From Spirosoma sp. (GTDB taxonomy: Bacteria; Bacteroidota; Bacteroidia; Cytophagales; Spirosomataceae): 64,000 bases of DNA. The stretch covers positions 310,001-374,000 of the forward strand of contig NZ_JAPLET010000017.1 of NCBI RefSeq assembly GCF_026391055.1. Reading direction: 5' to 3'. The stretch's first letter is position 1. Every line of letters begins with the position of its first letter. The notes under the pieces are model-generated. The model did not search any database, had not been told where the DNA came from, and saw only the letters and a list, made by a program, of their open reading frames with translations. Position numbers and translations under genes: made by a program. Positions 1 to 64,000 of the stretch are shown in pieces.

Positions 1-2
1 CT

Positions 3-620
3 ATGCTGGATTTGTACCTCAACCCGCCTGGCTTGCCGAAGAACAGCAAATATACATTGCCCTTGTTGGTGTGTGGTTCACCACTGTATGACCCGCAGTC
101 TCCTGGATGGTTCAGGGTTGCCTATAAAGGCATTATGCCCCAGGATGAACATGGAGTACCACAGGTGAATGTTATGCAAGCCGGTTCGTTCAAGGTTTTT
201 CCTGACTCTAAAAGGGAAACCCCTTACCTTATTTCCAATCATATGATTGCTGCTGGTGTTACGGGGAAGTGTACCAATGATCCCACCCAAATTCCTGACA
301 TCAGGAAATATGAAGCGCAGGACCTGGTATCGGCTACCTTTTTAAAATTATATGCCGAAAATCCTGATATAAGTCCTGAAGAGGCCAAAACCCAGGCATG
401 CCAGCGGTGGTTTGGAAACGCTGATGGCTCGGGGGCGCCTATGCCCAAAGACGAGAACGACAGGCTCACCATTTGCGCATTGGCCCAGATGGATTTGTTT
501 TTTGAGCCTAATCCCCCTCGGCCGAAATATACTTTTGATGAAGCGCTCCAACGGTGCAAAACAGCGACTAAACCGGGTGACCCCTGCTTTGGCAACATTA
601 AAAACCCTGATGAAAATTGA
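3..620 (+). CDS. Unrecognised protein, possibly cut by the left edge
   Basis: I do not recognise this 205-residue product. An ATG lies at base 3, but the window begins just before it, so this may be an internal Met and the real start may lie outside. No signal peptide or membrane segment is visible. There are six cysteines spread along the chain, including LVCGSP and DPCFGN, and the C-terminal third is rich in Pro and charged residues. The gene ends 49 bases before the phosphoesterase gene on the same strand, so the two may be co-transcribed. The length and ordinary codon use support a real gene; the function is unknown. Confidence 0.5.
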   Translation: MLDLYLNPPGLPKNSKYTLPLLVCGSPLYDPQSPGWFRVAYKGIMPQDEHGVPQVNVMQAGSFKVFPDSKRETPYLISNHMIAAGVTGKCTNDPTQIPDIRKYEAQDLVSATFLKLYAENPDISPEEAKTQACQRWFGNADGSGAPMPKDENDRLTICALAQMDLFFEPNPPRPKYTFDEALQRCKTATKPGDPCFGNIKNPDEN

Positions 621-669
621 TCATATCACCCAACAATTTTTATAAATCCTACCATACACGAACCAGTTT

Positions 670-3081
670 ATGAGCAACTCCCACAACCAATACTGCATTA
701 GCTGTGATCAGGACACAGGTAACTTTCAATTATGGGCTATCGATTTAAATAGCCCTTCATTATTTGAAAGCCGTCACAGCAATTACGAAAACTGCCTTCC
801 AAAAGATTCTAGTTTATTGCAGGTAGGTGATTATATTCTGCAATGGAGTGCGCTCAACAAGGACAATCAATATTCTTACAGGTTGCTGCAATTCAATCCT
901 GATGCCGATAATCCTTTAGGAAGTTATGTTCCCGACCAATCGCAAAGTAAAAAACTCATCTGGTCTGAAGCTGCTGTTCAGGCCGGAACGTGGGCCAAGA
1001 AAAAGTTCTTCAGCTCCCGACAGGATTTTGCAAATCCCGATGGCGCCCAAAAAGGATTCGAATCGGGCCGTGAGCTTTTACTCATATCGATGCACAATTT
1101 CGTTCTCAATTTTATTCCTACAGCTGGCAGAGGCACCAATCAGCTTTTCAATTTTGATCCGGCCAGCCGAGACCCGCTTCCCGCAGCGTATTCTTCGCAA
1201 AACGCGTGGACATCGATTGAACTGGGTCATGAATTGATGTTTGTTGATGGGTATGTGCTGGATTGGAAACCAGAAACAAGTGATTATGTAATCTGGCAAT
1301 TTGATCCCCAGGCCGAAGGTTCACTGAGTTTTCCGCCTATTCAGAAAGGAAAATGGGATTCACTCGGTATCGACGAGAGCCATCAACTTTGTGTACTCGG
1401 TAGCTATGTACTCGACTGGGAGCCTGCAACCAATCATTACCGGCTCTGGAAATTTGATTATAAGAGCAAAAACGGACTTTGTGGCCCTGTAAAAGAGGGA
1501 ACCCTGCCGAAGCAGGTCACTAGTAAAACTTCGCTCACTGCTATAGAAACCCTTCTTCCTGTAAACCGGAAGGTTGCCGTAAAATCGGGCACAATGGACT
1601 TTATGCGGGATAAGATTGAACATGTAATTTATTACATGATTGAAAACAGATCGTTCGATCATATATGTGGGTGGTTGTACAAGAAAAATGAACACTTCAA
1701 TCTCATTGGCCCGCCAGGGCATTACCGTGGCGTGGACGAAAATTTTAAAAACGTTTTTAGAGGTAAAGAATACACCATTACAGAATACAACGGTGGAAAA
1801 CTGAGCAACGACATCACGCTGGACCTGGATCAGCAGGATCCTTATCATGATAATTCAGATGTTTTACGCCAGATGTTCTCTGAAAACATTCAGGATTATT
1901 ACGACAAGAAGAAACCGGATATGGGTGGCTTTGCCAATAACAACGGAACTGAAGAGGTAATGCAAGCCTACTCTCCAGAGCAGATTCCTGTGCTTAACGG
2001 CCTGGCAAAAAACTACGCCATCTCTGATGACTGGTTCAGCTCCATGCCAAGCGGCACTACGGTAAACAGAGCTTTTTCACTTACGGGATCATCATTGGGC
2101 CAGTTAAATAACTTTCAGAATGGAGCCGCCTACGCAGAATGGTCACAATATCCCCGCCGTCCGTCTATCTGGAAAACCATGTGGTCAAACGGAATTCGGG
2201 ATTTTAAAATTTATAATGCAGTCGAGTGGATCGAATGCAAGTATACATACAACCTTTTCCTAAAAGGGCAGATCCCGACAATCGATGATCCATTTGTAAT
2301 TGGTAATTACGCTCCGCAACTCAACCAGTTTTTCGACGACCTTAAATACGGGACACTGCCTAAATTCTCTTATCTAGAACCCAAATGGGTAACTTCTACC
2401 GGGTCCACTTCCTATCATCCCGGCAACGATCTCATTCCTGGCGAACGGGAACTCAACGACATTTTTACCGCCTTACAGAGTAGCCCCCTATGGGACAAAA
2501 CGCTGCTGGTGATAACCTTTGATGAGCATGGCGGGCTTCCCGACCATGTGTCACCTCCGTATGCAGTAAAGCCATGGGCAAATGATTCATTTGAAGGTTT
2601 TACAAATGACATTATGGGGATACGGGTACCAACCATTATGGTATCGCCTTATATTACTTCCAATACCGTATTTCGTTCAGAAACCGGTACGTCTTACGAT
2701 TCTACATCCATACTTAGTACCCTTCTTCATTGGATGGGCATTCCTAAATCCAAATGGGGCCTGGGAGAGCGCACCAATCATGCGCCTACTTTTGAAGCCA
2801 TATTCCGTGAGCAGAAGCCACGTACGGATAAGGTCGTTCTTGATCTGCCATACGATAAAAACTTCCCAAAACCAGATGGAAGTGGAAGTCGGCCAAATGC
2901 AACTACCCTGCCCGTTCACGATCTCCACCGGCACGTTGTACCGGGAATGATTGCCGACATGACACCTAAGCTGAATTCGACAGAACGGGCTAAGATCGTT
3001 GATGATGTATTAAGCAATGCCCATAGTTTGCAGGATCTTCACCGGCAATTAACGGATATCCATAGCAGGCACAGCCGCTAA
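670..3081 (+). CDS. Phospholipase C/acid phosphatase-type phosphoesterase with N-terminal repeat domain
   Basis: The C-terminal part (about residues 315-760 of 803) is a phosphoesterase of the phospholipase C/acid phosphatase family. It opens with IEHVIYYMIENRSFDH, the usual metal-site block, and later has TFDEHGGLPDHVSPP near residue 616. Family members hydrolyse phosphate esters such as phospholipid head groups. The first 300 residues are a different domain made of about five imperfect units with a pattern like YVLDWxPxxxxYxLWxFD, near residues 17, 57, 143, 193 and 243. This could be a beta-propeller or a substrate-binding module, which is inference. No signal peptide is visible at MSNSHNQY, which is odd for a family that is usually exported. 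It lies downstream of the unrecognised gene and is followed by a strong hairpin. Confidence 0.85.
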   Translation: MSNSHNQYCISCDQDTGNFQLWAIDLNSPSLFESRHSNYENCLPKDSSLLQVGDYILQWSALNKDNQYSYRLLQFNPDADNPLGSYVPDQSQSKKLIWSEAAVQAGTWAKKKFFSSRQDFANPDGAQKGFESGRELLLISMHNFVLNFIPTAGRGTNQLFNFDPASRDPLPAAYSSQNAWTSIELGHELMFVDGYVLDWKPETSDYVIWQFDPQAEGSLSFPPIQKGKWDSLGIDESHQLCVLGSYVLDWEPATNHYRLWKFDYKSKNGLCGPVKEGTLPKQVTSKTSLTAIETLLPVNRKVAVKSGTMDFMRDKIEHVIYYMIENRSFDHICGWLYKKNEHFNLIGPPGHYRGVDENFKNVFRGKEYTITEYNGGKLSNDITLDLDQQDPYHDNSDVLRQMFSENIQDYYDKKKPDMGGFANNNGTEEVMQAYSPEQIPVLNGLAKNYAISDDWFSSMPSGTTVNRAFSLTGSSLGQLNNFQNGAAYAEWSQYPRRPSIWKTMWSNGIRDFKIYNAVEWIECKYTYNLFLKGQIPTIDDPFVIGNYAPQLNQFFDDLKYGTLPKFSYLEPKWVTSTGSTSYHPGNDLIPGERELNDIFTALQSSPLWDKTLLVITFDEHGGLPDHVSPPYAVKPWANDSFEGFTNDIMGIRVPTIMVSPYITSNTVFRSETGTSYDSTSILSTLLHWMGIPKSKWGLGERTNHAPTFEAIFREQKPRTDKVVLDLPYDKNFPKPDGSGSRPNATTLPVHDLHRHVVPGMIADMTPKLNSTERAKIVDDVLSNAHSLQDLHRQLTDIHSRHSR

Positions 3082-3233
3082 TGTTGCCTACGCTATCCGA
3101 TGAATAAATTATTGAGATGTGAACAGGCGTATAAAGACACTGCTTTTTAAGGTATGACAACATACTTACCTGTTGCCTAATTATCGGGATAAAACATGGA
3201 GGCATTTCCGGCTAAATATACTCCTTCTAATAG

Positions 3234-3268
3234 AACAAGCCCGGCTGCCAAAAGCAGCCGGGCTTGTT
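3234..3268 (+). terminator. Bidirectional terminator hairpin between convergent genes
   Basis: A perfect 15-bp stem (3234-3248 with 3254-3268) around a 5-base loop is followed by TTGTTTT on the plus strand. It sits between the convergent phosphoesterase and lpdA genes and could stop transcription from both sides; the U-rich tail is better for the plus strand. Confidence 0.75.
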
Positions 3269-3287
3269 TTGTAGCAACCTTAAGCAC

Positions 3288-4688
3288 TTACATATTGATA
3301 GCCCGATTATCTGTAGCGGCCAGACAGGCTTCTTTGAAAGCTTCGGTATAGGTCGGGTGGGCGTGCGACATGCGCGACACATCTTCGGCCGATGCCCGGA
3401 ACTCCATGGCGACAACGGCTTCGGCAATCATATCGGCCGCACGGGCGCCAATCATGTGAACACCCAGAATCTCGTCGGTTTCTTTGTGGGCCAGCACTTT
3501 TACCAGCCCGTCGACGTCCATACTCGCCCGGGCACGGCCCAGCGCCTTGAACGGAAACGAACCCACTTTATAAGGAATCCCTTCTTTTTTCACCTCTTCT
3601 TCAGTATAGCCTACCGAGGCCACTTCCGGCCAGGTGTACACCACGCCCGGAATGAGCCGATAGTGGATATGTGGCTTTTGACCGACGATGGTTTCGGCAA
3701 TGAATGTGCCTTCTTCTTCGGCTTTATGGGCCAGCATAGCACCCCGAATTACGTCGCCAAGGGCGTAAATGTGGGGAACGCTGGTGCGGAGATGGTTGTC
3801 TACTTCGAGTTTACCCCGATCGTCGGTTTTCAGACCGGCTGCTTCCAGATTCAACCCATCCGTGTAAGGACGACGACCTACCGAGACTAGGCAGTAATCG
3901 CCGGTGAGGGTGATCTGTTCGCCTTTTGGCGTGTCTATATTCACAACGACTTCCTGACCGGTATTTTCAACTTTGGTAACTTTATGGCTGAAGTAGAAAT
4001 CGGCACCCAATTTTTTGATGGACTTCTGAAGCTCTTTACCCATCGTTTTATCCATCGTTGGGATCATCGAATCGGCGAACTCCACAAACGACACTTTCGA
4101 GCCAATACGAGCGTACACCGAGCCTAACTCAGCCCCAATTACGCCCGCCCCAATCACGATCAGGTGTTTGGGGATTTCCTGAAGCGTGAGCGCTTCGGTA
4201 GACGTGATCACCCGTTTTTTATCAATGGGCATAGACGGAAACGACATCGGTTTCGAGCCCGTGGCAATCACGATATTTTTTCCTTTGATAATTTGCTCCG
4301 ACCCATCGTCTTTGGTGATTTTGATGGTATGCGGGTCCACGAACGAACCGACGCCGTGTAACTCGTCGATTTTATTTTTCTTCATCAGAAAGGCAATCCC
4401 CTTCGTCGTTTGCTCAACCACGCTGCCTTTTCGGGCAATCATCTGCGCCAAGTCGACCTGAAGGTCGGCCAGTTTGATACCGTGTTCGGCAAAGGTGTGC
4501 GCAGCATTGTAATAATGCTCCGACGAGTCGAGCAGCGCCTTGGATGGAATGCAGCCTACGTTCAGGCAGGTACCGCCCAAGGATGGGTATTTCTCGATAA
4601 TGGCCGTTTTCAGTCCGAGTTGAGCGCAACGGATTGCACCTGTATAGCCCCCCGGCCCCGAACCAATCACAATAACATCGTATTCCAT
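3288..4688 (-). CDS. lpdA: Dihydrolipoyl dehydrogenase
   Basis: This 466-residue flavoprotein reoxidises the dihydrolipoyl groups of 2-oxo acid dehydrogenase complexes (and of the glycine cleavage system), passing electrons via FAD to NAD. The sequence shows the FAD-binding GSGPGGY at residues 9-15, the redox disulfide in CLNVGC (Cys41 and Cys46), an NAD-binding GAGVIGAELG near residue 180, and the C-terminal HAHPTYTE with the catalytic His-Glu pair. The length is typical. It stands alone and is not next to E1/E2 genes, as often seen when one E3 serves several complexes. The start is a good ATG. The terminator hairpin lies just beyond its stop. Confidence 0.97.
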   Translation of the reverse strand: MEYDVIVIGSGPGGYTGAIRCAQLGLKTAIIEKYPSLGGTCLNVGCIPSKALLDSSEHYYNAAHTFAEHGIKLADLQVDLAQMIARKGSVVEQTTKGIAFLMKKNKIDELHGVGSFVDPHTIKITKDDGSEQIIKGKNIVIATGSKPMSFPSMPIDKKRVITSTEALTLQEIPKHLIVIGAGVIGAELGSVYARIGSKVSFVEFADSMIPTMDKTMGKELQKSIKKLGADFYFSHKVTKVENTGQEVVVNIDTPKGEQITLTGDYCLVSVGRRPYTDGLNLEAAGLKTDDRGKLEVDNHLRTSVPHIYALGDVIRGAMLAHKAEEEGTFIAETIVGQKPHIHYRLIPGVVYTWPEVASVGYTEEEVKKEGIPYKVGSFPFKALGRARASMDVDGLVKVLAHKETDEILGVHMIGARAADMIAEAVVAMEFRASAEDVSRMSHAHPTYTEAFKEACLAATDNRAINM

Positions 4689-4922
4689 GAATAAGGTTGT
4701 TTTTTTGTGGTTTCTAGTTTGACGTTTGTTTAATTGCCCGCAGGAAATTTATTCGCCTGACAGGCAACTGTAAACACCAAATACCAAACCGCAAACTGTT
4801 TACTTAGAAAGCGTTCTGACTGCAAATTTGGTTCAGAATTTGATTGCCCAAACCGATTTGTAAAAATTCGTGTTGGTGGTACCGGAAGGCCTATCTCTTC
4901 CACGGCTGTTTTGACCTGTTTT

Positions 4923-5495
4923 ATGCGCTTCGTTTATCCCGTTTTTCTGCTATCTCTCCTGTTACTCAATGGCTGTACCAATCCTGCTCAGCAAAATCAA
5001 CCGGATGTGTACTATGATGTGCTGACGTATGTGAAAGGGCAGATTACGGACTTATCGGCCCGCAAACCCCTTACCAGCAAGACGGTCGCCATCAACGAAA
5101 AGCGTAATCTGCAAACGACGAATGAAATCAACTGGAGCCGTGAACTGGAATTGTTTACGCAGGCCGATATCAACAAGCCTGCACTCCGCAGCAGTTATCA
5201 GATAAACCGTCCCGATTCGCTGACCTACCAGTACACCCTGAAAAATTCGGAAGAGCGGTTGACGGTGCGGTCACTCCTGGTGCGGTTAGACTCGACCACC
5301 CGCAAGCCAGGCCGGATTGAAGCCGTTTTACAAACCAGGAATCCGCTATACGCTTCAGAACGACATCTCGTGCTAAACAGCGGCCCCACAGTTGGTAAGC
5401 AATGGGGCCTGCAGGAATACACCGTGTCAGGTTTTCAGAAACTTCCTCTTTTCGACAAAAATGAGTTTTTTGTAAACGGAAAAGTCCTGCGTTAA
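4923..5495 (+). CDS. Small predicted lipoprotein
   Basis: This 190-residue protein begins MRFVYPVFLLSLLLLNGC, a signal peptide ending in a lipobox (LNGC), so it is probably exported and lipid-anchored. I chose the ATG at 4923 over an in-frame TTG at 4911 because the ATG gives a normal signal peptide n-region. The mature part contains no domain I recognise. It is polar, mixed alpha/beta in appearance, and ends FFVNGKVLR. The stop codon shares the palindrome TTAA with the stop of the convergent histidine kinase gene, so the two genes overlap by four bases. Confidence 0.75.
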   Translation: MRFVYPVFLLSLLLLNGCTNPAQQNQPDVYYDVLTYVKGQITDLSARKPLTSKTVAINEKRNLQTTNEINWSRELELFTQADINKPALRSSYQINRPDSLTYQYTLKNSEERLTVRSLLVRLDSTTRKPGRIEAVLQTRNPLYASERHLVLNSGPTVGKQWGLQEYTVSGFQKLPLFDKNEFFVNGKVLR

Positions 5496-7672
5496 GCCGT
5501 TGTTAAATTGGGTGAGACGGGTAGAATAAAAATAAATGTCGTCCCTTCACCCGCTTCGGAGTGAATCTCGTAACGACCCCGAATCAGGTCCATTCGAGCC
5601 TGAATGTTATGAAGCCCCATGCCAGTTGCGTTGGCCGGGTTCATGCCACAGCCATTGTCTTTTACAATCATATTCAGATCATTGTTGAACCGCCGGAACA
5701 GAATATCGGCTTCGGTCGCTTCTGAATGCCTTAGAATATTGCTGCATAACTCAATGCAGATTGAATACAGGTTGAACTCGGCGGTCTTATCCAAACGTGG
5801 CAATTCGGCATTATCCAGTCGAAAAACAATCTTCTGCGTAACGTTGAGCTTATTGACCAACCGCATCAGGGCTTCCGACAGGCCCTGCTTTTCCAGCTCG
5901 TCGGGCTGTAAATTGTGCGACAGATAGCGGACTTCGGCGAAGGCCTCTTTGGTCATGTTGAGCAGATTATAATAGATCTGCTGTTCCCGATCCGTCATGT
6001 GAGCGGGACTTAGCGCCGACATACTGGTTTTGATAGCGGCCAGCAGTCCACCAAGGCTGTCGTGCAGATCGGCGGCCATGCGCTTGCGTTCGAGTGTTTG
6101 TCCACGTAGAAGAGCCTCTTCGATCTCGCGGTTTTTGGCTCTCAACTGGTCATTGGCCAACTTTAGTTCAACTGTTCGGGCAAACACTTTGTCCTCCAAG
6201 TCCCAGTTCAGGCTTTCGATTTCGCGTTTCTGACGATTGATCAGCCGGTTTTTACGGTAGTAGATTGCTACAAAACCCAACAGCATAGCCACCCCCCCGA
6301 CCAGAATTACCCGCATAAGGTTAGCCTCTTCAATATCGTGACTCAACTTGTCGATGTGGGCCCGCTGCTCCAGTCGGGTTTTCTGTGCTTCGGCCCTGAG
6401 TCGTTCTGTTTCGATCCGCTGTTGAAGCTGCGTCATCCGGGTTTCGCCAGCCAGTTGCTCCCGTTCCGCTTCGGCACGTAGCCGGGCAATTTCGGTCTGC
6501 CGACGCAGGTTGATCAGCTGTTGTTGCTGAATAACCCGTTCCTTATCGGCGGCAAGACGAACCTGGTTGATATCGTATTTTTTTTGTACGGCCGATAGTT
6601 CTTCAACCCGTTTGAGGTTTGTCAGGCTATCGCGGAGTACACTGTATTCTTCATACATAGCCAGCGCTTTTGCTGGTTGATTCGCCAGCCGATACGCCTG
6701 ATACAGAGATTGCGTGGCAAGCTGTCGAATGCGAATAAACCCCGACTCCCGCGCTATGGCAACGGATTTCTCACCAAATTCAATGGCCAGATCAGGTTTG
6801 TCAATCAAGGTATAGCCTTCGGACAACCTCGCCCAAACGGCGGCTTGTCCGGCCCGGTCGTGGAGCTGGGTCCAGACGGCAAGCGCATCGTCAAAGAATT
6901 TGATGGCCTGTTCGGGCTGATGACGGCTGAGAAAGAAATCACCTAATCGTTCATTCGTATAGGCTACATTTATCTGGGAGCGCGCTTCAATCGCCATTTG
7001 TCGACTGGCTTCATACTGCTGTCGAGCCTGTTCATACTGCCCCCGTATTTCGAACACCTCACCAATCTGGGTAACGGCCTGGCTAATCAGCAGTTTACGG
7101 TTTTTAGGCGTCAATGATGTATTGAAACCCAGCAGGCTTTGTGAAAGGCGGTAGCTGCGGAGCGCACTATCATATTCTTTCAGGAGCAGATAAATATCGC
7201 CCATGTTCATCTGCACCTGCCAGCGTGGCGAACTTTCATGAGGCAGCTTGGCGCATAACTCCGACGCCCGCTGATTGATCCGAAGTGCCTGCGGATAATC
7301 GCCTTTAACCGTTCGAAGGTAATGCTCCTGCAACATCATACCCCGCACGGCGTATAACGTATTATGGTAGCGTAAGGCCTGATCGACCAGTTGAGTGGCG
7401 TATATAAAACTACTATCGTGCTGCTCGCCACGCATCTGTTTAAACACAAGAGCCATGAACCGGAGCCCTTCCAAACGTGCGGTATCTGTACTCAGGCCAC
7501 GAGGCAGTGTAGCGGTAAATTGGCGATGTGAGCGGCCAAGGGTCAATAAACTGTCCATGTAAACGGCATCGCCCCGCCGGTCGAAATTCAATTCCGGCAG
7601 TTTTGATTGCACTTGTCCGAAGCAGGCAGTGCACCAACCCAGCAACAGGATACCGAGACAATGTGATTTCAT
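5492..7672 (-). CDS. TPR-containing sensor histidine kinase (HisKA_3 type)
   Basis: This 726-residue kinase has a signal sequence (ending near CFGQV) and a periplasmic region of tetratricopeptide repeats, about residues 60-350. A coiled coil rich in Glu, Arg and Gln (about 360-450) is followed by one transmembrane helix (VILVGGVAMLLGFVAIYY, about 456-474). The cytoplasmic kinase core contains RKRMAADLHDSLGG, with the phosphorylated His near 537, and an ATPase domain with DNGCGMN and GMGLHNIQARM. Such NarL/DesK-type kinases usually phosphorylate a LuxR-type response regulator; none is adjacent, so the partner is elsewhere. The ligand is unknown. The N-terminal TPRs suggest sensing through protein or peptide binding, which is inference. 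Confidence 0.9.
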   Translation of the reverse strand: MKSHCLGILLLGWCTACFGQVQSKLPELNFDRRGDAVYMDSLLTLGRSHRQFTATLPRGLSTDTARLEGLRFMALVFKQMRGEQHDSSFIYATQLVDQALRYHNTLYAVRGMMLQEHYLRTVKGDYPQALRINQRASELCAKLPHESSPRWQVQMNMGDIYLLLKEYDSALRSYRLSQSLLGFNTSLTPKNRKLLISQAVTQIGEVFEIRGQYEQARQQYEASRQMAIEARSQINVAYTNERLGDFFLSRHQPEQAIKFFDDALAVWTQLHDRAGQAAVWARLSEGYTLIDKPDLAIEFGEKSVAIARESGFIRIRQLATQSLYQAYRLANQPAKALAMYEEYSVLRDSLTNLKRVEELSAVQKKYDINQVRLAADKERVIQQQQLINLRRQTEIARLRAEAEREQLAGETRMTQLQQRIETERLRAEAQKTRLEQRAHIDKLSHDIEEANLMRVILVGGVAMLLGFVAIYYRKNRLINRQKREIESLNWDLEDKVFARTVELKLANDQLRAKNREIEEALLRGQTLERKRMAADLHDSLGGLLAAIKTSMSALSPAHMTDREQQIYYNLLNMTKEAFAEVRYLSHNLQPDELEKQGLSEALMRLVNKLNVTQKIVFRLDNAELPRLDKTAEFNLYSICIELCSNILRHSEATEADILFRRFNNDLNMIVKDNGCGMNPANATGMGLHNIQARMDLIRGRYEIHSEAGEGTTFIFILPVSPNLTTA

Positions 7673-8170
7673 AGGGTCCTTATCAGCTTACCGACCAGCT
7701 TCTAAGGGGCTCTAAAGTAAGAATTTAGTGCAGCAAATCAATGGTTTGCCTAAACTTTTCGCCCTTACAATGACGCTACGGATGCATCGGTAACATTAGT
7801 TTGACGTAAGCAGAAAGACGGTAAACGCAGAATACTAACGGTCTGCATCGACCGATGTAAAAAAAGTTAAAATACGTTTAAACTAAATTCCTGATTTAGG
7901 AATCTAAGCTAAGCAAACCAACGTAAGTACAATTATTTCCAAGAATAAGCTAGGTTTGCAGAAAAAGGCCGGTCTGCTTCTTTAACTCCTTACAAAGATT
8001 TTTTTTTGCTGGAAAAAGTAACGTTTGGCAGATTTTTTGCTTAATTTAGTTGCAGTTAAATGCCTTTTTTTATTACTTTTAAGGCTGGAACAAGGAAATT
8101 TTTCAAAAAACATAACTCCCCCATACACTATCGGAACACTGCTCTACGTTACCTAATTGTCTTACTGAAA
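7673..8170 (+). promoter_or_regulatory. Intergenic region upstream of the ECF sigma gene
   Basis: About 500 bases separate the divergent kinase and sigma factor genes. I see no gene here. TAGGTTTG at 7951-7958 fits the Bacteroidota -7 consensus TAnnTTTG and points towards the sigma gene, which would give a leader of about 200 bases, but no matching -33 TTG lies at the usual distance. The last 150 bases are AT-rich with long T runs. Confidence 0.35.
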
Positions 8171-8770
8171 ATGGAAAAAGCCCAGGTAAACGACAGTGAG
8201 TTGATTTCCCTGTACATCCGTGGTAATGAAAAAGCCTTTGCTAAATTAGTGCAACGGCACAAATCGAAAATTTACACCACTATATACCTGATTGTTAAAG
8301 ATCAGTATATTGCGGAAGACCTAATGCAAGACACGTTCATCAAGGCCGTGGACACCATTAAGTCGGGTAAATATAACGAGGAGGGAAAATTTCTACCCTG
8401 GATCATTCGAATTGCTCACAACTTGGCCATTGACTATTTCCGAAAAGATAAACGCTACCCCAGTGTGGTGTTTGAAGACGGAAGCAGTGTTTTCAATACG
8501 CTTGAGTTTGCGGAGGATTCCGTTGAATCACTTCAAATCCGGCAGGAAACACACGAGCATTTGCGCGAGTTGATACAGCGATTGCCAGAACAACAGCGTC
8601 AGGTGCTTATAATGCGGCACTACGAGGAAATGAGTTTCCAGGAGATTGCCGATGCTACCGGCGTCAGCATTAACACGGCATTGGGACGTATGCGTTATGC
8701 GTTAATCAATTTGCGCAAACAACTGAGCAAACGTTCGCCGAGTTATGATAAAAACATTTACCCAAGATGA
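8171..8770 (+). CDS. RNA polymerase ECF-type sigma-70 factor
   Basis: A 199-residue extracytoplasmic-function sigma factor. Region 2 (about residues 15-90) includes EDLMQDTFIKAVDTI and WIIRIAHNLAIDYFRK. Region 4 (about 130-190) includes LPEQQRQVLIMRHYEEMSF and a helix-turn-helix with GVSINTALGRMRYALINL. The frame is open back to 8060, but I chose the ATG at 8171 (MEKAQVND) because family members begin close to region 2. The gene overlaps the next by 26 bases, so translation of the two is probably coupled. Its regulon cannot be told from the sequence. Confidence 0.9.
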   Translation: MEKAQVNDSELISLYIRGNEKAFAKLVQRHKSKIYTTIYLIVKDQYIAEDLMQDTFIKAVDTIKSGKYNEEGKFLPWIIRIAHNLAIDYFRKDKRYPSVVFEDGSSVFNTLEFAEDSVESLQIRQETHEHLRELIQRLPEQQRQVLIMRHYEEMSFQEIADATGVSINTALGRMRYALINLRKQLSKRSPSYDKNIYPR

Positions 8771-8996
8771 TGTAGTCCGGTATGTCTATGAGGAGACCTC
8801 ACCCGAGGAAAGCCTGCTCATTGAAGATGCTCTAATGTCCGAGCCGGACCTGATGACGTTTTTCCTCGAAGCCCTCGAACTGCGGGCTTTGATGAACAAA
8901 ATTGAACGTCAGCCCCGTGTCAATACGGTTCAGTCAATTCTTAATTATTCAAAAAATCATCCGGCAAACCCGCCTGCTAAAGTACGACACTCGTAA
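8745..8996 (+). CDS. Small acidic protein, possible sigma-factor partner
   Basis: This 83-residue acidic protein starts inside the 3' end of the ECF sigma gene. The 26-base overlap suggests translational coupling and a linked role. It is mostly helical (EESLLIEDALMSEPDLMTFFLEALELRALMNKI) with no Cys/His zinc motif and no membrane helix, so it is not a classical zinc-binding anti-sigma factor. An anti-sigma or sigma-modulating role is inferred from position only. The C-terminus is short, basic and Pro-rich. Confidence 0.7.
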   Translation: MIKTFTQDDVVRYVYEETSPEESLLIEDALMSEPDLMTFFLEALELRALMNKIERQPRVNTVQSILNYSKNHPANPPAKVRHS

Positions 8997-9021
8997 CAGG
9001 CAGACGGGTTTTCTATGTAAC

Positions 9022-9115
9022 GTAGCCGGAAGGCCGCATAGCCGTGGGCTAAGCTGTAGCGCAATTAAACCAGCTACAGTTTAGCCCACGGCTACACGAC
9101 TTTGCGGCTATGCTA
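9022..9115. repeat. Long intergenic palindrome (REP-like)
   Basis: An imperfect inverted repeat. The inner arms at 9039-9060 and 9073-9094 (TAGCCGTGGGCTAA and its complement, one or two mismatches) flank a 12-base loop, and outer arms include GTAGC at 9022 and GCTAC near 9111. It has no poly-T tail. It looks like a REP or palindromic intergenic element rather than a simple terminator. Confidence 0.6.
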
Positions 9116-9125
9116 CAACACAACT

Positions 9126-9773
9126 ATGCAAAAAAAGGAACGATTCAGACGGTTCATTGAGTATTTCACAGAACACTATCCCGACCCTAAAACGGAACTC
9201 CACTTCAGCAACCCATACGAGTTATTAGTAGCGGTGATTCTGTCGGCCCAGTGTACAGATAAACGAATTAATCAGATTTCACCGGCCCTCTTTGCCCGGT
9301 TTCCGGAAGCGGAGTCGCTGGCTGCGGCCTCGGTAGAGGAAGTGTTCTCCTACATACGGAGTGTTTCGTATCCGAACAACAAGGCAAAACACCTGGTTGG
9401 GATGGCTAACGCCTTGATGAATCGGTTTGGGGGGGAAATCCCGGCAACGGTAGACGAGTTACAAACGCTACCCGGCGTAGGGCGTAAAACGGCCCACGTA
9501 ATTCTATCTATTGTTTATAATGAACCGACGATGGCCGTCGATACGCACGTTTTTCGCGTGTCGCACCGGCTTGGGCTGGCCCCGTTAACGGCCAATACAC
9601 CCTTGGCCGTAGAAAAGGCCCTGATGGCACACATTCCCAAACAACACGTTCCTAAAGCGCACCATTGGCTTATCCTACACGGCCGCTACGTTTGCCTAGC
9701 GCGTTCGCCCAAGTGTGAAGAATGTGCGTTGAAGGAGTTTTGTAAGTATTTTGAAAAAAGAGTGAGGAGTTAG
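9126..9773 (+). CDS. nth: Endonuclease III
   Basis: A 215-residue DNA glycosylase/AP lyase that removes oxidised pyrimidines in base excision repair. The helix-hairpin-helix LPGVGRKTAHVIL carries the catalytic Lys (about 121), and the catalytic Asp (about 139) is in VDTHVFRV. The C-terminus has the iron-sulfur cluster pattern C-X6-C-X2-C-X5-C in YVCLARSPKCEECALKEFC. I chose the ATG at 9126 (MQKKERFRRF). An in-frame TTG at 9102 lies inside the upstream palindrome and is unlikely. The stop codon sits inside the left arm of a hairpin shared with ndk. Confidence 0.95.
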   Translation: MQKKERFRRFIEYFTEHYPDPKTELHFSNPYELLVAVILSAQCTDKRINQISPALFARFPEAESLAAASVEEVFSYIRSVSYPNNKAKHLVGMANALMNRFGGEIPATVDELQTLPGVGRKTAHVILSIVYNEPTMAVDTHVFRVSHRLGLAPLTANTPLAVEKALMAHIPKQHVPKAHHWLILHGRYVCLARSPKCEECALKEFCKYFEKRVRS

Positions 9774-9817
9774 GAGCCATCCGGTAGCATAACATGCCTA
9801 AGCCCTCCTAACTCCTC
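9764..9817. terminator. Hairpin between convergent nth and ndk
   Basis: A perfect 13-bp stem (GAGGAGTTAGGAG at 9764-9776, its complement at 9805-9817) overlaps the nth stop codon. The arm text (CTCCTAACTCCTCGCTC) resembles the element at 35,800-35,895, so it may be a dispersed repeat serving as a bidirectional terminator. Confidence 0.55.
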
Positions 9818-9827
9818 GCTCCTAACA

Positions 9828-10247
9828 CTAATATTCCTCCGTTGCTGCAAAGAAGAAACTGCCTTCGATGGCTGCGTTCTCGTCTGAATCGGAGCCGTGA
9901 ATGGCGTTGGATTCTATCGACTTGGCGTACAGTTTCCGGATGGTGCCTTCTTCGGCCTGCGCCGGATTGGTAGCGCCAATGAGTTTACGGAAGTCAGCAA
10001 CGGCGTTTTCTTTCTCCAGGATCATCGGTACAATCGCACCGGACGACATGTAGTCGCAAAGGCCCTGATAAAATGGACGCTCGCTGTGTACCGCATAAAA
10101 CTGGCCGGCCCGCTCATTGGTTAGCCCGGTCTTTTTAATCGCGACAATGCGGAAGCCCGCTTCTTCAATCATCTTAATAATTGCACCCGTATGCCCGTCT
10201 GCTACGGCATCAGGCTTAATCATCGTGAACGTTCGGTTCGTTGCCAT
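9828..10247 (-). CDS. ndk: Nucleoside diphosphate kinase
   Basis: A 139-residue enzyme that transfers the gamma phosphate between nucleoside triphosphates and diphosphates through a phosphohistidine. The start [14 protein letters not shown], the substrate-binding segment [12 protein letters not shown] and the active-site His117 in NAIHGSDS are all present, and the length is standard. It is transcribed away from nrnA, with a candidate divergent promoter region between them, and converges on nth. Confidence 0.97.
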
Positions 10248-10361
10248 TCTAAGTTTTTCTATTCGAAGTTTATTTTTTTGCGAGCACTCCTATTGTGTAT
10301 AGCGATCGCCCTCAGTTTACCCAGAAGACGATTTGTACGACTCTCCTGCGCGGATCAGGGG

Positions 10362-10410
10362 CAAAGGTAAGATTTTACCGATGTCGGAATTAGTATTATT
10401 CGTACTTTTG
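10362..10410. promoter_or_regulatory. Candidate divergent promoter boxes for ndk and the DHH gene
   Basis: TACCTTTG on the minus strand (10369-10362) lies 115 bases before the ndk start. TACTTTTG on the plus strand (10403-10410) lies 30 bases before the DHH phosphoesterase start. Both match TAnnTTTG, the Bacteroidota -7 element. No good -33 TTG was found at the standard spacing for either. Confidence 0.35.
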
Positions 10411-10440
10411 AGTTTCGATTGTGGCTAAGGCCATCTGTAT

Positions 10441-11472
10441 ATGCAAGATATTGACGCGATTGGCGCGATTATCGGACTACCGCCTGGCGGAGCCGCCCAG
10501 AACGTGCTGATTACTACCCACCAGAATCCCGATGCCGATGCTATGGGATCATCCCTGGGGCTGGCGGGCTACCTTCGTAAAAAAGGTCATCTGGTAACGG
10601 TTGTTACACCGACAGACTACTCCCAGAATTTACACTGGATGTCCGGCAACGAAAACGTTATTGCGTTTGACGAGAAAGTACGTGTGTCGGTCAGTGAATT
10701 GTTCGAACAGGCTGATGTAATCTTCTGCCTCGACTTCTCGGCGCTCGACCGTATCCGGGATCTGGCACCTATGGTTCGCCTGTCGCGGGCCCGCAAGATA
10801 CTTATCGATCACCACCTCGAACCGGAATCCTTCGCCGATCTGGCTCTGTGGGACCCAACAGCTGCCGCAACGGCAGAACTGGTATTCCAGCTGATTGTGG
10901 CCCTGGGTGATAAACATCTAATCGATATACCGATTGCGGAATGCCTGTATTCCGGCCTGATGACCGATACCGGCTCGTTCAGACATCCAAACACCACGGG
11001 CAACGTTCACCGCATGGCGGCCGAACTGGTAGATTTGGAGATTGACGTCAGCAGCATCCACCGGCGCATTTTTGACAACGTAACCCTCGACAAGTTTCGG
11101 CTGCTAGGGTATGTCCTGAACGAAAAGCTTAAGGTATTGCCTGAGTATAAGTTTGCCTATATCACCCTCACCGATGCCGAACTGAAGCGGTACCGATCGA
11201 AAACCGGCGATACAGAAGGGATGGTGAATTATGCACTGGCGGTTGATGGCGTGGTCATGGCAGCTATTTTAATCGACCGGAATGATGAAATTCGCATGTC
11301 GTTTCGTTCTATAGGTAACTTTTCCGTTCGTGATTTGGCCAACAAGCATTTCAATGGCGGAGGCCATCGGAACGCAGCCGGTGGACGAACCAAATTATCC
11401 CTTGCCGAAACGGAGCAGAAACTTCTGACCGTATTACCCGAATATCAGCAGTTGTTGCTGGAAACAGTATAG
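10441..11472 (+). CDS. nrnA: DHH-family phosphoesterase, NrnA-like oligoribonuclease/PAP phosphatase
   Basis: A 343-residue DHH/DHHA1 enzyme. The metal-binding motifs are DADAMGSSL (residues 31-39), a conserved Asp in CLDFSALDR, and the DHH triplet at 123-125 (LIDHHLEP). The C-terminal DHHA1 domain ends with the nucleotide-binding GGGHRNAAGG near residue 315. NrnA enzymes degrade short RNA oligomers and dephosphorylate 3'-phosphoadenosine 5'-phosphate. That specificity is inferred from the family. The gene is divergent from ndk and is followed by the FKBP lipoprotein gene after 116 bases of repeat-like text. Confidence 0.87.
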   Translation: MQDIDAIGAIIGLPPGGAAQNVLITTHQNPDADAMGSSLGLAGYLRKKGHLVTVVTPTDYSQNLHWMSGNENVIAFDEKVRVSVSELFEQADVIFCLDFSALDRIRDLAPMVRLSRARKILIDHHLEPESFADLALWDPTAAATAELVFQLIVALGDKHLIDIPIAECLYSGLMTDTGSFRHPNTTGNVHRMAAELVDLEIDVSSIHRRIFDNVTLDKFRLLGYVLNEKLKVLPEYKFAYITLTDAELKRYRSKTGDTEGMVNYALAVDGVVMAAILIDRNDEIRMSFRSIGNFSVRDLANKHFNGGGHRNAAGGRTKLSLAETEQKLLTVLPEYQQLLLETV

Positions 11473-11588
11473 AAAAATTTACGGTAATCGGTTTATAGTT
11501 TACGGTAGTAAGCCGATACAGTCCGAGTATTCCCGTAAACATTGTCCCAGTACCGTAAACATCTTACGTATAAACCAAGTAATCTCAC
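11473..11588. repeat. Short inverted TTTACGGTA elements
   Basis: This gap contains TTTACGGTA twice near 11,478 and 11,499, and its complement-like TACCGTAAA near 11,553, with TCCCGTAAA near 11,533. The arrangement could fold into a weak stem. It looks like a degraded palindromic intergenic repeat; no gene is seen. Confidence 0.3.
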
Positions 11589-12503
11589 ATGTCTCTTAAA
11601 AATTTCGGGAAAGCCGCCCTACTCGTCGCTGTTGTAGCGGCCTGCGGTAAAAACCGCCAACAGGTGACGGACAACGGCCTGAAGTACACTATTCATGAGC
11701 AAACCGAAGGGAACCGTAAAGGTAAAGTTGGCGACATTCTGACGCTGCACCTGACCCTGATGAACAACAAGGATTCTGTGTTGCGCGATACGCACAAAGA
11801 AGGCACTCCGTTCCAGATGTTACTGCAGGTACCACCTTTCAAAGGATCGTACGAAGAAGGACTCACGATGCTGGGCAAAGGCGATAGCGCAACGTTCTAT
11901 GTAAGTGCCGATTCGCTGTTTACCAAAGCCATGCAACCCCTGCCTCCGGGTGTGCAGAAAGGAACCGATATTGGTATTGCGGTGAAAATCCTGAATGTAC
12001 AGACTGAAGATGAGTACAAGAAAGCACAAGCTGCTGACTTTGAAAAGCAGAAAGGCGTTGACGCGAAAATTATCGAAAACTACATCGCGAAAAACGGTCT
12101 GACAGGTAAAGCTCAAAAAACAGAATCGGGCGTCTATTACGTAGTTACCAAGCCGGGTACTGGCCCGACACCCAATAAAGGTGATGTCGTGCAGGTTCAC
12201 TATACTGGTAAACTGCTGGACGGCAAAGTGTTCGATAGTTCACGCACAAATCCACAGGCGGGTGGCAAGCCAGCTCAGTTCCAGATTGGTGTTGGCATGG
12301 TTATTCCCGGTTGGGAAGAGGGCGTAAGCAAGCTTCACAAAGGTGAATCTGCTACGCTGATTATTCCTTCAACGCTGGCTTACGGCCCCCGTGGTAATCA
12401 GGGTATCGCACCAAACTCCGTTCTGCTGTTCGATATTGATCTGATCGATATCCAGAAAGGCCAACCTGGGCAGCCCGGCGGTATGCCGCAGCCCGGCCGG
12501 TAA
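11589..12503 (+). CDS. FKBP-type peptidyl-prolyl isomerase lipoprotein, two domains
   Basis: This 304-residue protein starts with a short signal peptide and a lipobox (VVAAC), so it should be anchored by lipid at Cys19. Two FKBP-like domains follow. The first (about residues 28-135) is divergent and lacks most active-site residues. The second (about 178-288) is complete, with GDVVQVHYTGKLLDGKVFDSS, VIPGWEEGV and AYGPRG. FKBP proteins catalyse cis-trans isomerisation of Xaa-Pro bonds and assist folding of exported proteins; lipoprotein FKBPs such as GldI support gliding in Bacteroidota. The tail is Gly/Pro/Gln-rich (QPGQPGGMPQPGR). A good terminator follows. Confidence 0.92.
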   Translation: MSLKNFGKAALLVAVVAACGKNRQQVTDNGLKYTIHEQTEGNRKGKVGDILTLHLTLMNNKDSVLRDTHKEGTPFQMLLQVPPFKGSYEEGLTMLGKGDSATFYVSADSLFTKAMQPLPPGVQKGTDIGIAVKILNVQTEDEYKKAQAADFEKQKGVDAKIIENYIAKNGLTGKAQKTESGVYYVVTKPGTGPTPNKGDVVQVHYTGKLLDGKVFDSSRTNPQAGGKPAQFQIGVGMVIPGWEEGVSKLHKGESATLIIPSTLAYGPRGNQGIAPNSVLLFDIDLIDIQKGQPGQPGGMPQPGR

Positions 12504-12522
12504 GTATTCCGATATTCTACGC

Positions 12523-12559
12523 AAGCCGTTTGCAGTTATCACTGCAAACGGCTTTTTTT
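12523..12559 (+). terminator. Rho-independent terminator after the FKBP gene
   Basis: A perfect 14-bp stem (12523-12536 with 12541-12554), a 4-base loop and a run of seven T form a classic terminator. It ends only a few bases before the rdgB start at 12567, so rdgB must have its own promoter or be expressed by read-through. Confidence 0.85.
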
Positions 12560-12566
12560 GTTTACT

Positions 12567-13145
12567 ATGGAACTCTGCTTTGCCACCAACAATCAACATA
12601 AACTAGCCGAAGTCTCCGCGAAACTCGGCCACTACTTTATCCTTAAAACCCTTCAGGATATCGGTTGTACAGATGAATTACCAGAAACATCGGGGACAAT
12701 TCCGGGTAATTCACGCCAAAAAGCCGATTACGTCTGGACAAACTTCGGTGTTTCGTGTTTTGCCGATGACTCCGGCCTGGAGGTCGACGCGCTGAACGGC
12801 GAACCGGGCGTCGATTCGGCCTTTTACTCCGGTAGCCGGGATAGTGAGAAGAACATTCAGAAGCTATTGGCCAATTTAACCGATAAGCCCAACCGCAAAG
12901 CACAGTTTATAACCGTATTTACGTTGGTGCTACACGGCGTTGAGCACCAGTTCGAGGGCATCATTGAGGGACAGATTGTAACGGAACCTCGTGGCTCCGG
13001 GGGCTTTGGCTACGACCCCGTCTTTCAGCCCGATGGCTACGACCGCACCTTTGCCGAAATGACAATTGATGAAAAAGGCCTGATTAGTCACCGGTCAAGG
13101 GCGCTGGCTAAAATGATTACGTATTTGCAGAATCAGATTAAGTGA
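12567..13145 (+). CDS. rdgB: XTP/dITP diphosphatase (RdgB/HAM1 family)
   Basis: A 192-residue pyrophosphatase that clears non-canonical purine nucleotides (XTP, dITP, ITP) to monophosphates, protecting DNA and RNA. The start [15 protein letters not shown] holds the SxNxxK-type nucleotide-binding motif. [19 protein letters not shown] and [10 protein letters not shown] are the metal/base-binding signatures, and SHRSRAL closes the site. The ATG at 12567 begins the conserved N-terminus; an upstream in-frame TTG lies in the terminator T run and is rejected. Confidence 0.95.
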
Positions 13146-13252
13146 ATGGTTATTGTACTCATCGCTCGGCATAGTCTGTAACTATGTTCAACTACTAGCA
13201 ACGATAGACATAGTAATCGTTACCCGCGTTGAGCAATAGGCATGTCCGTACA

Positions 13253-13300
13253 TTCATAAAAAAGCCCGATCCTGAAACCAGGATCGGGCTTTTTTATGAA
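13253..13300. terminator. Bidirectional terminator, perfect 22-bp stem
   Basis: Bases 13253-13274 pair perfectly with 13279-13300 around AAAC, with six A on one side and six T on the other, so it works as a terminator in both directions. It separates convergent rdgB and the PpiD-like gene. Confidence 0.9.
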
Positions 13301-13315
13301 TGCTTTTTATAAAGA

Positions 13316-15436
13316 CTAATAGAACTTAGCCCGGCGGTCTTCAACTTTGGCCGCATCTTTAATGGCTTCGTTAATATAGAAACCAACACGCTGGGTGTTG
13401 TTTTGCTGAATTTGTGTCTTATATAGCGCATAGTCGGCAACAGCAGGTGCAGGCGTCAGTGAAACGGCTTCCATTATAAGAACACCGCCTTCGCCAGCAA
13501 ATGGCTTCGTACGCTTACCGGGCTTCAGACCAAACGCTTTTCCGAGTGCAACGGGGTCAACACCAGCGCTGCGGAGGAAACCCGTTGCCAGGTTAATATC
13601 CTCAACGGTTTCGACCAGAGCACCGGCTCCGTATTTCTGCGAGATGGATTCCAATGTGCCGCTGGCATTACCAAGCTTGCTGATAATCTGCTCACCTTTC
13701 AGTTCGTTACGAACTTTAGCGGTCAGCTCATTACGGAAATCGTTGATGCTCACTTTGTCTTTGGCGGTCTTGTTAGTCAGGACCGCAATTACATACTGAT
13801 CACCTACTTCAAACGGTTCAGAGACTGAGTTTATATCCGTTTTGTCGTTAAACGCCCAGCGAACAATCTGCCGCACTTCCGAACCCGTTAACGCATTGAT
13901 CTGGTTAGCGCCTTCAGGAATACGATCTGCCGTAGCAACGACCAGCGATTTATCTTCTTTTACCTTGGCGTCGAACTCTTCTTTGGTATGTACGTCCGAT
14001 GCAAACTGATCTGCTTTGCGAAGCGCTTCATCGCGCGTAGTCTGGCTTGGCGTGATTGCCTTGCCAATGGCTGCAATGCGATAAAGTACGTTTGTTTTAG
14101 GCTGTGTCACGTTGATGATGTGGTAACCGAACTCGGTCTCGACAAGGCGAGGGATAAGACCAGCCGATGTAGCACCAAATACGGCCGTTTCAAACGGCTT
14201 CACCATCTGTCCATTGTTCTTGAAATAACCAAGGTCGCCACCAACAGACCGGGAACCATCGTCGCTGTTGGTCTGTGCCAACGCTTCGAAGCTGGCACCA
14301 CCCTGAATCTGCTTCAGGATACCTTCTGCCCGGCGACGTGCATCGGCTTTTGCTGAGTCGGCCAACCCTTTCGTCTGAATAAGGATATGGCTGGCGCGGG
14401 CCGTGAAGTTGGTATCTCTCTTAGTACCGCCGTACTTATAGATGAAATATGTGTTGCCTTCGCGGAAAGGACCATAAATACCACCGGGGGCAAATGTTGG
14501 AATAGCGGCACGAAGTTGTTCCGGCATCTCGCCAGCCGTCAGGTAAAGCGGCACCCGAACGTCGCTGTTTTGCTGGGCAAATGTAGAATCGTTGGTGGCA
14601 GCACCTAAGCCACGAGCCAGTGATTTGATTTGCGTATACAGAGCCGAGCTATCTTCTTTAGACGGTGCGACCGAAAACGTTACGTACTGAATAGACCGAC
14701 TGTCGGAGCCGGGGTACTCATCTTTATGTTTAGAGAGGTAATCTTCCAGTTGCGAATCCGTCACTTTCACCGTCGTGTCGTTGATGGTGTAGTACGGTAC
14801 GAACAGGAATTTTACATTGGCTTTCGAATTCTGCGCCTGGTATTCTTTTTGAGCTTCGGCCGTGGTGGCAAAAACCGACAGGCGCATCAGGCCTTCGTAT
14901 TTTTCACGAAGCCGATCGGAAGCCAGGTTTTTCTCGAAGCTGGCCCAGGCAGCCTGCTGCTGAGCCGGTAAATTCTTGAGCCCTTTCAAGTAACTGATAA
15001 TGGAGCTTTTGTCGAATACACCCGTTTGCGGATTTGTAAACGCCTGACGAACGGCGGGGCTGATGTTGTTACCCTGTACCATGTCGACCAGTTCCTCACT
15101 CGTAACCTGAAGGCCCAGCTTGTCGAACTCTTTCTGATAGGCAATTTCAAACAATAGCTGATTCCAGGCTTGTTCCCGAATCTGTACAAGATCCTGATCG
15201 ACAGGAGCCCGGCCGCTTTGCTGTTCAAACTGCGCCCTAAGTTCGTCTACCTTGGCATTGAATTCCTGATAATCAATGGATTGGCCGGCAATCTCACCAA
15301 CTTCTTGCTGATTTCCGCCGAAGAGCAAACTACGGCCTCCGAGCAAGTCACCACCCACAATGAACAGAATCAAACTGACGGCAATAATACCAACAGCCAG
15401 TCCCGAACGTTCTCTGATCTTATTAATGACAGACAT
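13316..15436 (-). CDS. PpiD/SurA-like peptidyl-prolyl isomerase
   Basis: A 706-residue membrane-anchored periplasmic folding factor. An N-terminal transmembrane helix (residues about 13-31, GLAVGIIAVSLILFIVGG) is followed by a SurA_N-type chaperone region. A rotamase (parvulin, PpiC-type) domain lies at about 345-450 with ARASHILIQT, GGDLGYFKNNGQMVKPFE and ETEFGYHIINV. A long C-terminal chaperone-like region ends the protein. PpiD proteins act at the exit of the Sec translocon on newly exported proteins. I chose the ATG at 15436 (MSVINKIRERSG) because the ten residues upstream are not typical of the family. Confidence 0.9.
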   Translation of the reverse strand: MSVINKIRERSGLAVGIIAVSLILFIVGGDLLGGRSLLFGGNQQEVGEIAGQSIDYQEFNAKVDELRAQFEQQSGRAPVDQDLVQIREQAWNQLLFEIAYQKEFDKLGLQVTSEELVDMVQGNNISPAVRQAFTNPQTGVFDKSSIISYLKGLKNLPAQQQAAWASFEKNLASDRLREKYEGLMRLSVFATTAEAQKEYQAQNSKANVKFLFVPYYTINDTTVKVTDSQLEDYLSKHKDEYPGSDSRSIQYVTFSVAPSKEDSSALYTQIKSLARGLGAATNDSTFAQQNSDVRVPLYLTAGEMPEQLRAAIPTFAPGGIYGPFREGNTYFIYKYGGTKRDTNFTARASHILIQTKGLADSAKADARRRAEGILKQIQGGASFEALAQTNSDDGSRSVGGDLGYFKNNGQMVKPFETAVFGATSAGLIPRLVETEFGYHIINVTQPKTNVLYRIAAIGKAITPSQTTRDEALRKADQFASDVHTKEEFDAKVKEDKSLVVATADRIPEGANQINALTGSEVRQIVRWAFNDKTDINSVSEPFEVGDQYVIAVLTNKTAKDKVSINDFRNELTAKVRNELKGEQIISKLGNASGTLESISQKYGAGALVETVEDINLATGFLRSAGVDPVALGKAFGLKPGKRTKPFAGEGGVLIMEAVSLTPAPAVADYALYKTQIQQNNTQRVGFYINEAIKDAAKVEDRRAKFY

Positions 15437-15553
15437 TTCGCTTTTAACAGTCAATTTAGCCCGCAAAATAACAATTTTCCCCGTTGGAATACAAGAGCTA
15501 ATTGTATATCTATCCTCAAATCTGAGGAAAAGGCTCTACAGTCCTCTTAACAA

Positions 15554-15591
15554 ATAAGGTGCCGACTTTTCTATGAAAGCCAGCACCTTAT
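15554..15591 (-). terminator. Hairpin downstream of the coiled-coil lipoprotein gene
   Basis: ATAAGGTGC at 15554-15562 pairs with GCACCTTAT at 15583-15591 over a 20-base loop, and TTTGTT follows on the minus strand. It is a modest candidate terminator for the lipoprotein gene. Confidence 0.4.
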
Positions 15592-15617
15592 CAATTTCCT
15601 AAACAAGAACGCGTTAT

Positions 15618-16169
15618 CTAGTCGTTGTCCCGCTTCAGCTTATCACCTGCTTTATCAAAGGCATCGCCTATTTCGCGACCGGCCTGTTTAAAACCTGATT
15701 TCACATCCTTCCAGGCATCAGCCGTTGCGTTCTTGGCGTGGTCGATATCTTCGCCCAGTTCTTTCCGCTGCTCTTCCAACTTTTCGCGCTGACGATCCGT
15801 TTCAGCCTTTGCTTTATCGCTTTGTTTGTCGGCTTTAGCCTTCAGCTCGTCAATTTTAGCATCCAGTTTATCCTTCTGTACGTTCATTTTAGCCACTGCT
15901 TCATCCCGTTCGCGCCGGAAATCGGCAGCTGCTTCGTCGGACTTGGCTTCGACTTTATCACCAGTTTCTTTCAAGTCCTCCCGAGCTTCAGCCGTTGCGT
16001 CTTTTGTATCGGCAGAGATAGCATCGCCTGTTTTTTCGAGGGCATCTTCGGTCCGGGATTCATTCTTGTTGTCAGAACCACAGGCTTGTACTAAAGCCAG
16101 TGAAGCTACCAGCATAAGGATACCAGCGGTCTGTTTAATGCGTGTCAGTGTTAATGGATGTTTAATCAT
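15618..16169 (-). CDS. Charged coiled-coil lipoprotein
   Basis: This 183-residue protein has a signal peptide ending in the lipobox VQAC, followed by a Ser/Asn/Asp spacer and then about 130 residues of very charged helix. The helix is rich in Lys, Glu, Asp and Ala, with repeats such as AKADKQSDKAKAETD. It ends with amphipathic stretches DVKSGFKQAGREIGDAFDKAG that resemble YtxH/LEA-type proteins. It probably forms an extended rod in the periplasm or on the outer membrane. A structural or stress-protection role is a guess from composition. It has its own start ATG and a possible downstream hairpin, and no obvious operon partner. Confidence 0.75.
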   Translation of the reverse strand: MIKHPLTLTRIKQTAGILMLVASLALVQACGSDNKNESRTEDALEKTGDAISADTKDATAEAREDLKETGDKVEAKSDEAAADFRRERDEAVAKMNVQKDKLDAKIDELKAKADKQSDKAKAETDRQREKLEEQRKELGEDIDHAKNATADAWKDVKSGFKQAGREIGDAFDKAGDKLKRDND

Positions 16170-16293
16170 AATCGTATTGAGTAAGTTGATTCTTACAAAC
16201 TAGTTGGCAAATGGTATGCCAGAAATCTGGTTTGTGTTGTGCCGGGAACCCCGACGGGATGAAAGCCGACAATGCTTTTATCGCCCGTTCGTA

Positions 16294-16914
16294 TTAATTT
16301 TTCCACTTAATGGCACAGCCGATGGGCTTAGTAATGGGCGACTGCACCGGCTTGCCAGCGAGTAGACTACTGACGGCTTCGTCGATGTATCGACGCTGCA
16401 CGCTGCTTCCGTCCTGTGGACTATCGTCAATGGTTCCTACGTACTCAACGATGAACTGCCCTCCCGTTTGTTTCAGCACAAACACTTCGGGGGTTCGGGT
16501 AGCGCCAAAGGCTTTGGCGGTTGCCTGTGTTTCGTCCATTGCATAGGCAAAGGGATAGTTCTTTTCGCGCGAACGAGCCTGCATGTTCTGAAAGGAGTCG
16601 TCGCTGTAGGCTTTGGGGTCGTTGGGCATGACCGCGAGCACTGGATAGCCCTGCGTCGCGAATTTCCGATCGAGGTTAATCAGACGATCTTCGTACGCTT
16701 TCGCAAACGGGCAGTGGTTGCTCATAAAAACAACAATTACGCCCCGCTGGTCCTTGTAATCGGCCAGGGTAATCTGGCGGCTATCCACATTCCTAAGCCG
16801 AAAGTCAGCTACGACATCGCCCAGACTGTATCCTTTCGGATTCTGCGCCCTAATAGCCAGCGTGCTTTGTAAAATCAGGATGGCGGTACATAACCAGCTT
16901 ATGAATGCTTTCAT
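16294..16914 (-). CDS. Exported redoxin (AhpC/TSA-type, single active-site Cys)
   Basis: A 206-residue exported protein with a signal peptide (about residues 1-24, cleaved near IRAQ) and a thioredoxin-fold redoxin domain. The active-site segment is FMSNHCPFAKAYEDRL with one Cys (68) and no resolving Cys in a CXXC arrangement. The cis-Pro is in ATRTPEVFVL. The only other mature Cys is near the C-terminus (IGCAIKW). Proteins with NHCPFA usually act as thiol peroxidase-like or redox-linked proteins in the cell envelope. The substrate is unknown. It is monocistronic in appearance. Confidence 0.85.
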   Translation of the reverse strand: MKAFISWLCTAILILQSTLAIRAQNPKGYSLGDVVADFRLRNVDSRQITLADYKDQRGVIVVFMSNHCPFAKAYEDRLINLDRKFATQGYPVLAVMPNDPKAYSDDSFQNMQARSREKNYPFAYAMDETQATAKAFGATRTPEVFVLKQTGGQFIVEYVGTIDDSPQDGSSVQRRYIDEAVSSLLAGKPVQSPITKPIGCAIKWKN

Positions 16915-17440
16915 TGCGATTTTCGATACGTTTAGTAATTAGATAACAAACCTAGCAGAAAGATTAACGTATCCCCGAATAAACGGGGGTGTTGTGCGGA
17001 GAGCAAGTTAAGCGCAGCGGTTCTAACACGGCGAAACGTGGTGGCAATCCGCCTTAACTCTTCTTGCCGTGGATAAACTGCAATTATTCTTTGTCAGTTA
17101 TGCGATCAGGCCCCCTCCGATTCAATCCTTCTTCTAATGGATTAAATTCAGGATTATATGTGACCACGGGGAGACTCCAACTTCCAGTAATATTTCAATC
17201 CTTCTTCTAGTGGATTGGTCCTTGGGAATAATGAGAAGTTGCAACCAGAAATTAGCCCGCAAGAGGGTAGGTTGAGCGTGCGCTATGCGTCAAGTTTTGC
17301 TGGGCAGCATATTTAACCGAATAGGCCTTTTGCGGACATGCAATCATGCATATTGGTTTACGTAAGCCCTACACGGCTCTAAATTCGTAGGTATCGGTGC
17401 TACCGTTTACTCAATCTGACTTTAAAATTATAGATTATTC
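16915..17440. other. Long intergenic region, no gene seen
   Basis: About 530 bases between the redoxin start and the tetR promoter. I find no convincing coding frame. It holds two copies of a CRISPR-like repeat (listed separately) and otherwise only short imperfect palindromes around 17,000-17,075. Confidence 0.5.
17121..17231. CRISPR. Possible CRISPR remnant: two repeats, one spacer-sized gap
   Basis: TTCAATCCTTCTTCT plus ARTGGATT occurs at 17121-17143 and again at 17194-17216 with one mismatch in 23 bases. The period of 73 would fit a repeat of about 37 and a spacer of about 36. The second copy continues GGTCCTTGGGAAT, the kind of 3' half seen in Bacteroidota CRISPR repeats beginning TTTCAATCC. 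The first copy has lost similarity in that half, as terminal repeats often do. No cas gene is in the window. A plain duplicated intergenic repeat remains possible. Confidence 0.4.
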
Positions 17441-17441
17441 C

Positions 17442-17471
17442 TTGTTTGCTAAACACTGTTCAGTAAGTTTG
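17442..17471 (+). promoter_or_regulatory. tetR promoter with embedded operator
   Basis: TTG at 17442-17444, a 19-base spacer, and TAAGTTTG at 17464-17471 match the Bacteroidota promoter pattern TTG-N19-TAnnTTTG. The imperfect palindrome CTAAACACTGTTCA at 17449-17462 fills the spacer. The same 14 bases recur just before tolC (18121-18134), which suggests autorepression of the TetR regulator and control of the efflux genes. Confidence 0.65.
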
Positions 17472-17491
17472 CATCGTTAATTAACAGATCA

Positions 17492-18103
17492 ATGGGAATT
17501 ACAGAAAGGAAAGAACGGGAACGGGAAGAGATGCGGCAGCTTATTCTGGAAGAGGCCCTGAAGTTGTTTCTAACTAATGGGTTCGATAAGGTGAGCATTC
17601 GTAACATTGCCGATAAAATTGAGTACAGTCCCGCTACGATCTATTTGTATTTCAAAGACAAGAATGAACTGCTGTTTGCTCTGCACCAGCGCGGTTTCGC
17701 CAAAATGGTAGCCGAGTTTCAGCCGTTGCGTTTGTTGAGTGACCCCTTCGAAAAACTGGTCGAGATGGGGCGCTCCTATATCCGGTTTGCGGTGGAGAAT
17801 CCGGAGTTATTCGACCTGATGTTTATCATGACCGCCCCTATGGACAAGCTCGATAAAGAAGACTGGGTGGAAGGCGATCAGGCATTTGGCCTGCTCATGC
17901 AGGTAGTACAGGAATGCATGGATGCAGGTATTTTTCAAAAACACGACGTTCAGTCAACGTCGATGATGATCTGGAGTAGCATTCACGGTTATACCGCGCT
18001 GTTTCTGCGGAAACGGCTGGGCATGTTTGCCGAATGCGATGTCCCCGTAATTATGGACGATGCTTTCAATCTGTTCTGCGAAACGCTACGGAAAGGCTTA
18101 TAA
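17492..18103 (+). CDS. TetR/AcrR-family transcriptional regulator
   Basis: A 203-residue one-component regulator. The N-terminal DNA-binding domain is standard: ILEEALKLFLTNGFDKVSIRNIADKI then YSPATIYLYFKDKNELLFAL, with the helix-turn-helix around residues 33-52. The C-terminal ligand-binding half is all helical with several Met and aromatic residues. It is immediately upstream of a TolC-MFP-RND efflux operon and shares a 14-base operator with it, so it most likely represses the pump until a toxic or signal molecule binds. The ligand is unknown. Confidence 0.92.
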   Translation: MGITERKEREREEMRQLILEEALKLFLTNGFDKVSIRNIADKIEYSPATIYLYFKDKNELLFALHQRGFAKMVAEFQPLRLLSDPFEKLVEMGRSYIRFAVENPELFDLMFIMTAPMDKLDKEDWVEGDQAFGLLMQVVQECMDAGIFQKHDVQSTSMMIWSSIHGYTALFLRKRLGMFAECDVPVIMDDAFNLFCETLRKGL

Positions 18104-18120
18104 AATTTTTTACCCTACCA

Positions 18121-18134
18121 CTAAACACTGTTCA
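18121..18134 (+). promoter_or_regulatory. Second TetR operator, before the tolC-type gene
   Basis: CTAAACACTGTTCA, identical to the copy inside the tetR promoter, ends 11 bases before the outer-membrane channel start at 18146. The half-sites are TAAACA and TGTTCA around a central C. I see no separate TAnnTTTG box here, so this site could block read-through or translation-proximal transcription. Confidence 0.6.
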
Positions 18135-18145
18135 TTAACTGACCC

Positions 18146-19534
18146 ATGATTACAAGTCTTATTACCAGATACATTCGCTATCTGGGACTACTAATCCCGC
18201 TGTCGATAGCTGCACAGCCCGCTTCAACCAATGTTTCGGCGGTACTGGAAGGATACGTTCGCGAAGGTCTTACCAACAACCTGGCAATCCGTCAGGAGTC
18301 GCTGGAGATTAGCCGCGTAACGGAATCCCTTAATCAGGCGAAATCGCTGTTTTACCCACGGGTGGCCTTCAGTCCGACCTATTCGCTGGCCGCTGGTGGC
18401 CGACGGCTGGAGTTTCCGGTGGGTGATCTGCTTAACCCCGCTTACAAAGCCCTCAACCAACTTACCGGTGCCGACCGTTTCCCGACAAACATCGAAAACG
18501 TTAATCAGTTGCTGGCACCCAACAACTTTCATGACACCAAATTCAGTGTTAGCTACGCTATTTTCAATACGGATATTCAGTACAACTACCTTATTCAAAA
18601 ACAATTACTCACCTCACAGCAGGCCCGTCGGCGGGTTATTGAAAACGAATTGCGGTACACTATCGCTACGGCTTACTATCAGTATCTGCAAACGCTCGAT
18701 GCTATACGTATTTTCGAGAGTTCGCGTGAGGTGCTTACCGAGCTGGCCCGCCTGAACGAAAAGCTGGTCCGGAATAACGTGGCAACTAAAGAGGTGGTGA
18801 CCTCGGCGCGCTACGAAACCAGCAAGCTCGATCAGCAGCTGGCAGTGGCACAGAAAAACCGCGAAACAGCCCGCGCTTATTTCAACTTTCTGCTCAACCG
18901 CGACTTGCAGGCACACATCGACGTCGATTCTTCGCTCACGAGAATCCTGCCCGAGTCGCCGGAAAACGTGGTCGATTTACAACGGACTGCCCTGCTGGGT
19001 AGGCAGGAACTCAGCCAGGTAACAAGCTCGCTGGGAGCGGCTCAAACGGCGGTAAAACTGGCCGAGGCCAACGCCAACATCCCAAATGTCTTTGTGGGTG
19101 CCAATACGGGTTTCCAGGGTTTCGGCTACACGTTCCAGAACCAGGCCTACGTAGTAGCACAGGTAGGTTTGCAGTGGGATCTGTTCCGGGGATACGAAAA
19201 ACGGTCGAAGATTCAACAGGCTAAAATTCAGGCCAGCGCGCTGCAAACGCGGCTCGCAGAAGTGCAGCAACAGATTCAGTTGCAGGTATTACAGGCCTAT
19301 TACGACCTCAATGCAGCCACCGAAAGTCTGGCCGCTACGCAGAGCGGGATGATCAACGCCGACCAGACGTTCAGGGTAATTGACAGCAAATACCGGAACG
19401 GCCAATCGCTGCTGATCGAGTTTCTGCGCTACCAGAACGACCGGCTGACGGCCCAGCTTCAGCACTCACTGGCGCGTATGGATGTACTCGTAAAACGGGC
19501 AGCCCTGGACCGCGTCGTGGCCGTTGGGCAATGA
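18146..19534 (+). CDS. TolC-family outer-membrane efflux channel
   Basis: A 462-residue outer-membrane factor that would form the trimeric exit duct of the RND pump encoded downstream. A signal peptide (IRYLGLLIPLSIAAQPAS) is followed by the two-fold TolC repeat: long helices with heptad patterns (about 45-75, 160-250, 285-320, 360-455) and strand-forming segments such as FSPTYSLAAG and VFVGANTGFQGFGYTF. It lies 42 bases after tetR. In an intact operon the MFP gene would follow directly, but a decayed toxin-antitoxin pair on the other strand now separates them by 445 bases. Confidence 0.9.
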   Translation: MITSLITRYIRYLGLLIPLSIAAQPASTNVSAVLEGYVREGLTNNLAIRQESLEISRVTESLNQAKSLFYPRVAFSPTYSLAAGGRRLEFPVGDLLNPAYKALNQLTGADRFPTNIENVNQLLAPNNFHDTKFSVSYAIFNTDIQYNYLIQKQLLTSQQARRRVIENELRYTIATAYYQYLQTLDAIRIFESSREVLTELARLNEKLVRNNVATKEVVTSARYETSKLDQQLAVAQKNRETARAYFNFLLNRDLQAHIDVDSSLTRILPESPENVVDLQRTALLGRQELSQVTSSLGAAQTAVKLAEANANIPNVFVGANTGFQGFGYTFQNQAYVVAQVGLQWDLFRGYEKRSKIQQAKIQASALQTRLAEVQQQIQLQVLQAYYDLNAATESLAATQSGMINADQTFRVIDSKYRNGQSLLIEFLRYQNDRLTAQLQHSLARMDVLVKRAALDRVVAVGQ

Positions 19535-19599
19535 AGTTTCTATCGTTCAATTAAGCTATAGTCCGTTAAAACACCCAAGATATTCGATACCACCCTGGC

Positions 19600-19692
19600 T
19601 TATCGCCTGAAGTAGCTCGCCATCTCGTACCCTTCGCCAAAGCGATATTTTAATTTTTTAGGCAAGTTTTCGTCTAACAGAAGTTTAGGCAC
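19600..19692 (-). pseudogene. Remnant of a DUF5615 PIN-like toxin gene
   Basis: Read from a GTG at 19692 on the minus strand, the product is VPKLLLDENLPKKLKYRF followed by GEGYEMASYFRR and a stop. KLLLDENLPxKLKYRF is the hallmark N-terminus of DUF5615 PIN-like proteins, normally over 100 residues. After the stop, scraps in other frames (DKPGW, then NILGVLTDY) resemble the next family blocks, so the gene has several frameshifts and is truncated. The GTG overlaps the stop of the DUF433 gene, the usual antitoxin-toxin arrangement. Confidence 0.65.
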
Positions 19693-19902
19693 GCGCAGCA
19701 AAATTAAGTGTTACGGTTGATACGGCTAGATCCAGTACAGCCAGGTCCTGTTCGTATTTAACGGAAGGAAAATCGTCAATAAACTCATTCACAGTATGAC
19801 CACCTTTAACATAGTCGAACAAGTTTTTAACCGGAACACGCGTGTTTAAAAAACTGGTGTTCCACTCTGAATATCCGGATGTATTGTGATGATCTGGTTC
19901 AT
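19685..19902 (-). pseudogene. Frameshifted DUF433 antitoxin gene
   Basis: From the ATG at 19902 (minus strand) the product is MNQIITIHPDIQSGTPVF followed by an immediate stop. One base out of frame it resumes as NTRVPVKNLFDYVKGGH and continues through TVNEFIDDFPSVKYEQDLAVLDLA to a stop at 19685. DUF433 proteins have GTPVFxxTRVPV; here only five bases lie where six are needed, next to a run of six T (plus-strand A), so a single-base deletion explains the break. DUF433 proteins act as antitoxins of PIN-type toxins. The pair interrupts the efflux operon on the opposite strand. Confidence 0.75.
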
Positions 19903-19979
19903 GATTGACGGTAGTAATGACTTACAAGCCAAGAAACAAACACAACTTAACAAAAGTGTCTTAGTAAACAATTGACCCC

Positions 19980-21050
19980 ATGAAACCTATATATATTCTT
20001 CTCTCGCTCTCTCTCGCTGTTGTTGCGTGGGGGTGCAGCAGCAAAGCCGATAAAGCTCCCGCCGATCAGGCAACCCAGTCTGCCGATGATGTCGTTATTC
20101 CCGTTAAACTGACCCCCGTGACTACTGTGGTTCGGGCCGAACCCATAATCGCATCGGGTTTGGTTTCCTCGGCGCAGGAAGCCCGACTGTCGTTCAAGGT
20201 TGGCGGTATCATCGACCGGATGTTTGTGGAGGAAGGCCAGTCCGTTCGCAAAGGGCAACTGCTCGCCACCCTCGACCTCACCGAAATTAACGCCCAGGTC
20301 AGTCAGGCGCAGCTGGCCAATGAAAAAGCCGAACGTGACCTGAGTCGCGTGAAAAGCCTCTATGCCGACACGGCCGCTACCCTCGAACAACTCCAGAACG
20401 CAACGACTGGCACCAGCGTCGCGAAACAGAACCTGACCATCGCCCAGTTTAACCGCAACTACGCGCAAATCCGCTCAACGGTAGATGGAACCGTAACCCG
20501 AAAGGTAACCAATGCCGGTGAGTTTGTGGGCGCAGGGGCATCGGTCTACCTGATCTCCTCGAACCGGCGGAGCGACTGGGTCGTGCGCGTGGGCGTATCC
20601 GACAAAGACTGGGCACGGCTTCGTATGGGCAACCGGGCCAGTATCAGCCTCGACGCCTACCCCGACAAAACGTTTAACGGTACCGTTACGGAGCTGGCAC
20701 AGGCCGCCGATCCGGTCAACAAGCTCTACGAAGTGGAAGTACGCATCGACCCCGGCACGGCCCGATTCGCGCCCGGCCTGTTTGCCAAAGTAACGTTGGT
20801 TCCGGCTCAAAGCGGCACGTATACCGTTGTGCCCGTCGAAGCTATCGTGGAAGGCAATGGCAAAGAGGGCTTTGTGTATGTGCTGGAAAATGCCGGTTCA
20901 AAACCGCTGCATGTGCGTAAGCAACCCATACAAATTGGCTATCTGGATGGCGACAAGGTACTGGTGACCAACGGACTGGCCGGTATAAAAGATGTCGTTA
21001 CGGCAGGTTCCGCCTTCCTTACCGAAGAATCGACTGTTATTGTCAAATAA
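19980..21050 (+). CDS. RND efflux periplasmic adaptor (MFP) lipoprotein
   Basis: A 356-residue membrane fusion protein that bridges the inner-membrane RND pump and the outer-membrane channel. The signal peptide ends in a lipobox (VVAWGC), so it should be lipid-anchored. The lipoyl/barrel-sandwich halves (ARLSFKVGGIIDRMFVEEGQ and STVDGTVTRKVTNAGEFV) flank a helical hairpin (about 95-165), followed by beta-barrel and membrane-proximal domains. The RND gene starts 93 bases downstream. The TetR-controlled channel gene is upstream, beyond the decayed toxin-antitoxin remnant. Confidence 0.92.
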   Translation: MKPIYILLSLSLAVVAWGCSSKADKAPADQATQSADDVVIPVKLTPVTTVVRAEPIIASGLVSSAQEARLSFKVGGIIDRMFVEEGQSVRKGQLLATLDLTEINAQVSQAQLANEKAERDLSRVKSLYADTAATLEQLQNATTGTSVAKQNLTIAQFNRNYAQIRSTVDGTVTRKVTNAGEFVGAGASVYLISSNRRSDWVVRVGVSDKDWARLRMGNRASISLDAYPDKTFNGTVTELAQAADPVNKLYEVEVRIDPGTARFAPGLFAKVTLVPAQSGTYTVVPVEAIVEGNGKEGFVYVLENAGSKPLHVRKQPIQIGYLDGDKVLVTNGLAGIKDVVTAGSAFLTEESTVIVK

Positions 21051-21067
21051 TCCTTTGCTAATCTTTG

Positions 21068-21142
21068 TGTTGCTCTGTGAATCTCAGTGTAATAACTGTG
21101 CCACAGAGATGCACAAAGCTAACACAGAGCTACACTGAGAAT
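21068..21142. repeat. Palindromic CTCTGTG/CTCAGTGT repeat between adaptor and pump genes
   Basis: Units GCTCTGTGAATCTCAGTGT (near 21,071) and the inverted ACACAGAGCTACACTGAG (near 21,121), plus CACAGAG in between, could form a stem directly before the pump's ATG. It looks like a common intergenic palindromic repeat and may affect translation of the pump. Confidence 0.45.
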
Positions 21143-21143
21143 C

Positions 21144-24100
21144 ATGAACCTATCATCTTTTTCCGTCAAGAACTGGCAGTTTATGCTAGTGCTGTTTCTG
21201 GGAGTGGCCGCGCTCGGCGTTAACTCCCTGCTGAACATGCCTCGGGGTGAAGACCCCGAATTTACAGCTCCCGAGTTTTCGGTAGCCGTCGTCTACCCCG
21301 GTACCGATGCCCTCGACATGGAGGAACTGGTCGTTGACCCGGCCGAGAAACGATTCAACGAACTCGATAATATCAAACACGTCATCACCAGCGTAGATGA
21401 TGGGCTGGCCGTGTTCCGGATTTCCTACGAGTACGGCGAAGACCCCGACGAAAAATACCAGGAAGTGGTACGGGAAGTGGGCGCGCTGAAACAGGAACTC
21501 CCATCCGATATTTTCAAGATCGACATCCTCAAATTTTCGCCCTCCGACGTCAACATTGTGCAGGTGGCCCTGCAATCTGAAGTAGCCTCAGACAAAGAGT
21601 TGGGCAATTATGCCGATGACCTGAAGAAACGGCTCGAAAAAGTTACGAGCCTGAAGAACGTTCAGGACTGGGGGTATGCTGCCGGTATTGTCCGCGTATC
21701 GCTCAACATTGAAAAGATGGCGCAGGAAGGCATCCCGACAAACCGTGTTGTGGGCGCACTGCAAGCTGAAAATGTAAACATTCCGGGTGGCAGCGTTCAG
21801 GTAGGCAGCCGGAAATTTAACATTAAAACGGCCGGCGATTACCAGTCGCTGGACGAGATTCGGAACACCATCGTGTCGAGCAATGGGCAGAAGATTATTT
21901 ACCTGCGTGATATTGCAGATGTCGACTATAACCTCGAAGATGAAACGCACATCACCCGGCTCGACGGTCACCGGGCCGTACTGGTAACGGCCAGTCAGAA
22001 AATGGGCGAAAACATCGATAAGGTTGGGAAGAAGATTAACCCGATCATTGAAGCGTTCAGCAAAACTCTCCCATCCCATATCAAATTGGTCAAGAATTTC
22101 GACCAGGCAGCCAGTGTCAACAAACGGCTGTCGCACTTTGCGCTCGATTTTGCCATCGCCATTTTGCTGGTGTCGCTCACCTTGTTACCGCTGGGCTTTC
22201 GGGCAGCTGTCGTTGTTATGATTTCCATACCGCTTTCTTTATCTATCGGTCTGTCGCTGCTCAATGCGTTTGGTTACAGCATCAATCAGTTGAGCATTGT
22301 CGGGCTGATTGTGGCGCTCGGCATTCTGGTGGACGACAGCATCGTGGTTGTTGAGAACATTGAGCGGTATCTGCGCGCCGGGTACTCAAAAAAGGAAGCC
22401 GCGATTAAAGCCACCAGTCAGATTACGCTGGCGGTCATCGGCTGTACCGTTACGCTGGTTCTGGCCTTTTTGCCTCTTCTCTTTCTGCCCGAAGCTTCCG
22501 GCGATTTTATCCGGTCGCTGCCAATGGCGGTCGTGACCACCATTCTGGCCTCGTTGGTCGTTTCGCTTACCATCGTGCCGTTTTTGTCGAGCCGTATTCT
22601 GAAAGAAGAACACAATCCGCAGGGAAACATTTTTATGCGGGCGTTGAAAAAGCTCATCAGCGGGTCGTACAGCCGGTTGCTCAATGTGGCGCTGGCTCGC
22701 CCGGTGGTCACGCTGCTGGTGGCGCTGGCTATTTTTGGCGGTGCCTTGTCGCTGGCGGGTAAAGTAGGCTTCGGGTTATTCCCAGCTTCCGAAAAGCCGC
22801 AGTTTCTGATCAACATCGAAACGCCCGACGGCAGCAGCCTGAGCGAAACGAACCGGGTGGCGCGATATGTCGAGAGCAAGCTGAAAGGCAACCCCGCCGT
22901 CCGGCACTTTACGACGAACGTTGGCCGGGGCAACCCCCGCATTTACTACAACATCATTCAGCGGAATGAATCGGCTAACTTCTCGCAGTTTTACGTACAG
23001 CTCAATGACGTAGCACCGCCCGAAAAGCAAGCCCTGATCGATAAATACCGTGATGAGTTTGCGCTGTACCCCAACGCTAAAATTGAAGTAAAGGATTTTG
23101 AGCAGGGTCCCAATCAGGAAGCGCCGGTAGCCATTCGGGTATTTGGCGAGAATCTGGACACCCTGCGAACGGTGGCCGCCAGAGTGGAAACCATTCTAAA
23201 AAAAACGCCGGGTACGATTTATGTGAACAACCCGCTGGCCAACCGAAAAACGGACCTCCGCGTCAGGATCAATAAAGAGAAAGCGGGTTTGTTAGGCCTG
23301 TCCATTGCGGATATTAACCGCACCATCCGCCTGGCCATTGCGGGGCTGAACGTCGGCACTTTCAAAGCACCGGACGACGATGACGATTACACGATCAATG
23401 TTACCTTGCCTAAAGGGCGACGATCCGGCACTTCAGCAACAGACCCGTCTGTACTCAACAACTTATACATCAATAGCGTAACCGGTGGCGCCGTGCCCCT
23501 TCGTCAGGTTGCCGACCTGCAATTCGAGACGGGCACCAACCTCATCCGGCATTACGACAAAGATCGTTTTGTAACCGTAACGGCCTTCGTCAAAACGGGC
23601 TTCCTAGTCGATGATGTCTACACCGATGTGCTGCAAAAACTGGACGCCATGAAGTTTCCCGCCGGTTTCCGCTACATGGCCGCGGGCGAACTGGAAAGCC
23701 GGGAGCAGTCGTTTGGTGGTCTTGGGACCATTATCCTGATCACGATTTTCGGTTTCCTGGCTGTACTGATTCTGGAGTTCGGCACCATAAAAAGTACGCT
23801 GATTGTGCTGTCGGTTATTCCGCTGGGCATTATTGGAGCCATTGCGGCCCTGCTGCTGACGGGCAATCCGTTTTCGTTCGTGGCCATCATTGGCCTGATT
23901 GCCCTGATTGGTATTGAGGTCAAGAACTCGATTCTGCTGGTCGATTTCACCAATCAGCTACGCGAAGGCGGCTTGCCCCTGGTCGAAGCCATCAAAGAAG
24001 CGGGCGAAGTACGATTTGTTCCTATCGTTTTAACCTCCCTGACGGCCATTGGCGGACTGATGCCGCTAGCGTTTGAAGGCAATCCGCTCTATTCTCCCCT

Positions 24101-24239
24101 TGCGTGGGTACTAATTGGCGGCTTGATATCCAGTACGCTCCTTTCCCGGATTGTTACGCCGGTACTGTATAAACTCCTGCCGCCGAGGGTTGAGGTAAAA
24201 GCGATTAACCAGGTTGAACAGGAGCCGGTTTTAGCTTAA
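21144..24239 (+). CDS. RND-family multidrug/solute efflux pump, inner-membrane subunit
   Basis: A 1031-residue proton-driven exporter of the HAE/AcrB-like RND family. There are twelve predicted transmembrane helices: one at the N-terminus (FMLVLFLGVAALGVNSLL), groups at about 330-540 and 860-1010, and two large periplasmic loops. The TM4 proton-relay Asp pair is in ALGILVDDSIVVVEN, and the TM11 segment is GLIALIGIEVKNSILLVDF. The length is normal and no key residue is missing. It is the last gene of the TetR-regulated efflux locus and is followed by a terminator. The substrate cannot be predicted. Confidence 0.94.
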   Translation: MNLSSFSVKNWQFMLVLFLGVAALGVNSLLNMPRGEDPEFTAPEFSVAVVYPGTDALDMEELVVDPAEKRFNELDNIKHVITSVDDGLAVFRISYEYGEDPDEKYQEVVREVGALKQELPSDIFKIDILKFSPSDVNIVQVALQSEVASDKELGNYADDLKKRLEKVTSLKNVQDWGYAAGIVRVSLNIEKMAQEGIPTNRVVGALQAENVNIPGGSVQVGSRKFNIKTAGDYQSLDEIRNTIVSSNGQKIIYLRDIADVDYNLEDETHITRLDGHRAVLVTASQKMGENIDKVGKKINPIIEAFSKTLPSHIKLVKNFDQAASVNKRLSHFALDFAIAILLVSLTLLPLGFRAAVVVMISIPLSLSIGLSLLNAFGYSINQLSIVGLIVALGILVDDSIVVVENIERYLRAGYSKKEAAIKATSQITLAVIGCTVTLVLAFLPLLFLPEASGDFIRSLPMAVVTTILASLVVSLTIVPFLSSRILKEEHNPQGNIFMRALKKLISGSYSRLLNVALARPVVTLLVALAIFGGALSLAGKVGFGLFPASEKPQFLINIETPDGSSLSETNRVARYVESKLKGNPAVRHFTTNVGRGNPRIYYNIIQRNESANFSQFYVQLNDVAPPEKQALIDKYRDEFALYPNAKIEVKDFEQGPNQEAPVAIRVFGENLDTLRTVAARVETILKKTPGTIYVNNPLANRKTDLRVRINKEKAGLLGLSIADINRTIRLAIAGLNVGTFKAPDDDDDYTINVTLPKGRRSGTSATDPSVLNNLYINSVTGGAVPLRQVADLQFETGTNLIRHYDKDRFVTVTAFVKTGFLVDDVYTDVLQKLDAMKFPAGFRYMAAGELESREQSFGGLGTIILITIFGFLAVLILEFGTIKSTLIVLSVIPLGIIGAIAALLLTGNPFSFVAIIGLIALIGIEVKNSILLVDFTNQLREGGLPLVEAIKEAGEVRFVPIVLTSLTAIGGLMPLAFEGNPLYSPLAWVLIGGLISSTLLSRIVTPVLYKLLPPRVEVKAINQVEQEPVLA

Positions 24240-24242
24240 AAT

Positions 24243-24282
24243 GACAAAGCGTGCCCCGGTTTGAACTAGGGCACGCTTTGTC
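24243..24282 (+). terminator. Terminator after the RND pump gene
   Basis: A perfect 14-bp stem (24243-24256 with 24269-24282) over a 12-base loop, followed by GTTTCTG. It closes the efflux operon. Confidence 0.7.
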
Positions 24283-24288
24283 GTTTCT

Positions 24289-24366
24289 GTAGTACCGACC
24301 GTCGAACCGTCCCGGCCGGGTGTATGTTCTAACAGTTCCTCTTCAGGCCGGTACGGCCGGTACTAC
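24289..24366. repeat. GTAGTACCG inverted repeat
   Basis: GTAGTACCGACCGT at 24289-24302 is mirrored by ACGGCCGGTACTAC at 24353-24366 with one mismatch; GC-rich palindromes (CCCGGCCGGG) lie between. It is probably a REP-like intergenic element and may also end transcription of the convergent nuclease gene. Confidence 0.5.
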
Positions 24367-24370
24367 GGCC

Positions 24371-26152
24371 TTACCGTATTACCACTTTCCGCACAATTCG
24401 GGTAGCTCCGGCATTAGCACGCAATAGGTACACACCTGGGCTTAGTACCTGCGCCGTCGTAAATACCATCGACCCATCCGCCTGAGTTTGGCTCTGCACA
24501 GGAAGCTCACGTCCGGTAAGGGTCGTTAGGCGATAGACAGCGTTCGGCAGGTTACGAACAGCCACCCGGATCGCCTGATTGTCGATCGGATTCCCCAGCA
24601 GTTCCATAGCGGGCATCAGGTTATCCATTACGACGGACACAATTGTGGAGTAAGCCGTCTTGCCATCCAAATCAACCTGTTTCAACCGGTAGTAATTGGT
24701 ACCGCTCAGGGGATGTTCATCGACAAGGCCGTAGTTTTTCGTTGCTTGAGCATCACCCGCAGCCGCTACCCGGCTAATAGATGCGAACTCACGTGCATCG
24801 GCACTTCGCTCTACCTCGAAATAAGCACTGTTCGTTTCGTTGGCCGTTGTCCAGGATATGCCTACCGTCTCGCCAACTGCCTTTGCAGTAAAGGAAGTCA
24901 GGCGCACCGGTAAAGGACCGGATAGTGTGAAGCGGGCGAAGGTTGGATAGTGATCGGATGTTGTCAGGGCGTAATTGACAACGGCTGGCCGAACCGATGC
25001 CACCGAACCGGCTACATAAGACGACGCCAGTTCGTTTGATACCGTCATGTGGTCGATGGCATCGGTAAAGTTCGCATCGGTGTTACAGTTACTGCTGCTC
25101 AACTCACTGGAAATAACGGTATAGTTGGGGTCGCTCACGAAATTAGCGTACGACGACGGATTACCGGCAGCAATGGACTGATCGACATCGTCATTGTAAT
25201 CACCGGCCATAATGAGGCTTACATTTCCATAATTGGCATCAAGTTCAGCTTTCAGATCAATGATATCCTGTTTCCGGCGGTTGTAGTCGGCTTGTGCAGA
25301 ACCGGATTTGGCGTGAATATCAACGATGTACAGTTTCCGGGTCTGCCCGTCGATGGTTACGTTTGCCACAAACAGGTACGGCAACCGACCCGACGCCCAG
25401 GCATCGCTGCGTGGTGTTGCGGTATAACTATACTTGTCGGTGAGCAATGGCTTGCTTTCGGTGGGAATCATTGAAACAACACTTGTCTTGTACATTACGC
25501 AGACTTTCTGGTTAAGGCTCGTTGGATTGAACCCCTGCGGATTTCCGTTGGCATCGCATAAGTCCTGAAAGAAGTACGACGTGTATTGATCGGAACAGCT
25601 CAGCGCGTATCCGGCGGGGGTATTGGTCACCAGCAGGTTTTTATCGCTCACTTCCTGCAAGATATAGATGTCGGCGTTGAACGCGTCCATTACGGAGCGA
25701 ACATTCTGCGCCTGAAGCGTCTCATTCGTCGGACCATTATCGGCGTACGTTCGTGAGCCATTGGTACAGGTGTACGAACCGCCATCAAAACCATACCATT
25801 CGAGGTTCCAGCTTACTACGCTCAATGTCTGGTCATTGTCGGTAATGACGCGATTGGCCGGGCAGGTCGTAATGGTCGGTGGTGGCGGGGGCACTTCCGA
25901 ACCTGGAATATCGAAGATGGCGCGGGGATTAAGCTGAACGACATTCTTCGACGCATCGGTCGGTATGTAACGATCGGCAATACCCGTACCGGTCAGGGCA
26001 CCCGTAGGTTTGGTAGCCCCCACCAGATCGGAGGCACTCGTTACAAACAACTCGGCGGTTCCATCGCTGGTTGTCAGTGGATACGTCCCGGCGGCTCCGC
26101 CCTGAAACGTTGCACCCGAGCCGCCAATGGTTGCATTCTGAACCGTTACCAA
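24371..26152 (-). pseudogene. C-terminal part of a secreted endonuclease/exonuclease/phosphatase protein, after an in-frame stop
   Basis: This 593-codon stretch continues the gene starting at 27418 in the same frame, immediately after a TAG at 26155-26153. The only initiation option at its head is a TTG, and there is no export signal, so alone it is unlikely to be made or secreted. It completes an OB-fold-like domain, then has an endonuclease/exonuclease/phosphatase domain (VVSWNLEWYG, ILQEVSDKN, DIHAKSG, AGDYNDDVD, TSDHYPTF, all catalytic blocks present). An FN3-like segment and a T9SS-type C-terminal sorting domain (about the last 80 residues, ending RIVRKVVIR) follow. Such proteins are exported nucleases or phosphodiesterases. 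Confidence 0.75.
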
Positions 26153-27418
26153 CTACCCTTCGAAGGCACCCGAGGTAAGCTGTGTTACCGTAATAACCTG
26201 AGGAGTAACGGGCTGATTTGTATCATTGACCTTTAAAAAGGTAATAACGCCGTTGATTTCTTTTTTCCCCTGAAAAAGCGCCACCGGTCCGCTCACCTGC
26301 ACCAGGTCGCCGAGCTGCACCTGGTTTCCGTAGCTCGTGGTAGGGTCGTAAACGGCGATACCGCCGGTAGCATCCTGTATGTAAAACAGCTTGCCACCAA
26401 ACTGGCTGCTCACTGTTACGCGCCCCTGAATGATAACCGTTGTACCGGCCTGCCCCCGAGCTGTAGCGATGGACACAGGTCCGTTCGACACATCGACGCT
26501 TCCACTCACTGTCACATTTTGAGAAACAGCACCGGCCACATTTGTGATTGTGCCGTTCACGGCACCGCTGCCCGCCCCCGTAAGCCGGACACTGATGGCT
26601 GTAGACGCAATGGTCCCGCCCGACTGCGTCAACGTCTGCACGGTGGCGTAACTGGTACCGTTGTCTTTACTGACTTCATAGCCCGTTGGGGCAGTTATGG
26701 TAAGATCACCCGTAAGATTGACCCCGGATATTGTATACGATTTTGCCGTTGACGGTGTACCGGGCACCGTAGCGAAGCTGGGCAGAGAACCCGGTATAAC
26801 TGAAAGAAGTGGTGCTGTCGGATCGCTGGGGCCGGTGGTGCCGCTCACCTGAATATTGTCAAATCGCCAGGTACCACCCGGCCCGCTGGCCCCGTAGCCA
26901 TAAATCCGAAAGGTGATAGGCGCACTTAAATTCTGAAAGGCAGTATTGGCGCTCAGCGACACTACCCGCGATGTAAATGAACCATTTGACGTAGGCGAGG
27001 TAGTCGATGTTGGCGTTGTGTTGATATCAGCGGTAAAATTATCCAGACTTGATCGCAACACCCACGTTGTTGGCCCCGTACCGGACCGCTGCTCATCGAA
27101 ACTCAGTTGCGACAGGGCCATGGTATAACTGGCCACCGGCCCGAGGCTAATCTGGATATACTTGTTGGCATCCGGGCTTGTCACATTCCAACCCGTTCCG
27201 GTATAGGCCCGGCCTCCCCCATTACCGGCTACAAACGTGACATTGGTTACCTCCGACCCGAAAGCGGCATTATCGGCGGTGATTGTCGATGCAGCAGCAG
27301 CGGTCAGCGAGCCGGGTGCTCCCTCAAAATTCCATTGGACCAGCGTTGTCTGGGCAAAGCCAGTAACGGTCATTAGCCACACAGAAGCAGCTAAAAGCAC
27401 CTGTAAAACATGTTTCAT
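26153..27418 (-). CDS. N-terminal part of the same secreted nuclease-like protein, ended by TAG
   Basis: A 421-residue product with a signal peptide (ending VTGFAQ), a jelly-roll/LamG-like beta domain (about 25-195, with WNFEGAPGS and RFDNIQV), an Ig-like module (about 205-310) and the first half of an OB-fold-type domain (GRVTVSSQFGGKLFYIQD). The TAG falls between AFEG and LVTVQ in the middle of that OB domain, and the next codon continues the same frame for 593 more codons. The original protein was therefore about 1015 residues. This could be a recent nonsense mutation, a sequencing error, or less likely programmed read-through. Confidence 0.75.
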   Translation of the reverse strand: MKHVLQVLLAASVWLMTVTGFAQTTLVQWNFEGAPGSLTAAAASTITADNAAFGSEVTNVTFVAGNGGGRAYTGTGWNVTSPDANKYIQISLGPVASYTMALSQLSFDEQRSGTGPTTWVLRSSLDNFTADINTTPTSTTSPTSNGSFTSRVVSLSANTAFQNLSAPITFRIYGYGASGPGGTWRFDNIQVSGTTGPSDPTAPLLSVIPGSLPSFATVPGTPSTAKSYTISGVNLTGDLTITAPTGYEVSKDNGTSYATVQTLTQSGGTIASTAISVRLTGAGSGAVNGTITNVAGAVSQNVTVSGSVDVSNGPVSIATARGQAGTTVIIQGRVTVSSQFGGKLFYIQDATGGIAVYDPTTSYGNQVQLGDLVQVSGPVALFQGKKEINGVITFLKVNDTNQPVTPQVITVTQLTSGAFEG

Positions 27419-27472
27419 CGTTGAGTAGAATTAGTACACTGTAATTTAATTTTTCTTGTCTGTTGATTACTA

Positions 27473-27515
27473 TAGGGGACCGCATGGCTCCGGCCACTCG
27501 GCCGGCGGCCCCCTA
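27473..27515 (-). repeat. GC-rich hairpin between the two secreted-protein genes
   Basis: TAGGGGACCGC (27473-27483) pairs with GCGGCCCCCTA (27505-27515) with one mismatch, and GGCCGG-type palindromes lie inside. It lies between two minus-strand genes and may be a terminator or an intergenic palindromic element. Confidence 0.4.
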
Positions 27516-27632
27516 CAACCAAAAATACATCCGTATCCGTTACGTAATTATTAAGTTTCTGATCTGACGCCCGTTTCCCGGTAAAAACTGACTATCCGGT
27601 CATTTCCACACGGATAGACTACCAGCCAATAC

Positions 27633-28733
27633 TTACAGTACAAGCACCTTAATGAACTGTCGACTGTCGTTTAGTTGGATTTCCAGCGAGTATACGCCCT
27701 GCGGCAACGGTTGCGCAAAGAGCAGGGCGGCTTCGCCCGGTCTGCGCTCCAGCCGTCCCTCCATTGTCTGACCCGCACCCGATAGTAAGCGAATTACGGC
27801 CGTATCAGCATTCCAGAGCCTAATGTGAATTCGGTCGGGGCTGGCCGGATTTGGGTACACGGCTACTACCGGGTCAGACGATCGAACAATGGCCGAGACG
27901 GGCTTGTAGGTGTGCGCCGTACCATCAGCATCCAATTGAGTAAGCCGGTAGTAATTGATGCCGGGGCGGGGGTTCATATCCGTTACCCCATAATATTGCC
28001 GCTCATTGGAATTCCCCCCGGCAGCAACCTCGCCAACGTAAACATACTCACCAAGATCCGGACTACGATCAACTCTGAAGTGACTGGCGTTACGTTCACT
28101 TACCGTTTCCCAGGCCAGTTGAACACGGTCGCCCTGAGGTATTGCTTTGAATGATAGTAAGGTGACCGGTAGTACGCTGGCATTGAGTTGAATCTCATCC
28201 AGCTTAAGTGTGCCGCCCCCGGCCGTTGGGTTGCAGGCGTAAATGCGAAACGTTACCGGGCCTTCCTGGTTGGTAAAGCCAGCCCCGTTCAATGCTATCG
28301 ACGCCACCTGATAGTTTGTTGTGATGCCCTGCGAATAGATATCATTACCAAACCCATCGGCGCTTGATCGAACCGTCAACTGTGTTGGTCCCTGCGCTGA
28401 GCGGGCGAAGGCAAAGGATAGCGACGTGAGCGTAATTGTAGCGGTACCAAGGCGCTGAACCGAAAACTGAACGTATTCGGTCTGATTACAGACTGAAGTT
28501 GACCAGTTCTGTACGTTAACACCCAAATTGACATAGCCCGCTGTATAGGGATTGACGGCCAGTGGATTTACACCTGTATATGTAACGCCCGATGCGGTGA
28601 CCAGTCCGCTCGATGTGGTCCCGTTATCATTACCTTCAAACGTCCAGTTGGCCGTAAATGGCGTTGTTTGTGCCCGGACATGTGCAATTCCCACTAACCA
28701 CAAGAGCAGGCCAACGAAGAGAGCTTTCTTCAT
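27633..28733 (-). CDS. Secreted protein with T9SS C-terminal sorting domain
   Basis: A 366-residue exported protein with a signal peptide (ending AHVRAQ), a jelly-roll-like N-terminal domain (about 25-185, WTFEGNDNGT) and an FN3-like segment with the LPVTLLSFKAIPQGDRVQL pattern typical of Bacteroidota surface proteins. A T9SS sorting tail (VAVYPNPASPDRIHI to FIKVLVL) ends the protein. It shares architecture with the split nuclease gene just downstream, minus the catalytic part, so the two are probably paralogues. The function is unknown; surface adhesion or binding is plausible. Confidence 0.82.
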   Translation of the reverse strand: MKKALFVGLLLWLVGIAHVRAQTTPFTANWTFEGNDNGTTSSGLVTASGVTYTGVNPLAVNPYTAGYVNLGVNVQNWSTSVCNQTEYVQFSVQRLGTATITLTSLSFAFARSAQGPTQLTVRSSADGFGNDIYSQGITTNYQVASIALNGAGFTNQEGPVTFRIYACNPTAGGGTLKLDEIQLNASVLPVTLLSFKAIPQGDRVQLAWETVSERNASHFRVDRSPDLGEYVYVGEVAAGGNSNERQYYGVTDMNPRPGINYYRLTQLDADGTAHTYKPVSAIVRSSDPVVAVYPNPASPDRIHIRLWNADTAVIRLLSGAGQTMEGRLERRPGEAALLFAQPLPQGVYSLEIQLNDSRQFIKVLVL

Positions 28734-28799
28734 ACAAAAGCCTCAATGCGTCTATCACATCAAGGCTTTTGCAAGGTATTAATAAAACCCACAAGTCAC

Positions 28800-29969
28800 C
28801 TAATAAACAAATTGACCGACTTCACTTTGTATGGTTACCTGTTTACCTATAAAAGTTTCGACCCGCCCAATTATCTGTGCGTCGATGCCGAACGATTGCG
28901 AGATGTCGATAACCTGCTGTGCATGAGCTTCGGGCAAATAGATCTCCAGCCGATGTCCCATGTTGAATACTTTGTACATCTCCTGCCAGTTCGTACCGCT
29001 CTCCGACTGAATCAATTGGAACAGGGGCGGAATTGGAAACAGATTATCCTTAATGATATGCACGTTATCGACAAAGTGCAGCACTTTCGTTTGCGCCCCA
29101 CCCGAGCAGTGAACCATCCCGTGAATCTGCGGCCGAAGTTCATCCAGAAGCCGTTTGGCAACGGGCGCATAGGTGCGCGTAGGCGACAGGATGAGTTGAC
29201 CAACCGTCGTGTCGGCAGCACCGGTCGACACGCTATCCGTCAACCGTTTAGAACCACTGTATATCAATAACTTGTCAATGGCTGGATCAAAACTCTCGGG
29301 GTATTGCCCGGCGAGGTAATGAGCCAGTACATCATGGCGGGCCGAGGTGAGTCCATTGCTCCCCATCCCCCCGTTGTAAGTTGTTTCGTAAGTTGACTGA
29401 CCGGACGACGCCAGTCCAACGATGACATCACCAGCCTGAATTCGGTCATTACTGATTACCTGGTCGCGACGCATTCGGGCGATGACCGTACTGTCGACAA
29501 TGACCGTGCGCACCAGATCGCCAACGTCGGCGGTTTCGCCCCCGGTGCTATAGATTTCAATACCATGATCGCGGAGCATTTGCAGTACCTCTTCGGTACC
29601 GTTAATGATTTCGGCAATGACCTCGCCGGGAATCAGGTTCTTATTGCGGCCGATGGTCGACGAGAGCAACATGGGACCGGTGGCTCCGGCGCAGATCAGA
29701 TCGTCGGTATTCATCACGACGGCATCCTGCGCAATGCCTTTCCAGACGCTCAGGTCGCCGGTTTCGCGCCAGTACAAGTAAGCCAGTGATGACTTCGTAC
29801 CGGCCCCATCGGCATGCATAATGGTACAGAAATCCGGATCACCCGCCAGCGTATCGGGCACAATTTTGCAAAAAGCTTTGGGGAATAACCCCTTATCGAG
29901 CTGGGCAATGGCGTTGTGAACGTCTTCTTTACTGGCGGAAACTCCGCGCTGGGCATAACGATCTGTCAT
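28800..29969 (-). CDS. purM: Phosphoribosylformylglycinamidine cyclo-ligase (AIR synthase)
   Basis: A 389-residue PurM of the Bacteroidota type, catalysing ATP-dependent ring closure of FGAM to AIR in purine biosynthesis. It carries the conserved RYAQRGVSASKEDVHNAI start, HADGAGTKSSLAYLYW (nucleotide/substrate loop), STGGETADVGDLVRT and YNGGMGSNGLTSARHDV. I chose the ATG at 29969 (MTDRYAQRG) because it matches the family N-terminus, although the frame is open to 30122. A TACCTTTG box lies only four bases upstream of this ATG, so the transcript may be leaderless. purE, a later step, is 7 kb away. Confidence 0.92.
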   Translation of the reverse strand: MTDRYAQRGVSASKEDVHNAIAQLDKGLFPKAFCKIVPDTLAGDPDFCTIMHADGAGTKSSLAYLYWRETGDLSVWKGIAQDAVVMNTDDLICAGATGPMLLSSTIGRNKNLIPGEVIAEIINGTEEVLQMLRDHGIEIYSTGGETADVGDLVRTVIVDSTVIARMRRDQVISNDRIQAGDVIVGLASSGQSTYETTYNGGMGSNGLTSARHDVLAHYLAGQYPESFDPAIDKLLIYSGSKRLTDSVSTGAADTTVGQLILSPTRTYAPVAKRLLDELRPQIHGMVHCSGGAQTKVLHFVDNVHIIKDNLFPIPPLFQLIQSESGTNWQEMYKVFNMGHRLEIYLPEAHAQQVIDISQSFGIDAQIIGRVETFIGKQVTIQSEVGQFVY

Positions 29970-30580
29970 GCTGCAAAGGTAAGGATAAAAGCCCCCAACC
30001 CCCAAAGCAGGCTTTACCAGACGGTATCTGGTTCGTATAAACCCTTCTTGGAGCCAGGGCTTTTCTGCTCCGACAGGTTCTGGCAATAGGGTCATCATCT
30101 TGGCGAAGACGGCCGCGTACAAGTAGCTGACCCCGTTCCTCCTGAATCAATCCGAGATGATCCGTTTTTACTTGTAAGAGGCTGTTTGTTCAGCCAGGCG
30201 ACCTGCCTATCGGCTTAGGCAAGCAATAAACGATTGTGCCTGTTTGTCATTCTGTCTTCAGTAACCGCAGAAATAAAAGTTTTATACGCGATCGGCCTTG
30301 TTTTAGTAAACCTAATTAATTAGGATTGCTACATAATTACTACGCCACGATGAAATCAACTTTTGCCAGTACTTAACCACATCTAATTGATTATCAATTG
30401 AAACTCACCAAGCCACTTTGTATCCTTTGGTTTATTGGGTGAAAACAACAAAATGGGCTTACAGGGCGTGTTTAGGTCGACAGATCGCAGGCTACCGAAG
30501 CTAGTTTTTTGCCTCCATTTCCAGGTTTCGGTTGACACAAGAAACGCCCCACAGGGCAAAGATTTTACAAACGTTCAATT
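29970..30580. other. Intergenic region between purM and the small lipoprotein gene
   Basis: About 610 bases. Near purM it holds the candidate promoter and a repeat-like block (29,986-30,031, AAAAGCCCCCAA then GACGGTATC) that resembles 33,782-33,820. The rest is AT-rich between 30,280 and 30,420. I see no supported gene. Confidence 0.4.
29974..29981 (-). promoter_or_regulatory. Candidate -7 box immediately before purM
   Basis: TACCTTTG (minus strand) matches TAnnTTTG, and TTTG lies 21 bases further upstream as a possible -33. The box ends four bases before the ATG, which predicts a start of transcription at or next to the start codon. Confidence 0.4.
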
Positions 30581-30766
30581 ATGAAGAAACTGATCATTCT
30601 GCTGTTGTCTATAGTAGCAATTGCTTGTCAGCCCACCAAACCCTTGACGCAAAATAAGAAAACGAGCTTGCTAGGTGGTCGTGGTGGGGAAGGTGGCAAG
30701 GGAGCAGCGGAAAATGGGCAACCCGGTAAAGACGGTAAAAGTGGTATTCGTATCGAAAACAAATAA
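30581..30766 (+). CDS. Small collagen-like lipoprotein
   Basis: A 61-residue protein with a signal peptide and lipobox (SIVAIAC), giving a mature peptide of about 45 residues. The mature part contains a Gly-rich, collagen-like stretch (GGRGGEGGKGAAENGQPGKD). The ATG start is clear. The mature peptide would sit on the membrane surface. I know no function for it. The gene is alone between purM and the AT-rich pentapeptide gene. Short Gly-rich lipoproteins of this sort occur in several Bacteroidota genomes, but this is recollection. Confidence 0.6.
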   Translation: MKKLIILLLSIVAIACQPTKPLTQNKKTSLLGGRGGEGGKGAAENGQPGKDGKSGIRIENK

Positions 30767-30941
30767 ATCGCTCCGCATGGGGTAGCTCTCCGTCGACAGG
30801 GGGCACGTCCCGCAGGAGATTTTGCAAGCCAACTAGATGAGGGTGTAGAGGTTCAGGTGAGTTTGTTTAGTTAAGTGACTCGCTCACCATCAACCCTAAT
30901 GGCTTCAATGCTTGGTAGAAAAAAAATACATATTTATAGTA

Positions 30942-33020
30942 ATGTGTAAATTTTCACATAAAGAGACCTGCACTTACGAGGATCAATTTTTATCCTGGGA
31001 TGATACAGTTTTTAGCGCCAAAGTTCTCCTCAAAAAACTACCTCTTGATAGCAACCAGTTATGCATTTTTCACAGCAAAAACTTGCAATGGAAAAGGGAG
31101 ACTAATTTTCACGGTTATCTTTTAGCCTTTATTAATCTTTGTGAGAAGGATAGTCGTATAGAATCAATTGACATTTTAAACATTACACTTGTTGGTAATA
31201 TCAACAAATCTATTGATTTAAGTAATCGCAGTTTCACTAAACCTTTACAGATAAAATTTTGCATTTTTGAAGACTTTCTTGATTTCAGGAATTCAATATT
31301 TCAAAATTTAGTAGATTTTCATAAGTCTATATTTAACGCGTCTGCCCATTTCAATAAATCTAAGTTTTATAACAGAACAGGGATCAATAATTGCACATTT
31401 AATAAGCCTGTTTATTTTAATGATTCAGAATTTATAGCTGAATACAGAGACAGCTACTTGAGCTTTACAGAATCTATTTTCAATGAACAAGCCAATTTTT
31501 CTGATACTAAATATTTGGGCAAGTACAGTGATGTAAATTTTCAATTGGTACAATTCAAACATAATATATACTTTACAGCGTCCCTATTTGAAAGGCATGT
31601 AATTTTCAATGGATCAACTTTTGAAGAAGGTAATGCTGATTTCAGATCTGTCGTATTTGAAAACAAAGTGTTATTTAATGAAAGGGTTCAAAATGGTAAA
31701 AAAAATATTGTTTCATTTGACAACGTAGACTTTTCCAATGCACAGTTCAAAAACATAGTAGAGTTTCAAGGGACAATATTCAATAAAAATAGTTCATTTA
31801 ATAATACTGTTTTGAATCAATCGTTGTTTAGAAACATAACTGTTAATTCAGAGCTATCATTCATTGAATCAGTGTTCGGAATGGGGGATTTTGACAATAT
31901 ATCACTACATGCTGATGGGCGAATTTCATTTAGAGGTTCATCATCAAATAAGATTTTCACAAGGCAAACAAATTTCAATATAAAAGAACACAAAATCAAT
32001 GGCTATATACTGTTTGAAAATACAAAGGTGTCTTGGATAAGTAAAACGCAAATAGAATTACTTAGATTACTTGAAAAAAATGGCAAACTGTTCTTTCGAG
32101 ATTGCGAATTCGAAACGAATGTTACTATCATTTCTTACTTTCTTAAAGGAACAACAGGAAATTTTCTTTTATTTAAAAAAATATTTCAAAACCTATCCGA
32201 CTGGATCGAATTATTCACAAATGGTGTGCAAACTTCTTTAGAGGTTGATTCGAGTCAAAAAAGATCAAATGAAATTAGAATTAAAGTAGTCTGGCTTAGA
32301 GACGAAGATTTAGACTTATTCAAAACCTTATCTAAGTATTTTTTTGATTGCCTAAATGAAGAAAAAGATGAAAAGCTTACTGAAATACTGAGTGAAATAA
32401 CAAGTAATGATTTTCTTAGATCATTTGCGACTGAAGAAAATAATCACTTTCCTAGTTTATCACTTAATTTACAGAGATTATTGAATGATACCATTACATA
32501 CTTTAAGTTTAATATATACAATAACAAAACGGAGTTGTCAATTAAATCCAACTTGCTTTTAGAAAACAATAACACAAACCTTGAAGAGATTTATCTTTTG
32601 CAAATAAAGAATCGCATAAAATCTTTCCAAGAACATTTCGGCATTCATTCAAATTTTACAATTGAATTCATCATGGGCGACAAAAATAGTATCACTAATT
32701 CTCAAATGGGTGCTGTAGGCTCCAAAGCTATATCATCTGGTCACAGTTTCCAACAAATCAATAATTCTTTTCCAGAGAATTTAGATTTTGATGGTATCAG
32801 AACCCAGCTAAAAATTTTGAGAGAGCATTTGGCAGCTCAGGCAAAAACGCCTGAAGAATATCAATCTATTGGAGAAGTTGCTAAAGCCGAGATTGCGGCA
32901 CAGAAAAATGATGGAGAGCAAGTTATCAAACACTTAAAAGCGGCAGGCAATTGGGTGGTCGACATTGCCAAAAATATCGGTATAGATTTAGTAGTAGAAC
33001 TTATGAAAAATTTAATATAA
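30942..33020 (+). CDS. AT-rich pentapeptide-repeat protein with distinct C-terminal domain
   Basis: A 692-residue cytoplasmic-looking protein. The N-terminal 80 residues are unassigned. About 85-330 are pentapeptide-type repeats (every fifth residue Phe/Leu/Ile, as in SIFQNLVDFHKSIF and VDFSNAQFKNIVEF), expected to fold as a quadrilateral beta helix. About 330-575 are an unknown, mixed region. From about 578 (MGDKNSITNSQMGAVGS) there is a separate tail with a helical core LKILREHLAAQAKTPEEY, then AKAEIAAQKNDGEQVIKHLK and AGNWVVDIAKNIGIDL. From memory, similar tails end several bacterial defence- or effector-type proteins. Codon use and base composition are far more AT-rich than its neighbours, which suggests recent transfer. 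I chose the ATG at 30942; an upstream TTG is possible. Confidence 0.8.
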   Translation: MCKFSHKETCTYEDQFLSWDDTVFSAKVLLKKLPLDSNQLCIFHSKNLQWKRETNFHGYLLAFINLCEKDSRIESIDILNITLVGNINKSIDLSNRSFTKPLQIKFCIFEDFLDFRNSIFQNLVDFHKSIFNASAHFNKSKFYNRTGINNCTFNKPVYFNDSEFIAEYRDSYLSFTESIFNEQANFSDTKYLGKYSDVNFQLVQFKHNIYFTASLFERHVIFNGSTFEEGNADFRSVVFENKVLFNERVQNGKKNIVSFDNVDFSNAQFKNIVEFQGTIFNKNSSFNNTVLNQSLFRNITVNSELSFIESVFGMGDFDNISLHADGRISFRGSSSNKIFTRQTNFNIKEHKINGYILFENTKVSWISKTQIELLRLLEKNGKLFFRDCEFETNVTIISYFLKGTTGNFLLFKKIFQNLSDWIELFTNGVQTSLEVDSSQKRSNEIRIKVVWLRDEDLDLFKTLSKYFFDCLNEEKDEKLTEILSEITSNDFLRSFATEENNHFPSLSLNLQRLLNDTITYFKFNIYNNKTELSIKSNLLLENNNTNLEEIYLLQIKNRIKSFQEHFGIHSNFTIEFIMGDKNSITNSQMGAVGSKAISSGHSFQQINNSFPENLDFDGIRTQLKILREHLAAQAKTPEEYQSIGEVAKAEIAAQKNDGEQVIKHLKAAGNWVVDIAKNIGIDLVVELMKNLI

Positions 33021-33173
33021 TCTGTGCATATAATACTTTGACTTTATGCTTCCATTCCGGGTTTCAACTAACAGGGCGAATGCACCAAAAGTCAACGTTT
33101 ACATTTGCAGGTCATATCCTGACGGCGGGATGAATGTCGGAGGATGGAGATACCGCAATAATTTGTCTAAAAT

Positions 33174-33626
33174 ATGATGTTCAGAAAGGCACAAGCCAAA
33201 GATGTTCCAGCCATTGTTCAAATGCTTGCTGATGATGAGTTAGGACAAACGAGAGAAATTTACACCGACCCCCTACCTGCAAACTATTATCAGGCTTTTG
33301 AAAACATTGACAGAGATTCAAATCAGGAACTCATTGTTGTTGAGAACGACAAGCTTCAACTTATTGGAACACTTCAGCTAAGCTTCATCCCTTATTTAAC
33401 CTACCAAGGTGGTATTCGGGCACAAATTGAAGCCGTTAGAGTTCACAAAGAGCACAGAAGTGAGGGCATTGGCAAAGCCTTCTTTTTGTGGGCTATCAGT
33501 CGAGCGAAAGAAAGAGGGGCCCATTTATTACAGTTAACGACCGATAAAAAACGACCAGACGCTTTACGGTTTTATGAGAATTTGGGGTTCAAGGCAACGC
33601 ACGAAGGAATGAAATTGCCTCTTTGA
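33174..33626 (+). CDS. GNAT-family N-acetyltransferase
   Basis: A 150-residue GNAT enzyme. The acetyl-CoA-binding core is visible as VRVHKEHRSEGIGKAFFLWAI (motif A, RSEGIGKA in place of the usual RGxGxG). It is followed by AHLLQLTTDKKRPDALRFYENLGF, the usual C-terminal strand-helix block. GNATs transfer acetyl groups to amines on antibiotics, amino acids or proteins; the substrate here is unknown. Two ATG codons in a row (33174 and 33177) are possible starts. It follows the AT-rich gene by about 150 bases without a clear link. Confidence 0.87.
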   Translation: MMFRKAQAKDVPAIVQMLADDELGQTREIYTDPLPANYYQAFENIDRDSNQELIVVENDKLQLIGTLQLSFIPYLTYQGGIRAQIEAVRVHKEHRSEGIGKAFFLWAISRAKERGAHLLQLTTDKKRPDALRFYENLGFKATHEGMKLPL

Positions 33627-33781
33627 AAAGTTTAGGTGTGCTCCGGTGGCAGGCAATACGTCTCCAAGTTAGTGTTTGACAATCCACCCGGATAAGTGTG
33701 TAATGGTTGCAAGTCTCGCTTTTGAGTAAATACGGATTATATCGCTCCAGCATACCCGTTTACCGAACAGGCTATCATAGA

Positions 33782-33850
33782 GAAAAGCCCCCAAAGAGGA
33801 CTTTAGCAAACGGTATTGACGTATGCTAAGCTCCCTTTGAGGGTTAGACT
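33782..33850. repeat. AAAAGCCCCCAA/ACGGTAT intergenic repeat, also near 29,986
   Basis: AAAAGCCCCCAAAGAGGACT followed by TTAGCAAACGGTAT resembles AAAAGCCCCCAACCCCCAAA followed by TTTACCAGACGGTAT at 29,986-30,026. CTCCCTTTGAGGG near 33,830 can pair with the first part. This is a short dispersed element ahead of the oxidoreductase stop. Confidence 0.35.
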
Positions 33851-33856
33851 GGAGGT

Positions 33857-34822
33857 TTAATAGATAATACCGGCTTCGGCCCGGACGGCGTCGAGCAGTT
33901 CCATCAGGTTGAGGCTGTCGTCGAGCGACCAGAGCGGGCTTTCGGTTTTTCCCTCAGCCAGACATTCCATCACATGACTGGCTTCATAATCATAGCCGTG
34001 GGTGGTGCGGGGAAAGTTGAATACGGTAGGCTCGCCTTCGGCTGGCTCCAGCGAAATAGCCATCGTTTCGTGAAAACGACCGTGAACGCGTATTTGGCCG
34101 GTTTCGCCCTGAATCAGCCCGATACAATCCGTTTTTGCCAGTAAGGTACTGTCCAGCAAAGCAATTTGTCCATCAGCATAGGTAAGCACCATACCGCATT
34201 GTTCGTCGACCCCCGTTGAACCAAAACTAGCGGACGCTTTGATCGTTTGGGGTTTGTCCAAGATCAGGTAGGAAAAGAACAGCGGGTAAATACCAATATC
34301 GAGCAGCGAGCCACCACCCAGCGCTTTGTCGAACAGACGGCCTTCGGGCGAAAACGGTGCCCTGAAACCAAAATCAGCTTTTACGGAAACCACCTTGCCA
34401 ATGGCCCCTGCCTGAACCAACTCAAGTGCTTTGACCACACCCGGCATGAACCGGCTCCAGAGGGCTTCCATAAGGAATATACCCTTTGTCCGGGCCAGTT
34501 CGACCATTTCGCGAACCTGCTCACCATTCATGGCAAATGGCTTTTCGCCCAGCACGGGTATCCCTCCCTTAAGCAACATCAATGCATTTTCGTGGTGCTT
34601 GATATGGGGAGTCGCCACGTAAACCACATCCAGATCGGGGAGCGATAAAAGTTCTTCGTACGAACCCAGCGCATGAGGAGCATTGTATTGATTGGCAAAC
34701 TCTTCGGCGCGTTGCAGGTTAGTTGAAGCAACGGCATACAGTTGAGCATCGGGCAGCGTAAGCAGGTCCTGTGCAAATTTATGGGCAATACGGCCCGGTC
34801 CTAAAATTCCCCAGCGAGTCAT
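33857..34822 (-). CDS. Gfo/Idh/MocA-family NAD(P)-dependent oxidoreductase
   Basis: A 321-residue dehydrogenase. The N-terminal Rossmann domain has WGILGPGRIAHKFAQDL and VYVATPHIKHHENALMLL, and the family motif GEKPFAMN supplies the catalytic Lys. The C-terminal alpha/beta domain begins near FGFRAPFSPEGR and includes GGGSLLDIGIYPL, the usual D/H catalytic region. Members oxidise or reduce sugars, inositols or similar polyols. The substrate is unknown. The ATG at 34822 (MTRWGILG) is chosen because the 20 upstream in-frame residues precede the first strand of the fold. Confidence 0.88.
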   Translation of the reverse strand: MTRWGILGPGRIAHKFAQDLLTLPDAQLYAVASTNLQRAEEFANQYNAPHALGSYEELLSLPDLDVVYVATPHIKHHENALMLLKGGIPVLGEKPFAMNGEQVREMVELARTKGIFLMEALWSRFMPGVVKALELVQAGAIGKVVSVKADFGFRAPFSPEGRLFDKALGGGSLLDIGIYPLFFSYLILDKPQTIKASASFGSTGVDEQCGMVLTYADGQIALLDSTLLAKTDCIGLIQGETGQIRVHGRFHETMAISLEPAEGEPTVFNFPRTTHGYDYEASHVMECLAEGKTESPLWSLDDSLNLMELLDAVRAEAGIIY

Positions 34823-34928
34823 GGTAAAGGCGTAACGGAGTAGTTGGTTATAGGATAAATTGACCGACTGGTCAGCCGTCAAATGTATCTTTTTTTTCTA
34901 AGTTGCGCCCTCAACATCTCAGCTTTCT

Positions 34929-35780
34929 GTGAAAAACCTCCCTCTGATCGTTCTCGTATTGGTGTTTTCCCTTACTCATTTTGGCTCGTATGCTCAGATT
35001 GTTGAGCAGCCGGACCCGCTTCGCCCGTCGACACCCGACTCCAGCAACGTCAGCCAAACCGATTCGAGTACAACCGCTGCTGTGCAGCCCCAAATAGACT
35101 CTGCCAAGCTCCCAAAGCCCGTAACGCGCATTTTCCGTTACCGTTTCAGTGCGGATGGCACCGTAACAGCGGGCAACGTGAACCGCACCCTACTGCAATT
35201 AGCCAGTTCTCTGGATTACCAACTGAGCAATTATTTTAAGCTGTCGAGTAATCCGTCATTTGTGTATGGAAAGCAGAATAGGCTACTTGCCGAACGGGAG
35301 TGGTTCGGAGACTTTCGCACGACCTACCGATCCGAAAAAAGATTGTATTACCTGGCTTTCGGCTCGTATGAGCGCAGCAACCTACGGCAGATCAACCACC
35401 GCTGGACGGCAGCCGGTGGATTAGGCTATAAACTTCTGAATCATCAGCGGGCCTACATCTCCATTACGGATGTTCTGATGCATGAACGAACCGATTTTGT
35501 CGAACTCAACGACATTTCTATTGTCCGTAACTCTCTGCGTTTATTTGGTGAGTACTCCTTCGATAAAGACCGCTTCAAAATTACCCACACCGCGTTTTAC
35601 CAACCGGCCCTCGGTCAATATAATGTAAGGTGGAACGCTAGCCTAAGCGTACAGATCAAACTAACTAACACAACGAGCCTGCGTTCAACTGTTGCCAATG
35701 CCTACGAGAGCCTGATAGCCTCCGGCCTGCAAAACAATGACTTCCGGTTTACGTTGGGTCTGGTGTATGAGCGGAAATGA
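34929..35780 (+). CDS. Predicted outer-membrane beta-barrel protein (DUF481-like)
   Basis: A 283-residue exported protein starting at a GTG, with a signal peptide (VFSLTHFGSYAQ), a Ser/Thr/Pro-rich linker (about 25-65) and then alternating strands. It is likely a beta barrel: YRFSADGTVTAGNVNRTLLQL, FKLSSNPSFVYGKQN, RLYYLAFGSYERSN and a final FRFTLGLVYERK ending in an aromatic-basic pattern. DUF481-type proteins are salt-induced outer-membrane proteins of unknown function. No ATG is available near the signal peptide. It is divergent from the oxidoreductase. Confidence 0.75.
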   Translation: MKNLPLIVLVLVFSLTHFGSYAQIVEQPDPLRPSTPDSSNVSQTDSSTTAAVQPQIDSAKLPKPVTRIFRYRFSADGTVTAGNVNRTLLQLASSLDYQLSNYFKLSSNPSFVYGKQNRLLAEREWFGDFRTTYRSEKRLYYLAFGSYERSNLRQINHRWTAAGGLGYKLLNHQRAYISITDVLMHERTDFVELNDISIVRNSLRLFGEYSFDKDRFKITHTAFYQPALGQYNVRWNASLSVQIKLTNTTSLRSTVANAYESLIASGLQNNDFRFTLGLVYERK

Positions 35781-35784
35781 TTTT

Positions 35785-35897
35785 TTAGTAGTAGAAATGA
35801 GTACTAGGAGCGAGCGGGACTGGAGCGGGGCGCTCGTGCGACCAATGCCCTTGCCAGCTCGCGTCAGCCCTCCTACTCCTCGCTCTTACTCTAAAAA
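35785..35897. repeat. Inverted element with GAGGAGTAGGAG-type arms
   Basis: GAGTACTAGGAGCGAG near 35,800 faces CTCCTACTCCTCGCTCTTACTC near 35,870, and the whole is bounded by TTTTTTAG and CTAAAAAAA. It resembles the nth/ndk hairpin arms. It may be a dispersed repeat and a bidirectional terminator between the barrel protein and LysM genes. Confidence 0.5.
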
Positions 35898-35899
35898 AA

Positions 35900-36712
35900 T
35901 CACTGCTTCTCGGGGAAGGGAATGATCAGCTTTTCACCCCGTGTGGCAATGTCCTTGTCTTTCTTGTTGGCCCGCATGATCGCTTCTTTGCTGACGCCGT
36001 ACTTCTGCGCCACTACCCGCAGCACATCGCCCGCGCCAACCGTATGAACGGCCATCGCCTTCACCTTTAACCTGGTAACGCCCGCTTTGATATCGCTTTC
36101 CGACACGCCGGGGTTTAGCTCTTTCAGGGTGTTTATTTTCATGTTGTACCGATTCGCCACGCCGTAGAAGGTTTCTCCGGCCCCAACGGTATACGTGCTC
36201 GATACACCACCGGGTTTGACCGCCACGCGCTCTACTTTAGCTTTATCGACCTCATCTGTTTTAGGCTTTTCGGGCTTCGGTTTTTCAACGGGTTTTTCTA
36301 CTTTTGGCCGAGCTGCTTCCGATTTTTCGGCAACCGAGGTTTCGTTAGGGCCGGGTTTACTATTGGTCGTCTCCCGATTGTCCTCGGCTACTTCTTCAGC
36401 TTTCGCGTTTGCTTCCGGAGCATCGGCGGGTGGCGTTGCCTGCGATAAATCGACGGGGGCTGGCTGCGAAGAGGTATCCTGCTCTTGGGGTGTCATCAGC
36501 ATTTCCGGTTCGCTTTGGGCTAATGGCTGCTGGGTAACGGTATCGAGCGCCACGTTGGTTAACTCATCAGACCCATTGGTATCGTCTGTAATGTAGCCGT
36601 AACCAACGTAAAGCAAGGCAGCAATCAGGCCCACCAGCACCACAAGCGTAATGGCGGGTAAACTGGAATTTCCGGCCGGACGAGGATTGGCTGGTTTATT
36701 ATCGGCATCCAT
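35900..36712 (-). CDS. Membrane protein with two LysM domains
   Basis: A 270-residue protein: a short cytoplasmic N-terminus, one transmembrane helix (about 17-39, ITLVVLVGLIAALLYVGYGYI), a Pro/Glu/Lys-rich spacer (about 60-165), and two LysM modules. The modules are near 174-216 (YTVGAGETFYGVANRYNM, LKELNPGVSE) and 222-266 (HTVGAGDVLRVVAQKYGV). LysM domains bind peptidoglycan, so the protein probably tethers the inner membrane to the wall. It starts 18 bases after the purE stop and is probably co-transcribed with purE. Confidence 0.85.
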   Translation of the reverse strand: MDADNKPANPRPAGNSSLPAITLVVLVGLIAALLYVGYGYITDDTNGSDELTNVALDTVTQQPLAQSEPEMLMTPQEQDTSSQPAPVDLSQATPPADAPEANAKAEEVAEDNRETTNSKPGPNETSVAEKSEAARPKVEKPVEKPKPEKPKTDEVDKAKVERVAVKPGGVSSTYTVGAGETFYGVANRYNMKINTLKELNPGVSESDIKAGVTRLKVKAMAVHTVGAGDVLRVVAQKYGVSKEAIMRANKKDKDIATRGEKLIIPFPEKQ

Positions 36713-36730
36713 AACGAGAACTGGATTGGG

Positions 36731-37213
36731 TTAAGGTCTGGTTAACTGGCGACTCATGTCGGCCACTTTTTCCTTTAAACTTTCTTTAAATTGACTCAGG
36801 TTACGGGCAACGGCCTCATCGAAGGTACCAACGATCTGGGCTGCCAGAATACCGGCATTTCGTGCCCCGTCCAGCGCCATTGTGGCTACCGGTACGCCAC
36901 CGGGCATTTGCAGAATAGACAGCACAGAATCCCAGCCATCAATTGAATTGCTGGATTTAACCGGAACCCCAATAACGGGCAATATTGTCAGCGATGCTAC
37001 CATACCCGGTAGATGAGCGGCTCCACCAGCTCCGGCGATGATAACCCGCAGCCCACGATCGCGGGCTGATTTCGCGTAATCGACCATTTTTTCGGGTGTA
37101 CGGTGGGCCGACACAATGTCCATTTCCCACGTTACCCCCAATTCTGTTAACACGTCGGCGGCCTCCTGCATCACCTTGCGGTCGGAGAGGCTGCCCATAA
37201 TGATACCTACCAT
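36731..37213 (-). CDS. purE: 5-(carboxyamino)imidazole ribonucleotide mutase
   Basis: A 160-residue class I PurE that converts N5-CAIR to CAIR in purine biosynthesis. The N-terminal GIIMGSLSDRKVMQEA, the active-site VSAHRTPEKM (His that shuttles the proton) and IAGAGGAAHLPGMVA are all present, followed by PVIGVPVKSS and LSILQMPGGVPVAT. The length is typical. It leads a probable two-gene operon with the LysM protein gene. purK is not adjacent. Confidence 0.96.
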   Translation of the reverse strand: MVGIIMGSLSDRKVMQEAADVLTELGVTWEMDIVSAHRTPEKMVDYAKSARDRGLRVIIAGAGGAAHLPGMVASLTILPVIGVPVKSSNSIDGWDSVLSILQMPGGVPVATMALDGARNAGILAAQIVGTFDEAVARNLSQFKESLKEKVADMSRQLTRP

Positions 37214-37403
37214 TCAGAAAAATATGAATTGACTCTCTGCGAAATAACGGAGTTTACGGCAGATTCTGGCCGTATGCCAGCGTTTTTTTTGTGCGGGTTC
37301 CGAATCAGTCAGTTTATTCCATCACTTAACCGTATACCACAACTTTAGTTGAGAAACCAGCGCAGAAGCTGTTTGTCAACCAGGCAGTATAATATAGCAT
37401 TCA

Positions 37404-38651
37404 TCATACGATCTTGACACCATCAAATTTCCGACCCAAGATAGCGACATCATCAGCACCCAGATAATCGTGAAGAAGAGTCGCGTAAATCTGGCGGAAA
37501 TCGACCGAGTAGGTCAGGTCGCCGTCTGTTAGTTTAGTTAAGTCTGGGGCTTCGTTCAGAACGCGCCGGGCGGGCAGTCCGCCCCCAATCAGGAACACAT
37601 TATTAGCGGTGCCGTGGTCGGTGCCGTTGCTGGCGTTCTGTTTCACCCGCCGACCAAACTCCGAAAACGTCATCATCAGCACATCGTTCTGCCGTCCGGC
37701 GGTCTTTAGGTCTGTCATAAAGGCACCAACCGCTTCGGCATATTGCCCCAATAGCCGTTCCTGCTGACCGGGCTGGTTAATATGCGTGTCGAAGCCGGAA
37801 ATAGACACGTAGTAAACACTCGTATCGACACCGGCCTGAATTAACTGCGCTACGGTTTTAAGCCGGTTTCCTAACTCGTTGCTCGGATAGGCTGCGAGAA
37901 TAGTACCGGCGGGCACCGGGCTGATTGGTTGGCTCGTCCGGTTTACTTTTTCATAGACATAGTCGGCAGAAGAGACTGTTGCGGCCAGGGTTTTGTAGAG
38001 ATAAGCCACTGATTCGGGTTGGTGCGCGTCATGCCCCGTCCTATTTACCTTGCTCAGCCCCGTAATAAGACTGCTTCGGGTTTGATTGTACAACTTTTTA
38101 GGCTCCAGTACGGCCAGACCATTTAACTCACTGCCTTTCATGGCCAGACTTAAGGTATCATCGACCTCAATAGTGCGGTACGGCTGCTGGGCTTTCCCAG
38201 CACAGGCAGCATCCAGATACCGGCCTACCCAGCCAGTATTTACGTATTTGTTGGAATCGCTGGCCGTCTGCCAGATGTCCATCGAGCGAAAATGAGACCG
38301 GTCGGGGTTTGGGTAGCCAACGTTGTTAATCACCGTCAGGAGGCCATCGTCGTAGAGCGCCTTCAACGGTTCCATTGCCGGATGCAAACCAATCTCGTCA
38401 TTTAACTGAAGCACTTTTTCCGGCCGGATGGCAATTGTGGGGCGCTCCCGGTAGTAAATGTCATTTCGGTACGGAATGACGGTATTGAGGCCGTCGTTTC
38501 CACCCGATAACTGTACGACCACCAGAATTTTACCAGTCGACACAGGGCCTTTACCAAGCATCTGCGACTCATACGCCTTCAGAAAGTGCGGAATCAGCAT
38601 AGTTCCCGCCGTTGTGAAAGCAGACTGTTTGAGGAAGTTTCTACGGTTCAT
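37404..38651 (-). CDS. DUF1501 exported protein
   Basis: A 415-residue DUF1501 protein of the alkaline phosphatase-like/sulfatase-related superfamily. The start MNRRNFLKQSAFTTAG carries a twin-arginine signal (RRNFLK), so it is exported folded. Family blocks include VVVQLSGGNDGLNTVIPY, TGWVGRYLD, GFDTHINQ, MMTFSEFGRRVKQN and GTDHGTANNVFLIGG. The frame is open 30 codons further upstream, but the Tat signal fixes the ATG at 38651. It follows the DUF1800 gene by 90 bases. The two are a conserved pair in Bacteroidota and other phyla, of unknown enzymatic role. Confidence 0.9.
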   Translation of the reverse strand: MNRRNFLKQSAFTTAGTMLIPHFLKAYESQMLGKGPVSTGKILVVVQLSGGNDGLNTVIPYRNDIYYRERPTIAIRPEKVLQLNDEIGLHPAMEPLKALYDDGLLTVINNVGYPNPDRSHFRSMDIWQTASDSNKYVNTGWVGRYLDAACAGKAQQPYRTIEVDDTLSLAMKGSELNGLAVLEPKKLYNQTRSSLITGLSKVNRTGHDAHQPESVAYLYKTLAATVSSADYVYEKVNRTSQPISPVPAGTILAAYPSNELGNRLKTVAQLIQAGVDTSVYYVSISGFDTHINQPGQQERLLGQYAEAVGAFMTDLKTAGRQNDVLMMTFSEFGRRVKQNASNGTDHGTANNVFLIGGGLPARRVLNEAPDLTKLTDGDLTYSVDFRQIYATLLHDYLGADDVAILGRKFDGVKIV

Positions 38652-38741
38652 TATTGAGTCAGTAAGTAGGTAAGTCGGTAAGCCGCTTCGCCTAAGCCAG
38701 GTAAGTCGGTAAGTGGCTGGCGCAAGAGCAATACTTACCAA

Positions 38742-40178
38742 CTATGTTAATTGATAATCTGGCAGGCTCATGATGGCGGCCGTTAGCGTGCGAATGCGTT
38801 CGGAAGGTGTCTGGCCGGGTTTTAGTTGACTCTCCAGTATTGTTCGTTGGTCTGGACGCAGCGGAAAGGGCAGCAGTGTTACAGCCAGCGCATCCGTTAA
38901 TCGAGCATCGGGTGTGTTGGCAAAGGTCTTTTCAAAGTCGGCCCAGTCGACGGTCGTGCGAAACTTGGCATTTCCTTTACGGGCCAGTAACTGGATGTTC
39001 ACATCACCGTCTTCTTTGGGCCGCACCAGCACATCGGCGGCTTTTAGAACGTAGCTCGGTAACTGCATCCGAAACAGCAGACTCGATGAGTCGATCCAGT
39101 TTTTACCCCCCGGCCAACCGGCTACATTGGGCGGATAAAACAAAAGTTGACCCAGCGTTCGCTGGACGAAAATCTGCGGCTGGGGCTGATCGAATCGGAC
39201 GCCCAACGTGTGACGCAGCCCAACCAGTAACTCAACGGGCGATTTAATATGGGCACCAATGTTTTTGGAATCGTAGAACCAGTCGGCAGAGAGAATACGC
39301 TCCATCAGGTCAGTAATGTCATAGCCGCTCTTGTAGAACTGGTCGGCCAGTTCATCTACCCTCTTTTTGTCTTCATTCTCGTTAACGAAGAACCGGTAAA
39401 CCTTAGCCGTAACGAACCGGGCGGTCTGCCGGTTTTCGAGCAGCATCGCAATTACATCTTCGCCTTTGAAAGAACCCGTTTTACCAAAAATGGTCTTCTC
39501 GTCTTCGTCATGAACTCGCTCCCGAAAAACAAACTGGCCTTCGGGCGTAAACTGCCAGCCCGTAAAGGCACGGGCCGCTTCCTTAATATCGTGCTCCGAA
39601 TAATTGCCCCGTCCCAGGGTAAAAAGCTCCATTACTTCACGAGCGAAGTTTTCATTTGGGGCGTTTTTTCGATTCTGCTGGTTGTTCAGGAATTGTAGCA
39701 TAGCTGGCTCTTTGGAGACCGCCATTAGCAGATCACTAAACTTACCCAGGGCGTTTTGCCGAAGTGTATTGGCGTATTGCTGTGTGAACAGCGGATTCCG
39801 GCCCTGCGCCCGACAGGCAAAGTGTCCATGCCAGAAAAGCGCCATCTTCTCGCGCAGTGCGCCGTTGCCGGTTGCCATTCGGTCAATCCACAACAGGTTC
39901 AGGTTCCGCACCTTTTCGGCATTATCCCGGATAAGCTTTTTAACACGGTCTTTCTCAAGCTGACCATCGCGAACCAGGCCTTTCAACTGCTTCCTGGTTT
40001 GGTTTTCCTCAGGCTCAACGACACGTAATTCCGCTGTAGTTTCGCTGTCCTTGAGCAGTTGGCGCACTACTTTACGAAGGGGTTTACGCGATGCTTCTTC
40101 CAATTCGGCGGGGGTTGCCCCGAAAGCCGCTCGTGCAAACAGATGACGGGTCTGTTGCTGTCTGGTCAGTTTATCCAT
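38742..40178 (-). CDS. DUF1800 protein
   Basis: A 478-residue DUF1800 protein, mostly helical. It begins RQQQTRHLFARAAFGATPAE, the typical HLLxRAxFG motif. Further blocks are KMALFWHGHFAC, NENFAREVMELFTLGRGNYSEHD, AARAFTGWQF and KSPVELLVGLRHTLG. Members are always found beside DUF1501 proteins, as here. It starts with ATG and has no evident signal peptide, so how it reaches the same compartment as its Tat-exported partner is unclear. The function is unknown. Confidence 0.9.
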   Translation of the reverse strand: MDKLTRQQQTRHLFARAAFGATPAELEEASRKPLRKVVRQLLKDSETTAELRVVEPEENQTRKQLKGLVRDGQLEKDRVKKLIRDNAEKVRNLNLLWIDRMATGNGALREKMALFWHGHFACRAQGRNPLFTQQYANTLRQNALGKFSDLLMAVSKEPAMLQFLNNQQNRKNAPNENFAREVMELFTLGRGNYSEHDIKEAARAFTGWQFTPEGQFVFRERVHDEDEKTIFGKTGSFKGEDVIAMLLENRQTARFVTAKVYRFFVNENEDKKRVDELADQFYKSGYDITDLMERILSADWFYDSKNIGAHIKSPVELLVGLRHTLGVRFDQPQPQIFVQRTLGQLLFYPPNVAGWPGGKNWIDSSSLLFRMQLPSYVLKAADVLVRPKEDGDVNIQLLARKGNAKFRTTVDWADFEKTFANTPDARLTDALAVTLLPFPLRPDQRTILESQLKPGQTPSERIRTLTAAIMSLPDYQLT

Positions 40179-40534
40179 GCCGGTAACTGTTCACTATTTG
40201 CGTATGACAAGATAAGTAACGAAGCGTTTAAGAGATTCGGGATTAAATTTTTGTTCTGGCCAGGTTAATTAACGGATGCAGCAAACAGATGATGCCCTCT
40301 CTACCTATCAGTTAGCGTACTGCATATAAAGGTGCTCTTCATTATAAAGAACGCTGTTCCATACCAACAGACAGTATTTAAAGAAGACTTATTGCCATAA
40401 AAAGTAGCAATAAGTCTTCTTTATTACCATTTGTAAATACATGAAAATTTCCACATTTTGGCTTTTTTAAAAAGTAGCAAATCTACTTTTTGGAAGTAAC
40501 TGTAATCCTTTCTTAGTAAACCCACCAAAGCAAT
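40179..40534. other. Intergenic region with an orphan terminator-like hairpin
   Basis: About 355 bases between divergent genes. A perfect 15-bp stem (40381-40395 with 40407-40421) followed by TTATT looks like a terminator, although no gene ends before it on either strand. A second hairpin (AAAAAGTAG at 40469-40477 with CTACTTTTT at 40483-40491) follows, and both contain the text AAAAAGTAGCAA. A small RNA ending at 40,425, or a leader controlling the next gene, is possible. Confidence 0.45.
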
Positions 40535-41578
40535 ATGAAAATTTTTACACTCTTTGTTCTTCTTCTAACCGTAGGGAATTCGTTTGGGCAGATGACAGAA
40601 TTAAAGCTCGACGTTTCCTGCAAAGGAACAACGACAGGCTTTCAATCGGTTAAGGTCATCGATAACCGCAGCCAAAATCAGCTTCTTGGTCTTGTTCAGA
40701 GCGGGGCCTCCAACAAGTCAACGGAAATTGTTTGCCTGAATCTTATCGACAATCTGGCAACGTACTTTATGGATTCAACGAGCCGGGCGGTAAAAATGCC
40801 CCTTGTACTCATTCTGAATGAATTCTTCCTCAATGAAGCACATGGCAATAGCAGCGAAACAGGTCGGTTCCGGCTGTCCATGCAATTTTTTGTGGAAAAC
40901 TCCGCTGATCAATTCACTGAGTTAGTGACTGTCGATACAATTTACACAAATACGGGTAGAGATGTTACCAAAGCTTTGCTGCGCTCCGTCAGTGCCCAAC
41001 TTTGTATTCTTTCGAAACAGGTTTCCCAACTAGCCGGGCAACAGACGCCATCCGACTTAACAAAGTATAGCTATCAGAATCTGCTGGTTCTCGATAGTCT
41101 GGAAAAACGTAAACTACCCATGTACAGTGCCAGTGGTCCGCAAGCTGGTATTTATAGAAATTACAATCAGTTTAAGTTAAACGAACCTGAACCAGCCATT
41201 GATCTGGAGATTGAGGAGCGAAAAAATGGGATACTTGTCTATGCCTGGGACGAAAAACGTAAAAAGAAAACCAAGTTACTGCCAGACGGTTTATTCGCTG
41301 TTTCAGACGGGACTACACTGCTGCGGGCCACGGGCTTAGGTTTTTATAAGATGATTAAAGAAGGCGCCGACTTCTATTACTGGCGGCCACGGCCTAACTA
41401 CGCTAACTCGGGGACGGCACCGTTATTGATGGGCGTTATGTTTGGGGCCGTGGGAGGTCTGGCAGCGGGAGCGATGCAGGCCAGTTCTAAGGAGAATAAC
41501 CAATGGCTCCTACAGAAAGTGAATTACCGAAGGGGGAATTCAGTGCCCGTTTCCTGGGTGAATGGCAAGCCAAAATAG
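40535..41578 (+). CDS. Exported protein of unknown function
   Basis: A 347-residue protein with a clear signal peptide (MKIFTLFVLLLTVGNSFGQ). I recognise no domain. The first 200 residues alternate short strands and helices and contain two Cys (VSCKG and EIVCLN). A Gly-rich hydrophobic segment near the C-terminus (PLLMGVMFGAVGGLAAGAM, about 297-316) could be a membrane anchor. It ends with a basic stretch. A terminator follows, so it is probably monocistronic. The upstream hairpins may regulate it. Confidence 0.72.
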   Translation: MKIFTLFVLLLTVGNSFGQMTELKLDVSCKGTTTGFQSVKVIDNRSQNQLLGLVQSGASNKSTEIVCLNLIDNLATYFMDSTSRAVKMPLVLILNEFFLNEAHGNSSETGRFRLSMQFFVENSADQFTELVTVDTIYTNTGRDVTKALLRSVSAQLCILSKQVSQLAGQQTPSDLTKYSYQNLLVLDSLEKRKLPMYSASGPQAGIYRNYNQFKLNEPEPAIDLEIEERKNGILVYAWDEKRKKKTKLLPDGLFAVSDGTTLLRATGLGFYKMIKEGADFYYWRPRPNYANSGTAPLLMGVMFGAVGGLAAGAMQASSKENNQWLLQKVNYRRGNSVPVSWVNGKPK

Positions 41579-41597
41579 CAGTCGTCTATTGGTAAAA

Positions 41598-41632
41598 CGG
41601 GGTGAGTTCTCCATTAGTGAGAACTCACCCCG
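41598..41632 (+). terminator. Hairpin after the exported unknown gene
   Basis: A perfect 13-bp stem (41598-41610 with 41620-41632) over a 9-base loop. There is no strong T run after it, so termination is likely but not certain. From here to 41904 (272 bases) I see no gene; the last 150 bases are AT-rich and presumably hold the promoter of the first subtilase gene. Confidence 0.6.
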
Positions 41633-41904
41633 TGGGCGTAGGTAAAAAGAGTAGAGATAGGTTAAGTTTTAGTTAGTCCACACCCTGCAGCGGCATTATC
41701 GAATGCTTGTTTCAGCGTGGATAACAGCATAAGCGATTTCTTTATCTAATTGCATCACATGCTACTACACTATTCATTTTGTTAAATTAAAAAGTCAATA
41801 AAACAACCGATACAGTCAACCTGTTACGCAACAGTATTGGCCTATCTGACGTAAAGATTATATACATTACTTCAGGTACTGCATCGGCTTTATTTACTTT
41901 TTTT

Positions 41905-44900
41905 ATGTCTCAACGTTTATGGTTTCGCATGGGCTGGTTGACCGCCCTTACAGGGTTAACCGCATCCTCACTTCTGACGGCTCAATCTTTGCCTCAGTAT
42001 AGTACCTCACAGCGGGTTCAACAAAACCAACTAAGAAAAACGATTGAACAGACGCAGGCTGAAAACTACCGCATAGCCCTTTCAGCAGCACAGCGGCTAA
42101 ATCGCCCCATCAAACAGATTTCGCCTTCCGGACGTGTCATGATGCTGCGCGAAATCACCGCTACCGGCGAACTCATCTACGACGCTACCTACAGTACCAC
42201 TAAAGCAGGCATAAGCACCCGCACCAACTCGTTGTATGCAGGTGGCAGCCTGGGAGTTTCGCTCTCAGGAAGTACACTAACCAATAAACTGGGTGTTTGG
42301 GATGGCGGTAGAGTAAGGGCTACGCACGTCGAGTTTCGGAATGGAACAGGCAGCCGGGTCGTTCAGGTCGACTCGTCGGCTACGCTGGTAAGTCACTCGA
42401 CGCACGTGGCTGGTATTCTGATGGCGGCCGGTGTAAACCCGCAGGTAAAAGGCATGGCCTATGGTACCAATCTGCGCGCTTATGATTTCAATTCCGACGT
42501 GACCGAAATGAGTGCTGCAGCATCTAACCTACTGATATCGAACCACTCCTACGGTACAAATGCGGGGTGGGTGTATAACGACAGCCGCAGCGGCAACATA
42601 CAGTGGGAATGGTGGGGCGATACAACCATTAGTAAAACAGAAGACTACAAATTCGGATTCTACAACTCTGCAACGGCCACCTGGGACCGAATTGCTCAGA
42701 ATGCCCCTTATTACCTGATCGTGAAGGCGGCAGGTAACGACCACAGTTCCAATGGACCCGGTGCCGGACAGCCCTACTACCTCGGCTCTGGTAGGACTAC
42801 CAGTACGCAGCCACGAAATAATCAGGATAGCTACGACCAGATAAGTACGTACGCAAACGCCAAAAACATTCTGACTGTAGCGGCCGTAGGAAACCTGAAT
42901 TTTGGCTATAACCAATCGGCAGACGTTCCACTGAGCGATTTCACCAGTTGGGGACCAACGGACGATGGCCGTATAAAACCCGACATTTCCGGCATAGGCG
43001 TCGGTATCCTGTCATCGAGTTCGGAAAGCGACAGTGCCTATGTCGTTTATGACGGTACGTCGATGGCAACGCCCAATGTAGCGGGGTCCCTACTCCTACT
43101 TCAGGAATTATATGCGCAGCGCAACAGCGGCAAATTTATGCGGTCGTCGACACTGAAAGGGCTGGCATTACATACGGCCGACGAAGCAGGCAGCGCTCCC
43201 GGTCCCGATTATCGATATGGCTGGGGACTACTAAACGCCGAGCAGGCCGGACGGGTCATTTTGAACACCAACCAGAATCACCTGCTGGACGAACGCACCC
43301 TCAACCAGGCCGAAACATATTCACTGACGGTGGTCGCGTCCGGGCTTGGGCCGCTGGTTTCCACCATTTGCTGGACAGACCCCGCCGGTACCGCCAGTAC
43401 AGCTTCGGTGGCAAACCTTAATAATCGAACCCCCAAGCTTGTCAATGATCTCGATGTGCGCATCAGTGATGGCACCAACGCTATTCTGCCCTGGCTGCTG
43501 GACCCCAATAACCCATCGGCAGCTGCCACACAAGGCGACAATATCCGCGACAACGTAGAACAGGTGCTGATTTCAAATCCAATACCGGGCCGATCCTACA
43601 CAATTACGGTCACCAATAAAGGTACCCTGAGTGGCGGCAAGCAGGATTACGCTCTGCTCATCAGCGGTATTGGCGGGACAGCCTATTGTACGTCGGGAGC
43701 TACTTCAACGGCTGACACAAAAATCAATCAGGTACAATTTAGTAACATTAACCAGGCTGGAGCAGCGGGTTGTACGTCCTATACCGATTTCTCCCAGTCG
43801 GTAGGCACGGTACAGATCGGGCAGCAGATTCCGCTCACCGTATCCCTGGGCACCTGTGGGGCTACGAGAAACGTAATCGTGAAAGCCTTCGCTGACTGGA
43901 ATCAGAACGGCAGTTTCGATGACGCGGGCGAAACTGTAGCGGTATCGGGTGTCCTGTCGAACTCCGCCCAGTTTACGGCAATGGTAACCATCCCGACCAA
44001 TGTTCAGACAGCGCAGAATGTACGCTTCCGGATTGTAACAGTGGAAACGGAGAATGCAGCTTCTGTTGCAGCCTGTGGAAATTACGGCAATGGCGAAACG
44101 CAGGATTATGTCCTGAACGTGATACAGACTACGAACGATGTAGGCATTACGGCCCTTGTTTCGCCGGAGTCGAACTTCTGCGCTCAGACCGGTTCTGCTC
44201 TTACGGTAGCTGTCCGGCTGCACAACTACGGTACGGCAAACCAAACCGACGTACCGGTTAGTGTCAGAATCACGGATGCAAACAACAATACAGTTACGAC
44301 CCTGACCGGTACCGTTCCCCGAATCACGGCCTTTAGGGAGAGCACTGTCTCGCTGACCTTACCCGCAAGCGTTGTATTAGCGCCCGGTCAAACATACCAG
44401 TTCATCATTTCGTCGGGCCTTGGAAGCGACCAGAACGCGGCTAACAACACCCTCACGGTAACCCGTTCGACAGCACTCGCTCCATCGAACGGCGTCTTTT
44501 CGGTCACCCGTTGTGGCAGCGATACGACCATTTCACTGCGGAATATTGGTGAAGGAACGGCTTTCTGGTACGACGCCCCAACGGGTGGCAATTTACTGGC
44601 AGCAGGTAATCAGGTGGCGGTTAAATCAATACCTACCAGCGGCCAATTCTACGCGTCCCTGAACACATTTTCGGGTATAATCGGGCCGGTTAACAAAAAT
44701 GTGTTCGGGGGTGGATCGTACGGGACAGCGTTCCAGCCTGCCCCACTCATTACAACACAGGTGCCACTCCTGATTGAAAACGCCCGATTGTATATTGGCT
44801 CGGCGGGTACGATTACGTTCACCGTTCGACGATACGACAACACCGCCGTATCAAGCGTAACGCTGGACGTTACACCAACGCGCACCCAAAGTGTGACTGC

Positions 44901-45960
44901 CGCCAGCGGTGGCGTCTACCCCGACGACCCGGATGATGAAGGGGCTATTTACCCACTGAATCTGCGGATTCCGGCAGCTGGCGACTACAAGATCACCATT
45001 GATTACGGCGATGGAGCATCTATTTTTCGAAGTAATTCTGCCGTTACGGGACTACCCTATCAGCTAAAGACGCAAAGCGGGCAGCCGGTCGTTACTATCA
45101 AAGGGGCTCTGTTTAACAATGGAACATCGACTGATACCTTGAAAACAGCCTGGTATTATTTTTATAATATGAGTGTCAGATCGCTGGATTGTCCGGGGCC
45201 ACAACGCGTTGCGGTCACTTCAACGGCGGGCCTGGGAACTACTGCGACGATAACGCCCAACGGGTCAACAAGTGTTTGTCAGGGGTCAAGTATCGTTTTA
45301 GGAGCGAATACGGGCACCGATCTTACGTACCAATGGTACCGGAATGGACAGGCTATTTCCGGCGCGACAAGCAGTACACTTTTGACCGCTACAGCCGGAA
45401 GTTACATTGTTCAGGTGTCTAATAATTGCTTGCCAGTCAATTCGGCTGCGGTAGCTATAACCATACAGACTCCACAAACACCTACGATCACGGCCAACGG
45501 GTTTACCCTGACATCAAACGCAACAACCAGCGTTCAATGGTTGCTCGATGGTGTCCCTATTTCGGGGGCCACTTCACCTACCTATACGGTTGTGAAAACC
45601 GGACGATATTCGGTAAAAGGCAACGTCAATGGGTGTGGCGAATTAATTTCGGATGAAGTTTACCTGACTATTCTAGCCACCGAGCCCGTTACGGACGACG
45701 TTAATCTGAGTGTATATCCCAACCCGGCAATGCGACAATTAACCGTATCGCTGACAGATGCCTCCATTTCGACCAAGGTACCAACAGTGCGGCTGACTAA
45801 CCTGACGGGCCAGACTGTTCGTACGGCAACCCTGCAACGGGACGGAAAAAATTATTCAACAATTTTTGATGTTACAGACTTACCAGGCGGTACGTTTTTT
45901 GTAATTGTAGAAGACGACCAGACGCAAAGCGTTCGGGTGAAACGGATTCGCAAGCAATAA
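41905..45960 (+). CDS. Large T9SS-secreted subtilase (S8 family) with GEVED and Ig-like modules
   Basis: A 1351-residue secreted serine protease. It has a signal peptide (about 1-27), an N-terminal pro-region, then a peptidase S8 domain (about 120-470) with the catalytic Asp in LGVWDGG, His in SHSTHVAG, oxyanion Asn in KAAGND and Ser in GTSMATPNVAG. A jelly-roll domain follows, then a GEVED domain (about 595-745, VIVKAFADWNQNGSFDDAGE). CARDB-like and Ig-like modules, including one with YQWYRNGQAISGATS, come next. The T9SS sorting tail begins SVYPNPAMRQLTV. It is the first of two tandem related proteases. It probably digests external proteins; the substrate is unknown. Confidence 0.9.
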   Translation: MSQRLWFRMGWLTALTGLTASSLLTAQSLPQYSTSQRVQQNQLRKTIEQTQAENYRIALSAAQRLNRPIKQISPSGRVMMLREITATGELIYDATYSTTKAGISTRTNSLYAGGSLGVSLSGSTLTNKLGVWDGGRVRATHVEFRNGTGSRVVQVDSSATLVSHSTHVAGILMAAGVNPQVKGMAYGTNLRAYDFNSDVTEMSAAASNLLISNHSYGTNAGWVYNDSRSGNIQWEWWGDTTISKTEDYKFGFYNSATATWDRIAQNAPYYLIVKAAGNDHSSNGPGAGQPYYLGSGRTTSTQPRNNQDSYDQISTYANAKNILTVAAVGNLNFGYNQSADVPLSDFTSWGPTDDGRIKPDISGIGVGILSSSSESDSAYVVYDGTSMATPNVAGSLLLLQELYAQRNSGKFMRSSTLKGLALHTADEAGSAPGPDYRYGWGLLNAEQAGRVILNTNQNHLLDERTLNQAETYSLTVVASGLGPLVSTICWTDPAGTASTASVANLNNRTPKLVNDLDVRISDGTNAILPWLLDPNNPSAAATQGDNIRDNVEQVLISNPIPGRSYTITVTNKGTLSGGKQDYALLISGIGGTAYCTSGATSTADTKINQVQFSNINQAGAAGCTSYTDFSQSVGTVQIGQQIPLTVSLGTCGATRNVIVKAFADWNQNGSFDDAGETVAVSGVLSNSAQFTAMVTIPTNVQTAQNVRFRIVTVETENAASVAACGNYGNGETQDYVLNVIQTTNDVGITALVSPESNFCAQTGSALTVAVRLHNYGTANQTDVPVSVRITDANNNTVTTLTGTVPRITAFRESTVSLTLPASVVLAPGQTYQFIISSGLGSDQNAANNTLTVTRSTALAPSNGVFSVTRCGSDTTISLRNIGEGTAFWYDAPTGGNLLAAGNQVAVKSIPTSGQFYASLNTFSGIIGPVNKNVFGGGSYGTAFQPAPLITTQVPLLIENARLYIGSAGTITFTVRRYDNTAVSSVTLDVTPTRTQSVTAASGGVYPDDPDDEGAIYPLNLRIPAAGDYKITIDYGDGASIFRSNSAVTGLPYQLKTQSGQPVVTIKGALFNNGTSTDTLKTAWYYFYNMSVRSLDCPGPQRVAVTSTAGLGTTATITPNGSTSVCQGSSIVLGANTGTDLTYQWYRNGQAISGATSSTLLTATAGSYIVQVSNNCLPVNSAAVAITIQTPQTPTITANGFTLTSNATTSVQWLLDGVPISGATSPTYTVVKTGRYSVKGNVNGCGELISDEVYLTILATEPVTDDVNLSVYPNPAMRQLTVSLTDASISTKVPTVRLTNLTGQTVRTATLQRDGKNYSTIFDVTDLPGGTFFVIVEDDQTQSVRVKRIRKQ

Positions 45961-46050
45961 TCGTCTACTTTTCTGCAACCGCTACAGACATACAGTTTAG
46001 TTAGTATATGTAGGCTGCAACGCAGTATCAGGGGTTTCCCGGTATTTGCG

Positions 46051-48828
46051 TTGTGGTTCACGGTTTGTTTCACGACTCCTTCCAATGCCCAGCTCCCCCA
46101 TGCCAAAGCTTCTTTAACGTGGCAGCAGGCATTGGTTCAGCGGTATGATCGTTTGCAGAAACGCACGTATCAACTGGCCCGACAATATCAGTGGCCCCTT
46201 AGCAAAAACTATTCCAATCATAGGGTGCTAACCTTGCAGGAAGTAGATGAACTTGGGCAACCCGTTTATTATACACTTCACAATGCAGAAGCCGCCCAAG
46301 GTACACAAACGCAGGCGTTGTATGGTACGGGCTCTCTGCCGCTTTCTCTGTCGGGCAATACCCCCATCGTTAGCGGCAAACTGGGCTTATGGGATGGTGG
46401 GCGGGTATTGGCTTCGCACCAGGAATTTGGAGGAAAAACGCCGGGCAGCTCCCGAATTGTGCAGAAAGAAAATACACTTACCCTGAATAACCACGCTACT
46501 CACCTCGCCGGAACCCTGATCGGTAAAGGCATTCGTGAACAGGCACAGGGAATGGCATTTGGTGCACAGCTAACAGTATGGGATTACACCAACGACATTA
46601 CGGAGCTAACAGCGGCTGCGCCCGGGCTGCTGGTTTCCAACCATTCCTACGGACCCGTTGCTGGTTGGGTTTATAACGATGCGCGGCCTGGTACTAACCC
46701 CGACCTGAAATGGGAGTGGTGGGGCAACACAGCCATAAGTACCACCGAAGATTACCTGTTTGGGTTCTATACAACCAAAGCCAGCGATCTGGACCGCATT
46801 GCCTATAACAACCCGTTTTTTCTGATGGTCCGTTCGGCGGATAATAAGCGTGGAGAAACAGGTCCTCCGGCCGGGACGCCCTATTTCCTCAAAAATTCAT
46901 CCGTTCAGAGTGACCTGCCCCGTAGCCGAAACGATGCGTACGACGTGATTCCGGGAGAAGCTACGGCCAAAAACGTGCTGACCGTTGGCGCAGCGAACAT
47001 TGCATTCACCAGCCAAGGCAAACCCTCACTGTTGGGTTCGGCACCTTTCAGCGGCTGGGGCCCTACCGATGATGGCCGTATAAAACCGGATTTGCTGGGC
47101 GCCGGATCAGGTATTTTCTCAACACTAACCGCCAGTGATACAACGTACGGCAATTATACGGGTACTTCAATGGCGTCTGCCAATGTAGCGGGATCGTTGT
47201 TTTTACTACAGGAATTATACGCGACCAAACGTGGGCCTGGTATGCCCATCAGCGGGCAGTTTATGCGGGCGGCAACGCTTAGAGGCCTTGCCCTGCACAC
47301 CGCCACCCGCCCTACTCCCGCAGCAGGACCCACCTATCAGTATGGCTGGGGTTTACTGAATACAGAAGCAGCCGCCCGGTTGCTGCTCAATCAGGATATG
47401 GCGCACTTGCTACTGGAAAAAAACCTGGTCCCTGGCGGAACCTTCACCCAATCTATTGTTGCTCAGGGTAATGAGCCGTTGATTGTGACGCTTTCCTGGA
47501 CGGACCCAGAAGCCTCCCCGTCGAGTTTGTCGACCAGCTCGCTCAACAATAGAAGTCCTAAACTCATTAACGACCTTGACTTACGAGTTACTGGCAGCCA
47601 GCAAATAGATCTGCCCTTTATGCTTGACCCCGCCCGCCCGGAACAGGCAGCGAAACGCGGAGATAACAGTCGCGATAATGTAGAGCAGGTTTACATCGCC
47701 GATCCGGTAGCCGGACAAACGTATACCCTTGTTGTTTCTCAGAAAGGGCCAATGACCTATTCCAGCCAGCCTTTTTCGGTAGTAGTAAGCGGTCTGTACC
47801 GGGTAAATTGTCAGTTGACTACGTCCATTCGACCCGGCAAGGACACCACCATTTGCGCGGGTAAGTCCATCATGCTATCTTCTTCAGCTAAATCTGTCGG
47901 TTTGCAGTATCAATGGCTGCGCGACGGGGTGGTTATAGCTAATGCAAGATCAGATTCGTACGAAACGAACATGGCTGGTTCCTATTTACTGCGCGTCACC
48001 GATGCTAATGGCTGCTCGGCTGTTTCACAACCGATTCAGGTCCAGATTCGCTCTTCAACATTAACGCTTACACCAGACAACCCACAGTGGCTTTGCAACA
48101 CCAGCGATCCGGTCCAGCTACGGCTGGTTGATGGAGATCAGCTTACAACTCCCACTACTGCCGTCGTTGACTGGCTACGCAATGATCAGCTTATTACTGA
48201 TGCGCACTCAACAACCCTGAATGTGACCGAGCCAGGCACCTATCAGGTACGGTTAACAAAAGATGGCTGCCAATACGTATCGACGCAAACCAGTGTGTTT
48301 CGTTCATCCGTAAATGAGGTAATCATTTTACCCGAAGAAACGGACCTTATACTTCCGCAGGGAGCTTCAGTCACCCTGATAGCTCCTCTCGATACCTCCT
48401 ACCGCTACCAATGGTACCGCAACGATCAAAGCCTGATAAATGCCCGCGACTACAAGCTATCAGTCACGCAACCCGGAGTGTATAAAGTGGCGATAACCCA
48501 GAATAAATGCGTAGGCTGGTCAACAGACAGGCTGGTACAGACGACGACTCTGACGGCACTAACCCCGGACCCCTCAGATCGGTTTGGCCTATATCCTAAC
48601 CCGGCCGAGCATACGCTTTCTATTCGGTATGTTAATTCGGCAGCTCGCCAGGCGCATGTATGTCTTTTCGATTTCAGGGGCGTTTTGCAGCAGCCTCCGT
48701 TCTTATTGAAGGCCCAAAATGGGCAGTTTGAAGGCGACATTTCCGTTCAGCATTTACCGCCGGGATTGTATATTCTTCAACTTACAGATGGGCACACCAC
48801 ACAGATGGAACGCTTTATAAAGAAGTAG
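46051..48828 (+). CDS. Second T9SS-secreted subtilase (S8 family), paralogue of the preceding gene
   Basis: A roughly 925-residue secreted serine protease closely related to the upstream one. It shows Asp in LGLWDGG, His in NNHATHLAG, oxyanion Asn in SADN and Ser in YTGTSMASANVAG (the usual Pro after SMA is replaced by Ala). Ig-like modules (YQWLRDGVVIANARS, YQWYRNDQSLINARD) and a T9SS tail (GLYPNPAEHTLSI) follow, but the GEVED part is missing. The start is unsure. From the TTG at 46051 the signal peptide lacks a basic n-region; a CTG at 46015 would give QRSIRGFPVFALWFTV, a better signal. There is no ATG in frame. The gene lies about 90 bases after its paralogue. Confidence 0.85.
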   Translation: MWFTVCFTTPSNAQLPHAKASLTWQQALVQRYDRLQKRTYQLARQYQWPLSKNYSNHRVLTLQEVDELGQPVYYTLHNAEAAQGTQTQALYGTGSLPLSLSGNTPIVSGKLGLWDGGRVLASHQEFGGKTPGSSRIVQKENTLTLNNHATHLAGTLIGKGIREQAQGMAFGAQLTVWDYTNDITELTAAAPGLLVSNHSYGPVAGWVYNDARPGTNPDLKWEWWGNTAISTTEDYLFGFYTTKASDLDRIAYNNPFFLMVRSADNKRGETGPPAGTPYFLKNSSVQSDLPRSRNDAYDVIPGEATAKNVLTVGAANIAFTSQGKPSLLGSAPFSGWGPTDDGRIKPDLLGAGSGIFSTLTASDTTYGNYTGTSMASANVAGSLFLLQELYATKRGPGMPISGQFMRAATLRGLALHTATRPTPAAGPTYQYGWGLLNTEAAARLLLNQDMAHLLLEKNLVPGGTFTQSIVAQGNEPLIVTLSWTDPEASPSSLSTSSLNNRSPKLINDLDLRVTGSQQIDLPFMLDPARPEQAAKRGDNSRDNVEQVYIADPVAGQTYTLVVSQKGPMTYSSQPFSVVVSGLYRVNCQLTTSIRPGKDTTICAGKSIMLSSSAKSVGLQYQWLRDGVVIANARSDSYETNMAGSYLLRVTDANGCSAVSQPIQVQIRSSTLTLTPDNPQWLCNTSDPVQLRLVDGDQLTTPTTAVVDWLRNDQLITDAHSTTLNVTEPGTYQVRLTKDGCQYVSTQTSVFRSSVNEVIILPEETDLILPQGASVTLIAPLDTSYRYQWYRNDQSLINARDYKLSVTQPGVYKVAITQNKCVGWSTDRLVQTTTLTALTPDPSDRFGLYPNPAEHTLSIRYVNSAARQAHVCLFDFRGVLQQPPFLLKAQNGQFEGDISVQHLPPGLYILQLTDGHTTQMERFIKK

Positions 48829-48865
48829 CGGAAACCCCTATCTGCTGATTTAGGGATTTCCGCTA
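48826..48865. terminator. Hairpin overlapping the second subtilase stop
   Basis: TAGCGGAAACCCCTA (48826-48840, beginning with the stop codon) pairs with TAGGGATTTCCGCTA (48851-48865) with one mismatch. It is a likely terminator between convergent protease genes. Confidence 0.6.
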
Positions 48866-48911
48866 TCTATTGTTTATGAACTGGTATGTGCTTTTTCAGC
48901 TTTACCAACCG

Positions 48912-50519
48912 TTATTTTCCTTTTCCTGAAGAAGCTGCATCCTGCGCTAGTGCTAACTTGACAGCATCATACAGATTGACAACACCACCCGTTTTCGATA
49001 ATGACGAAAAATCAACGGTATCCGTCGATTCGGGTTTCGTCACCTTGGTTTTATAAGGCGTTGCCGATTCCAGGATAATCCGTTTAATATCGGCGTAAGT
49101 CAGCTTCGGAAAGTACGATTTCAGAACAGCCGCTACGCCAGCCACTACGGGCGAGGCCATGCTGGTACCGCTGTTATTTTCATACTTGCTACCCGGCACA
49201 GTCGAATAAATATCTTTACCCGGAGCGAACACGTCGACATTCTGCTTGCCATAGTTTGAGAAACTGGCCACCAGATCAGCGGTGTTCGGCTCGGCGCTGG
49301 CACCCACCGTAATCACGTTCGGAATGGCCGACCCATCCATAAACCGGGGAGCAGGGTAATTGGCTGCGGTGTCGATGTCTTTTCCGTCGTTACCAGCAGC
49401 ATGAATCATCAAAACTCCTTTTGATAGCGCATAGCGCTCGGCATCTTCAACGGTTTTACGCTGGGGTGAATAATCTTTGCCAAAGCTCATATTGATGATT
49501 TTCGCTCCATTATCGACGGCATACCGAATGGCATTGGCTACGTCCTTATCGCGCTCATCGCCGTCGGGCACGGCCCTAACCCCCATTATCTGAACAGCAT
49601 CGGCAATTCCCATAATACCCAGATTGTTGGTACGGTCGGCACCTATAATACCGGCCACGTGCGTACCGTGGTCAGGACGTGGCCCGGCAATGTCGGGGTT
49701 ACCATAATCCCGCTGGGTCATATCGTCCGGATTATCTCCTACAATAGTCCGGCTGTTGAATTCAGGATTGTAGTTGTACTCGGCGCGCGACTTGAGCTGA
49801 TCGTTGTATTTTTCCAGCTCACCCATCACAACGTCGGTGTTCGGTGCATTCTGCTGGCGCAGTAACCGAAGTATGCCCATAACGGGACGTTTCAACGCAG
49901 CGTCGGTTAGGGTATCAGCCGCCTTACTCAGGGTAGTCGTATCCAGTTTAGATACGTTGAGAGCTTTCTTAAGGGTAGCCACAGCCTCTGAATACTGCTT
50001 GTAAAACTGGCTGATTCCCTGATATTCCGTTTTGTATTTGGCCTGATTCTTCTCGACCTCAGCCTTGGCCTTTACGTACAGATCGTAGTCTTTCTGCTGA
50101 TCCGGCTTTAACGTTTTGCGGTCTTTACCCTCGTATTTGGGCTTCAGCTGCGCATAAAGGCGGGTTACCTCGGCGGTTTCAAAATCGACATTCCGGCCAT
50201 CTTTCCCACCGATAAAGTTCCAGCCATGCACATCATCGACATAGCCGTTTTTATCATCGTCTTTCCCATTCCCGGCTATTTCCTTGGGGTTCACCCATAG
50301 TACCCGGCGCAAATCTTCATGGGTAGTATCAATTCCACCGTCAATAACGGCAACGATGACAGGGGTAGGTTTACGATCCTTAAGAAGTTCGCGGTAAGTG
50401 CGTTCAACACTGATACCGGCTGTATTATCGGTTTTATCACGCAGATACCACTGCGTTTCCTGCGCCGATGCTGCCATAGAAAGCAGACAAACGGATGCGC
50501 TGATTAGGAGTTTCTTCAT
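48912..50519 (-). CDS. Exported S8-family subtilisin-like protease
   Basis: A 535-residue exported serine protease with a signal peptide (MKKLLISASVCLLSMAASAQ). The catalytic Asp is in VAVIDGGIDTTHEDL, the His in HGTHVAGIIGADR, the oxyanion Asn in HAAGNDG and the Ser in NNSGTSMASPVVAG. A Lys-rich insertion of about 150 residues separates the Asp and His blocks. No T9SS tail is visible (the C-terminus is AQDAASSGKGK), so it is probably periplasmic or lipid-independent secreted. The ATG at 50519 is chosen over the one at 50543 because it begins the signal peptide. It lies 75 bases after the DUF3500 gene and may share a transcript with it. Confidence 0.9.
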   Translation of the reverse strand: MKKLLISASVCLLSMAASAQETQWYLRDKTDNTAGISVERTYRELLKDRKPTPVIVAVIDGGIDTTHEDLRRVLWVNPKEIAGNGKDDDKNGYVDDVHGWNFIGGKDGRNVDFETAEVTRLYAQLKPKYEGKDRKTLKPDQQKDYDLYVKAKAEVEKNQAKYKTEYQGISQFYKQYSEAVATLKKALNVSKLDTTTLSKAADTLTDAALKRPVMGILRLLRQQNAPNTDVVMGELEKYNDQLKSRAEYNYNPEFNSRTIVGDNPDDMTQRDYGNPDIAGPRPDHGTHVAGIIGADRTNNLGIMGIADAVQIMGVRAVPDGDERDKDVANAIRYAVDNGAKIINMSFGKDYSPQRKTVEDAERYALSKGVLMIHAAGNDGKDIDTAANYPAPRFMDGSAIPNVITVGASAEPNTADLVASFSNYGKQNVDVFAPGKDIYSTVPGSKYENNSGTSMASPVVAGVAAVLKSYFPKLTYADIKRIILESATPYKTKVTKPESTDTVDFSSLSKTGGVVNLYDAVKLALAQDAASSGKGK

Positions 50520-50594
50520 GAAGTATGAACAAAAAATATTCACAAATTACGAAGAAACTGCCTTATCTCTAGCTTAAAATTTGTTAAATGGCCC

Positions 50595-51710
50595 TCAAGG
50601 TTTGCCAGCATGGCTACTTTGGTAGTGCTGACGCAGCAAATCTTCGCCCCAGTCATTGGTTAAATCCCGAACCACCGTATGGATATGATTGGCATTTGTC
50701 TGGGTGTTGTCATACTCAATCAGAATGGTAGGGCCATGAATGCGATAGTACCAGCCTTTGCCCTCGCCCAAATCGGGTGTAATGTCACCAGCCCAGGCAA
50801 AGTGCAGGTTGTCTAATCCGGCTTTCGTCAACTTGTCCATTTGCTGCTTTGCCAGCGTAACCCGGTAATTCGTCAGGTAAGCCTGTAGTAAGTTCATAAA
50901 CAGCTTCCGTTGTTCGGGCGTCATTTCGGACAGCATTAGCCCATCCATTTTATCGAGCGATGCAACCCGTTTGTTACTGGTCACAATATCGGGATAAGCC
51001 ACAGGCGCAATTACCGCTTTCTTGCGCTGCTCTTCACTGAGCGATTTCAATAAGATGAAGGCCTGCTCGGTTTCCTGTTTCAATATTGCCCGTCCTTTCT
51101 GGGGCAGGTCGTTTACACGGGGGTCGGACATCCGTTTATCAGCCATTTTGGTGTCATATTGTAACACACCGGGATTGCTGCCAAAAAACGTTGGTGTCTG
51201 CGCAATTACCTGTCCTGTCAATGACATAAACTGCAGGGACAGATGGTGTCCTTCAATACGCCAGCTCCAGGGCGTCTTGGCATCGGGTTCACCAAAAATG
51301 GTAAACGAGTAATTTTCCGGGTCACGATACACATCATTCGGAGGCCGGTTGTCGATAACACGAAGTACGTTCTCCATGTCGATAATGGAGGTGGCCTTGT
51401 CGTACCCCTGCTGGCTGAGTCCGGTTTTGAGCATAGCCATAGCTGCCTTACGTTGTTCCTGAGTCATTTGCTTCAGGGGTAACCCTTTACGTTCGCGCGG
51501 AACGAAATGCCAGTTAAAGCGCTCGTTGTCGTCGAACGGAAACGTTGCCTGCTTACGCTGGTCGGCGGAGAGCAGCGTTACAAACGACGTTGCCGCATCG
51601 AGCATTTCATCTTTAATGCGCTGTTGGGCCGGAGTGGTTTTAGTAGATGGGGCTACGTGCTGAGCCAGTGCCTGCCCTGCGATTAGCCAGCAGAAAATAA
51701 ACCGTTTCAT
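50595..51710 (-). CDS. DUF3500 exported protein
   Basis: A 371-residue protein with a signal peptide (ending AGQALAQ) and a DUF3500 domain. Family blocks include LSADQRKQATFPFDDNERFNW, WHFVPRERKGLPL, YSFTIFGEPDAKTPWSWRIEG and HLSLQFMSLTGQ, then LDNLHFAWAGDI near the C-terminus. DUF3500 proteins have no established function; they are exported and common in environmental Bacteroidota and Planctomycetes. It is upstream of a subtilase gene on the same strand. Confidence 0.88.
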   Translation of the reverse strand: MKRFIFCWLIAGQALAQHVAPSTKTTPAQQRIKDEMLDAATSFVTLLSADQRKQATFPFDDNERFNWHFVPRERKGLPLKQMTQEQRKAAMAMLKTGLSQQGYDKATSIIDMENVLRVIDNRPPNDVYRDPENYSFTIFGEPDAKTPWSWRIEGHHLSLQFMSLTGQVIAQTPTFFGSNPGVLQYDTKMADKRMSDPRVNDLPQKGRAILKQETEQAFILLKSLSEEQRKKAVIAPVAYPDIVTSNKRVASLDKMDGLMLSEMTPEQRKLFMNLLQAYLTNYRVTLAKQQMDKLTKAGLDNLHFAWAGDITPDLGEGKGWYYRIHGPTILIEYDNTQTNANHIHTVVRDLTNDWGEDLLRQHYQSSHAGKP

Positions 51711-51876
51711 AGGGAAACATATTGATAGGTACTTGACAAAGCCTTACCATCAAAACATATACTTATTAGGCTGTAACTACCGTTCAATCAAACGATTTAT
51801 AGGATTAACGTCCGTTTTAGTAACAACCTTAGCCCTTTAGCAGTTTACAGTTTAACTCACTGTCAACGTTAAGAAT

Positions 51877-52986
51877 ATGTCTACTCGGCCACCCAATGAT
51901 AGCCTAGGTCCGCTCGACCATCTGGCGCTACGCTATCTGCGCCAGTCCCTCGATACACCTCATCCTGCCGATGAACCATACGTACTGAATCCTGTTGAAA
52001 GTCGTGTTATCCGCCGAACAAAGATTATTACATTAACCATAGCCTCTTTTTTAGGCGTCATGGGTGTTTTACTGTTATATGGCCCTCAGTACATGTGGCC
52101 ATATCTCTTTGCGAATACCACAATCCGGCTCTTTGGCAACGTCTTCGACTTACCACTGATTACCATTCTTTACGGATTATTGCTGGTTTATCTGGAAGTG
52201 CATCTGCTGGTTGCGCTAAACCTACGGGGGGTTAAAATGATTATGCACGTTTGTCAATTTCCGAACGCTCATGATGCACAGTACGAGCGGCACTTACAGG
52301 CCCTGACTGATGCCGCGCTCGAAAAAACGACTAAAGGTATTCTGCGCCTTGGCATTGACCCCTATTTAAACATGCCGCGCTGGGGGCTTACTATATTTTT
52401 TCTATTAAACATGGCTAAAGCGGCTCTTAGCAACTTTGGCTTAAGATTTATTCTAAAACGCTTTCTAGGTCCTTATGCCTTACGGCAGGTAACGGAGCTC
52501 GCGGGCATGCCTATTTATGCCTTCTGGAATGCGTGGGCATCCTGGCATGTACTTCACGAAGCGCAAGTTAGGGTGATGGCGCCAACAACCATCCGTGAGT
52601 TTGTTCATGAATTACATGAAGAATGGGGCAAGAATGATGAGTTTCGGCCTCTTATTCTTGAAGCGCTTCAATACGTAGCCATTCTGAAACGGCAATACAA
52701 CTACGCACACTTCTTACTTACCGAAACGCTTGTCGACCAATTTGTGCTAAAGGCAGATAGCCCGGTTACGGGAGATTTCCTCAAACAGGTAGCCAATGCA
52801 CCTTCTTCTGTACAGCGCAGTTTAGAGCGATTGCTGGTTTTTGGCGTTCTGGTGGATGGAAAGCTGTCTTTTCTTGAAAAACGTCGGCTTCGCGAGTTAC
52901 GCAAACAAGGCTTTTTAACTTACTCAGCCCGCGATATTAAGCGTATTGGGAATGACTATAATCGGGGGCGCGGGCTTTGGGTGTAA
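51877..52986 (+). CDS. Conserved membrane protein of unknown function
   Basis: A 369-residue protein with two or three hydrophobic helices near the N-terminus: about 50-70 (ITLTIASFLGVMGVLLLYG) and 95-118 (LITILYGLLLVYLEVHLLVAL), plus a weaker one near 168. A long, mostly cytoplasmic helical region with many charged residues follows. The C-terminal part (FGVLVDGKLSFLEKRRLREL) suggests a TerB-like or small helical domain, which is a guess. The gene converges on gldE with only nine bases between stops. The function is not recognised. Confidence 0.7.
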   Translation: MSTRPPNDSLGPLDHLALRYLRQSLDTPHPADEPYVLNPVESRVIRRTKIITLTIASFLGVMGVLLLYGPQYMWPYLFANTTIRLFGNVFDLPLITILYGLLLVYLEVHLLVALNLRGVKMIMHVCQFPNAHDAQYERHLQALTDAALEKTTKGILRLGIDPYLNMPRWGLTIFFLLNMAKAALSNFGLRFILKRFLGPYALRQVTELAGMPIYAFWNAWASWHVLHEAQVRVMAPTTIREFVHELHEEWGKNDEFRPLILEALQYVAILKRQYNYAHFLLTETLVDQFVLKADSPVTGDFLKQVANAPSSVQRSLERLLVFGVLVDGKLSFLEKRRLRELRKQGFLTYSARDIKRIGNDYNRGRGLWV

Positions 52987-52995
52987 CACCATTCG

Positions 52996-54357
52996 TTATC
53001 TGGATGATGCCAAAACCTGTTCCTGCGTTACTGTGTCATCTTTCCGGACCCGCACTTCATTAATGCGTTTGTCATCTGCCGAAATAATCTGAAACGTGAA
53101 ATTTGCGTAAACCACTTCTTCACCCGATTTGGGTAACCGACTGAACAGCTCAAGCAGTAACCCGCCTAGGGATTCACTGTCGCCCTGCACCGCTTCAAAT
53201 GTCGTTGCATCAACGTTTAGTATCCGACACACATCGGTAATGGGCATTTTGCCCTCAAATACCACCGTATGTTCGTCTTCCCGACGATAACCCAGCGGGG
53301 TTTCATCGTCAAACTCGTCGTTTATATCCCCAAAAATTTCTTCAATTATATCTTCAAGCGTCACCAGACCGCGTGTTCCTCCGTATTCATCGACAACAAT
53401 TGCCATGTGTACCCGTTTTTTCTGAAAGTCCTGCAACAGATCATCAACTTTCTTGTTTTCAGGAATAAAAAATGCGGGTCTCAATAGCGACAACCATTGA
53501 AAGGAATCGTCTTCGTGTATATGCGTCAATAAATCTTTGATGTACAGAATGCCTTCAATCTGATCGAGCGATTCTTTGTAAACGGGCACTCTGGAGTAAC
53601 CCGATATGTTAATTTGCTCCATCAGTTCGCTGAACGTCAGGTCATCCTCTACCGCTGAAATATCAAGTCTGGCCCGCATTACCTGACGTGCGGTCAGATT
53701 ACTGAAGTTAACAATTCCTTTAAGGATTTCCTTTTCTTCAACGGTTGCATTTGTACCAGTCAACTCGACCGCCTGACTCAGTTCTTCGACAGATAGTTTA
53801 TAGCCTTTTCGCTCAATTCGTTTGTCAACCTGATTGCTCAGGTTAACAAGTATCATGGCCAAAGGACGAAAGACGGCCAGTCCAATCTGGGCTAGCGATG
53901 CAGTTTTCCGGGCAACGGTCAGATTATTTTGACTTGCATAAACCTTCGGCACTATTTCGCCAAACAGGACAATAGCAATCGTAGTGACCAGTGTAACGGC
54001 CGGCAACATCCAATCGGCGTTCTGGTAAGCCTGAGAAAATTGCCAGGTCAGATAGGTGACAATTACTACAATCGCAATATTCAGCAGATTATTGAAAATG
54101 ACCAATGAGGCCAGAAGACGCTTGGGGCGTTCAAGAAGGTTGGCAATACGCCGGTCGGCAGCCAGTACGCTATCGCGACACTGGGCACGATCATCGGGCG
54201 ATAAGGAAAAGAAAGCAGCCTCCGAAGCTGATACCAAACCAGCCAGTGTAAGTAGCAACAGGATTAAAGCCGTGTAAGGGCCGTATAAATCAAAATAGGT
54301 GCCCCAGCCGTCTGTGGCCAGGAGCACCTGTCGAGGAAGAGGATCACTAAGGTCCAT
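52996..54357 (-). CDS. gldE: Gliding motility-associated protein GldE (CNNM/CorC-type)
   Basis: A 453-residue membrane protein: a DUF21/CNNM transmembrane domain (about 25-190; ALILLLLTLAGLVSASEAAFFSL begins it), two CBS domains (about 215-335, DISAVEDDLTFSELMEQIN and FQKKRVHMAIVVDEYGGT), and a CorC_HlyC domain (about 345-435). GldE resembles magnesium/cobalt efflux proteins and is linked to gliding in Flavobacterium. The order mutY-ssb-gldE is conserved in Bacteroidota. I chose the ATG at 54357; a TTG at 54366 is also in frame. The gene follows ssb by 39 bases. Confidence 0.9.
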   Translation of the reverse strand: MDLSDPLPRQVLLATDGWGTYFDLYGPYTALILLLLTLAGLVSASEAAFFSLSPDDRAQCRDSVLAADRRIANLLERPKRLLASLVIFNNLLNIAIVVIVTYLTWQFSQAYQNADWMLPAVTLVTTIAIVLFGEIVPKVYASQNNLTVARKTASLAQIGLAVFRPLAMILVNLSNQVDKRIERKGYKLSVEELSQAVELTGTNATVEEKEILKGIVNFSNLTARQVMRARLDISAVEDDLTFSELMEQINISGYSRVPVYKESLDQIEGILYIKDLLTHIHEDDSFQWLSLLRPAFFIPENKKVDDLLQDFQKKRVHMAIVVDEYGGTRGLVTLEDIIEEIFGDINDEFDDETPLGYRREDEHTVVFEGKMPITDVCRILNVDATTFEAVQGDSESLGGLLLELFSRLPKSGEEVVYANFTFQIISADDKRINEVRVRKDDTVTQEQVLASSR

Positions 54358-54396
54358 GTATATCAAATCTCGTTCAACAATTGAGCGCTACGCAGG

Positions 54397-54912
54397 TTAG
54401 AACGGTAAGTCGTCATCACTACTATTGCTCTCAAAGGGTACTGGTTCGGGCTCCCGGCGGGCAGGCGCTGCCTGCTGACGAGGGGCGACCTGGGGTGCCG
54501 GTTGCGGGCGGGAAGCGGGCTGCGCCGGAGCCGCCTGCTGGCGAGGAGCTTCGTAAGCAGGTTCATCAGGCCGCTCACTATTAGGGCTTCCCAGCAGTTG
54601 CATGGTGGTGGCGCGTACACGCAATGAAGTGCGCTCTTTACCTTCCTTATCCGTCCACAACTCCGTTCGTAAACGTCCTTCAACGTAAACGGAATTTCCT
54701 TTCTTTAAATATTTTTCGGCCACTTTAGCCTGTTCATTCCACAATTCAACCCGAAACCATTCGGTTTGCTCAACTTTTTCACCGTTTCGGTTTGTATATT
54801 TTTCGGTCGTTGCCACGTTGAATGTTGCGACAACAGCACCACCATCCAGATAACGTACTTCAGGATCGGCACCCAAATTGCCGATTATTGTCATCTTGTT
54901 AAGACTTGCCAT
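54397..54912 (-). CDS. ssb: Single-stranded DNA-binding protein
   Basis: A 171-residue SSB that coats single-stranded DNA in replication and repair. The N-terminal OB-fold (about 1-110) starts ASLNKMTIIGNLGADPEVRY and includes WFRVELWNEQAKVAEKYLKKG and VYVEGRLRTELW. A Pro/Ala/Gln-rich disordered linker (about 115-160) leads to the acidic partner-binding tip DDDLPF. The start is ATG. It lies between mutY and gldE on the same strand, in the conserved Bacteroidota cluster. Confidence 0.97.
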   Translation of the reverse strand: MASLNKMTIIGNLGADPEVRYLDGGAVVATFNVATTEKYTNRNGEKVEQTEWFRVELWNEQAKVAEKYLKKGNSVYVEGRLRTELWTDKEGKERTSLRVRATTMQLLGSPNSERPDEPAYEAPRQQAAPAQPASRPQPAPQVAPRQQAAPARREPEPVPFESNSSDDDLPF

Positions 54913-54985
54913 GCTCTTGATTTTGTTGGTTATCTACAAAAATGGGTAGTGTTAAAGAAGATTAAAGATACTGAAATATACCGGC

Positions 54986-56074
54986 TTATGCAAACTGTTT
55001 CGCCAAATAGTTTGTAATCAAAACCGGCTTCGGAAGTATACTTATTTCCGCCTGCGAATACCACTGTAAACCAATCGGCAAAGTGCCGATTTCGGTTTCG
55101 GGTAAGTCGACCAGAAAAAAATAGGCCCGTATTCGCTGATGCGACAAAAGCTGCATCGCTTCAACCGGCGCTTCGACCAGCGTTCCCTTATTCACTAAAC
55201 TACTCACTGATTCGGATAAAGGTATATCCCGCAACGCAGTTTTAGGCTCATCGGTTTCTACCAGATAAAAATCATACAGATTTTGCCAGATGTCGCGACC
55301 CACTCGTTCCTGAAGCGCCAGGCGTCCACCTTGTTGAAAAACCAGATAACTGAAGAATCTTTCCCGAACCGGAGCCTTTTTTGATTTAACGGGTAACTGA
55401 TGCTGACGACCAGTCAAATAAGCGACACATTGTTGCTGAACAGGACAGAGTAAACAGTCGGGAGCAACGGGTGTACAGTGTATGGCACCAAACTCCATGA
55501 TGGCCTGATTATACGTGGCCGGGTCAACTGCTGCCTGCATCAGTTGCGTAGCCAGTGCAGCAAATGTTTTTTTGGCGGTTGTTGTCGTGATATCATCGGT
55601 AACACCGAACACCCGTGCCAGTACCCGATACACATTTCCATCTACGACAGGTACGCGTTCGCCAAAGGCGAAAGAGGCTACAGCCGCAGCCGTGTAGGCC
55701 CCTATCCCCTTCATTTTCAATAGGTCATGATACGTGTTCGGAAACTTACCGTCCAGTTTCTCGGTTACGTAGCGGGCAGTCTGGTGGAGATTTCGGGCCC
55801 GCGAATAATAACCGAGCCCCTGCCAGAGACGCAGGAGTTCACGTTCATCGGCATTCGCCATATCCGAGATGGTCGGGTAAGCGTCAACGAAGCGCTCATA
55901 ATAGGGTTTACCCTGGGCTACACGGGTTTGCTGGAGTATAATTTCAGACAACCAGATGTAGTACGGATCAAGTGTATGACGCCACGGGAGGTCACGTTTA
56001 TGGATACTATACCACTGCTCGAGGGTCGGAGCAAAAGTGATTTCGATATCGTTAGAGTCTGATTGCCAATCCAA
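54986..56074 (-). CDS. mutY: A/G-specific adenine glycosylase
   Basis: A 362-residue MutY that removes adenine opposite 8-oxoguanine. Blocks are RDLPWRHTLDPYYIWLSE, IILQQTRVAQG, the helix-hairpin-helix LKMKGIGAYTAAAVASFAFGE, the catalytic Asp in VVDGNVYRVL, and the iron-sulfur pattern C-X6-C-X2-C-X5-C in HCTPVAPDCLLCPVQQQC. A C-terminal NUDIX-like domain (about 225-355) recognises 8-oxoguanine. The start is a TTG at 56074, the first reasonable start after an upstream stop; no ATG precedes RDLPWR. Its start is divergent from hup, 141 bases away. Confidence 0.95.
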   Translation of the reverse strand: MDWQSDSNDIEITFAPTLEQWYSIHKRDLPWRHTLDPYYIWLSEIILQQTRVAQGKPYYERFVDAYPTISDMANADERELLRLWQGLGYYSRARNLHQTARYVTEKLDGKFPNTYHDLLKMKGIGAYTAAAVASFAFGERVPVVDGNVYRVLARVFGVTDDITTTTAKKTFAALATQLMQAAVDPATYNQAIMEFGAIHCTPVAPDCLLCPVQQQCVAYLTGRQHQLPVKSKKAPVRERFFSYLVFQQGGRLALQERVGRDIWQNLYDFYLVETDEPKTALRDIPLSESVSSLVNKGTLVEAPVEAMQLLSHQRIRAYFFLVDLPETEIGTLPIGLQWYSQAEISILPKPVLITNYLAKQFA

Positions 56075-56146
56075 AATAAACAGGAAAAATAAGACGTTAC
56101 CTTATAAAAACGGAAGCACAGGGTTTTATAATTTATGGGAAACCCC

Positions 56147-56154
56147 TACCTTTG
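56147..56154 (+). promoter_or_regulatory. Candidate -7 box for hup
   Basis: TACCTTTG matches TAnnTTTG and lies 62 bases before the hup GTG. No clear TTG sits at the standard -33 distance. Confidence 0.4.
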
Positions 56155-56215
56155 TGCTCCCATTTTTGAGAGCCCAATTTTCAACAATACAGTAAACGTT
56201 AAAGTTTAAGAAGTC

Positions 56216-56518
56216 GTGACGAAAGCAGATGTAATTGCCGAGATCTCCGATAAGACCGGAATTGACAAGGCAGAAGTGACCAACACACTGGAAACTTTTT
56301 TTTCAGTAGTTAAAGACTCGCTGGCCGAGGGAGAGAACATTTATGTGAGAGGGTTCGGCAGCTTCATCAACAAGAAAAGAGCTAAGAAAGTAGCCCGGAA
56401 TATATCGAAGAATACCGCTATGGTAATTGACGAGCACTTTATTCCGAGTTTTAAGCCCGCCAAAGTATTTGTTGAGCAGGTGAAAACCAGCGACAAAGCT
56501 AAAGTTGCAGCTGAGTAA
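56216..56518 (+). CDS. hup: HU-family DNA-binding protein
   Basis: A 100-residue histone-like protein that bends and compacts DNA. It starts at a GTG with TKADVIAEISDKTGIDKAEV, has the beta-arm region VRGFGSFINKKRAKKVARNI with the family GFGxF signature, and then KNTAMVIDEHFIPSFKPAK; the usual PxFKPGK block appears as PSFKPAK. The C-terminal tail is short and Lys/Ala-rich. It starts a plus-strand run hup - TPR protein - small ribosomal-type peptide - rng. Confidence 0.95.
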   Translation: MTKADVIAEISDKTGIDKAEVTNTLETFFSVVKDSLAEGENIYVRGFGSFINKKRAKKVARNISKNTAMVIDEHFIPSFKPAKVFVEQVKTSDKAKVAAE

Positions 56519-56556
56519 CAACCAACACAATTAGAGCAAGCTTGGGCGTTTGCATC

Positions 56557-57453
56557 ATGAAGACTACCCTTATGAATAAATCTGTGTTGTTTGTTATCAT
56601 CCTGGCTTCGGCCCTGACGGTTGGGTTATACTCCCTCCCGAAGGTGGTTGTGCGTAATGACAGCAAGCAGCTTAGTGCAGCCAGCGAGGGAGGTCATGCG
56701 ACGCAAACGCCCACAGTTGCCCAATCGGGTGCCGATTCACTCAACGTTACAGCGAAAGGAAATGGAGCCGATGCGTCGGCAATCCATGAGAAGCCCATAT
56801 CGCCGGAGCAACAAAAGCGCTTAAGAACACTGGAAACTGAGTTTGCCTCGGCAGGCCCAGCCCAGAAAGAACCCATTGGAGAGAAGTTGATTGCCCTTTT
56901 TCGCGACCTGACCCGTTATGATAGCGCAGCTCACTATGCGGGATTAGTGGCAATGGCACAGCCCAATGAGCGAAACCTGCTGCGTGCAGGCGACGAACAT
57001 TTCGAAGCGTATACCTTTGCGGTAGATGATAAAAAAACCGCTCTCTTAGGCCAGAAAACCCGGGAGTTTTACCAGCAGGCTCTGGCCAAAAATCCAAATC
57101 TGCTGTCGGCAAAGGCTAATATGGCAATGACTTATGTCAATACCGATACGCCCATGCAGGGAATAATGCTGCTGCGTGAAGTGTTGAAACAGGAACCAAC
57201 CAATGAATTGGCTCTGTTCAATTTGGGCTTACTGTCCATGCGGTCAAATCAGTACGAACGGGCTGTAGAGCGATTCCGACAAATTTTGGTGAATAACCCA
57301 ACCAGCCGGAAAGCACAGTTTTACCTGGGTATCAGTTTAGCAGAAGCCGGTCAGAAAGCAGAAGCAAAACAGGTACTAGCTCAGGTGAAAAAGCAGGAGA
57401 AAGACCCGCAAATTTTGGCAGCTGTTCAGGAATACGAGGAGCGGCTAAAGTAA
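56557..57453 (+). CDS. Membrane-anchored TPR protein
   Basis: A 298-residue protein with an N-terminal transmembrane or uncleaved signal helix (about 9-26, [18 protein letters not shown]) and an extracytoplasmic spacer. At least three tetratricopeptide repeats lie at about 150-290, including TREFYQQALAKNPNLLSAKANMAM and NLGLLSMRSNQYERAVERFRQIL. TPRs mediate protein contacts. The ATG at 56557 gives a normal anchor; a TTG at 56542 is also in frame. It follows hup by 38 bases and is probably co-transcribed. A TPR gene between hup and rng is common in this phylum (recollection). Confidence 0.85.
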   Translation: MKTTLMNKSVLFVIILASALTVGLYSLPKVVVRNDSKQLSAASEGGHATQTPTVAQSGADSLNVTAKGNGADASAIHEKPISPEQQKRLRTLETEFASAGPAQKEPIGEKLIALFRDLTRYDSAAHYAGLVAMAQPNERNLLRAGDEHFEAYTFAVDDKKTALLGQKTREFYQQALAKNPNLLSAKANMAMTYVNTDTPMQGIMLLREVLKQEPTNELALFNLGLLSMRSNQYERAVERFRQILVNNPTSRKAQFYLGISLAEAGQKAEAKQVLAQVKKQEKDPQILAAVQEYEERLK

Positions 57454-57591
57454 CGAGTATAAGCATGTTGGGTCAAATCAGCGATTGTTTCAGCTTTTAG
57501 TCATACAAGCCGGAGCAAATGTAGAAGACGATCCATCAACAATGAGTAGAGGGCTTGATCAGGTGATTGGCCGACACATATTTTTCAACCA

Positions 57592-57606
57592 TTAAACACT
57601 GTTTAA
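57592..57606 (+). promoter_or_regulatory. 15-base palindrome matching the TetR operator core
   Basis: TTAAACA-C-TGTTTAA is a perfect palindrome around a central C. Eleven bases (TAAACACTGTT) are shared with the two operators of the efflux locus at 17,449 and 18,121. It ends two bases before the ATG of the 29-codon gene. It may be a regulator site or a chance match. Confidence 0.35.
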
Positions 57607-57608
57607 CT

Positions 57609-57698
57609 ATGCCTTGCGGTAAGAAACGGAAACGGCACAAAATTGCCACACACAAGCGGAAAAAACGGCTCAGAAAAAACCGGCACAAGAAAAAATAG
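57609..57698 (+). CDS. 29-residue AURKAIP1/COX24-domain small ribosomal-type protein
   Basis: A 29-codon gene: MPCGKKRKRHKIATHKRKK then RLRKNRHKKK and a TAG. It is extremely basic and matches, from memory, a tiny protein annotated in Bacteroidota as an AURKAIP1/COX24 domain protein. That family includes mitochondrial mS38 and mycobacterial bS22, both parts of the small ribosomal subunit. It is therefore probably a ribosomal protein. It is too short for common gene-calling thresholds. It lies between the TPR gene and rng on the same strand, with a palindrome directly before its ATG. Confidence 0.8.
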   Translation: MPCGKKRKRHKIATHKRKKRLRKNRHKKK

Positions 57699-57790
57699 TT
57701 TGTAGTTTGTGGTTTGTAGTTAAAACAATAAGCAGCAACCTAACGGCCAATGCATTAACTAACTTCGACTGGAAACTACAAACTACAAAC
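57698..57790. repeat. GTTTGTAGTTTG inverted repeat
   Basis: GTTTGTAGTTTG at 57698-57709 (repeated loosely to 57721) pairs with CAAACTACAAAC at 57779-57790. It is intergenic text of a type often found in Bacteroidota. It may form a stem after the small gene. Confidence 0.4.
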
Positions 57791-57798
57791 TTATCAAT

Positions 57799-57846
57799 AG
57801 AAGCCTCGGCCGGTCTGTAAAGTCCGAACGTGGCTTCTTTCTTTTT
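57799..57846 (+). terminator. Candidate terminator before rng
   Basis: AGAAGCC (57799-57805) pairs with GGCTTCT (57832-57838), with an inner CG/CG pair, and TTCTTTTTAT follows. It may end the hup-TPR-small-gene transcript 30 bases before rng. Confidence 0.5.
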
Positions 57847-57876
57847 ATATTGCCATTCTAACCGTACATTCATCTT

Positions 57877-59439
57877 GTGAGTAATGAATTAGTTATCAGT
57901 TCGACTCAGAAAGGTGATCGGATTGCGCTCTTGCAGAACAAGAGATTGCTGGAGTATCACGAAGAAGAGTTAGACAGCAGCTTTACCGTTGGCGATCTAT
58001 ACTTAGGAACAGTCAAAAAACTATCTTCAGGGCTCAACGCTGCTTTTGTGGACGTTGGCCATGAGAAAGATGGCTTCTTGCACTACCAGGACTTGGGACC
58101 GAATATCAATTCGCTCAACAAGCTTGTTAAAGATGTAATCGCCAAGCGCGTCACTACCGGGCGGCTCAACCAAAATCAGTTGGAGCCAGTTATCGATAAA
58201 ATTGGGAAAATCGATAAGGTACTGACAAAAAACGCTCCTATTCTGGTTCAGATAGTTAAGGAACCTATCTCGACCAAAGGTCCACGCCTTTCCTGCGACA
58301 TTTCTATTGCCGGACGTTATTTAGTTCTGGTACCATTTTCGGATGGGGTTAACCTGTCAAAAAAAATCACCGACCGTGCCGAGCGGTCGCGGCTGATGCG
58401 GCTGATGTCGTCGCTTAAGCCTAAAAACTTTGGTGTAATCGTTCGCACTGTTGCGCAGGATAAAGATGTTGAAGAACTCGATCGGGATCTGCAACACTCA
58501 CTTGCCAAATGGGACCAGGCCATAAAATCGCTTTCAGAAGCGAAACCCCGTGATAGAATTCTGGGCGAGATGAATCGGGCTTCGTCTATTCTGCGGGATA
58601 TGCTCAATGAATCCTTCGAGAGCATTACCGTCGACACCCGCGAGTCGTTCGATGAAATCAGGGATTACATCCATACCATTGCGCCCGATAAAGAGAAAAT
58701 TGTAAAACTCCATACCGGTAAAACAAAAGTTTTTGAAGCACTAGGGCTGGAAAAGCAACTCAAATCGTTGTTTGGCCGCTCGGTTAGCTTACCTGGTGGC
58801 GGTTATCTAATTATTGAACATACCGAAGCATTGCACGTAATTGACGTCAATAGCGGTAACAAATCAAATTCGGAGGAAGATCAGGAGGCAACGGCTATTA
58901 GCGTAAACCGCGAAGCGGCTAAAGAAATAGCTCGACAGCTCCGGTTGCGCGATATGGGTGGCATTATTGTCATCGATTTCATTGACATGAAGAAAGCAGA
59001 AAACAAAAAACTTCTGCAGGACATCATGCGCGACGAAATGAAGCCGGAGCGATCGAAGTTTACCATTCTTCCATTAACGAAGTTTGGTTTAATGCAGATA
59101 ACGCGCCAGCGGGTTAGGCCAGAAATGAACATTGTTACCCGCGAGGTTTGCCCTACCTGCGGAGGTACCGGTACTATTCAGGCCAGCGTTCTGGTGACCG
59201 ATGTTATTGAGAATAATCTCGACTATATTCTGACCAAACAGAATGAACGTGGCATATCTATTTCAATGAACCCATTCTTATACGCTTATTATACTAAAGG
59301 CATCTACTCAAAACAGATGCAGTGGTACATGAAGTACAAAACATGGGTTAAGATCGTCAAAGACACATCTTTAGGCATTGTTAACTTCAAATTTTTCAAT
59401 AAGTCAGGAGAGGAAATTGAGGTTAGTAATAACACCTAG
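57877..59439 (+). CDS. rng: Ribonuclease G/E family endoribonuclease
   Basis: A 520-residue RNase G that cuts 5'-monophosphorylated RNAs and helps mature 16S rRNA. It starts at a GTG (SNELVISSTQKGDRIALL). The S1 domain (about 38-130) has VGDLYLGTVKKLSSGLNAAFVD. The catalytic metal Asp residues are in HVIDVNSGNK and GGIIVIDFIDMK. The zinc-link motif CPTCGGTGTI (about 425) permits dimerisation. It lacks the long RNase E scaffold tail, so RNase G is the better name. A very strong bidirectional terminator follows. Confidence 0.94.
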   Translation: MSNELVISSTQKGDRIALLQNKRLLEYHEEELDSSFTVGDLYLGTVKKLSSGLNAAFVDVGHEKDGFLHYQDLGPNINSLNKLVKDVIAKRVTTGRLNQNQLEPVIDKIGKIDKVLTKNAPILVQIVKEPISTKGPRLSCDISIAGRYLVLVPFSDGVNLSKKITDRAERSRLMRLMSSLKPKNFGVIVRTVAQDKDVEELDRDLQHSLAKWDQAIKSLSEAKPRDRILGEMNRASSILRDMLNESFESITVDTRESFDEIRDYIHTIAPDKEKIVKLHTGKTKVFEALGLEKQLKSLFGRSVSLPGGGYLIIEHTEALHVIDVNSGNKSNSEEDQEATAISVNREAAKEIARQLRLRDMGGIIVIDFIDMKKAENKKLLQDIMRDEMKPERSKFTILPLTKFGLMQITRQRVRPEMNIVTREVCPTCGGTGTIQASVLVTDVIENNLDYILTKQNERGISISMNPFLYAYYTKGIYSKQMQWYMKYKTWVKIVKDTSLGIVNFKFFNKSGEEIEVSNNT

Positions 59440-59465
59440 CCGTATAGTAAAATTTTACCATACGA

Positions 59466-59518
59466 CTAAAAAGGTAATAGCCAAAAACGCTGGGCGTTTT
59501 TGGCTATTACCTTTTTAG
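59466..59518. terminator. Bidirectional terminator, perfect 25-bp stem
   Basis: Bases 59466-59490 pair perfectly with 59494-59518 around the loop TGG. AAAAA and TTTTT on the flanks make it work both ways, between rng and the acyltransferase gene. Confidence 0.9.
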
Positions 59519-59532
59519 AAAGAGTATATTAA

Positions 59533-60648
59533 TTAGCGAAGTACTTCCATTTCCAGCAGTTCTCCAAATACTTCCTGTCCTACGAGTGCTTCTATTGACT
59601 CGACTTCCTTCAGGTTCATGAGGAGATCCCGCAAATCTTCTGTTATTTCATACGTCTGATAATTCTGTCTGTCGAAGAGGATAGGCGCCTGTTGAAGATC
59701 ACAGAGCGAATATCGTTCTTCATTGAAAACCGGTTGAAAATCAGCCCGTTTTGATAGGCTGTTCAGCGGCTTTTCAGGCTCTAAAAATAGGTGCATATAA
59801 TTCCACCCTTCCCATTGTTCGGGATATTTGTTTAGAAAAGGCCAGAAAGCATCATATAGCTGCTGCATAGCTTCCTGGCAATATAGCTCCCGGTCACTTC
59901 GTACAATTGGCCTTATCGGTTTGAGATAGTGCAGCGTATTCATACTATCGGCACCCCGATAACTTACAACGGGTACAATGGGAACTCCTGTTACATGCGA
60001 TAGATAACCAACCCCTTTGCGGGTTAAAACACGTCGGTTACCAAATCGTACGGATAAAAATTGTGCTTCATCTCCGGCATCGGGAAATGTTTCCGGACTG
60101 CCATCTACATAAACGATAAGTGAGCGACCTGCTTTTAGCTCCCGTAGAACGGTTAATCCTGCCGACGGTCTACCAGCCTCTACTACGCGAAAGACATTTG
60201 TTAAGCCATGCTTTTTACGCAACCCTTCGATGTGCTCTGCCATACCGTCACCCTGACTTCGGTTCATGTTACTACCTACGAGCAGTACACAATCAACTCC
60301 CTGCCTAAAAAGCACACTAGTCAGTAAGCGATAAGATCCAAGATGGTACGTACAATAGATTCGAGGGCCTTCTGCGTGCTTACCTACCTTCCTCCTTCCG
60401 CGTAGATTTACTAAATCACCGGCACTTAAAAACTGCTGGTCGAAGGTGGTGAAAATCTGCTGCAACAATAGATCCCGGAACATTGTTTCATGTTTTTGCC
60501 GGGGAATTGTCGGCAGGATATTTTCAACTGTGGCAGAGAACGTGGTGAATTTCATGAGGTAGCCTTGCTCTTTAGCAAGGTCTACCTTCTCGAAGTGTGC
60601 ACGGCAGTGATCAAGTTCTTGTTTGTACAGTTGCTTTGCGGTCAGCAT
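59533..60648 (-). CDS. Lipid A-type acyltransferase with a PqqD-like C-terminal tail
   Basis: A 371-residue protein. The first 300 residues resemble the LpxL/HtrB (LABP) acyltransferase family: IYCTYHLGSYRLL holds the active-site His region, with RRKVGKHAEGPRI before it, then LIVYVDGSPETFPDAG and VLTRKGVGYLSHVTGVPIVPV. There is no N-terminal membrane helix, unlike true LpxL. The last 65 residues (FNEERYSLCDLQQAPILFDR, YEITEDLRDLLMNLKEVES) are not part of that family; their pattern recalls PqqD-like recognition domains of peptide-modifying enzymes. It starts 13 bases after a 54-codon Cys-Cys peptide gene. Acylation of that peptide is my inference; a role in lipid modification is the alternative. 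Confidence 0.75.
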   Translation of the reverse strand: MLTAKQLYKQELDHCRAHFEKVDLAKEQGYLMKFTTFSATVENILPTIPRQKHETMFRDLLLQQIFTTFDQQFLSAGDLVNLRGRRKVGKHAEGPRIYCTYHLGSYRLLTSVLFRQGVDCVLLVGSNMNRSQGDGMAEHIEGLRKKHGLTNVFRVVEAGRPSAGLTVLRELKAGRSLIVYVDGSPETFPDAGDEAQFLSVRFGNRRVLTRKGVGYLSHVTGVPIVPVVSYRGADSMNTLHYLKPIRPIVRSDRELYCQEAMQQLYDAFWPFLNKYPEQWEGWNYMHLFLEPEKPLNSLSKRADFQPVFNEERYSLCDLQQAPILFDRQNYQTYEITEDLRDLLMNLKEVESIEALVGQEVFGELLEMEVLR

Positions 60649-60661
60649 GGCATACAGTAGG

Positions 60662-60826
60662 TTATCGGGTAGCGACTATTTTACCACTAGGGCCCAAATC
60701 CCATTCGCTGCAGCAACGGGGTGTGTCACCAAGGAATTTAAGGAGGTTGGCCGATTCAGATTTAGCAATTGAGTTAGAGATTGCTTTTACAACTTGGGCT
60801 GGTTTGATAGCGAATTGCTTTTTCAT
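60662..60826 (-). CDS. 54-residue peptide, candidate modified-peptide precursor
   Basis: A 54-codon gene beginning MKKQFAIKPAQVVKAISNSI and ending with the segment FLGDTPRCCSEWDLGPSGK and a few more residues. The N-terminal half is a basic amphipathic helix with no export signal. The C-terminal third has a Cys-Cys pair (38-39), Asp, Trp, Gly and Pro, like a RiPP core. I chose the ATG at 60826; a longer frame to 60892 has no better start. It is the first gene of a two-gene minus-strand operon with the acyltransferase (13-base gap) and has a TAGCTTTG box upstream. It is not a known family to me. Confidence 0.6.
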   Translation of the reverse strand: MKKQFAIKPAQVVKAISNSIAKSESANLLKFLGDTPRCCSEWDLGPSGKIVATR

Positions 60827-60871
60827 GATAGTTATTGATTGGCTTGTGTTTGTAGTTCCTTTTTGGTGATA

Positions 60872-60879
60872 CAAAGCTA
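60872..60879 (-). promoter_or_regulatory. Candidate -7 box for the peptide/acyltransferase operon
   Basis: TAGCTTTG on the minus strand (60879-60872) fits TAnnTTTG and lies 45 bases before the peptide ATG. ATTG occurs 20 bases further upstream. The divergent LytTR gene starts at 60985, so this 158-base gap serves both. Confidence 0.45.
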
Positions 60880-60984
60880 CCGGCTTAATCAAGGGCCATC
60901 AATGGTGAAAAATGTCCGAATCTACGCTTGGAATTAGTTAATTATTACCACTATCTTAGTAAGAGTTTTGAATAAGGAGACAGC

Positions 60985-62007
60985 ATGAAGGAAATTCAAC
61001 TAACGCGGGGCTTCCTAAGAAAACCAACAAATAGCGTATTGATTCTGTTGAGCATCGTATTGCTAATAGAGGCCTTATCGTGGTCTATTGGTTACGATAT
61101 AAAAGCTCATAAAGTGCAGGAAGCCGGTGGCTATTTGCACTATGTAGGCCTATTACTACGCTCGTTTTTTATTCCAGAGCTGGTTACTCTTTTTATTACT
61201 GTCACCCTACTCAACCATTTCCATCATTGGTTTAATTTGAGGAACATTTCCAACGACTGGCGGTCTATCGGAAATTACGAGTTACAGTTCCTTCCCGTTT
61301 TACTAATCGCTTTTTGGGTATTCAATCCGATTACTCAAACAATACGTTATCTCCTGGTCTTCTTTCCAAATTATTCTATTAGTGGCTATTGGGAAAAATA
61401 CATTGTCGAAACGTTCCGGTGGAATGTATACTTCACGTATTTATTTCCGATTCTGCTAATAGGTTATATCGCGCTGAACATCTCTCTCCTTCAGGATTAT
61501 CTAAAGCAAAGGCGAGAAGCCTTAGAGGCTGCGGAGGCCGAAGCCGCTAAAGTGGCTCAGGAGGCACTTGCTTTATCGGCAACGTTTTCGCCAAAGCCCA
61601 TTGTCCCATCGCCTTACTTGTCTTATCTGAAAGGGAAAAATCCGCTGGGTGAATTGGATTTTCCGGTTAATGATGTCTATTATTTTACTATTGAAGAACG
61701 ATTTTACTACGCTGAGTTGGCCAAAGGACGTTATTTAATCAGTAAGACGTTAAATGACCTGGAAGCGGAGCTGGACCCCACTCAGTTCTTTCGTATCAAA
61801 CGTGACTATATCGTTAACCGACAAGCGGTATTGAATTACGCTTATTGGGAGAATGGTAAATACATTGTTCGGCTCAATGTTCTTGAAGGCCATGATATAA
61901 TTGTCCCACGGGCCCGAATGCAGGAATTCAGGGAGTGGCTTCAAAATAATCAGCGCCCTCTATCCAGCACAGACTCTCTGGAAAAAACGTTTACAGATAG
62001 TTTTTGA
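60985..62007 (+). CDS. Membrane LytTR-family transcriptional regulator
   Basis: A 340-residue one-component sensor-regulator. Four transmembrane helices fill the first 175 residues (near 17-37, 50-78, 104-132 and 155-176), a short Ala/Glu coiled coil follows (about 180-205), and a LytTR DNA-binding domain lies at about 225-330. That domain includes YYFTIEERFYYAELAKGRYL, FFRIKRDYIVNRQAVLNY and IIVPRARMQEFREWL. Membrane signals are thus passed directly to DNA. It is divergent from the peptide/acyltransferase pair, and control of that promoter is inferred from position. Its 3' end overlaps the convergent LuxR gene by 17 bases. Confidence 0.88.
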   Translation: MKEIQLTRGFLRKPTNSVLILLSIVLLIEALSWSIGYDIKAHKVQEAGGYLHYVGLLLRSFFIPELVTLFITVTLLNHFHHWFNLRNISNDWRSIGNYELQFLPVLLIAFWVFNPITQTIRYLLVFFPNYSISGYWEKYIVETFRWNVYFTYLFPILLIGYIALNISLLQDYLKQRREALEAAEAEAAKVAQEALALSATFSPKPIVPSPYLSYLKGKNPLGELDFPVNDVYYFTIEERFYYAELAKGRYLISKTLNDLEAELDPTQFFRIKRDYIVNRQAVLNYAYWENGKYIVRLNVLEGHDIIVPRARMQEFREWLQNNQRPLSSTDSLEKTFTDSF

Positions 62008-62686
62008 CAGCAATACTATACTTTGGTAACTGTCGACAGCCGTTCAGCTCCAGTTTTTTTGCAATATGTGCCTTATGATTCACTGCCGTTCGGTAGCTGA
62101 TATTCAACTTCTCGGCGATTTCACTTGCGGTATTACCATTTGCAATCATCCGTAAAACTTCACGTTCCCGTTGTGTTAGTCGGTTAAGTTCATCGCGCGT
62201 TCTATCTGATATTACCTCTATTCCAAAGTTCTTAAGTAAGCCCATGAAACCGTTGCTATAATAGCAACCTCCATTGCTTACCGTCTGGAAACAACGATAC
62301 AACTCATCCAGTCCATCTGTAGCATACAGAAAGCCGAAGAATCCGATCTTCATGGCATTGGCTACCATTCTGAGGTCAGGATTTCGGGTGTATAAAATAA
62401 ATTTGGTTTGCTGATTTGACTCCTGCATTTGCTCAACGATATCGAAGCTACGCTGCCCGGAAATCTCTGACTCCAGGATAACACATTGTGGACGCTTGAC
62501 CCGGATCTGCTGGAGTGTATCCTCCATCTCCACTGCGCGGCCCACCACATTATAGCCTTGCTCCTTTAAAAGCTGACTTAATACTTCACAATTGAACTGT
62601 TCTGATTGCGCAACGAGAATCGAAAAGTCTCGCCGGCGAATCGCGAATTTTTTAGTGATCTCCTCATCACTGACGAATTGGCTCAT
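61991..62686 (-). CDS. LuxR/NarL-type regulator with degenerate receiver domain
   Basis: A 231-residue regulator. The receiver-like domain (about 20-135) keeps the fold but not the phosphorylation site. The expected Asp is Glu72 in CVILESEISG, the acidic pocket before it is AQSE instead of DD, and the conserved Lys is Ala122 (FGFLYATDG). The LuxR DNA-binding domain (about 165-228, LTQREREVLRMIANGNTASEI, LNISYRTAVNHKAHIAKKL) is intact. It is probably phosphorylation-independent, perhaps locked on by the Glu. I chose the ATG at 62686; the frame is open to 62839 through a long inverted repeat. It overlaps the convergent LytTR gene by 17 bases. Confidence 0.85.
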   Translation of the reverse strand: MSQFVSDEEITKKFAIRRRDFSILVAQSEQFNCEVLSQLLKEQGYNVVGRAVEMEDTLQQIRVKRPQCVILESEISGQRSFDIVEQMQESNQQTKFILYTRNPDLRMVANAMKIGFFGFLYATDGLDELYRCFQTVSNGGCYYSNGFMGLLKNFGIEVISDRTRDELNRLTQREREVLRMIANGNTASEIAEKLNISYRTAVNHKAHIAKKLELNGCRQLPKYSIAVKNYL

Positions 62687-62752
62687 GACATTCTTCACGT
62701 ATAGATGGATCAATGTAACACACTTGCATACTATTCTGTAACACTCAATGTT

Positions 62753-62834
62753 TGAAATCACCATTTTCCCGGACGAAATCAACCATTTAGTTGAAACTTT
62801 TTGGGTGATTTCGTCCGGGAAAATGGTGATTTCA
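62753..62834. repeat. Perfect 29-bp inverted repeat
   Basis: Bases 62753-62781 (TGAAATCACCATTTTCCCGG and nine more) are the exact reverse complement of 62806-62834, with a 24-base loop. It lies 66 bases before the LuxR-type regulator start and 82 before the helical protein start, in the shared divergent promoter region. There is no T run. It could be a large operator, a cruciform or a miniature mobile element. Confidence 0.9.
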
Positions 62835-62916
62835 CGCATAACGGTTTGCTTTCAGCGTAAAGTCAGGTCTACTTTTGGTTATCCAATTGCAAAAAACATA
62901 TTTTGACCATCGGGCG

Positions 62917-63300
62917 ATGAATCAGGAAGAATCAGCAAGATCGTTTGGCTACGAAGCCTCAGAAGAGGAGATCCAGAAAGTCATTTTGGCGTGGGCACAG
63001 GCAACGGAAGCATTTCACTATCGCTTCGCTAAATTGGATCGAATCATAAATACGCTACAAACAATGGGCCGCCGACAGACACCGGCATTCCGGGCTCGTT
63101 TGAATCGACTTATCGAACTTCGTCAGCATATGGGCGATGTTATGATGACTCTGTTACTGGATATGTCCGGGTCAAAACCAGGTCAGTCAACGCAGTTATC
63201 AAAGCCGGGTCAGCTTCACTCTCATGCCAGTTTACTGGATGAATTGAACCGAAAAATTGATGCTGAATTACTAGGTACTTCAACAGTAGCTCAAGCTTAG
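62917..63300 (+). CDS. Small helical protein of unknown function
   Basis: A 127-residue, mostly helical, soluble protein (ASEEEIQKVILAWAQATEAFHY, RLNRLIELRQHMGDVMMTLLL). It has a Ser/Gln/Pro-rich segment near 95-105 and a helical C-terminus. No signal peptide or known domain is visible. I chose the ATG at 62917; an earlier TTG at 62875 is in frame. It is divergent from the LuxR-type regulator across the 29-bp inverted repeat, so both may respond to the same factor. A terminator follows. Confidence 0.65.
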   Translation: MNQEESARSFGYEASEEEIQKVILAWAQATEAFHYRFAKLDRIINTLQTMGRRQTPAFRARLNRLIELRQHMGDVMMTLLLDMSGSKPGQSTQLSKPGQLHSHASLLDELNRKIDAELLGTSTVAQA

Positions 63301-63329
63301 TGTTCACCCCTCCCTATTAATAAAGGTTG

Positions 63330-63361
63330 GCCTCGATTCAAAAAAATCGGGGCTTTTTTTT
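63330..63361 (+). terminator. Rho-independent terminator before dnaG
   Basis: GCCTCGATT (63330-63338) pairs with AATCGGGGC (63345-63353) with one G-T wobble, followed by eight T. It ends the small helical gene. Confidence 0.75.
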
Positions 63362-63368
63362 ATTACCA

Positions 63369-64000
63369 CTATCCTGAAATAACCGTTCCCAACAGGCTCG
63401 ATATCTCAATATCTATCCGTTTGAAATGCATAAACTCAGTTAACAACTGATCGGCTTCTTCCGGAGACTTACTTCCCGACTCACGCAGCAGTTGCTGTAG
63501 CGTAGCCATTCGCTGCTCGGCCAGCAATTTTTTAATACGTAGAATATTCCGATAAGCAGCATCAGCCAGAATCCCGACCTCTTCTTCCGACGGAACAAAG
63601 ATTTCGTGCTTTAGCCACCCTTCACTGATTTCGTAGCGCGGTGTCGTTAAATGAATTGCCTGATTCTGGATTTCGGCACCACCTGGCCAATCTGAAGCGT
63701 CAGAACGACGGTTCAGAAAGTCATCGGCGGTCAGAATATCCCCACGCGAGTAGGCCTCTCTAAAGAGGGTCAGAATTAGGTCGTAAGGTGCTGTATGAAA
63801 TTCTATTTCATGCAACTCACTCAGCACATACTGGCAAAGCGTTATACCGGGCTCCAGTTCGCGTACACCGTAGTTTATCAGCAGTCTTACACACTCCTCC
63901 TCCTGATAGGATAACGGCGTTCTAACGCCTTTTGTGCGCTCATCCGTAGTGAATTTACCCGGAGCAACGACTTCGGCCGGAAAATTCATTTCAGAAAGCT
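63369..64000 (-). CDS. dnaG: DNA primase, C-terminal part (cut by the right edge)
   Basis: The last 210 codons or so of a DnaG-type primase, which makes RNA primers for replication. The visible part is the helicase-binding C-terminal domain: PLSYQEEECVRLLINYGVRE, then AYSRGDILTADDFLNR, GWLKHEIFVPSEEEVGILAD and RIKKLLAEQRMATLQQLL. The frame runs on past base 64000 (codons for Leu-Ser-Glu precede the Met at 63989), so that Met is internal. The catalytic Toprim and zinc domains lie outside. The stop is a normal distance from the preceding terminator. Confidence 0.85.
   Translation of the reverse strand, partial: LSEMNFPAEVVAPGKFTTDERTKGVRTPLSYQEEECVRLLINYGVRELEPGITLCQYVLSELHEIEFHTAPYDLILTLFREAYSRGDILTADDFLNRRSDASDWPGGAEIQNQAIHLTTPRYEISEGWLKHEIFVPSEEEVGILADAAYRNILRIKKLLAEQRMATLQQLLRESGSKSPEEADQLLTEFMHFKRIDIEISSLLGTVISG

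Follow-up and report, generated by a model that had tools for sequence, protein, structure and literature searches.

A conserved peptide-enzyme gene pair in Spirosoma suggests an unrecognised, LABP-related route to acylated ribosomal peptides

A short peptide gene and an acyltransferase-like gene form a conserved pair in Spirosoma and its relatives and, together with two regulator genes beside them, suggest a hitherto unrecognised route to lipid-tagged peptides that perhaps act as signals. In the window (the whole 64,000-nt stretch of DNA analyzed here), the precursor peptide gene (54 aa, 60662..60826, minus strand) is followed after 13 bases by a gene for a 371-aa enzyme related to lipid A and PIM acyltransferases and carrying an extra C-terminal domain (59533..60648, minus strand). 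This is the layout given in a preliminary description of this DNA, and the Cys38-Cys39, Trp, Gly, and Pro residues reported there for the peptide were all found. A ribosomal precursor with a conserved leader and a variable core, adjoining a candidate modifying enzyme, is the arrangement that characterizes RiPPs, with the enzyme here as the putative modifier. We think it probable that the two genes make up a minimal RiPP-type cassette encoding an RRE-guided, LABP-related peptide acyltransferase, whose product is likely a membrane-partitioning signal or a regulated secreted product.

We aligned 40 of the 50 peptides from loci L001-L044, omitting identical or near-identical copies (one copy each of L002, L017, and L018, plus L008, L026, L027, L030, L036, L039, and L040). 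The relatives share a front part of the form MKKxFxIK...AKxE and differ in a back part built around an invariant Cys39. F5, E24, and C39 were present in 40/40 aligned peptides and K22 in 39/40, residue 38 was either C or S, and mean entropy was 1.59 for residues 1-24, 2.56 for residues 25-37, and 2.53 for residues 40-54. Purifying selection acts on the peptide as a whole, as pooled pS was 0.349 and pN 0.061. Of the 11 close pairs chosen for this comparison 10 were used, the remaining pair being excluded because its lengths differ. Since this selection is accompanied by complete linkage to the enzyme, we conclude that the peptide gene is real, and its origin as a chance ORF was rejected. In the home genome, a peptide profile that includes this same peptide found a single place (60662-60826, E 1.4e-20). 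An additional ORF returned by the peptide search at locus L048 was judged spurious.

Among 150 genomes of the family, the peptide occurs in 45, at 53 places, each no more than 2 kb from the enzyme; the conservation of the pair in relatives on which the preliminary description had staked its proposal thus holds, with the enzyme beside the peptide in 45/45 peptide-bearing genomes. Loci L031-L033 may duplicate other genomes of the sample. Nine enzyme places had no peptide, all of them divergent homologs (23-32% identical). A single-sequence search matched 3 of 395 genomes of the phylum, all within the family, while an enzyme profile matched 26/241 genomes at the order level (E<=1e-8), where those with E around 1e-9 to 1e-11 may represent LABP enzymes of the ordinary kind, and 6/345 at the class level (E<=1e-15), three of these from the family. 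One could attribute the linkage to mere synteny of an old housekeeping neighbourhood, given that RNase G and DnaG are also conserved in seven close contexts (L031, L032, L033, L066, L067, L068, and L071). However, the peptide, enzyme, LytTR, and LuxR genes are kept at L063, L064, and L070 (the contexts of pairs L042, L035, and L041), where neither RNase G nor DnaG was found, and 105 of the 150 family genomes have no peptide while none has a peptide place without the enzyme. As the four genes remain linked even at loci with changed flanks, we regard synteny alone as highly improbable.

The catalytic part of the enzyme is, judging by sequence similarity, related to LABP and PIM acyltransferases. 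In an alignment of enzymes from 23 of the 53 loci, H102, G104, D182, G212, P223, P226, Q278, and W279 were invariant (23/23), outlining an LABP-like catalytic region at about residues 95-282 (59803..60366, minus strand). The HX4D/E motif of the LABP family is absent from the enzyme, as the acid position is occupied by Arg107 (motif HLGSYR); this position is R in 19/23 aligned enzymes, Q, P, or G in the other four, and D or E in 0/23, whereas the canonical lipid A acyltransferase of the home genome keeps HX4E. Because this acid is replaced, the putative catalytic mechanism is drawn by analogy with the block-3 acid of PatA/HtrB, D182 having been matched to PatA E200 (block 3) by eye only. Pfam PF03279 scored 14.0 bits against the enzyme, below the curated cut-off of 22.3, but matched 9/23 members of the enzyme family at E<=0.01 (best 1.1e-8), so that the LpxL/HtrB likeness proposed earlier is weak for the single enzyme and clearer for its family. 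GNAT was not among the domain matches of the enzyme and its family. The Kyte-Doolittle mean stays below 1.5 in every 19-residue window of the enzyme, in keeping with the previously noted lack of a membrane helix; the one clear lipid A acyltransferase of the home genome (L138, 290 aa) has, by eye, a hydrophobic N-terminal stretch. Compared with HtrB/LpxL/MsbB and PatA, the enzyme has an invariant His and a putative counterpart of the downstream acid, but differs in lacking the HX4D/E acid and, by hydropathy, a membrane helix, and in its RRE-like tail. With the enzyme-family profile, no match to a PDB chain was obtained at E values as high as 10, and the predicted model of the whole enzyme (four sequences) had a mean pLDDT of 43.9 with an unusable catalytic half. 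Its structural matches outside the tail (phosphofructokinase, PorX, and others) were discarded as common arrangements rather than relatives.

The C-terminal domain (residues 303-371, 59533..59742, minus strand) is predicted to be a RiPP recognition element (RRE) of the precursor-binding type. Modelled alone, the last 69 residues gave a mean pLDDT of 91.2 and three strands plus three helices, and the predicted fold shows the three-stranded sheet and following three helices of the RRE family, alignable to solved RREs. All of the first ten VIA-align matches were RREs or related domains, including lasso B1 proteins (6jx3, Z 6.6, rmsd 2.6, 67 residues aligned; 5v1u, Z 6.3; 5v1v, Z 6.2), PqqD (5sxy, Z 5.7), and McbB (6grg, 6gos, and 6gri, Z 5.0-5.1), as well as two thiazoline oxidases, BmdC of an NRPS system (7ly7 and 7ly4) and ThcOx (5lq4), in which the N-terminal parts that matched are taken to be RRE-like. 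Alignments to RRE and PqqD structures spanned 61-67 of the 69 residues. All matches, the best with a Z of 6.6, stay below 8, a range where, by the tool's own caution, a match may reflect a common arrangement, and at ranks 11-25 RRE entries of CteB, PbtF, and SuiB were mixed with GdmN and eight rows of the NO66 ribosomal oxygenase (Z 3.7-4.7). Foldseek placed TbiB1 and the RRE of PbtF at ranks 1-4 (prob 0.82-0.95), with a best E of 0.21, none at E<=0.001, and WW domains from rank 9. Because L138 ends without such a tail and the tail is predicted to be an RRE, we disfavor the idea that it is a normal LABP C-terminus, and the earlier suggestion of an extra, PqqD-type tail is borne out at the level of predicted fold. 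The fold predicted here is that of the RRE/PqqD domains of lasso B1, PqqD, McbB, and SuiB, in this case as the C-terminal domain of an enzyme of LABP-like type.

In the mechanism that we propose, the ribosome would make the 54-residue peptide, whose conserved front half (F5, I7, K22, E24) would be held by the RRE-like tail while the LABP-related domain takes the acyl group of a thioester donor, either acyl-ACP or acyl-CoA, and moves it onto the variable back half. His102 is proposed as the base and Asp182 as the relay acid. The acceptor would most likely lie at or near the invariant Cys39; this is a guess, with K22, present in 39/40 peptides, as a rival acceptor. The acyl-peptide would then most likely feed back on the membrane LytTR and LuxR-type regulators. 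Leader binding, acyl transfer, acceptor, donor, processing or export, and signalling are thus all steps that we infer.

Genes near distant relatives of the enzyme bear on the RiPP-type reading and on the nature of the donor. RiPP-like surroundings, with tandem precursors and M50, LanB, arginase, or radical-SAM genes, were found in 10/17 contexts of such relatives, and some contexts hold fatty-acid-synthesis genes (KAS/FabA/KR/AMP-ligase/thioesterase). Precursors that bear Cys and an ELE[DE]R leader lie in tandem beside enzyme relatives, a LanB-N protein adjoins one relative, a full LanB lies in the cluster of another, and the clusters contain M50-like proteases, including a daptide-type M50 together with FlmE/OhkG rSAM. 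Gene names in L054, L055, L057, L059, and L132 were assigned by similarity to the scanned genes of L056, and neither FlmE nor OhkG was found by name in the open-access papers listed for them. The preliminary description did not include these RiPP-type clusters. The enzyme tree comprised 17 of the 44 peptide-linked enzymes. It is conceivable that the RRE guides a modification other than fatty acylation, such as acetylation, thioester hydrolysis, Cys-to-C-terminus cyclisation, or condensation with a polar donor; the replacement of the canonical acid by Arg, Gln, Pro, or Gly in every aligned enzyme, the lack of a membrane helix by hydropathy, and the weak similarity of this enzyme to lipid A enzymes would agree with this. 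We nonetheless consider it unlikely, as H102 and D182 are invariant and a subgroup of relatives is accompanied by ketosynthase, dehydratase, reductase, AMP-ligase, and thioesterase genes, which fit a long acyl donor.

Alternatively, the peptide may regulate the enzyme or anchor it to the membrane while the enzyme acylates a lipid or glycan, as the LABP ancestry of the enzyme and the basic, possibly helical front half of the peptide, a view taken from the earlier description, would allow. The RRE-like tail speaks against such a role, as do the several relatives with multiple precursors per enzyme and the two copies in four genomes and three copies in two (6/45 loci), since multiple precursors or copies per enzyme fit a substrate rather than a subunit. 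We consider a subunit role improbable and retain peptide acylation as the preferred reading.

Ribosomal peptides carrying fatty acyl groups are already known. Selidamides (phaeornamide, kamptornamide) and nostolysamides are examples, each derived from a precursor with a leader (PMC9505594, PMC10373908, and PMC13060382). The selidamide acyltransferases belong to the GNAT superfamily, and the first two of these papers attribute the attachment of fatty acyl groups to RiPP side chains to GNAT enzymes. The enzyme described here is, in contrast, LABP-related, with its own RRE-like domain and without a GNAT match. In microvionin and nocavionin the chain sits at the N-terminus, according to PMC10373908; lipolanthines and goadvionins join a ribosomal peptide to a fatty-acid or polyketide chain, an idea that the FAS-LanB clusters of the enzyme relatives resemble, but they are not known to employ LABP enzymes. 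DAG-RiPPs receive their lipid through the general lipoprotein pathway, which acts on the N-terminal Cys that follows a signal peptide, and Bacteroidetes is among the keywords of the paper (PMC12636315). The peptide studied here would likewise be a lipidated RiPP, but no signal peptide was recognized on its 54 residues by eye. Among the titles listed in a search of the open-access literature, with most subscription journals outside its reach, none joined RiPPs with LABP-type enzymes. The words RiPP, HtrB, and LpxL do occur in PMC12298926, by its title an outer-membrane vesicle vaccine review, and the word acyltransferase is absent from PMC12703449 and from the main texts of PMC7470986 and PMC12710340.

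Two regulator genes, absent from the preliminary description, lie beside the pair. A divergent gene (60985..62007, plus strand) encodes a 340-aa LytTR regulator with hydrophobic (membrane) segments in its front half and a LytTR domain (PF04397, E 5.4e-21), and tail to tail with it lies a gene for a LuxR/NarL-type regulator with a receiver domain (61991..62839, minus strand), the ORF start of which is probably too far upstream. The membrane LytTR regulator is divergently encoded in 45/45 loci, and both regulator genes were present in 12/12 fetched contexts as well as in the window. The LytTR gene is apparently split into two ORFs in G003 (locus L063), and in G138 the match covers the front half only. 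Six of the 51 genomes matched have LytTR homologs without the pair (G002, G029, G038, G054, and G069, 34-39% identical, and G119, where the match lies near a contig end). ComQXPA and agr combine a short precursor, a dedicated modifying enzyme, and membrane sensing, with LytTR output in agr; the present locus differs in its enzyme chemistry and in having no histidine kinase among the scanned neighbours. We know of no acyl-peptide signalling in Spirosoma's group of bacteria, and Spirosoma, quorum sensing, and peptide pheromone were not found together in the open-access literature. As in the LRS (HdrRM, BrsRM, and the LRS-like operons of Bacteroides), the LytTR regulator has a membrane part. However, the separate membrane inhibitor of an LRS was not recognized here, the membrane part and LytTR domain being in one protein, and the locus has a LuxR-type neighbour and a link to the peptide-enzyme pair.

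The product, acylated or not, may instead serve bacteriocin-type antagonism or surface conditioning, with the LytTR and LuxR-type proteins merely regulating it. This competes with the signalling step only and is compatible with either chemistry. PMC6193735 reports that LytTR regulatory systems of S. mutans control bacteriocins, and the variable back part and tandem copies at some loci recall bacteriocins as well; yet an immunity or export gene was recognized in none of the 13 neighbours scanned, and the whole peptide is under purifying selection between close pairs. We regard antagonism as a serious contender, if somewhat short of an even chance. A dedicated protease was likewise not recognized among these 13 neighbours, an S8 protease being about 9 kb away, and a leader protease and exporter may act in trans.

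Returning to acyl transfer guided by the RRE, we tentatively propose, while holding it to be rather less than an even bet, a new class of RiPP maturases, derived from LABP enzymes by fusion of a C-terminal RRE, widespread enough to occur in several of the order's families but sparse outside it, that acylate ribosomal peptides, in one subgroup with chains from fatty-acid-synthesis genes of the same cluster. The branch in Spirosoma and its relatives would then have been reduced to a four-gene module of the peptide, the acyltransferase, and the two regulators, serving acyl-peptide signalling between cells, a Gram-negative counterpart in logic to ComX/agr. If this is true, RiPP lipidation would have, besides the GNAT enzymes and lipoprotein pathway, another route in an RRE-LABP enzyme that is complete in itself and a possible tool for lipidating chosen peptides. 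Its relatives lead to hybrid fatty-acid/lanthipeptide clusters that merit isolation, and, if the regulator link is functional, the module is a candidate for acyl-peptide signalling in Spirosoma's bacterial group.

The operon also has putative boundaries. TAnnTTTG is the -7 box consensus of Bacteroidota, and the promoter-like box mentioned in the preliminary description could be identified as TAGCTTTG at 60872..60879 (minus strand), with a candidate -33 element at about 60897-60903. When the 300 bases preceding the peptide gene were scanned, a TAnnTTTG box occurred in 42/44 loci, with none in L017 and L018 and one only at -281 in L020; L018 and L020 have a third peptide copy further upstream, so the scanned stretch is not the operon start. 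Between the operon and the divergent regulator lies a conserved element, ACTAA-N17-ACTAA (60934..60960), with a 22-bp period. It is exact in 18/44 loci, all close to Spirosoma, with one exact copy in the window, compared to a mean of 0.05 in shuffled sequences, which overstate the signal because the 18 loci are related and not independent. Within the Spirosoma group we regard it as a genuine footprint, and it may be a LytTR-type direct repeat, a kind of site that in an LRS has a period of about 21-22 bp and precedes the promoter. In Bacteroides LRS-like operons, TM segments precede the DNA-binding domain and 11-bp repeats lie 11 bp apart near the promoter, which has a similar TATCTTTG box (PMC6193735). 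Since the Spirosoma element, if read on the opposite strand, could also represent the -33/-7 promoter from which the regulator gene is transcribed, we do not claim it as a LytTR binding site. At the other end, a perfect 25-bp inverted repeat with a 3-nt loop (59466..59518) lies between the convergent RNase G and enzyme genes and is a probable bidirectional terminator, the arms (59466-59490 and 59494-59518) pairing at 25/25 positions exactly as first described.

The pair lies on the minus strand, where 60662-60826 encodes the 54-aa peptide and 59533-60648 the 371-aa enzyme, and these coordinates confirm the 54 and 371 codons and the 13-base gap of the preliminary description. The perfect 25-bp terminator hairpin claimed there is present at 59466-59518, and the promoter-like box was found as TAGCTTTG at 60872-60879 (minus strand), in agreement with the Bacteroidota -7 consensus. 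Just ahead of the hairpin, at 59437-59468, lies another palindrome, an imperfect one with 19-nt arms (89%), which overlaps the end of the RNase G gene. Excerpts of one report state that Bacteroides promoters contain TATCTTTG (PMC6193735).

The peptide gene is real and not a chance ORF. In 44 of 44 loci carrying an enzyme at 33-100% identity (L001-L044, window copy included), a peptide ORF of this type precedes the enzyme gene in the same orientation, with 10-38 nt between its nearest copy and the enzyme start. Of the 150 family genomes, 45 had matches to a profile built from 40 of these peptides (E<=0.01), 53 places in all, with one copy in 39 genomes, two in 4 and three in 2. The enzyme lies within 2 kb of all 53, so that the peptide is indeed conserved beside the enzyme in relatives. 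The home genome (7.98 Mb; window at G000:C23:310001-374000) has one peptide place only and is very probably that of a Spirosoma: among the named relatives found, S. fluviale is the closest, with 89% enzyme identity. Across 10 close peptide pairs, pooled pS was 0.349 and pN 0.061. In the 40 aligned peptides the front part is the more conserved (mean entropy 1.59 for residues 1-24, 2.56 for 25-37 and 2.53 for 40-54); F5, E24 and C39 are invariant, and position 38 is Cys in 33 and Ser in 7. Judged from the alignment, this pattern resembles the division into leader and core that is typical of RiPP precursors.

A PqqD-like recognition tail had been proposed for the enzyme, and structure prediction bears this out. 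When residues 303-371 were modelled by themselves, with the window sequence and those of three named relatives as input, the mean pLDDT was 91.2 and the order of elements strand-strand-strand-helix-helix-helix. The first ten VIA-align matches are lasso B1 proteins (Z 6.6 for 6jx3, with 67 residues aligned at rmsd 2.6; 6.3 for 5v1u; 6.2 for 5v1v), PqqD (5sxy, 5.7), McbB (three entries, 5.0-5.1) and the oxidases ThcOx and BmdC (5.0-5.3), the latter NRPS-linked; in both oxidases the match falls on N-terminal parts that we take to be RRE-like. Ranks 11-25 hold further RRE entries (CteB, PbtF, SuiB), but also GdmN and eight NO66 ribosomal oxygenase rows. Foldseek placed TbiB1 and the PbtF RRE first (probability 0.82-0.95, E-values 0.2-0.5), with WW domains from rank 9 and no match with E under 0.001. 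The model of the whole enzyme (mean pLDDT 43.9) is of low quality beyond this domain, but it too superposes the tail on TbiB1 (Z 6.3-6.5, 63-65 aligned). Taken singly, each of these fold scores is middling; because the heads of both match lists agree and the domain is fully covered, we read the tail as very probably an RRE on its predicted fold. It is an addition relative to the canonical enzyme, the one clear lipid A acyltransferase of the home genome, which has no such tail.

Alone, the window enzyme matches Pfam Lip_A_acyltrans weakly (E 0.03, 14.0 bits, below the cut-off of 22.3); 9 of the 23 aligned family members reach E<=0.01 against it (best 1.1e-8). Two lauroyl acyltransferase models of NCBIfam match 14 and 13 of the 23, and a phosphatidylinositol-mannoside acyltransferase model matches 4. 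Residues invariant in all 23 include H102, G104, D182, G212, P223, P226, Q278 and W279, as well as F308 in the tail. The acid of HX4D/E is replaced throughout (Arg in 19; Gln, Pro or Gly in 4), while the canonical enzyme retains HX4E. According to parts of the PatA report, the relay acid of PatA is a downstream residue rather than the HX4D acid, E200 lying 74 residues after H126, and its authors suggest a downstream relay acid for HtrB and MsbB too (PMC4792965). By eye, D182 appears equivalent to that acid; it lies 80 residues after H102, against 70 for the Asp of the canonical enzyme. Given the PatA precedent and this similar spacing, loss of the HX4 acid alone does not argue for a dead enzyme.

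The peptide would very likely be the substrate of the enzyme. The reaction would probably be acyl transfer from an acyl-thioester, and we tentatively propose Cys39, or a residue next to it, as the acceptor. Acylated RiPPs are already known, made with GNAT enzymes in the accounts excerpted (PMC9505594, PMC10373908) or, in a further one, via the lipoprotein pathway (PMC12636315), whereas here the enzyme is LABP-related. Among the open-access matches listed, no title joined RiPPs with LABP-type enzymes, and within that scope the pair appears to be a RiPP-type system whose maturase is of a kind not found described.

The gene divergent from the peptide gene encodes a 340-aa protein that carries a LytTR domain and whose first half has hydrophobic segments. 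At 45 of 45 peptide loci the opposite strand encodes a homolog within 2.5 kb (in G138, matched in its front half only). In genome G003 (L063:7741-8744) this regulator is apparently split into ORFs of 131 and 203 aa, possibly by a frameshift. A LuxR-type regulator stands beside the LytTR gene in the window and all 12 fetched contexts; the window copy (61991-62839, minus strand) seems by eye to have Glu at the expected phospho-Asp, and its receiver may not be phosphorylated. Three contexts (L063, L064, L070) keep the peptide, enzyme, LytTR and LuxR genes, but the Spirosoma neighbours RNase G and DnaG were not found there. A LytTR match but no pair occurs in 6 of 51 genomes: five distant homologs, and G119, where a contig end is near the match. 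ACTAA-N17-ACTAA is conserved in the intergenic region (exact in 18 of 44 loci, all of the Spirosoma group) and may serve as a LytTR site or as the promoter of the regulator gene itself. Pair and regulators form a candidate signalling module, in which, more tentatively still, the product might be a signal that the LytTR protein senses. The 13 window neighbours scanned with Pfam, both regulators included, are mostly housekeeping, with a CNNM/CorC membrane protein, a DUF3500 protein, three without match and an S8 protease ~9 kb from the pair; no exporter was recognised among them. Elsewhere in family genomes, stand-alone homologs (~180 aa) of the regulator's membrane half lack the LytTR domain (L140:5007-5543, L141:4828-5391, L142:4992-5522, L143:5185-5736, L144:5158-5703); they might act as decoys of that sensor or antagonise it.

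At nine places in the 150 family genomes the enzyme stands without the peptide; these relatives are 23-32% identical and have the tail motif in common. In a tree of 32 rows, one side of a branch (support 96/94) consists of the 17 peptide-linked enzymes included. We fetched 17 contexts of peptide-less relatives (the 9 from the family and 8 from order and class searches), and 10 look RiPP-like. In L056, a Lant_dehydr_N protein lies immediately downstream of the enzyme, accompanied by an M50 peptidase, a radical SAM protein, seven tandem precursors (38-45 aa) with VELE[DE]RFETTVAALD[ST]ARC, and genes for KAS, KR, a FabA-like protein, an AMP-ligase and a thioesterase (a PPTase-like gene is below cut-off); L055 has relatives of these genes, including the dehydratase. 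L061 encodes an arginase-family protein, four tandem precursors and a daptide-type M50 (under its curated cut-off). Tandem Cys-bearing precursors with related leaders occur in L058 (five), L059 (three), L062 (three) and L132 (five), the last also encoding a complete LanB. Of two precursor-type ORFs in L060 one contains Cys, and L133 has a single Cys-rich ORF; the M50 matches of L058 and L060 are just under cut-off. In another family, L135:7769-14184 combines a distant enzyme relative with two tandem precursors, a UPF0489 protein, JmjC proteins (one above and one under cut-off) and an FlmE/OhkG-type radical SAM maturase above its cut-off.

The remaining seven contexts are harder to interpret. 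L054 shows fatty-acid genes, with a LanB-like ORF at the context edge; L057 has fatty-acid genes and no precursor within the part scanned; L151 has an adjoining ORF that looks by eye like a radical SAM protein; in L152 nothing was evident. No precursor was recognised in the fetched contexts of L134, L136 and L137 (family f56), whose enzyme relatives (440-459 aa) share a setting with large secreted-looking ORFs and may have a different role. Fatty-acid-synthesis genes are joined with an RRE-tailed LABP enzyme in L056:3624-19272 and also in L054, L055, L057, L059 and L132; several of these clusters add a lantibiotic dehydratase, an M50 protease or tandem short Cys-bearing precursors, and they are candidate lipid-lanthipeptide hybrids.
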